The notes under the pieces are model-generated. The model was given only the letters and a program-made list of their open reading frames with translations, did not search any database and was not told where the DNA came from. The position numbers and the translations under genes are program-made. Shown here one piece after another: positions 1-23,542 of a stretch of 23,542 bases of DNA. The stretch comes from a virus. Position 1 is the stretch's first letter, and every line of letters begins with the position of its first letter. The DNA is taken from the IMG/VR virus record IMGVR_UViG_3300020472_000169, positions 1-23,542 of that record; one strand, 5' to 3'.

Positions 1-9
1 AAAGAAGCA

Positions 10-537
10 ATGTCTTGGTTCAAGAATATTGTTAAACAGACACAACGAGCTGCATTTCCTGCATCTACAGGAAGAAGGGAATTAACAGGAGATAGAAGTA
101 CTGGAGCTACTAATAGACCAACTATTGGTAGAATGTATCTGTTTCAGTACGATGCAAAGTGGAAAGATGTATTACCATATTGGGATGTATGGCCGTTGAT
201 CTTTCCATTTGATTTTGCAAGAAATGGATTCTATGGAATTAATCTACATTATCTTCCACCAAATGCACGAATAGACTTGATGTTAAGATTAATTAAGGCA
301 CAAGGTGCAAGTGGAAACTTGACAGACAATTACAAATTAAGATTGTCGTATGATATTATAACAAACTATCCTCCAGCAAAACCATGTATTAAACGATACT
401 TGTTTAGTCATGTACAAGGAAAAGGACTTCACGGAATTAAAGGTGAAGATTGGAGTTATGCAGCTGCATTACCACTACAAAGATTTAAAGGAGCTTCTGC
501 TGGAACAGTTTGGAGACAATCAAAAGAAATGTATTAA
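10..537 (+). CDS. Conserved structural-module protein, function unknown
   Basis: This 175-residue protein has no signal peptide or membrane segment. It is rich in aromatic residues and proline; the stretch around residues 42-90 (MYLFQYDAKWKDVLPYWDVW, then a PLIFPFD segment and a NLHYLP segment) looks like a family I recall from marine T4-like phages, but I cannot name its role. The ATG at 10 has only an AAGAAG stretch as a weak upstream signal, and the window begins just before it, so a slightly earlier start cannot be checked. It lies 8 bases before the tail-tube-like baseplate gene and on the same strand as the tail genes, which suggests a baseplate, neck or DNA-end role. It does not resemble T4 gp53 as I know it. 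I am sure it is a real gene and unsure of its function. Confidence 0.8.
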   Translation: MSWFKNIVKQTQRAAFPASTGRRELTGDRSTGATNRPTIGRMYLFQYDAKWKDVLPYWDVWPLIFPFDFARNGFYGINLHYLPPNARIDLMLRLIKAQGASGNLTDNYKLRLSYDIITNYPPAKPCIKRYLFSHVQGKGLHGIKGEDWSYAAALPLQRFKGASAGTVWRQSKEMY

Positions 538-545
538 GGAAAATT

Positions 546-1757
546 ATGTCAATATTTAGAAAAGGTGTAAAAGTAGGAAAGCATGATGTTCGTATAGGAC
601 TATCTAAAAAACGAGGACAAGGAATCCTTAGAAAACTTGGAGTATTACCAGATGATAAAGGTAGATCTAAGTTTGAAAAAGATTCTATGGGGGATATTCA
701 AACCATACGAACTCTTGTTGGTATGGGAGAAGGATTTACCAAACCAGTAAATTTTAGATGTTCTTTTAAGATGCCTAAAGCTATCCAACAACAAACTTTA
801 GAAAGGGGCCCAAACGCATGGGATAAACCAAGAAAAAGTGGTGAAAATGGTAGTAGAGTAAAATATGGTAGTTTGGATTGGAGAACACATATTATGAATA
901 ATTCTACATTCGATCAGTTTAAAAGAAGATACGATGCAGCCAATGCCCAGGCACAAGGTATGTTTAAAGCAATAGAAGGTAAGGCAAAATTAAAAAGAAA
1001 TGAACAGAAAATGAATCTTTACTGTAGTAAAGTTTCTATACCATCTAAAGAAATTACAACAGTTCTACCTAGACAATATGGAGCTCCTTTTGCATGGCCT
1101 ACTGCTGTTACATATGGTACACTTACTACTACATTTTATTGTGATGGAGTTATGGATATTAAGAATTTCTTTGATGCTTGGCAAAAATTAATTTATAACG
1201 ATCAAACAGGAAATTTTAATTTTTATAATGAGTACACTTCTGAATTTGATGTATTTACTCGTTCAACTACTGCAGCTGGTGGAAGAACTGCGGCGGTGAA
1301 ACCCAAATCAGAAGCTCAAGGTTGGGCAACAGACCTTAGTGATACACTTAAAGAAGCAACAGCTAAATTTGATGAACTTACAGGACAAGATAAACCTAGA
1401 GAACAAGATCAATCTCTATTTGCAAAACCAAAAGTTGATTTTAGAGACAATTACGGAGTAAGAATTTTTGAATGTTTTCCTAATAGTGTAGGTTCAATAG
1501 AACTTGGCCACGACTCCGCAAGCAATGTTTCAACATTTGATGTAACGTGGTCATATAGGAAATGGAATCCATTTAAAATGGGTAATCTTGGAAATCGTTC
1601 TGAGGTTAATCTTTCTATTGGTGAATTGCGAAATGAAAAGGATGGATTTCCATTCTTGGAAGATTTACCACCAGAATTAAGTGGCCCATTAACCAATGCG
1701 GTGAATCAAGGAGTAAATACAAGCCCATTATCAAAGGCTTCAAACTTACTTGGTTAA
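546..1757 (+). CDS. Baseplate tail-tube initiator/cap protein, gp48/gp54 type
   Basis: This 403-residue protein probably forms the junction between baseplate hub and tail tube. The region at about residues 155-340 has the pattern of the T4 tail-tube (gp19) fold: a CSKVSIPSKEI strand, FAWPTAVTYGTLTTTFYCDG, a DIKNFFDAWQKLIYND helix, and a final strand with NVSTFDVTWSYRKWNPF. T4 gp48 and gp54 both carry such a domain; the length here is nearer gp48 (364 residues) than gp54 (320), but I cannot decide between them. The basic N-terminus and about 150 residues before the fold are extra. I chose the ATG at 546 because GGA lies a few bases upstream; an in-frame ATG at 510 lies inside the preceding gene and has no such support. 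It precedes gp26 and the tape measure, as expected of a tail module. Confidence 0.75.
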   Translation: MSIFRKGVKVGKHDVRIGLSKKRGQGILRKLGVLPDDKGRSKFEKDSMGDIQTIRTLVGMGEGFTKPVNFRCSFKMPKAIQQQTLERGPNAWDKPRKSGENGSRVKYGSLDWRTHIMNNSTFDQFKRRYDAANAQAQGMFKAIEGKAKLKRNEQKMNLYCSKVSIPSKEITTVLPRQYGAPFAWPTAVTYGTLTTTFYCDGVMDIKNFFDAWQKLIYNDQTGNFNFYNEYTSEFDVFTRSTTAAGGRTAAVKPKSEAQGWATDLSDTLKEATAKFDELTGQDKPREQDQSLFAKPKVDFRDNYGVRIFECFPNSVGSIELGHDSASNVSTFDVTWSYRKWNPFKMGNLGNRSEVNLSIGELRNEKDGFPFLEDLPPELSGPLTNAVNQGVNTSPLSKASNLLG

Positions 1758-1786
1758 TTTTAACATTATAATAAAGTGAGAATATT

Positions 1787-2497
1787 ATGTCTTTACCAAA
1801 ACTGAATACGCCTGAATATAAATTAAATATTCCCTCAACTGATGAGGAAATTACATATAGACCTTTTCTAGTAAAAGAAGAAAAGGTATTATTAATTGCA
1901 CAAGAAACTGGAACTGATAAAGCAATTTATGATGCTATTAGAAATATCATTAAAAGTTGTACATTAGAAGATATTGAAATTGAAAGATTACCTTTATTTG
2001 ATATGGAGTATATTTTCTTAAATATACGAGCAAAATCTGTAGGGGAAATTGCAAAACTAAAAGTTAAATGTCCAGATGATGGAGAAACAGAAGTTGAAGT
2101 TGAAGTAGATTTGACTAAAATTGTTGTTGAAATGGATGAAAATCATGATGCTAGAATTAAACTAACAGATGATATAGGTGTGAGAATGACATATCCTACT
2201 TTTGGTACATTAACAAATCAAAAAACTCCACAAAAAGGGAAAGAAACAGAACAATTATTTAATATGATTTCTGGATGTATGTATCAAATATGGCAAGGAG
2301 AAGATACTTTTGATGTTATGGATTATTCTGAAAAGGAAAAGAAAGAATTCTTAGATAGTTTAAACCATACACAATTTGAAAAACTTCAAAAATTCTTTGA
2401 ATCTATGCCAACTTTAAAAAAGGAAATAGAGGTTACAAATCCAAAGACTAAAGTTACATCAACCCTTACATTACAGGGGTTGGCTTCTTTTTTTTAG
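1787..2497 (+). CDS. 26: Baseplate hub subunit / tail assembly chaperone, gp26-like (short form)
   Basis: This 236-residue protein matches the T4 gp26-type baseplate family in layout: an N-terminal segment with LNIPSTDEEITYRPF and LVKEEKVLLIAQETG, a middle strand-rich acidic part with KCPDDGETEVEVEVDL, and a C-terminal helical part ending at ASFF. T4 gp26 (208 residues) takes part in central hub assembly. The acidic, soluble composition and the place directly before the tape-measure gene also match the lambda gpG-type tail assembly chaperones. Its last sense codons are TCT TTT TTT followed by TAG, inside a run of eight T, and the -1 frame stays open for 66 more codons. This entry is the unshifted product; the extension is listed separately. 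Confidence 0.85.
   Translation: MSLPKLNTPEYKLNIPSTDEEITYRPFLVKEEKVLLIAQETGTDKAIYDAIRNIIKSCTLEDIEIERLPLFDMEYIFLNIRAKSVGEIAKLKVKCPDDGETEVEVEVDLTKIVVEMDENHDARIKLTDDIGVRMTYPTFGTLTNQKTPQKGKETEQLFNMISGCMYQIWQGEDTFDVMDYSEKEKKEFLDSLNHTQFEKLQKFFESMPTLKKEIEVTNPKTKVTSTLTLQGLASFF
2460..2482 (+). other. Hairpin just upstream of the T8 slippery run
   Basis: CAACCC at 2460-2465 pairs perfectly with GGGTTG at 2477-2482, with an 11-base loop. It stands 5 bases before the run of eight T at 2488-2495. The layout is that of an intrinsic terminator, or of a hairpin that stimulates slippage by ribosome or RNA polymerase. It lies inside the gp26-like reading frame. Confidence 0.5.
2488..2495 (+). other. Slippery T run, predicted -1 frameshift site
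   Basis: Eight T in a row contain a T TTT TTT heptamer at 2488-2494 in the right phase (codons TCT TTT TTT TAG), immediately before the gp26-like stop. A -1 slip reads TTA next and avoids the stop. Heptamers of the form X XXY YYZ are the established -1 slippery pattern; use of this one is inferred. Confidence 0.6.
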
Positions 2498-2694
2498 TAG
2501 CCCTTTCACACATTAACTTAGCAAATTATTATGATACAACTTTCAATATGGTTCAACATCATCATTGGAGTTTAACAGAAGTTGAAAATATGTTGCCTTG
2601 GGAAAGGGATATTTACGTTGATAAACTGGCAACCTTCATAAAAGAAGAAAACGAAAGAATAAAAGAACAAAATAGGAAAATGACACATGGCTGA
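2494..2694 (+). CDS. Predicted -1 frameshift extension of gp26-like protein (tail chaperone long form)
   Basis: In the -1 frame, 66 codons run from the T run to TGA at 2692-2694, giving a fused product of about 302 residues from the start at 1787. The extension looks like real protein: NYYDTTFNMVQHHHWSLTE, then a VENMLPWERDIYVDKL segment, then a charged helix with KEENERIKEQNRK. This resembles the helical T domain that -1 frameshifting adds to tail assembly chaperones such as lambda gpGT, which also sits directly before the tape measure. The stop overlaps the tape-measure ATG (2687). If read alone, the first in-frame ATG is at 2548, would give only 48 residues, and has no visible ribosome-binding site, so fusion is the better explanation. 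T4 itself has a separate gp51 hub-assembly protein; whether this is its counterpart I cannot say. Confidence 0.65.
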   Translation, partial: LVALSHINLANYYDTTFNMVQHHHWSLTEVENMLPWERDIYVDKLATFIKEENERIKEQNRKMTHG

Positions 2695-4690
2695 ACAAGC
2701 ACAAGAAAATACCTTACAATCAGTATTAGACCAACTAAGAGTATCTAATGAACTAGATACTGGACATAGTGTAGCAACTGAAAGAATATTTGGTAGTATT
2801 GATAAAAAACTAGAAGATCAAGCTAAAAATAATAAACAAGATAGTAAAGAACAAGAAGAACAAACTAAAAAATTAGGATTCATGTCAGGTTTGCTTTTGT
2901 CAGGTAAGAAATTAGCAGAGGCTGCGGCAAAGAGAGCTAAACTTGCAGGGGGGAAGATAAAAGATTTCGCAGGAAAACAAATTGATGGAATTAAAAAGGC
3001 AGCTGGTAATTTGTTGGATATGTTGATGAAAGGTTTAGGATTGCTTGCTCTTTGGGGTCTTTTTAAATGGATACAAACATGGGATATAGAATCTTTAATA
3101 GAAGGTGCAAAAAAGGTAGGAGAAGCAATAGCAGGAGTAAGTGATTTTATCTGGACTCTTTCTACTAGAATCGGTGCATGGTTAGGAATTAACAAGATTA
3201 GACAACTATTTGGTGGAAAAGAATCAAAACTTGTACATAAAATTAAAGGAATGATTTTATCTGCTAGAATATGGATGTTACAATTTACAGGAAAAGGTAG
3301 TTTCTTAGGAAAACTTGGAAATTTCTTTAAAAGTTTTATGGGATTGTTTGGTAAAATTCCAGGCATTGGAAAAATAATGGGATTCATAAAAGGTGCTGCT
3401 AAATTCTTAGGAAGAATTTTTGTTCCTGTTACTGTTATAATGGCACTTTGGGAAGCTGTTTCTGGATTTATGGATGGATTTAAATCTACAGAAGGAAATT
3501 GGGCCCAAAAAATATTAGGTGGTATCGGTGGTGCATTAAAGAGTTTATTAGACTTTTTCGTATTTGGTATTGCAGATATGGTTCAGTCTGCTATTGTTTG
3601 GTTACTTGAACTTTTTGGATTTGATTCTGCAGCTGTTGCAGTAGGTGATTTCAACCTTGTTGGAAGAATAAAAGATGCAGTATTTAAAGCAATAGACTTT
3701 GTAACAGATTTATTTATGTTTAAAGATACTAGTCTTTCTGGAATTTTTAAATCCCTTCTTGATATTTTAATGTTACCTCTTAACTTAGCAGTAAACTTTA
3801 TAAAAGACCTTTTTGGATGGGGAGATCCAAATGAACCATTTAAATTTTCTACATTTATTATAGGTGCAATTAATACTGTTATTGATTGGGTTAAAGGTTT
3901 ATTTGCATGGGGAGCTGAAGCTGGAGCTACAGAAGATGGTGGATGGTCAATATCAAAATTTATAGGTGAAGTTATAGACAAAGTTAAAGGATGGGTTACA
4001 GGACTTTTTACTTGGGCAGAACAAGAAGATGAAGGAGATGGTTTTATTTTAAAAACTGTTAAAGGTGCAATAACTGGGGCTAAAGAGTGGTTAGGTAAAA
4101 TGTTTAAGTTCGATAGTGCATCAGATATACTTGCATCTGCATTTAACGTATTAACATTCTTTCCTAATCTAATAAAAGATGCACTTCTTTCAGTCACAGA
4201 GTGGTTATTAAATCTATTTGGTTTTGGTGAAGAAGCTAAAAAAGTTGCAAATGCAAAGAATTTCACTATAGGTGGTATGTTAGTTTCTGTACTTGACAGT
4301 ATTGTAACTTGGTTAAGTGAGTTATTTAATTTTGATATTAAAAAAATAATAGCAGAATCACTTGGTGCATTAGGAGATGCAGGGAAGAAAGTTATGGGAT
4401 GGTTAGGTTTTGGTAGTAAAGAGGTAGATGCGGCAGCAACTGGAGGCCCAGTAGGTGCAGGAGCTCCTGTTCTTGTAGGTGAACATGGCCCTGAGTTATT
4501 TGTACCTTCTGCTTCTGGAAGAATTTTACCTAAGATGCAAACTGAAAATGCATTGTCTGGAATGAGTGGTGGAGGAGCAGCTCCAATAATTGCTCCTACC
4601 ACCAATGTTACTAATGGGTCTACTACTGTTGCAATGCCCCAAAGTTCTATAAACCCTGCTAATGACAAATACTTCAGAACAGAGTTTTAA
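2687..4690 (+). CDS. Tail tape-measure protein
   Basis: This 667-residue protein probably sets tail length and passes through the tube during DNA entry; T4 gp29 (590 residues) has this role. The N-terminus (to about residue 65) is polar and helical. Several hydrophobic or amphipathic segments follow, for example LLDMLMKGLGLLALWGLF near 110 and FVPVTVIMALWEAVSGF near 245. From about residue 304 to 575 there are nine degenerate repeats of roughly 34 residues, each ending in a W-x-x-x-LF-x-(F/W)-like motif. The C-terminus (about 583-617) carries PVLVGEHGPELFVPSASGRI, a motif found near the end of many tape-measure proteins. The ATG overlaps the end of the gp26 -1 extension, so translation may be coupled. 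It is the last gene of the + strand tail block. It could be called gp29 by position, but the sequence alone does not prove that. Confidence 0.78.
   Translation: MAEQAQENTLQSVLDQLRVSNELDTGHSVATERIFGSIDKKLEDQAKNNKQDSKEQEEQTKKLGFMSGLLLSGKKLAEAAAKRAKLAGGKIKDFAGKQIDGIKKAAGNLLDMLMKGLGLLALWGLFKWIQTWDIESLIEGAKKVGEAIAGVSDFIWTLSTRIGAWLGINKIRQLFGGKESKLVHKIKGMILSARIWMLQFTGKGSFLGKLGNFFKSFMGLFGKIPGIGKIMGFIKGAAKFLGRIFVPVTVIMALWEAVSGFMDGFKSTEGNWAQKILGGIGGALKSLLDFFVFGIADMVQSAIVWLLELFGFDSAAVAVGDFNLVGRIKDAVFKAIDFVTDLFMFKDTSLSGIFKSLLDILMLPLNLAVNFIKDLFGWGDPNEPFKFSTFIIGAINTVIDWVKGLFAWGAEAGATEDGGWSISKFIGEVIDKVKGWVTGLFTWAEQEDEGDGFILKTVKGAITGAKEWLGKMFKFDSASDILASAFNVLTFFPNLIKDALLSVTEWLLNLFGFGEEAKKVANAKNFTIGGMLVSVLDSIVTWLSELFNFDIKKIIAESLGALGDAGKKVMGWLGFGSKEVDAAATGGPVGAGAPVLVGEHGPELFVPSASGRILPKMQTENALSGMSGGGAAPIIAPTTNVTNGSTTVAMPQSSINPANDKYFRTEF
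3590..4415 (+). repeat. Nine degenerate ~34-residue repeats in the tape-measure gene
   Basis: Repeat cores, by residue of the tape-measure protein, start near 304 (VWLLELFGFD), 337 (DFVTDLFMFK), 371 (NFIKDLFGWG), 400 (DWVKGLFAWG), 435 (GWVTGLFTWA), 467 (EWLGKMFKFD), 505 (EWLLNLFGFG), 541 (TWLSELFNFD) and 571 (a shortened GWLGFG). Spacing ranges from 29 to 38 residues. Repetition is seen in protein rather than in exact DNA. Confidence 0.65.
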
Positions 4691-4695
4691 AACCA

Positions 4696-5562
4696 TTAAG
4701 CAGTTGCTAACTTCTCAAAGTAGTCCATAGTGTCAGATGCTCCTGTTGGTTTACCACCATCAAATGGGGGATCTGAAACAACATCCATATCAGATGCTAC
4801 TTGTTCAGCAGTACGATTGTCTGTTGACTCACCCAATACACGTTCCATCTTTTCCTTCAACTCATTATAAGACTTGAAGTTAGACTCCTCATGAAATGGT
4901 TTCAATGGATATTCTGAACCATAAACCTTTTCAAGTTCCTCATCAGTAGGTAACAGTTGTGTTACCGCTTCAAACTCAGACTTGTCGTAGTTCCAGAATC
5001 CATCTACCTTACGAATCTTCAACTTGAAGTTTGCACCCTTCCACAAATCAAATGGATTGATTGCTTGTTCATCATCGAACTGAGGTTGCATTGCCTCCAT
5101 GATCTTGTCAAAGATCTTCTTACCAAACTTATAAAGGAAAACTTTTCCTTCATGTTCTGGATGTTTAGGATCTGCAACAACATAGATGTTGGTGAAATAA
5201 GACAGTTTACGTTTCTGTCTACGAGCAGTCTCTTTGTCCGCTTCAGAACCAGAGTTCCAAAGTTTACGATTCACATCACCAACAGGATCACTCTTGTTGA
5301 TAGTGGTTAGACTGTTCTCAATGTACCAGCCTCCTGGCCCTTGAAAAGAATGTGAAAACATTCTCTGCCAAGGCACATCTTCACCTTCTGGTGCAGGAAG
5401 AAACCTAATTACTGCATAACCATTACCTGACTTATCAAGTTCTGGTTTCCAGATTCGTTCATCATCAAACGATTTGGTTTCTCTTTGAGGGGTTGTTTGT
5501 TTGTTGTACTCATCAATAAGTGATGAGAAATCGGATTGCTTCTTTAGTGCGGCTAATGACAT
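4696..5562 (-). CDS. 32: Single-stranded DNA-binding protein, gp32
   Basis: This 288-residue protein is the phage ssDNA-binding protein that coats single strands and organises the replication and recombination complexes. T4 gp32 has 301 residues. Recognisable parts are the N-terminal cooperativity segment (MSLAALKKQSDFSSLI), the core (YAVIRFLPAPEGEDVPW, WYIENSLTTI, DPVGDVNRKLW, LSYFTNIYVVADPKHPEHEG and KVFLYKFGKKIFDKI) and an acidic C-terminal tail ending DTMDYFEKLATA. The protein contains no cysteine, so the zinc site of T4 gp32 (His plus three Cys) is absent. A strong AGGAG lies before the ATG. It is the distal gene of the gp33-gp59-gp32 block and also has its own late-type box about 60 bases upstream (5620-5627). 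Its stop faces the tape-measure stop with 5 bases between. Confidence 0.95.
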   Translation of the reverse strand: MSLAALKKQSDFSSLIDEYNKQTTPQRETKSFDDERIWKPELDKSGNGYAVIRFLPAPEGEDVPWQRMFSHSFQGPGGWYIENSLTTINKSDPVGDVNRKLWNSGSEADKETARRQKRKLSYFTNIYVVADPKHPEHEGKVFLYKFGKKIFDKIMEAMQPQFDDEQAINPFDLWKGANFKLKIRKVDGFWNYDKSEFEAVTQLLPTDEELEKVYGSEYPLKPFHEESNFKSYNELKEKMERVLGESTDNRTAEQVASDMDVVSDPPFDGGKPTGASDTMDYFEKLATA

Positions 5563-5618
5563 AATTTACTCCTTATTAAAATATTATTTGTTTATATTAG
5601 CGTATTAACGTATTATAA
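5563..5618 (-). promoter_or_regulatory. gp32 leader with ribosome-binding site
   Basis: This short AT-rich spacer lies between the 63-residue gene and gp32. On the - strand it ends in AGGAG followed by TAAATT and ATG, the best ribosome-binding site in the neighbourhood, as suits a highly made protein. No clear hairpin was seen. Confidence 0.6.
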
Positions 5619-5810
5619 CTATTTATAATGACGATTATTCTTCCGCGCATAATTGATTTGCTGTTTACGCTGAAAGAGTGCATTATCATATTCTAACTTA
5701 CGAATATACTTTTGCAAATCTCTCAGTTTATATTTTAGAAAGTCATTCTCCCGAATTACATCTTCTGGTGAACGATGCTTTCTACCCTGTCTTTTAGTAT
5801 TGCCTTGCAT
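5619..5810 (-). CDS. Small basic coiled-coil protein, unknown
   Basis: This 63-residue protein is very rich in Lys, Arg and Asn. Residues 15-55 look like one long helix (VIRENDFLKYKLRDLQKYIR onward) with heptad-like spacing. The first 54 bases overlap the end of the gp59 gene in another frame. An AGGA lies 6 bases before the ATG at 5810, which supports translation. It sits between gp59 and gp32, a place with no counterpart that I know in T4. A nucleic-acid-binding or gp59/gp32-linked role would be a guess. The last codons carry the late-type box for gp32. Confidence 0.6.
   Translation of the reverse strand: MQGNTKRQGRKHRSPEDVIRENDFLKYKLRDLQKYIRKLEYDNALFQRKQQINYARKNNRHYK
5620..5627 (-). promoter_or_regulatory. 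Late-type promoter box (TATAAATA) before gp32
   Basis: The - strand reads TATAAATA exactly, the T4 late-promoter consensus recognised by the gp55 sigma factor with gp33. It overlaps the stop codon of the 63-residue gene and lies 57 bases before the gp32 ATG. Confidence 0.6.
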
Positions 5811-6367
5811 TTTTCCTTATCGAATTTAATGAAAGGTTGACAATTATGAAGTGTACTCCTGAGTTTCGGCCAAACCCAATCCTCACTCACTTCATGGTTA
5901 GTAAACTCTATCCAGTTAAGGAAAGAGTCTAGGATAATAGCTGATACTACAGATATATCGTTCCGTAATAACAACTTTACAATCGGTGGATGTGTTTTAG
6001 TTTCACACTTAAACAGGCCACCAAAAGGACTATGATACTCTATACACTTTTTCAAATCTTGGTCAAATACTCTTGTTATTGATTGTTGTATCTTGACCCA
6101 CTCTTTGTAATTACCTTCAGCCTTATCTCCTGTCAACCACTTTGGATTGACACTATCTTCTGTTGCAAAATTACTTACCAGAAAGTCTTGATACTCTGGT
6201 CTATTGTATCTCTTAGATAGCTTGTGGAAGAAGTACCTATCGTTCCTTTTCATAAAGGACTCTTTAGTACATTTTATTTCTCCATTATATTTTACAAAAT
6301 CGTAATTCGGTGATTGAAAATGTAATCTAATTGCCAAATACATTTTGTATGCATCAAAGGCTTCCAA
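5756..6367 (-). CDS. 59: Replicative helicase loader, gp59
   Basis: This 203-residue protein matches T4 gp59 (217 residues), which loads the gp41 helicase onto gp32-coated forked DNA. The N-terminus MEAFDAYKMYLAIRLHF is the usual opening of the family. Other parts that agree are KCTKESFMKRNDRYFFHKLS, the VSNF segment and KWLTGDKAEGNYKEWVKIQQ, followed by a C-terminal helical half with many Lys. Order also fits: gp33 ends one base before this start and gp32 is two genes downstream, as in T4 where 33, 59 and 32 are neighbours. It is probably expressed from the sigma70-like promoter at 6610-6638. The stop is inside the next small gene. Confidence 0.9.
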   Translation of the reverse strand: MEAFDAYKMYLAIRLHFQSPNYDFVKYNGEIKCTKESFMKRNDRYFFHKLSKRYNRPEYQDFLVSNFATEDSVNPKWLTGDKAEGNYKEWVKIQQSITRVFDQDLKKCIEYHSPFGGLFKCETKTHPPIVKLLLRNDISVVSAIILDSFLNWIEFTNHEVSEDWVWPKLRSTLHNCQPFIKFDKEKCKAILKDRVESIVHQKM

Positions 6368-6368
6368 A

Positions 6369-6602
6369 TCATACTGGTAGTGAATTTGTTTTAGGTAAAT
6401 AATGAAGTGCTTCTGCCTCCATCTGTATCTTTTGTTTTAATACTTTATTAACCAACCTTGCAATGGAATTGGGTTCTATTTCCTTTTCCTTACAGTACTC
6501 TAAACAAGCATCCATATATGATATGTGTTTTGTTTGTACCATTTGTTCAATCAATAAACTGAACTTTGTTGGTGTAATAATATCTAATTCGTTATTGTTC
6601 AT
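6369..6602 (-). CDS. 33: Late promoter transcription coactivator, gp33
   Basis: This 77-residue protein matches the short gp33 of marine T4-like phages. T4 gp33 binds the RNA polymerase flap and the sliding clamp to activate late promoters with gp55. Seen here are PTKFSLLIEQMVQTKHISYM, an acidic helix DACLEYCKEKEIEP and the C-terminal LHYLPKTNSLPV. I chose the ATG at 6602; an earlier in-frame TTG at 6638 would lie within the -35 box of a sigma70-like promoter whose -10 ends only 7 bases before this ATG. No good ribosome-binding site is visible, so the message from that promoter may be nearly leaderless. It sits directly upstream of gp59. Confidence 0.88.
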   Translation of the reverse strand: MNNNELDIITPTKFSLLIEQMVQTKHISYMDACLEYCKEKEIEPNSIARLVNKVLKQKIQMEAEALHYLPKTNSLPV

Positions 6603-6609
6603 AGGTTCT

Positions 6610-6638
6610 ATTATATAATAAAATATCTCAAAAGTCAA
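6610..6638 (-). promoter_or_regulatory. Sigma70-like promoter for gp33-gp59-gp32
   Basis: On the - strand TTGACT (6638-6633) and TATAAT (6615-6610) are separated by 17 bases. The -35 is preceded by AAAAAGAC, as in the promoter at 12525-12553. It overlaps the end of the exonuclease gene. The transcript would begin at or next to the gp33 ATG. Confidence 0.7.
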
Positions 6639-7333
6639 GTCTTTTTTTGATATGATTTAAAATCGTCTATTGCGGTTATAAGTTGTGGGATATAGTCATC
6701 AACTGTTTTTACGAATATTTGAGGTATACCACTATCGGGCATAATGAATATTACCAGCTGATCACAGGGGATATTAGTTCTCTCTGTAAACATCTTTGCA
6801 TATGCAGACCCTTGAATGAAATAATTTTCAATCCATTCTTCCTTCTTATCTGAATTAGAAGTTTTAAAGTCTACTACAGATGTTTTCCCTTCGTACTCGG
6901 CAATCATATCTACTGCACCAGCGACCCCATACTCATCAGAATACAAGTAATCTTCAATACAGTAAATATCACCGACTTTCTTTTCTAGTATCTGAACTGC
7001 TTCTAGAAAAAGAAACCATACGCCGGGATTTCTTGCAAGAGCATCTCCACTAAAAGAATCATAATCATCTATCTCATTTAGGAAATACTTTTCCATGAGA
7101 CTATGGAAATGTGTTCCTCTAGTGGTTGCTCTCTTTGTTATTCGGTTGGCTTCTTCATTCCCCACTCTCTTTCTCCATGCAAGTATCGACTCTTTTCCTC
7201 TTATCGATAGTACGGATGTTATAGAAGGGTATGATCCATTAGGTGTGTCGTAATGTCTATTACCACCAACATTTGTTCTCACAAGTTTAGGTAACTCTGG
7301 TATGAGTTTCCTAGCATAATTTTTCAATATCAT
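6635..7333 (-). CDS. PD-(D/E)XK exonuclease, Cas4/RecB or MGME1-like
   Basis: This 232-residue protein is a nuclease of the RecB-like PD-(D/E)XK superfamily. The motifs are clear: GTHFHSLME at 73-81 (GTxxHxxxE), GAVDMI with D142, VVDFKTS with D155 and K157 (the D-x-K catalytic pair), and QGSAYAK with Q174 and Y178 (QxxxY). No iron-sulfur cysteine cluster is seen, so it is closer to the MGME1-type single-strand exonucleases than to Cas4. Marine T4-like phages often have such a gene next to gp33. Likely roles are DNA end processing in replication and recombination, or breakdown of host DNA. Its stop lies in the -35 region of the gp33 promoter. Confidence 0.85.
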   Translation of the reverse strand: MILKNYARKLIPELPKLVRTNVGGNRHYDTPNGSYPSITSVLSIRGKESILAWRKRVGNEEANRITKRATTRGTHFHSLMEKYFLNEIDDYDSFSGDALARNPGVWFLFLEAVQILEKKVGDIYCIEDYLYSDEYGVAGAVDMIAEYEGKTSVVDFKTSNSDKKEEWIENYFIQGSAYAKMFTERTNIPCDQLVIFIMPDSGIPQIFVKTVDDYIPQLITAIDDFKSYQKKT

Positions 7334-7579
7334 TTATTTCTGTCCTGGCAAGGAGTCTTTATGTATACATGAAACCCAAAATTTTCCAAGTTTTTTATGT
7401 TCATAATTTTTCACTTTATATTTTGAATTATAAAAATTTATTGTTTCAGATTTAGACAAACCTAAAGTTGTATCAAAATAATTCCAACATTCCTTTTCTG
7501 TTTTAAATTCATAATTCATCATTCCAGCTTGTGACCATGATGAAACTGATAATAAAAAAAGAATTCCAATCCAATTCAC
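7334..7579 (-). CDS. Small exported protein, unknown
   Basis: This 81-residue protein begins with a typical signal peptide (a hydrophobic stretch WIGILFLLSVSSW, then likely cleavage after SQA near residue 18). The mature part has two cysteines (CWNYF and SCIHK) that could form a disulfide in the periplasm, and many Lys and Tyr. It starts with GTG, which overlaps the TAG of the M15 peptidase gene (TAGTG), so translation is probably coupled. Being the last gene of the lysis-type cassette, it may help in envelope disruption (for example a spanin-like or inhibitor role), but no motif proves this. Confidence 0.6.
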   Translation of the reverse strand: MNWIGILFLLSVSSWSQAGMMNYEFKTEKECWNYFDTTLGLSKSETINFYNSKYKVKNYEHKKLGKFWVSCIHKDSLPGQK

Positions 7580-8055
7580 TATTTACTCACAAATCCATTT
7601 TTATAAACTACCTTACCGCCCGTTTTGAGTGCAGTAAGAATTTTCTTACGATTACCCATTAGATTGTAACTACAATGTACCCATCCACTATTGGGATTGA
7701 CTCCATCATAGAACTCTAAAATGAGTTGGTCAAATTCTAAATTATTTGCAATCCATTTTGCAAGGTCAGGGTTAGGTGTAGAAAACGATTCAAAATCAGC
7801 TGCCTGGCCATTGCAATGTTGACTTGTTTTTGATCCACCAACTTTTGCATTTAATGCAGGACTTCTGTAGCCTGAATTGATTGTAATAACACCAAACTGA
7901 TCCCTAACTGGTTGCAAAATATGTATTGCAAGATGTGTTAGATTTACAAGGTGTATATCACTAGGTGAATTATCTACATTTAATCTTTCTGCTGTTGCAC
8001 TCTTGACCATTTCTGAAAGTGCAAAGTTCTTTGATACTCTTATTGTCTCTGCCAT
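7579..8055 (-). CDS. M15-type peptidase (D-Ala-D-Ala carboxypeptidase/endolysin)
   Basis: This 158-residue enzyme belongs to the zinc peptidase M15A family and probably cuts the peptide part of peptidoglycan. Seen are FALSEMVKS at the N-terminus, INSGYRSPALNAKVGGSKTS, the zinc ligands H80 and D87 in SQHCNGQAADF, and H127 in GWVHCSY, with acidic residues D109 and E114 nearby as catalytic candidates. The length is that of a single catalytic domain with no cell-wall-binding domain and no signal peptide, so it needs a holin or other route to reach the wall. It overlaps its neighbours on both sides (TAATG upstream, TAGTG downstream). With the SleB enzyme upstream it makes a two-enzyme cassette. 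Confidence 0.85.
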   Translation of the reverse strand: MAETIRVSKNFALSEMVKSATAERLNVDNSPSDIHLVNLTHLAIHILQPVRDQFGVITINSGYRSPALNAKVGGSKTSQHCNGQAADFESFSTPNPDLAKWIANNLEFDQLILEFYDGVNPNSGWVHCSYNLMGNRKKILTALKTGGKVVYKNGFVSK

Positions 8056-8372
8056 TAGAGCTCCTCAGTATCTTGTACAATATCTACTTTTCCAGAGTTT
8101 GGGTCATATTTAACCTTGAAATTTAATTCAATAGGTTTCAATGTTCCATCCTTTAAGGATATTGGTAGTTTACCTTCCATTGCACCTTGAAGTGCTTCTG
8201 TTGCACTTTCAAATTGATGTGCAGGGTCACTTTTAATTAACTCATCTAATTCTTCTTTAGCATCATCTGGAAAAATATCATCTATCATTTTCTCAACGTG
8301 CTCTTTCGCTAGATCCTGAGCCTTGTCTACAACAAGACTAGAAACTACGTTGAATAGTAGCATTGGTAACAT
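8055..8372 (-). CDS. Hypothetical acidic protein in lysis cassette
   Basis: This 105-residue protein is not recognised. Residues 1-16 (MLPMLLFNVVSSLVVD) are hydrophobic and could anchor it or form an amphipathic helix; a helical acidic part follows (HVEKMIDDIFPDDAKEELDE), then a strand-rich tail with LNFKVKYDPNSGKVDIVQD. Both ends are coupled by TAATG overlaps to PhoH before it and the M15 peptidase after it. An AGGAG inside the end of the PhoH gene serves as its ribosome-binding site. Position beside the peptidase suggests an accessory lysis role, but the hydrophobic stretch is short for a classic holin. Confidence 0.55.
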   Translation of the reverse strand: MLPMLLFNVVSSLVVDKAQDLAKEHVEKMIDDIFPDDAKEELDELIKSDPAHQFESATEALQGAMEGKLPISLKDGTLKPIELNFKVKYDPNSGKVDIVQDTEEL

Positions 8373-9076
8373 TATTTTCTATCTCCTAATCCAGTATTAT
8401 ATTTTTGGATGATATATGAACGGACTAATCCACTTCTCATTATATCACCTATATCAAACTCACATGAAAAGAATTCTTCCATTTCGTTGATAATTTTTAT
8501 GAACTGACCTAATCCAGCTTTTTCTTCATCTTCTCTTAGGTCTGTCTGGTCAAAATCTCCTGAGAACATGATTTTGGAATCCTGACCAACTCTGGTCATA
8601 ATGGTGTCCAATTCGTGGAAGTTTAGATTTTGGCATTCATCTACAAGGACAATAGAACTATCTAACGTAATCCCTCTCAAGAAGGATGTTGATAGAAATG
8701 AAATACTTCCTTGTTTCTTTAGTTCATCATACAACATATCAAACTGCTCTGGTGCAGAGAGCTTGAACATAAATCTTAACATATTGTCGTAGGGAACTTG
8801 GTATAGAGAACTTTTGTCTTGGTCATCGGTAGGCATGAATGCAAGACTTCTAGTAGGCATTAATGACCTGACTATGTGTACACAGTTATAATTTGTAGAA
8901 GGGTCTAGTACTTCTCTGATTGCATTGCAAAGAAGAACGAAAGTCTTTCCTGTTCCTGCTGGGCCGTATAAGAATAAATTCTTACCAGCTGCATATTGGG
9001 TAAAAACCTCAGTCTGGTTTTTTGTGACCCCTTTTATCTCAACTAACTGGTCATGAGTAAACATTTGTGTTTTCAT
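8372..9076 (-). CDS. phoH: PhoH-like P-loop ATPase
   Basis: This 234-residue protein is a PhoH-family ATPase, very common in marine phages, with unsettled function (RNA-linked or phosphate-stress roles are proposed). The Walker A motif GPAGTGKT is at 38-45 and the Walker B motif SIVLVDECQN at 141-150 with D146 and E147; FSGDFDQTDLRE at 171-182 is the sensor region typical of the family. The length fits the core domain alone, without the PIN or KH domains of some relatives. No phosphate-box repeat was recognised before it. It lies within a cassette that ends in lysis-type genes and starts with SleB, under the late-type box at 10338-10345. Confidence 0.92.
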   Translation of the reverse strand: MKTQMFTHDQLVEIKGVTKNQTEVFTQYAAGKNLFLYGPAGTGKTFVLLCNAIREVLDPSTNYNCVHIVRSLMPTRSLAFMPTDDQDKSSLYQVPYDNMLRFMFKLSAPEQFDMLYDELKKQGSISFLSTSFLRGITLDSSIVLVDECQNLNFHELDTIMTRVGQDSKIMFSGDFDQTDLREDEEKAGLGQFIKIINEMEEFFSCEFDIGDIMRSGLVRSYIIQKYNTGLGDRK

Positions 9077-9078
9077 AA

Positions 9079-9348
9079 TTATGTATCTATGTTAGAGCCT
9101 GGGTTTGTTCGTTTAATTTCTTTTAATCTATCTTTCCACCCATCACTAGTATGTCGCCTCCACCCATCACGCATGGAAACCATAGAAAGAAATTGAGGAA
9201 CTATTTGTAAATCACAAGATTTTGAATCTAGGTCATCACAAGTTCCATATTTGTGAGCTTCTTCTATAGGTTTATGTCTATCATCCATCCTAAGAGTTTG
9301 CTCCATTTCAAAATCACATTTTGTGCATTTATATTGATATGTTGGCAT
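9079..9348 (-). CDS. FmdB-like zinc-ribbon protein
   Basis: This 89-residue protein opens with MPTYQYKCTKCDFEMEQTLR, the signature start of the FmdB family, with C8 and C11 as the first zinc pair and C37 and C45 as the probable second pair. The family is called regulatory, but the role in phages is unknown; nucleic-acid or protein binding through the zinc ribbon is likely. I chose the ATG at 9348 because the family begins with this motif; an upstream in-frame TTG would add six residues. The first 20 bases overlap the preceding small gene. PhoH follows after two bases. Confidence 0.75.
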   Translation of the reverse strand: MPTYQYKCTKCDFEMEQTLRMDDRHKPIEEAHKYGTCDDLDSKSCDLQIVPQFLSMVSMRDGWRRHTSDGWKDRLKEIKRTNPGSNIDT

Positions 9349-9547
9349 TGTTATTTTTAGTTGCAAAAAGTTTCACCAAGCTGTGTTCCAAGTCACCCAT
9401 AAATTGTTTACCATCTGGACTTAATTTTTCATTCTTCTCTATCCATTGAAGAATATCTGTCATTTTAGTAAACTCTGAGTATAAATTACTCTTTGGCCAA
9501 CTGTGAACACATTCTTGTGTAATATTTTCAAGTTTTTTTGTCCTCAT
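9329..9547 (-). CDS. Small hypothetical protein
   Basis: This 72-residue protein is not recognised. It is mostly helical and polar (TDILQWIEKNEKLSPDGKQF, then MGDLEHSLVKLF), with one cysteine and no membrane segment. Its start lies 2 bases after the SleB stop and its end overlaps the FmdB-like gene, so it is a packed member of the cassette. No clear ribosome-binding site is seen; coupling with SleB translation is likely. Confidence 0.6.
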   Translation of the reverse strand: MRTKKLENITQECVHSWPKSNLYSEFTKMTDILQWIEKNEKLSPDGKQFMGDLEHSLVKLFATKNNNANISI

Positions 9548-9549
9548 AA

Positions 9550-10131
9550 TTATCTATAAAAAATATGATCTCCTATTCTACCAACTTTTGGGTAAACTTT
9601 TGACCATCGTGGATTAACTTCAAATGTATGATAGAATCTTGCTCCTTCTGTATAGTCTAACCCTTCGGCCTTAATTGAACTATACTGTAACATTGCAAGG
9701 TTTGCAGTCTTTTGAACCACTTCCCATGCACGTTTGTTGCGAACTTCATCAGAGTTACCATCACAGTACCAACTGAATTGACATCTATCACGTTTTGGAA
9801 ATCCATCAGCGTGATGTATTCCTTGATACACCACTTCACATATGGTGTTAGGAAATGCAGTATCGTGTACCCTATTCAGAGTAACTAATGCTACTGCAAA
9901 TTGTCCTGCAAATGGTTCGTTACGAGCCTCAAAATATATATTTTTAGCAAGACATTCATGTTGTTTTTCTCTATCAGATTTTATATATTGCTGATAGTAT
10001 TTTTGTGTAAACACATCATTATTATCTAATGTTGTGTTTGATACAACCTTAACAGCATTTGCATTATTTGAATTTCCTAAAGGGATACTCATTGTTAATA
10101 GCAATGCAAATGAAATTATTGTTTTAAACAT
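9550..10131 (-). CDS. SleB-type cell wall hydrolase with signal peptide
   Basis: This 193-residue protein has the Hydrolase_2 (SleB) domain, which cleaves peptidoglycan glycan strands. Residues 1-26 form a signal peptide or signal anchor (TIISFALLLTMSIPLG, then NSNNANA). The domain starts with CLAKNIYFEARNEPFAGQFA (about 60-79), where E68 is the expected catalytic acid, followed by LVTLNRV, the CQFSWYCDG segment at 117-125 and the C-terminal GARFYHTF, then NPRWS and GDHIFYR. It would act in the periplasm; with a signal sequence it could be an exported endolysin that does not depend on a holin for transit. GAAGG lies 6 bases before the ATG. It is the first gene after a 200-base leader carrying a late-type box, which fits late expression of lysis genes. 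Confidence 0.88.
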   Translation of the reverse strand: MFKTIISFALLLTMSIPLGNSNNANAVKVVSNTTLDNNDVFTQKYYQQYIKSDREKQHECLAKNIYFEARNEPFAGQFAVALVTLNRVHDTAFPNTICEVVYQGIHHADGFPKRDRCQFSWYCDGNSDEVRNKRAWEVVQKTANLAMLQYSSIKAEGLDYTEGARFYHTFEVNPRWSKVYPKVGRIGDHIFYR

Positions 10132-10340
10132 ATTACCTTCTTTAATATGATCTTAAATCTTTTTCTAGATATAGTGACTCCTTCTCATTAAAGATATTAG
10201 TAATCGCAGATCGTTAAACGATTAAACTCTGATTATATAAAGGGGAATTTAATTGGGGAAAGATATAAGAATATCTTCGCCATACATTCCGTTTCGGATT
10301 TGCATATCTTGGACTCCCTATAAAAAAGATTGTATTATAT
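10132..10340 (-). promoter_or_regulatory. Structured leader upstream of the SleB cassette
   Basis: This 209-base stretch has no gene of normal size. On the - strand it begins just after a late-type box and contains: a possible 18-codon reading frame (10305-10249) with GGGAG before its ATG; a TCCG-AAA-CGGA mini-hairpin within that frame; a hairpin AAGATAT-TCTT-ATATCTT (about 10260-10277); nested inverted repeats at 10201-10224; and a strong AAGGAG near 10170-10176 that is not followed by ATG. It is unusually long for this packed genome. Confidence 0.5.
10201..10224. repeat. Nested inverted repeats, operator-like
   Basis: TAATCG (10201-10206) is the inverse of CGATTA (10219-10224). Inside this, ATCGTT (10210-10215) is the inverse of AACGAT (10217-10222) around one central base. 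The nested palindromes could be a protein-binding site or alternative RNA stems in the leader of the SleB cassette. Confidence 0.45.
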
Positions 10341-10345
10341 TTATA
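10338..10345 (-). promoter_or_regulatory. Late-type promoter box (TATAAATA) before lysis cassette
   Basis: The - strand reads TATAAATA exactly, overlapping the stop codon of the upstream 201-residue gene. It points toward SleB, which starts about 207 bases downstream. An exact consensus in a gene border in front of lysis genes is consistent with T4-type late transcription. Confidence 0.6.
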
Positions 10346-10946
10346 CATCTTTTTTCTTAAAGTCATCATCCCAACCAAAGGCTTCCTTCAATATAGGAAT
10401 AGATAATCCCTTAATTCCTTTCTTAGTTTTTTCATTATATGCTAATTTTTTATCTTTTACATCACATAATAAATTAGCTTCATTCTTATGTAATCCCTCT
10501 AACAGTCTGATAAACATACGTTCCATAACTGTTCTTTGTATTTTAGGATCTGCAGGCCTCCATGTTTTTGTTATTTTTCCTTTTTCATCCTTTTCTTCAG
10601 ATACTAAGATTTTAACAAAATGCCAAAGATTTTTTGCTTCAGTTCTCAATAACATATGTTCTGTACCTTCTGGTGCATCATTTTCAACATATGGTGGTTT
10701 ACCTGGCGGTACTTGTGATGCTAATGTAGGGTTATATGCCCATTGCAATATTTGTTGCAGAGCTTCACAATTTTCTTCTCTAAGAATTTTTATCATATCT
10801 GATTTATTTTTTGCTTTATGAACCCTAGTAAGTATTTCACTTAATAGTGGTTCTCTAACTCTAATTGATGGAGAGGTAAGCCTTGCACCTTCATCTGCAC
10901 TAAAACTTCTTGTTCCTGCTCCACCTTCAATTACTGGTTGTGCCAT
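10341..10946 (-). CDS. Conserved marine T4-like phage protein (probably DUF6433 family)
   Basis: This 201-residue protein resembles a family of unknown function widespread in T4-like cyanophages. Typical parts are LLSEILTRVHKAKNKSDMIK near 34-53, QILQWAYNPTL, VPPGKPPYVENDAPEGTEHM near 79-98, then LLRTEAKNLWHFVK, and ERMFIRLLEGLHKNEANLL with DVKDKKLAY near 141-170. The name DUF6433 is from memory and not checked. It is helical, soluble, and has no catalytic motif I can see. It follows RNase H after one base in the operon that starts at the promoter at 12525-12553, so a role in replication or early takeover is plausible. Confidence 0.75.
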   Translation of the reverse strand: MAQPVIEGGAGTRSFSADEGARLTSPSIRVREPLLSEILTRVHKAKNKSDMIKILREENCEALQQILQWAYNPTLASQVPPGKPPYVENDAPEGTEHMLLRTEAKNLWHFVKILVSEEKDEKGKITKTWRPADPKIQRTVMERMFIRLLEGLHKNEANLLCDVKDKKLAYNEKTKKGIKGLSIPILKEAFGWDDDFKKKDV

Positions 10947-10947
10947 A

Positions 10948-11790
10948 TTAAAATTCTCCTATGTCTTGTATTAAATTATTTAGTTTCCTTTCGATAAAAT
11001 AATTCAAAAGGCCACTACGTTTTCCTTGCGGAATTTCATTAAACTGTTGATTAATTTGGTCAACTATGTTTAATGGTGTAAATTGTAAGTCAATCAGTTT
11101 CATATTTCTATGATAATTTCTCAACTGTTCTTCATTACAAAAGTCTGCTGGTTCTTGGTCTATCCATGACTCTATCTTCTTTTTAGACAATGGTTTTTGT
11201 CTAATCTTATCTACGATACAATTATCTGAAGATAATATGTTTGGAACACCATCTGAAGAATCACCCTTCATAATATGTTCCTTTAAATACTTTGCTGGGT
11301 CTTTATCTACTATTAATTTCTTGGTGATAGGGCTGTATTGTTTTACGTTTTTGTATATTTGTAGTTGTATAAAATCCTTATCACCAGAAATTATCATTAC
11401 TTTTTCTGTTCCTGCTCCTCTTGCAAGTACCCCTATAATATCATCAGCTTCTGATTCATCAATCTGTATATACTTGTATGGAAAAAACTCTTTAAGTTCA
11501 GATTTGATGGTATCTAAACATCCAAATATTTGTTGCCAATCTCTTTTATCTGCTTCTCTGTTGGATTTTCTAGCAGCCTTGTATTGAGGGAAATGTTCCT
11601 TTCTCCAAGAATGTCTACCATCACAACATAAGACCAATTCACCATATTCTGGATGATATTTTGACCGATACATTCTGAGACTGTTCAGAATCATATGTCG
11701 AACCATATCAATGTCAACTTCTGATTGTTCTTTTCCCATTGACATCATTGTAGATGCCACCATTATCTGACTTAAATCAATTAATATCAT
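10948..11790 (-). CDS. rnh: T4-type RNase H, 5'-3' exonuclease (FEN-1 family)
   Basis: This 280-residue nuclease removes RNA primers and flaps from lagging-strand fragments. T4 RNase H has 305 residues. The acidic metal-binding residues are in place: D5 near the start, D57 in LCCDGRHSWRKE, the cluster DESEADD at 111-117, SGDKDF at 135-140 with D137 and D139, and GDSSDGVPN at 176-184. The helical clamp region with HFPQYKAARKSN (66-77) is also present. The start overlaps the previous gene by ATGA. It is expressed with two small genes from the sigma70-like promoter at 12525-12553. Confidence 0.92.
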   Translation of the reverse strand: MILIDLSQIMVASTMMSMGKEQSEVDIDMVRHMILNSLRMYRSKYHPEYGELVLCCDGRHSWRKEHFPQYKAARKSNREADKRDWQQIFGCLDTIKSELKEFFPYKYIQIDESEADDIIGVLARGAGTEKVMIISGDKDFIQLQIYKNVKQYSPITKKLIVDKDPAKYLKEHIMKGDSSDGVPNILSSDNCIVDKIRQKPLSKKKIESWIDQEPADFCNEEQLRNYHRNMKLIDLQFTPLNIVDQINQQFNEIPQGKRSGLLNYFIERKLNNLIQDIGEF

Positions 11791-12242
11791 ACAACTTCAC
11801 CCCATACCATTCCAATGTCTGGATAGTAAACACCTTTAGATCGTTTAGGTGTACCATCTGGATTATAGGCCATTGCTACACATTTCCATTGGGTTTTCTT
11901 TTCCTCATCATCACCCATATAATCAGAAATCCAATCCCCTGTTCTAAGGTAATGCTCCATAAACCGAATATATGCTTTCGTATTATCAGCATGAATTTTA
12001 TCTGCAATGGATTGTTTTGGAGATGCACCTCTCCTGCGGGAATTGGTAAGGAATGCAGATGCTTTTTCCTTGTTATGTTTAATCGTTTTTTTAATAGATT
12101 TCAATGACAAGGGGTCATCATCTGGTTTTGATAACACTATTGGATGTACGTTCTTATACTCCGCTGGTGCTTTCTTCTTTCGTGCAGCGTCTAACTGGTC
12201 ACGCAGTTGTTGTTTTCGTTCTTCACTTAGTTTCTTTCTCAT
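11787..12242 (-). CDS. Conserved T4-like phage protein, unknown
   Basis: This 151-residue protein opens with a highly charged helix (KKLSEERKQQLRDQLDAARK) and continues with NVHPIVLSKPDDDPLSLKSI, IRFMEHYLRTGDWISDYMG and WKCVAMAYNPDGTPKRSKGV, then YYPDIG. I recall similar proteins in cyanophages, where they have no known function. There are no membrane segments. It overlaps the 91-residue gene before it and RNase H after it by ATGA, so the three form a coupled set, which suggests a link to replication. Confidence 0.75.
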   Translation of the reverse strand: MRKKLSEERKQQLRDQLDAARKKKAPAEYKNVHPIVLSKPDDDPLSLKSIKKTIKHNKEKASAFLTNSRRRGASPKQSIADKIHADNTKAYIRFMEHYLRTGDWISDYMGDDEEKKTQWKCVAMAYNPDGTPKRSKGVYYPDIGMVWGEVV

Positions 12243-12514
12243 AATATACCATCATAAATTTGAGTTACCACAAACTCAATCATCTCATTTGATTGCAAAG
12301 TAAGATCATTGATTTTGATCGGTTCGGGCCCAGTATATGTAAACCACTTTTCAAAATTTCCACTACCTATATAAAGGTCTTGGACAAATCCATAATCCAA
12401 AGCTATAAGATCCGAATAAGTATATTCTTCACAATCTATTTTAGCAATTTCATATATGGTTGGTACTGAACCATTATCAATAAGACTTTTTAACTCTTTA
12501 AGTCTTTTAATCAT
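12239..12514 (-). CDS. Small acidic protein, first gene of an early operon
   Basis: This 91-residue protein is not recognised. It is acidic, mixed helix and strand (RLKELKSLIDNGSVPTIYEI, DYGFVQDLYIGSGNFEKWF), without membrane segments. AAGGG lies 4 bases before the ATG. A near-consensus sigma70 promoter ends 11 bases upstream, so it is likely the first gene expressed of the operon that includes RNase H. First genes of phage early operons often encode host-modifying proteins, but nothing here shows that. Confidence 0.7.
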   Translation of the reverse strand: MIKRLKELKSLIDNGSVPTIYEIAKIDCEEYTYSDLIALDYGFVQDLYIGSGNFEKWFTYTGPEPIKINDLTLQSNEMIEFVVTQIYDGIL

Positions 12515-12524
12515 TTTCCCTTAT

Positions 12525-12553
12525 AGTATAACATTATAAAAATGAAATGTCAA
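12525..12553 (-). promoter_or_regulatory. Sigma70-like promoter of the RNase H operon
   Basis: On the - strand TTGACA (12553-12548) and TATACT (12530-12525) are separated by exactly 17 bases. The -35 is preceded by AAAAGAC, the same extension as at 6610-6638. The -35 overlaps the stop of the SegE-like gene. Confidence 0.75.
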
Positions 12554-12978
12554 GTCTTTTCTTCCATTAATGTTGAAAAATATCTGTTCATGATATTGTC
12601 GTTATAATAAAGCTTCTCACCTTTATCATCAACTTCTTCTAAAACATTGTGGTTGAATAACAATTTAGTTTCATTGTAATTTACCTGACCTTTCTTTTTC
12701 CAAAGACCAAGTATTTCTCTCTTGAATCTGGCTCCCCCAAATTCCTGTACTAAATGTTGAACTTTTTTAGATGAACTGTAATAGGTTTTCCAATCGCTCT
12801 CTGAACGTACTCTCCTTCTCTGACCTTTTTTCTTTCGGTTTTGGTAGAAGTATTTTCTACCGATATATTTTTTTCCATTCTCAAGGTCTGTCAAAAGATA
12901 GCAGAAACCAAAATAATCTTCTATATTTTCACTTTCAAATGCTACACCATCGTATAGCCAAGGGTTTTCGTAACTCAT
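12550..12978 (-). CDS. SegE-like GIY-YIG endonuclease family protein
   Basis: This 142-residue protein matches the SegE-type GIY-YIG family found in many phages. The two signature strands are FCYLLTD near 24-31 (GIY position) and KKYIGRKYF near 36-44 (YIG position), followed by a basic stretch, SDWKTYYSSS near 60-70, RFKREILGLW near 83-93 and, at the end, YYNDNIMNRYFS. It may nick or cut DNA, either as a homing-type enzyme or in host DNA degradation; which one is unknown. GGAG lies before the ATG. It has its own late-type box (CATAAATA, 12997-13004) and an inverted repeat around the start. Confidence 0.78.
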   Translation of the reverse strand: MSYENPWLYDGVAFESENIEDYFGFCYLLTDLENGKKYIGRKYFYQNRKKKGQRRRVRSESDWKTYYSSSKKVQHLVQEFGGARFKREILGLWKKKGQVNYNETKLLFNHNVLEEVDDKGEKLYYNDNIMNRYFSTLMEEKT

Positions 12979-13004
12979 AAATACTCCACTTAGGAATATT
13001 TATG
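12976..13004. repeat. Inverted repeat around the SegE-like gene start
   Basis: CATAAATA at 12976-12983 is matched exactly by its inverse TATTTATG at 12997-13004, with TCC/GGA also paired inside. Each arm is a late-type box, one on each strand; one arm covers the ATG of the SegE-like gene, so an RNA hairpin here could hide the start codon and ribosome-binding site. Confidence 0.5.
12997..13004 (-). promoter_or_regulatory. Late-type box (CATAAATA) before SegE-like gene
   Basis: The - strand reads CATAAATA, one base from the T4 late consensus; marine T4-like phages are known to tolerate variation in the first base. It lies 18 bases before the ATG and just after the stop of the zinc-ribbon gene, so the leader would be very short. 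Confidence 0.4.
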
Positions 13005-13007
13005 TTA

Positions 13008-13172
13008 CTAATAATCTTCCATTTCTTCATCATCAAAATCTTCTTCCTCATCAATATCTTCTGAACCACAGAAAGGACAAAATCCTATTTCGTATCTTGC
13101 GACATTCAAGTTATGTTTCAAATTGAATGTCGCGTTGCAATCCTTGCAATCTATTTCTAAATTTTCCGCCAT
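13008..13172 (-). CDS. Small zinc-ribbon protein with acidic tail
   Basis: This 54-residue protein begins MAENLEIDCKDC and has two knuckles, C9/C12 (CKDC) and C32/C35 (CPFCG), spaced as in a zinc ribbon. The C-terminal third is almost entirely Asp and Glu (from about residue 38 to 54), ending DY. Base use and spacing fit a real gene: the start is 11 bases after the ribonucleotide reductase stop and the stop is just before the late-type box of the next gene. Small zinc-ribbon proteins with acidic tails can bind polymerase or nucleic-acid proteins; function here is unknown. Confidence 0.7.
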   Translation of the reverse strand: MAENLEIDCKDCNATFNLKHNLNVARYEIGFCPFCGSEDIDEEEDFDDEEMEDY

Positions 13173-13183
13173 AAAACTCGCTA

Positions 13184-15169
13184 TTAAATGATTTCGCAGC
13201 TATCACCAGAACACGCAACTGTTTGCGCCCCTGTAGTGTTATCTTCCGTTTCATATTTAGATAATTTAGAATAGTCAATAATTGGAAATGATTCTAGCAT
13301 TTCATTATAAGTTTTCTCGTCAATTTCCTCGTAAGGGGCAAGCTGATAGATGTGGTCATCTTTAGGTAAGAAACTCACCCCCACTAAATCGTCAAAGTTT
13401 TCGTAAACAAAATGTCCAACTTCTAGCCATTCATCTGGCTTGACATATATTGTTGCTGATACTGTATGTTCTGTGTAATTATGTTTTATCTTTAACCATT
13501 GTTTTAACTGAGAAATTGCATCAACATCTTTTACCATGACAGAATTTTCTGGTGCTTTTACTGGAAATTCACACACCCATGTCATTGCAGTTTCTTCTGG
13601 TTGTCCTACTTCTGGTAAAAACTTTACACCTTGATCTCTCATCATTTTAAATAATGGATCTGTAGCAGATATTCGCACCCTTCGTATATAATGAGGTGCA
13701 AATCTTGGATGAAAACCAGATGCAGAATTTACCAGAGTTGATACTGTACCACTAGGTTTTGTGGTTGTAATGGCTACTGATCTGTTTATCTTCAATCGTT
13801 CTGCAGCTTCTACGTTTACTCCCACAGAATAGTCTCTAAGAGCTTGTAAGTTATCTTCAGTTAAAACATCTGGATTGTCCATTTGTCCTGTCATGGAAAC
13901 ACCTAGAAGCCTTTCTTCTTCTGCATTCTTTTTCCAATCATCATGTAAGTCATCTAAGAGTGCAAAATTAGTCAATGTGGATTGTATCGTACCAATCAAA
14001 GTTGCAACCTTGATTTTCTCCATTAATGTCTCAAGTGTATCTTCGGCCCTTATAACCACTTCTGTAAGGTTACAGAACCCTCTAGGTCGCAATATTATTT
14101 CACCGCATGGGTTAGTAGTCCAATCTTGTCTCTTGCGCCTTCGTTTTGGGATTAAACTATTGATAGAATAACGATTAAAAATTCCACGTTCTCCTGTACC
14201 ACTCTCTGCAAGTGCTAACCACTCCTTCATGAACTCTATGGAATTTGGCTTAGAATCATAGATTGCACTATTGTTACTCATAGCTCTATGTCCGTTAGTA
14301 ATCCAGAATTGTCCTTGTTTAGCATCTCTCATTCCGTTATCATGAAGATCTGAAAGTGTGATAATCGATGACCTTCTAACTCCACCTACAACTACTGAAT
14401 TTGCAATTTTGGTAACAATATCAAATGCATTTATGGAACTCAACTTTCTGTCTCTATGTGCCTCAACCATGTGTTTGATGAAGTGTAAAGTCTCATCAAG
14501 TGGCCCCGGCCCAGATGACCTTCCACCGAAAGTTTTTAGTCTTGCTCCTTGTGGTCTAAGTTTGGATAAATCCCATTCAACATCGAATCCTTCCCACATT
14601 GCTTGACACATTTCCATTGTTCCTATTGCCCATCCTTCTTTAGAATCTTCAAATACAATCGTTTTCGTTTGACCATTTAGTTTCTTTACTTTAGGAATCT
14701 TTTCTACATATTTCTTGGACACATCTATACCTACTCCTGTTCCACTCATCAACAGAAAATAAACTTCTGCAAATGAACTAAGGGAATCTATAGGTACTGT
14801 AGAACAATTATAAATTGCAACATTGTTAAGAGTAGCTGGTTTTCCAGCAGTCCACAATAATCTCATTGAAGGCATTACCTTCATCTCTAAAATGTACTGG
14901 TGTATTAATTCGTAATCTGATTTTTTTAGTTTATTCTTACTAACTTTTTTAAGGTAATCCACACATCGATTTACAGTCTCATCCCATGTTTCTCTACGAC
15001 CTTTGTCATCATCCCATCTTGAGTATGTTCTGTAATATACAAATTTACTCATTTCGTTTTCAAAGGGATCTATTTTTGGGGCGGGTTCTTCTTTAATTTC
15101 TTTTTGGGGGGAACTGAATACATTGGCAAATAATTTTGATTTCGTTGTTGGTTGTACTTGAGGGTTCAT
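13184..15169 (-). CDS. nrdJ: Class II (B12-dependent) ribonucleoside-triphosphate reductase
   Basis: This enzyme of about 661 residues makes deoxynucleoside triphosphates using adenosylcobalamin as the radical source. Numbered from the ATG at 15169, the redox cysteine C122 is in YNCSTVP, the thiyl-radical cysteine C355 and E357 are in NPCGEI, the partner C366 is in GFCNLTE, and the C-terminal relay pair is C653 and C658 in ACSGDSCEII. Other family landmarks are MSGTGVGIDVS, VGGVRRSSII and TTKPSGTVSTLVNSASGFHP. It is the monomeric Lactobacillus leichmannii type (739 residues there). I prefer 15169 because it forms ATGA with the primase stop and has a purine-rich GGAAG upstream; an earlier ATG at 15181 would add four residues and has no such signal. 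T4 itself uses class I NrdAB. Confidence 0.92.
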   Translation of the reverse strand: MNPQVQPTTKSKLFANVFSSPQKEIKEEPAPKIDPFENEMSKFVYYRTYSRWDDDKGRRETWDETVNRCVDYLKKVSKNKLKKSDYELIHQYILEMKVMPSMRLLWTAGKPATLNNVAIYNCSTVPIDSLSSFAEVYFLLMSGTGVGIDVSKKYVEKIPKVKKLNGQTKTIVFEDSKEGWAIGTMEMCQAMWEGFDVEWDLSKLRPQGARLKTFGGRSSGPGPLDETLHFIKHMVEAHRDRKLSSINAFDIVTKIANSVVVGGVRRSSIITLSDLHDNGMRDAKQGQFWITNGHRAMSNNSAIYDSKPNSIEFMKEWLALAESGTGERGIFNRYSINSLIPKRRRKRQDWTTNPCGEIILRPRGFCNLTEVVIRAEDTLETLMEKIKVATLIGTIQSTLTNFALLDDLHDDWKKNAEEERLLGVSMTGQMDNPDVLTEDNLQALRDYSVGVNVEAAERLKINRSVAITTTKPSGTVSTLVNSASGFHPRFAPHYIRRVRISATDPLFKMMRDQGVKFLPEVGQPEETAMTWVCEFPVKAPENSVMVKDVDAISQLKQWLKIKHNYTEHTVSATIYVKPDEWLEVGHFVYENFDDLVGVSFLPKDDHIYQLAPYEEIDEKTYNEMLESFPIIDYSKLSKYETEDNTTGAQTVACSGDSCEII

Positions 15170-16179
15170 ATTTTCTTCCATTGATTAATTTTTAAGTATG
15201 CGTTAAGTCCACTATAAGTATGCACATCAATAAATTGCTTAACATTCTTGATTCCCGAAAGAACCATATCATTGATGTCTTTTTGTTTTAAATCTTGAGG
15301 CCAGACTACAATATTATAATTCCTGTCAACGGATTTGAACATCCGTTCTACTGTGTGTTTATTTCTGGGCTCATTATCATATATCACAGTTGTTGAGTTG
15401 GTACTCAATTCTAGTAAGTTAAGATCTGCTCCAGCAACTGCCATACAGTTATCTATAAAGAGAGAATCTAACGGGCCTTCAACGATGTACACTTGTGAAT
15501 TATAATCAATTCGTTCTAGACCATAGATTTTCTCTCGTTCCGAAACAATCTTTAGAGTGATATATCTAGGTTCTTCCTTACCAAAAGCACGCCCTTGATA
15601 AGCAAAGATTTCTCCTGACTTGTCGAAAAAAGGGATAACAAGTCGTGGATAATCTATATTTATACTCTTGAATTTCTCTGGAAATATTGTGTTTGACCAC
15701 TCGTAAAACTTATCTGCAAAGTACAATTTATCCCAATGTTTTTTAGGAATCTGTCTATTTTCTAGATACTGTATTGCAGGATGGCCATCTTCCAGATCAC
15801 TAAACTTGACTAACTTATCCAAGTGTTTATTCATGGATTTGTCAAACTTAGGAGCTTCAAATGTAAAGGGGGATTTGTCAGGAATAGGAGTATTCCCTTG
15901 AGTTTCACCTTCCTTATACTTTTCTACACGATACTCAGTATAAAGACCATGATCTATATTTTTGAGGAAATTATTGAAAGTAAGACCTACACCACAATTA
16001 TGACACTTGTAGAAAAAAGATGCCTTCTTGCGGTATACAAAACCTCTAGCCTTATTCTTATGTTTTTTGGAATCCCCACATATGGGGCAACGAAAGTTCC
16101 AAAGATTATCCCTAACTTTCTTAAATTTTTCCACCCTAGAGGTACATAGATTTATGTACTTCTGGTCAATATAGCTCAT
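15166..16179 (-). CDS. 61: DNA primase, gp61
   Basis: This 337-residue enzyme makes RNA primers for lagging-strand synthesis with the gp41 helicase; T4 gp61 has 342 residues. An N-terminal zinc-binding domain has C31/C34 (CPICGDSKKHK) and C59/C62 (CHNCG). The catalytic TOPRIM domain has VEGPLDS with E234 and D238, and an acidic pair D268/E270 in IYDNEPRNK. The link between them includes YPRLVIPFFDKSGEIFAYQG, usual for phage primases. The stop overlaps the ribonucleotide reductase start, so primer and nucleotide supply genes are translated together. The coiled-coil membrane gene lies 26 bases upstream. Confidence 0.93.
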   Translation of the reverse strand: MSYIDQKYINLCTSRVEKFKKVRDNLWNFRCPICGDSKKHKNKARGFVYRKKASFFYKCHNCGVGLTFNNFLKNIDHGLYTEYRVEKYKEGETQGNTPIPDKSPFTFEAPKFDKSMNKHLDKLVKFSDLEDGHPAIQYLENRQIPKKHWDKLYFADKFYEWSNTIFPEKFKSINIDYPRLVIPFFDKSGEIFAYQGRAFGKEEPRYITLKIVSEREKIYGLERIDYNSQVYIVEGPLDSLFIDNCMAVAGADLNLLELSTNSTTVIYDNEPRNKHTVERMFKSVDRNYNIVVWPQDLKQKDINDMVLSGIKNVKQFIDVHTYSGLNAYLKINQWKKI

Positions 16180-16205
16180 AATGTATTAAATAATAAAGTT
16201 CTAGT

Positions 16206-16508
16206 TTATGTGTGAACTGCCCAAAAAGTTGAAAATACAGTCATTGCAAAAGTTAATGCAAGCATTACACCTCCCAATGTCCATTTCCATTTTTCTATTC
16301 CACCAATATCTTTTTCATTTTCATCTATCTTATCATACAATTTTTCAAAAGTCAAGTTAATTTCGTCTGAAATTTCTCTTTTCATTGAACTCATCCTTGA
16401 ATGAACCTCTTTAAAATCTTCTCTATTTTGTGTAATATGGTCATCAAAAGAACTTTCGATTTTCTCGATTTTTGTTTTGAGAACTTCAACATCTGCCTTT
16501 ACTGTCAT
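16206..16508 (-). CDS. Coiled-coil protein with C-terminal membrane anchor
   Basis: This 100-residue protein has a long coiled coil (about 3-70, for example VEVLKTKIEKIESSFDDHI and DEINLTFEKLYDKIDENEKD) followed by one membrane segment at about 76-97 (WTLGGVMLALTFAMTVFSTF). The layout is like the XhlA-type hemolysin or holin-associated proteins and some phage holins. It could be a holin candidate for the lysis enzymes, though it lies some 6 kb from them, or a membrane tether for replication proteins since it sits directly before the primase. It overlaps the preceding gene by ATGA. Confidence 0.65.
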   Translation of the reverse strand: MTVKADVEVLKTKIEKIESSFDDHITQNREDFKEVHSRMSSMKREISDEINLTFEKLYDKIDENEKDIGGIEKWKWTLGGVMLALTFAMTVFSTFWAVHT

Positions 16509-16864
16509 TTTACTTTGAATTCTTTATTTGTTTGTAATACTTGTTCTTTTATTCTGGTAATTTTGCCCCACTGGCCCCCACCAGTACGATTATAACGAAT
16601 TCCTCTGACTGCTCCAGTTACAGAGTTTTTAAGAATGATTGATCCAGAATGATGTCTTTTAGCCCAATCATAAATTTTCTTTTGTGATGCATCTGTTAAA
16701 TCCAGATACCTTGACCACCTTTCAAATTTCTTTTTTCCGTTTCTAAACTTATGAAAACAATCATCTGAAACACTAAAGGTTTCACATTTCTTTTTCTTAG
16801 GTTTTCCTGTAGGATTCATATCTACAGATGCTACAGTTGTATCTTCTACGATTATTTCAATCAT
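16505..16864 (-). CDS. Basic hypothetical protein
   Basis: This 119-residue protein is not recognised. It is strongly basic with a Lys tract near 22-26, and its middle (FRNGKKKFERWSRYLDLTDA, KKIYDWAKRHHSGSIILKNS, GAVRGIRYNR) looks like a compact domain that could bind nucleic acid. There is no membrane segment. The start overlaps the previous gene by ATGA and its end overlaps the next by ATGA. A second start at residue 16 (MNPTGK) is possible. Confidence 0.6.
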   Translation of the reverse strand: MIEIIVEDTTVASVDMNPTGKPKKKKCETFSVSDDCFHKFRNGKKKFERWSRYLDLTDASQKKIYDWAKRHHSGSIILKNSVTGAVRGIRYNRTGGGQWGKITRIKEQVLQTNKEFKVK

Positions 16865-17439
16865 TTGATGTCCTCTAGTGAAACGTATATTATTTTGTTA
16901 CTTCTTTTATGTATGACAGGAAAAACATCTACACCTAATATCGTATCACTTGGTGGTGTATCTTCAAGTGCATTTACAATATCTCCAGGCTGTGCATCAA
17001 TTTCCTCATCATCTCCTGTAACTTGGTCTTTAAGTTTATATTCACCCATAGGAAGCATACTTCCAAAACCAATAACTTCTTCTGATATAGTGTTATCAAA
17101 ATTTACCAGTTTATTTTCCATCAAAAATTTGTTAATATCACCCTCTGGTAAATTTTCTAATTTATAATGTTCTTTAAGAAGAAACAATGCAGTAGCATAA
17201 GTACCTAATTGACTTCTAACAAGAGGAATCTTCTGCATAATTCTTTTACAGTTAAATACCAATCTATGTAGAAGTGTAAATGCATTTCTTTCAGACTCTA
17301 AACCTAAATCTCTAGCCTTTTTAAGTGCTTTACCATTCTTGTCTATAATTCCTAATTTAAACGCTTCTTGTTTGTGCCAAGGCGTTACTAATAATTTTAA
17401 AAATCTATAGACAACAAAAAAGTCTACTGCTCTTCCCAT
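16861..17439 (-). CDS. Conserved T4-like phage protein, unknown
   Basis: This 192-residue protein resembles a family I recall from cyanophages that usually sits next to the 120-residue gene found here. Helical N-terminal part: RAVDFFVVYRFLKLLVTPW, KQEAFKLGIIDKNGKALKKA and NAFTLLHRLVFNCKRIMQKI. The middle has QLGTYATALFLLKEHYKL and the C-terminal third is acidic (GDDEEIDAQPGDI) and ends in strands (VFPVIHKRSNKIIYVSLED). No catalytic motif is clear. The start follows the previous stop directly. Nearby genes are a mix of structural and replication genes, so context does not decide the role. Confidence 0.7.
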   Translation of the reverse strand: MGRAVDFFVVYRFLKLLVTPWHKQEAFKLGIIDKNGKALKKARDLGLESERNAFTLLHRLVFNCKRIMQKIPLVRSQLGTYATALFLLKEHYKLENLPEGDINKFLMENKLVNFDNTISEEVIGFGSMLPMGEYKLKDQVTGDDEEIDAQPGDIVNALEDTPPSDTILGVDVFPVIHKRSNKIIYVSLEDIK

Positions 17440-17802
17440 TTATAATTCCATTAATTTTTGTTGTACATTAATATCACTTTTAATTTCTAATAAATCCTGC
17501 TGAGGCATTATGTTTAGAAATTCTAAAAACCCCTTTAACGTAGGCCAATGCTCTTTTTCTGTCTTAAAGAATAAAAGTGTAGATGAAGCTTCAGCTCCAA
17601 ATAAATTATTTAATACTATAATATGATTCAGTAATAATCGCTCTTTAAGTATACCAGTTTCCTCATATTTACGAAAAAGTCTTTTAACATACTTAAATCG
17701 TTTCATATCATCATTAAATTCACTCATACCCTCACAAGACGGATTATGATAATGCTGAATGGCATACATCGTAATGTTGTCTTTGGTCAATTTTTCAAAC
17801 AT
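17440..17802 (-). CDS. Conserved T4-like phage helical protein, unknown
   Basis: This 120-residue all-helical protein has the pattern FEKLTKDNITMYAIQHYHNP, DDMKRFKYVKRLFRKYEETG, ILKERLLLNHIIVLNNLFGA and FLEFLNIMPQQDLLEI, which I recall in cyanophages as a conserved family without known function. It has no membrane segment. It lies 19 bases after the tagged 143-residue gene and abuts the 192-residue gene. The pairing of the two across T4-like marine phages suggests they act together, which is inference. Confidence 0.72.
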   Translation of the reverse strand: MFEKLTKDNITMYAIQHYHNPSCEGMSEFNDDMKRFKYVKRLFRKYEETGILKERLLLNHIIVLNNLFGAEASSTLLFFKTEKEHWPTLKGFLEFLNIMPQQDLLEIKSDINVQQKLMEL

Positions 17803-17821
17803 AATAATAGAGGATTGTCCT

Positions 17822-18253
17822 TTATTCCATATTTCTTACAATTTGAGCATTCATAAGTGATTTTCCACTACCAGAATTCATTATATCAAGTTTTAATGAA
17901 ATTCCACCTTGAATGTGATCTGATATACCATCACCTTCTTTAAATTCTCCATAAGAATTCTCAGAATAATCAGCATTAAAAGTACCGGCACCATATGATA
18001 AGGGCATTGAATATTCACCATCTCCACCATCAAGAGTAGGAGCTTCAAAGTGATACCCTAATTTACCTAATTGTGTTTGTAAAATTTCGATACCAACTTG
18101 AGGATTTAAATATTCATGATCTTCCATTTGTCCAACATATGAATTCAATGCTTCTACTGCGTGTTGTGCAGAAGGTATTGTATCTTGATCCATCCATTGT
18201 CGTTTAAATGCACCACCAGAATGTTCTGATAGATGTTGTTTAAATGTTTTCAT
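17822..18253 (-). CDS. Hypothetical protein with capsid-targeting-like N-terminus
   Basis: This 143-residue protein begins MKTFKQHLSE, very like the N-terminal capsid-targeting sequences of T4 internal head proteins, in which the prohead protease gp21 cuts after Glu in (I/L)-x-E; here the match is L-S-E at 8-10. The rest is Gly- and Asp-rich (TLDGGDGEYSMPLSYGAGTF, EGDGISDHIQGG) and ends in strands with no cysteine. I chose the ATG at 18253 because the tag starts there; an open frame extends further upstream but only inside the preceding gene. The first 14 bases overlap that gene. Function unknown; a packaged protein is possible. Confidence 0.65.
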   Translation of the reverse strand: MKTFKQHLSEHSGGAFKRQWMDQDTIPSAQHAVEALNSYVGQMEDHEYLNPQVGIEILQTQLGKLGYHFEAPTLDGGDGEYSMPLSYGAGTFNADYSENSYGEFKEGDGISDHIQGGISLKLDIMNSGSGKSLMNAQIVRNME

Positions 18254-18458
18254 GTTTTTTTTCTTTCTTTGGTTTTTCTTCTTCTTGAAGTTCGACAATG
18301 AATTGGTCACATTGTTGTAATGCGCCCGAAAGTGCATTCAAGTTATTGACCAATTCTTGTCTCTTATTGTCTAACTGTGAGATAGTTTCTCTCACCTTTT
18401 CCATGTCATCTTGAATGGCGGTTTTCCGTTCATTCAACGATTCAATCGTAATTGCCAT
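18240..18458 (-). CDS. Short coiled-coil protein, conserved in T4-like marine phages
   Basis: This 72-residue protein is almost all coiled coil: TIESLNERKTAIQDDMEKVR, ETISQLDNKRQELVNNLNAL, then SGALQQCDQFIVELQEEE, with a Lys/Glu tail. I recall similar proteins in cyanophages; the role is not known, and a scaffold or virion-linked function is a guess. GGAG lies 6 bases before the ATG. It follows the 312-residue structural gene by 29 bases, so it probably belongs to the late virion cassette. Confidence 0.75.
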   Translation of the reverse strand: MAITIESLNERKTAIQDDMEKVRETISQLDNKRQELVNNLNALSGALQQCDQFIVELQEEEKPKKEKKHENI

Positions 18459-18487
18459 AATTTCTCCATTATAAAAAAGTTAATTAA

Positions 18488-19426
18488 TTATGCTATTTCA
18501 GCATCATAAGTCATACCGATTGCATACCATTTACTATTAGTAAAAAATAATGTTACACCTTCTCCTAAAGCATTTAAATTTATGCTAGTACCATCAAAAC
18601 TAGTTGGTGTAATTTTAGCAATAGCAGAGTTTGCAAGAGTAGTAAGTACTAAAATTTTAAATTGTCCTTGAACTCCATCTGCAAGATCAAACTCATCATT
18701 GTTTACATCACCAGCTCCAGCTGAAAGATGTGAAACTACAGTTGTTAGAGGTATAACACCAGTTCCAGTACCATCAGCAGTTCCAACAACTGTTGTTCCT
18801 GCAGCTTGATTCCACTTAACAAGACCGCCTGAAACAAGACCTCCTGTTGCAGTAACTACTCCTGTTGCATCAATAGTACCAGATGCTTTTATAGATTTAC
18901 CACCTTGATCTGCAACATCTAACAAATAATCTGTACTAGGTGCAGCTGTACCAATACCTACAGCGTGGTCTGTGGAATCACAATGAACTAGGATTCCAGT
19001 ATCACTATTAACCTTGAAGTCTACTTTTGCAGAACTACCATTAATTGTGACTGTGTTTACGTTTCCTGCACCAGAATCAAGTGATGAATCAACATGAATT
19101 GCTGATGGTGATAAACTAGACTCTACTCTGAAATCTACAAATGCATTTCCGTCATCATTGACAACGACTTCTGTTTCAGCAGAAGCTGCAGGGGTTGCGT
19201 TTGGAACAACAACCGATAGACCAGAGATTGCATTTGTCGGGCCAAGATCGTGAGTGAATGCTCCGTATGAAGTAATTGCAGTATTTGCATTACTAAAAAT
19301 ATCTGAAACTGTAATCTTTTTGTTTACAGGCGATGCACTATAATCAATTATGTGCAATAAATCTGTTGAGGACACTTTACCAGTTGCCGTCAACGCAGTT
19401 AAAGCTGTTATTTTCTTGTCAGCCAT
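18488..19426 (-). CDS. Virion structural protein, fibre-like
   Basis: This 312-residue protein has the composition of phage fibre or surface proteins: Ala, Thr, Ser, Gly and Val rich, few cysteines, and a strand-turn pattern. The N-terminus MADKKITALTALTATGKVSS and the DLLHIIDYSASP segment are found at the start of many marine phage structural proteins. The middle has VGIGTAAPSTDYLLDV, a phrase common in tail-fibre and surface repeats, and the C-terminus GVTLFFTNSKWYAIG ends like a fibre tip domain. AAGGAG precedes the ATG. A strong hairpin lies just upstream (19453-19472), so its expression may be set apart from the preceding gene. Confidence 0.7.
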   Translation of the reverse strand: MADKKITALTALTATGKVSSTDLLHIIDYSASPVNKKITVSDIFSNANTAITSYGAFTHDLGPTNAISGLSVVVPNATPAASAETEVVVNDDGNAFVDFRVESSLSPSAIHVDSSLDSGAGNVNTVTINGSSAKVDFKVNSDTGILVHCDSTDHAVGIGTAAPSTDYLLDVADQGGKSIKASGTIDATGVVTATGGLVSGGLVKWNQAAGTTVVGTADGTGTGVIPLTTVVSHLSAGAGDVNNDEFDLADGVQGQFKILVLTTLANSAIAKITPTSFDGTSINLNALGEGVTLFFTNSKWYAIGMTYDAEIA

Positions 19427-19452
19427 ATTTTCTCCTTAAAATTTAATGTGAA

Positions 19453-19472
19453 CCCCCCATATTTCAGGGGGG
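19453..19472 (-). terminator. GC hairpin between structural genes, probable terminator
   Basis: Six C (19453-19458) pair with six G (19467-19472) across an 8-base loop. On the - strand it is followed by an AT-rich stretch containing TTAAATTTT, although not a clean T run directly after the stem. It is the most GC-rich stem in a very AT-rich window and lies between the 202- and 312-residue genes. Confidence 0.65.
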
Positions 19473-19515
19473 AATGCTACTCTAGGGATTCTAGACCACT
19501 AGCTTTATATAATTA

Positions 19516-20124
19516 CTATGCTACAACTGTGATTGTACCACAAGCAGTTGCCTGTGCAGAACTAATTGCAAGTTCAGCATTTGCTGGTGTATCACTTGTA
19601 TCTTTAATTGTTGAACTACTTGCCAACACAATACTTTGAGCTGCGATTGACAGTACATCATCTGCATTAGTTGCGGCGTTAGCTGCACCTATTGCAAGTG
19701 TGAATGTCAATTCGTGTGAACCAGAACCAGATGCATAGGTAAGAGTGTGTGGCCCTCGACCAGAACCAGATCCAGCATTACTGTTTGTTACAGAAATAGT
19801 TGGATTGCTTGTTGCAACTGTAACTGTTTCGTTATATCTGACTGTTATACTTAATGTACCACCAGCAGATTTATCGAATGTAGTTATATTCCAATCCGCA
19901 GATTGAATTGTGGCCTCTCCAAGACCAGTTGTTCCAGATGCTCCGGCCAATCCACCGATTGCCACAAGTACTTCTGGATCAGCACTTGTATTTCCATTTC
20001 CTGTCATTGTAGATCCGGCTTCCACAACCCAACCACTCTGGTTGGCAAAGACATCTTTTTTTTGCTCGGTTGTCAAAAACTTCGGTAAATCCTCAGTTCC
20101 CTCAACTGCTCCCCATAAAGGCAT
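19516..20124 (-). CDS. Virion structural protein with Ig-like domain
   Basis: This 202-residue protein opens with MPLWGAVEGTEDLPKFLTTE and SGWVV, then DPEVLVAIGGL; the MPLWG start and the EVLVAIG strand are typical of a structural protein family in marine T4-like phages. From about residue 80 it becomes a Ser/Thr/Gly/Ala-rich strand domain (TLSITVRYNETVTVATSNP, HTLTYASGSGSHELTFTLAI) like bacterial Ig-like or cadherin-like surface domains. No cysteine except one near the end. It probably decorates the virion and may bind host polysaccharide. AAGGAG lies before the ATG and a late-type box (20155-20162) 30 bases upstream. Confidence 0.72.
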   Translation of the reverse strand: MPLWGAVEGTEDLPKFLTTEQKKDVFANQSGWVVEAGSTMTGNGNTSADPEVLVAIGGLAGASGTTGLGEATIQSADWNITTFDKSAGGTLSITVRYNETVTVATSNPTISVTNSNAGSGSGRGPHTLTYASGSGSHELTFTLAIGAANAATNADDVLSIAAQSIVLASSSTIKDTSDTPANAELAISSAQATACGTITVVA

Positions 20125-20154
20125 AATTTCTCCTTATTAATAAGTTGTTATTAT

Positions 20155-20162
20155 TATTTATG
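20155..20162 (-). promoter_or_regulatory. Late-type box (CATAAATA) before structural gene
   Basis: The - strand reads CATAAATA, overlapping the stop of the HAD gene and 30 bases before the ATG of the 202-residue structural gene. The same variant occurs before the SegE-like gene. Confidence 0.5.
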
Positions 20163-20691
20163 CAAAACCTAATTTTTTAAGTTTTGATATAGTCTTATTT
20201 ACACTAGTATGGTGAATTCCAATACCGCCATTCGCCTCCCACTCCTTAATATTTTTAGGATGGTCATCTACAAGTATGTTAGGTTGTTTTGTTCTTCCAT
20301 CTTTTGCAAATCTTTTTTTATCTGCTCTCATGACCAGATTTACTCTACTTCTAGGTAATTTTCCTACATGAGACTTTAACCAATCTGCTTTACCTCCAGC
20401 AGAGTTTGGGTCATGTTTAGTCCATGCAGACATAATACTTGGTGCATAGGGTTTTAGGAAATCCCAAAGTTTTTCTGCTCCTGGCATCCATTCTAAGTTT
20501 TTCCAAAAATCCTTTATAGCATTAATCTTATCCCATCTTTCAGGCTTTGGTACATCGCCTATATTTGCACCATGTACCTTATACGCACCCTTCTCTAAAT
20601 TCACCAATACTCCATCCATATCCAAATAGACATGAGGCATTCTTGTCTCAATTCCAGATTCATATAGAAATTGTATTAATGTTTTTTTCAT
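20158..20691 (-). CDS. HAD-family phosphatase (nucleotidase-like)
   Basis: This 177-residue enzyme has the HAD motifs: motif I LDMDG with D24 (nucleophile) and D26, a possible motif II in SIMSAW near 85-90, a basic region around 122-136 (RADKKRFAKDGRT) and motif IV VDDHP with D142 and D143. Short phage HADs of this form are often grouped with 5'(3')-deoxyribonucleotidases, so a role in nucleotide recycling is plausible; substrate unknown. The first 11 residues (MKKTLIQFLYE) read as a capsid-targeting-like tag with L-Y-E, placed before the catalytic domain that begins near residue 19. The start overlaps the preceding gene by ATGA. Confidence 0.8.
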   Translation of the reverse strand: MKKTLIQFLYESGIETRMPHVYLDMDGVLVNLEKGAYKVHGANIGDVPKPERWDKINAIKDFWKNLEWMPGAEKLWDFLKPYAPSIMSAWTKHDPNSAGGKADWLKSHVGKLPRSRVNLVMRADKKRFAKDGRTKQPNILVDDHPKNIKEWEANGGIGIHHTSVNKTISKLKKLGFA

Positions 20692-21080
20692 TTTCTAAGA
20701 ACTTCCTTTTCCATAGGATTTATTGTTACTTTTTCCTGTGCCTTTTTTGTAAGTGTCTTACTTCCCTTTATAGGCTCAACATCTTCATCTTTTTTTGCAG
20801 CCTTTTCCCAAAGATTAACAGTTCTACCTAAAGATAATACATTTAGATAACTATTCATTTTTTGAGCTTCTTCTTGATTACCACGCATAGTTTCTTCATA
20901 TGCACCTTGTTTATCAAGAATTTCCTCATATTCTGCTCTGTCAAATCCCATTTTTTTGGCTTTCTTTTCCAATTCTTTTACAGCATTTTCCTTTTCATGT
21001 CCACCTTTCATCTTAGAGAGAAGTTTGGCAGCGTGCATTATATGTAGTTTGTTTGCTTTTTTTGAAGCTTCTGTAATCAT
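20688..21080 (-). CDS. Charged helical protein, unknown
   Basis: This 130-residue protein is rich in Lys and Glu and helical (NKLHIMHAAKLLSKMKGGHE, VKELEKKAKKMGFDRAEYEE). It begins MITEASKK, with an I-T-E at 2-4 that fits the gp21 prohead protease pattern. A segment with NLWEKAAKKDEDVEPIKG near 90-106 echoes NLWEK of the nucleotidyltransferase upstream. No catalytic motif was found. Both ends overlap neighbours by ATGA, so the three genes (nucleotidyltransferase, this one, HAD) are coupled. A packaged internal protein is one possibility. Confidence 0.65.
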   Translation of the reverse strand: MITEASKKANKLHIMHAAKLLSKMKGGHEKENAVKELEKKAKKMGFDRAEYEEILDKQGAYEETMRGNQEEAQKMNSYLNVLSLGRTVNLWEKAAKKDEDVEPIKGSKTLTKKAQEKVTINPMEKEVLRK

Positions 21081-22564
21081 GATTTTCCTTTCTCGTTGTT
21101 ATGTTGACTCCATGCTATTTTATATGGTATATCACTATCAGCACCGAATTTCTTTTTTAACTTCTTAATCTGTTTCTCTCTACCAGGCGGTGCAACTTCT
21201 GGTAATTTCTCATCCATCAGATTAATGTATGTAGTTAGAAGGGTACTATACTTTTGAATTTCTAATGGATTAATACCCACATTTACTAACTTTCTCCATA
21301 TTGCTTGTGCAACATTTGAAGGTATTTTAAACTTAGATGTAAACTTTTTAATATTCTCTTTTGATTCTTTTACTGTCTCGCCTGGAGTAATTCTTTTACA
21401 TCTATCCGTAAGAGACTTAGTACCCCATTCTTTCTTATGAGAATCTTCTTTTTCTCCTGCACTCTTTCTATTTTCTCTCTGTACCTTCTCCCAAAGATTA
21501 CGATTCTTGAGAAAATTAATAGCTTCTGGTAACTTCTTCTTTTGAGTCTCCATAGACTCTACATCCTCTAACCATACCTTATGTAAGGTAAAATCTTCTT
21601 GTACTAAAGTAATGTAGTTTGTGCCTCGTTTAACAACTTCCCCTGTTACTCCTGTCTTAACATCTTTAACCCAATCCCCTATGTTATAGATTAGATTCTG
21701 GAAATATTGTTCCCTTATCAACTCCATATTGCTCATTTCAACAATAGGTTTGAAAGGTTTTAACTGTTCCTTAACATTCATTCCAAGACGGATGTCTTTG
21801 AATAACTTCTCACCATCCTTAAATGATGATGGTAAACCTAAAGTGAATGATTCGTAATCACCCGATGCGGCTGCAGCTCTCATCTTAGATGCTGACATTC
21901 CTGCAACTCCTTCTGCATCTGGATCACGTTCTCCTGCACTAACTATCTGTATATTATCATATTTATAAAAACCATGTCTGGAATCCACCCCATTATACTT
22001 ATTTAGCAAGGTTTCAAAGTCTTTAACTCTATCACTACCTACAACCATAACTAAATTATCATATTTACCATTCAATTCAGTTGCAATATCCATTGCATTT
22101 CGTAATTTTGGATTATCTTGCAATTTAAGTTGTCTGGCTTCCTTTGGAAACATCTTCTTAATATATGCAATCTTTTGTTTTGCAGTAAGAGGATTCTTCT
22201 TTGCATCTTGAGAATAACTAACAAACATCATTGCTTGTCCACTTTGTTGTTTAGCTGTCTGGACAATCTTCTGTAATAATTTTTGATGACCTACTGTTGG
22301 TGGATTCAGTCTACCAAAAGAGAATACAACAGTCTTTTGTTTTGCTTCTAAGAACTGTTCAAAACTCCTAACTTTCTTTTCGACTTCTTCAAAAGACAAA
22401 ATCTTTCCACGTTTATCCACCTTGATATTTTTAATACCAAACCTTCTTTCTAGATTTTTCTTTTTGTCCTTATCTGGTGTCATATGCCATATAGCATCCC
22501 AATAATGTTGCATTTGGGTCAACTTCTGTGATGTTGACATCATTCTTTCAGAAACTTTTTTCAT
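21077..22564 (-). CDS. Nucleotidyltransferase (NMN adenylyltransferase-like) with extra domains
   Basis: This 495-residue protein has four parts. Residues 1-66 are a charged N-terminal extension. SFEQFLEA (67-74) resembles the short tag that in many phages starts such enzymes. Residues 76-250 are a nucleotidyltransferase fold: TVVFSFGRLNPPTVGHQ with the TxGH form of the HxGH motif (T90 to H93), then VVGSDRV near 175-180, and GMSASKMR near 222-229, like the second motif of NMN adenylyltransferases. Residues about 294-336 look like a KOW/SH3-type domain (NIGDWVKDVKTGVTGEVV). The rest is helical and basic. The substrate may be NMN, linking it to NAD metabolism, but related folds use other nucleotides. 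It lies 5 bases after the basic 129-residue gene; no clear ribosome-binding site is seen, and starts at residues 8 or 9 are possible. Confidence 0.8.
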   Translation of the reverse strand: MKKVSERMMSTSQKLTQMQHYWDAIWHMTPDKDKKKNLERRFGIKNIKVDKRGKILSFEEVEKKVRSFEQFLEAKQKTVVFSFGRLNPPTVGHQKLLQKIVQTAKQQSGQAMMFVSYSQDAKKNPLTAKQKIAYIKKMFPKEARQLKLQDNPKLRNAMDIATELNGKYDNLVMVVGSDRVKDFETLLNKYNGVDSRHGFYKYDNIQIVSAGERDPDAEGVAGMSASKMRAAAASGDYESFTLGLPSSFKDGEKLFKDIRLGMNVKEQLKPFKPIVEMSNMELIREQYFQNLIYNIGDWVKDVKTGVTGEVVKRGTNYITLVQEDFTLHKVWLEDVESMETQKKKLPEAINFLKNRNLWEKVQRENRKSAGEKEDSHKKEWGTKSLTDRCKRITPGETVKESKENIKKFTSKFKIPSNVAQAIWRKLVNVGINPLEIQKYSTLLTTYINLMDEKLPEVAPPGREKQIKKLKKKFGADSDIPYKIAWSQHNNEKGKS

Positions 22565-22569
22565 TTAAT

Positions 22570-22959
22570 TTATTTTTTAGATGCTTTTGCAGCGATTGCA
22601 GCTGCTTTTGCAGCTCTATGTTTTTTAACCATCTGTTTTGCAGATTTTTTAACAAGTGCTTGAACTCTAGCACCCATAGTTTTCATTCTTTTATCAGTCT
22701 TTTTTTCTAAACCCGCTTTTTGACCAGCAGACATAGTTGATAAATCTTTACCCTTGCCTGCTATTTTTTGCATCATCATTTTTCTTACTGATTTTTGAGC
22801 CTTCTGTTTTGCTTTATCTTGAGATAATGCTCTCATTTTATTCATCTGTTTTTTCTTTTTAACAGATGATTTTTTAGACATCATCTTCATTCTGCGGCCT
22901 ACTGCCTTTCTTTGAGAAAGACTTAAAACCTCATCAAACATATCTTTAAAAGTTTTCAT
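22570..22959 (-). CDS. Very basic protein, candidate internal head protein
   Basis: This 129-residue protein starts MKTFKDMFDEV, a capsid-targeting-like tag with F-D-E at 8-10 (T4 prefers I or L at the first place). The rest is extremely rich in Lys, Arg, Ala and Met, for example AVGRRMKMMSKKSSVKKKKQ and the Ala/Lys tail KKHRAAKAAAIAAKASKK. No catalytic motif can exist in such a sequence that I recognise; it should bind DNA or RNA, or act inside the capsid as T4 internal proteins do. AAGG lies 8 bases before the ATG. Similar basic proteins are common in marine T4-like phages. Confidence 0.72.
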   Translation of the reverse strand: MKTFKDMFDEVLSLSQRKAVGRRMKMMSKKSSVKKKKQMNKMRALSQDKAKQKAQKSVRKMMMQKIAGKGKDLSTMSAGQKAGLEKKTDKRMKTMGARVQALVKKSAKQMVKKHRAAKAAAIAAKASKK

Positions 22960-22960
22960 A

Positions 22961-23542
22961 TTACTTACCTTGCATTAAAGATTTTACATGAGAAAACATT
23001 TTACTGAAAGTTTTTTTAACTTCTTCTTTCTTTTCACCTTTTTCTTCTTCATCATCAGACACATGAGCTGCATCTAATGCAGCGTAACAAGCTTTCTTCT
23101 CATCTCCTTCTAATTCAGAACATGACTTAACACCAAATTTTTTCATAACCTTTGCTCTAGCTGCTTGATACTTTTTCATATCACCTTGTGTTCCAGGCTC
23201 ATCTTTATCAGTATCTTCTTTTTTAACCTTTTGTTCTTCAACTGTAGGTTCTTCTTTTTTTCCTACAAGAACTTGTTTAACTGTATCTTCAAGTTTCATT
23301 GTTTCCTCGTTTCTGATTTTGTCGTAATAAGGGTTAATATTTTTATACATCCAATCCATATCAGATTTTGATGTATGTCCTTGTTTTTCATTACGTTTCA
23401 TAATATCTTGGACTTTTTTGACTTCAGATTTACTACCGAAAGCCTTTGCAAGAAGAAGATAGTTTTCTGTGTGTCGATTTTCATCTTCATTCTTATTATA
23501 TTGTTTTTTAAGTTGTTTAAGATTGACTGCTTCATCAATCTC
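22961..23542 (-). CDS. Charged protein, 5' end outside the window
   Basis: The frame is open from the right edge to TAA at 22961, giving at least 193 residues; an internal ATG at 23401 is not the true start because the upstream part reads as good protein (AVNLKQLKKQYNKNEDENRH, ENYLLLAKAFGSKSEVKKVQ). The middle has KSDMDWMYKNINPYYDKIR, a phrase I recall in marine T4-like phage proteins. Two cysteines lie in KFGVKSCSELEGDEKKACYA, and the end is highly acidic then basic (SDDEEEKGEKKEEVKKTF). Function unknown. The start and any targeting tag are beyond the window. Confidence 0.7.
   Translation of the reverse strand, partial: EIDEAVNLKQLKKQYNKNEDENRHTENYLLLAKAFGSKSEVKKVQDIMKRNEKQGHTSKSDMDWMYKNINPYYDKIRNEETMKLEDTVKQVLVGKKEEPTVEEQKVKKEDTDKDEPGTQGDMKKYQAARAKVMKKFGVKSCSELEGDEKKACYAALDAAHVSDDEEEKGEKKEEVKKTFSKMFSHVKSLMQGK

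Follow-up and report, generated by a model that had tools for sequence, protein, structure and literature searches.

A gp26-type gene of a T4-like marine phage predicted to encode both forms of a tail assembly chaperone by -1 ribosomal frameshifting

Directly upstream of the tape measure gene in a 23,542-nucleotide stretch of viral DNA (IMG/VR record IMGVR_UViG_3300020472_000169, positions 1 to 23,542; hereafter the window), a gene of the T4 gp26 type stops inside a run of eight T, and the -1 frame stays open up to the tape measure gene. What does this locus make, and by what route? We conclude that a marine T4-like phage very probably uses this locus as its tail assembly chaperone (TAC) gene, from which a short form (TAC-N) and a long form (TAC-NC) would both be produced by -1 ribosomal slippage.

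The gp26-type open reading frame (1787-2497, + strand) encodes 236 amino acids and ends at a TAG codon (2495-2497). Its last 0-frame codons read TCT TTT TTT TAG, so that the T run (2488-2495) holds a T TTT TTT heptamer at 2488-2494, phased X XXY YYZ as a -1 slippery site requires. Read from position 2494, the -1 frame runs through 66 codons to a TGA (2692-2694), overlapping by 8 nt the tape measure gene, whose ATG lies at 2687. An earlier, sequence-only reading of this DNA had described the in-phase heptamer and the 66-codon frame running over the tape measure start, and both descriptions were confirmed. Adjacency to the tape measure gene is the gene order of the TAC class. The features are as follows.

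1787..2497, + strand: gp26-type gene, predicted TAC-N, 236 aa (PF12322, phrog_150, AlphaFold2 model with pLDDT 90.5, PDB fold matches)
2475..2479, + strand: internal Shine-Dalgarno-like AGGGG, 8 nt before the heptamer (anti-Shine-Dalgarno duplex of -6.0 kcal/mol; pairing beyond synonymous shuffles)
2488..2494, + strand: slippery heptamer T TTT TTT, predicted -1 ribosomal frameshift site (sequence; conserved in phase)
2494..2694, + strand: -1 frame extension, putative C domain of TAC-NC and counterpart of the gp51 C-terminal domain, 66 aa plus stop (phrog_634, dN/dS)
1787..2694, + strand: predicted frameshift product TAC-NC, 302 aa, read from 1787 to 2494 and then in the -1 frame from 2494 (virtual-fusion profile collinear with T4 gp51)
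2687..4690, + strand: tape measure protein gene (phrog_5062, tail length tape measure, E = 9.9e-6; position)

Directly upstream of the gp26-type gene lie a gene for a gp2-like DNA end protector (10-537, +) and a gene of the tail tube family (546-1757, +), an order also found in Aeromonas phages. Elsewhere, the window encodes a class II (B12-dependent) ribonucleotide reductase (13184-15181, -; PF17975, PF21995) and a protein (12550-12978, -) matching both phrog_447, named 'NAD synthetase', and homing endonuclease families; going by this protein, the name of phrog_447 looks like a mis-annotation.

If the ribosome slips at the T run, both the run and the -1 frame should be kept among relatives, as the sequence-only reading had proposed to check. 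We examined 133 loci with a readable gp26 stop, comprising viral contigs, reference genomes and the window. The heptamer stood in phase at the gp26 end in 118 of them; the other 15 were 14 T4-type loci and Vibrio D507. After five more references were added, there were 118 distinct fusion sequences, which clustering at <70% identity reduced to 65 clusters. All 118 carried the heptamer in phase, spelled T TTT TTC (89 sequences), T TTT TTT (23) or T TTT TTA (6), and in none of the 65 clusters was a synonymous codon used that would break it. In 65/65 clusters the codon preceding the heptamer ended in T, where 41.3 were expected (p = 3e-13); TTT likewise encoded the first Phe in 65/65, against a background of 0.73 (p = 1e-9). 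These p-values, like those for the element described below, are optimistic because the sequences share kinship. Among 231 Phe-Phe dipeptides in other long open reading frames of the same loci, only 10 were spelled T TTT TT[T/C]. Immediately preceding the heptamer, 18 of the 118 sequences have a stop in the -1 frame, which in them excludes entry into that frame from any point farther upstream. Within the window's own clade we looked for relatives lacking the T run, having stops in the -1 frame or sharing a conserved separate start for the extension, and found none.

This conservation bears on two other accounts of the interrupted frame. Homopolymer runs are error-prone, and the stop might be a sequencing error in one continuous gene; the probability of this is negligible, since over 100 contigs, as well as isolate genomes of several families, are interrupted in the same way at this site. 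RNA polymerase might instead slip on the T run, so that the long form would come from altered mRNA. Eight T, as in the window, are long enough for this in principle, but the run is only six T long in 50 of the 65 clusters and starts exactly at the first base of the heptamer in all 65, while codon phase and an upstream Shine-Dalgarno element are irrelevant to transcription; we regard polymerase slippage as very improbable.

Ribosomal slippage is further favored by what precedes the heptamer. In the window, AGGGG at 2475-2479 can form a duplex with the anti-Shine-Dalgarno sequence of 16S rRNA, and across the relatives an 8-mer whose last base lies about 7 nt ahead of the heptamer has a mean pairing energy of -5.7 kcal/mol with that sequence, reaching -4 kcal/mol or stronger in 80% of the 65 clusters. 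Allowing for shared kinship, this pairing exceeds what synonymous codon choice would give, with 0 of 1000 shuffles of the 65 clusters as strong, and G is the third base of the Glu, Lys or Gln codon preceding a conserved Gly in 29 of 46 cases versus 12 expected. The element is present in distant groups too. A general downstream hairpin was rejected as part of the signal; there is none in the window (z about 0), and only a subset of relatives has one. When 50-nt downstream folds were compared with shuffles, the slip site itself was the point of greatest stability (mean z = -1.0), with z < -2 in 20% of relatives, and S-PM2 has a 14-bp stem downstream of the site.

The sequence-only reading had credited the extension with convincing protein content, and this judgment stands. 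Against moderately diverged relatives of the window, dN/dS of the extension is about 0.1-0.3, close pairs (e.g., L001 and L004) having too few changes to judge, and on these codon comparisons the extension is under purifying selection. It matches phrog_634, 'baseplate hub assembly catalyst', the gp51 family (E = 1.9e-25). An in-phase heptamer followed by a selected -1 extension is the recoding signature expected of short and long forms sharing an N-terminus.

The extension could, however, be a separate small gene, gp51, translated by coupled re-initiation at the gp26 stop. It is annotated as its own short gene in S-PM2, phiN3, S-N03 and D483; an ATG occurs soon after the slip site in 36 of the 118 relatives; and TGATG or TAATG stop-start overlaps in phiN3, Atu_ph04, PhiW-14 and VH7D indicate that a separate product could also be made there. 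Yet 63 of the 118 distinct sequences, the window and 62 others, lack any ATG, GTG or TTG within the open -1 frame as far as 13 codons past the slip site. Genomes that do have an ATG there still keep the in-phase heptamer, and the Shine-Dalgarno-like element is too distant from those ATGs to serve them (24 nt in S-PM2). A separate gene is thus an unlikely explanation of the extension. It gains from the Ackermannviridae (L141, L142, L147) and Vibrio D507 (L039), which have no heptamer and in which the extension starts at a TAATG overlap; PWKp5 and EP75 have TAATT at the gp26 stop, and starting there would mean using ATT, a rare start codon. The sequences of these phages suggest that re-initiation is the likelier route there. 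Tenacibaculum phage PTm5 (L143, 1648-2755) differs again: relative to gp26, its gp51-like extension lies in the +1 and not the -1 frame, possibly reached by a +1 frameshift or from a separate start.

What would the short and long products do? The identification of the gene as gp26-type was upheld by a full-length match to PF12322 (E = 6e-65, profile positions 1-218 of 219) and by phrog_150 (E = 2.7e-70). No lambda-type G or T family was hit in Pfam or PHROG, and a sequence search of the PDB with gp26, the extension, T4 gp26 and T4 gp51 returned no meaningful match. TACs show low sequence similarity among themselves. For the AlphaFold2 model of gp26, built with 76 homologues (pLDDT 90.5), the best PDB matches were 3fgx (Z = 8.3), 2ob9 (Z = 7.8), 3klu (Z = 7.2) and 5ir0 (Z = 5.3), the next reaching only 2.6; these Z-scores are middling, and the matches cover residues 1-95 only. 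Foldseek also placed 2ob9 first, but with E = 1.7. 2ob9 is the HK97 tail assembly chaperone gp13 and 3klu is YqbN; 3fgx and 3klu we take to belong to the tail assembly chaperone group. A T4-type gp51 model matched no tail assembly chaperone in the PDB, a result that carries no weight against the chaperone reading. Because tail assembly chaperones rank highest among the PDB structures matching the gp26 model, we assign gp26 as the putative TAC-N and gp26 plus extension (302 aa) as the putative TAC-NC. The sequence-only reading had likened the locus to the gpG/gpGT chaperones of lambda-like phages, a layout that the modeled fold and the adjoining tape measure gene bear out; its label 'baseplate gene' is misleading, the product being best read, from the model, as a chaperone. 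The fourth match, 5ir0, is ORF19 of a Vibrio cholerae PICI-like element, a phage-satellite protein of unknown function, and this ORF19 might act on tail assembly of the helper phage.

In T4 itself the same parts are arranged differently. T4 gp26 matches the window's short form, and T4 gp51 matches the short form plus the extension over almost its whole length, with PF12322 at E = 3.9e-52 and phrog_634 at E = 1.2e-23. The profile built from the marine virtual fusions covers residues 15-246 of T4 gp51, passing straight through the junction (E = 3.7e-12, Z set to 1), and the T4-type gp51 model has the helix and strand order of the gp26 model plus three terminal helices. Because gp51 is collinear with the virtual fusion across the junction, T4 appears to hold the short and long forms as two genes, gp26 and a paralogous in-frame fusion, gp51. 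The window, in contrast, has one gene with a -1 extension; unlike T4 gp51, this extension has neither its own gp26-like N-terminus nor an ATG, GTG or TTG start, and would use gp26 as its N-terminus. The EFF peptide is retained in T4 gp26 but encoded there as GAG TTC TTT, and neither T4 gene has the heptamer. A tree separates T4 gp26, T4 gp51 and the single-gene group, with long branches meeting, so that it does not settle the timing of the duplication. T4 gp51 is essential and of unknown function, needed for assembly but not found in the particle (PMC3004832), which suits a chaperone. The profile check proposed by the sequence-only reading thus came out in part: the extension was placed in the gp51 family and showed no match to the lambda-type T domain.

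We propose that most ribosomes would terminate at the TAG, giving gp26 as TAC-N, and that a minority, with the internal AGGGG paired to 16S rRNA, would slip back one base at TTT TTT, pass the stop and append the 66-residue gp51-type domain to give TAC-NC. By analogy with lambda gpG/gpGT, both forms would then cover the tape measure protein, the product of the overlapping gene that follows; coating would fall to the short part, and recruitment of tube subunits at the hub to the C domain.

This proposal may extend to annotations in other phages. Cyanophage gp51 has been described as lacking its first ~200 residues, and Aeh1 as lacking gp51 (PMC3037559). If the cyanophage genes are frameshifted, the 'truncation' is explained, since gp26 supplies the residues that seemed absent. 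In Aeromonas phages Ah1 and CC2 and Cronobacter phage LPCS28 the heptamer is followed by an unannotated extension, from which we infer that the 'missing' gp51 of the Aeromonas phages of the Aeh1 group is an unrecognized -1 half. The T4-type phages, like the Ackermannviridae and Vibrio D507, lack the T run and appear to have another route to the long form or the extension. On balance we favor one joint reading. The Kyanoviridae, the non-T4-type Straboviridae and several rhizobial and pseudomonad phages would make the TAC through a conserved dnaX-like signal (an internal Shine-Dalgarno element and T TTT TTN, sometimes with a hairpin); the T4-type group would have replaced this signal by a gene pair and the Ackermannviridae by stop-start re-initiation; and the 'truncated' and 'missing' gp51 proteins would be annotation artefacts of one ancestral recoding event. 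Such a reading would account for gp51, an essential T4 assembly factor long described with unknown function, and would put right hundreds of phage annotations where one half of a chaperone either appears as a tiny baseplate gene or is left out. There are apparently three natural solutions, frameshifting, re-initiation and gene duplication, for supplying the same chaperone parts, and the need for a fixed ratio of short to long form is therefore testable in T4 itself.

The T4-like version of this device is not new. Vladimirov, Gautam and Davidson (2022, Virology 566:9-15) identified T4-like TACs, as cited in PMC10885494 and PMC12846349. PRFect, citing that work, states that some T4-like phages carry a short and a longer fused TAC gene instead of frameshifting (PMC10885494), and poly-T -1 signals in T4-like TAC-N genes are ascribed to that study in the Adele phage paper (PMC12846349). 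The view of the sequence-only reading that no frameshift had been described for the gp26 type is thereby overtaken, and the novelty of the present locus, as far as these citing papers convey, is limited. The internal Shine-Dalgarno element and the breadth of conservation are absent from the citing passages; neither these nor the exceptions nor the explanation of the gp51 'truncation' are described in the literature searched, and the 2022 paper, known to us through the papers that cite it, may contain some of them. A poly-T -1 signal in the TAC-N gene is common to the published T4-like TACs, as cited, and to the window, which adds a new uncultivated member.

The signal resembles that of E. coli dnaX, which comprises A AAA AAG, an internal Shine-Dalgarno element about 10 nt upstream and a downstream hairpin. 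The window likewise has an internal Shine-Dalgarno-like element upstream of its heptamer, and some relatives have a downstream hairpin; it differs in its T TTT TTN heptamer and in having no hairpin. In lambda gpG/gpGT and relatives, for which the reference study is reportedly that of Xu, Hendrix and Duda (2004), a short form and its -1 extension likewise immediately precede the tape measure gene, and the TAC fold is known by structure from HK97 gp13. The window differs in that its proteins belong to the PF12322 and phrog_634 families of a T4-like phage, and in that its slippery sequence is a run of T.
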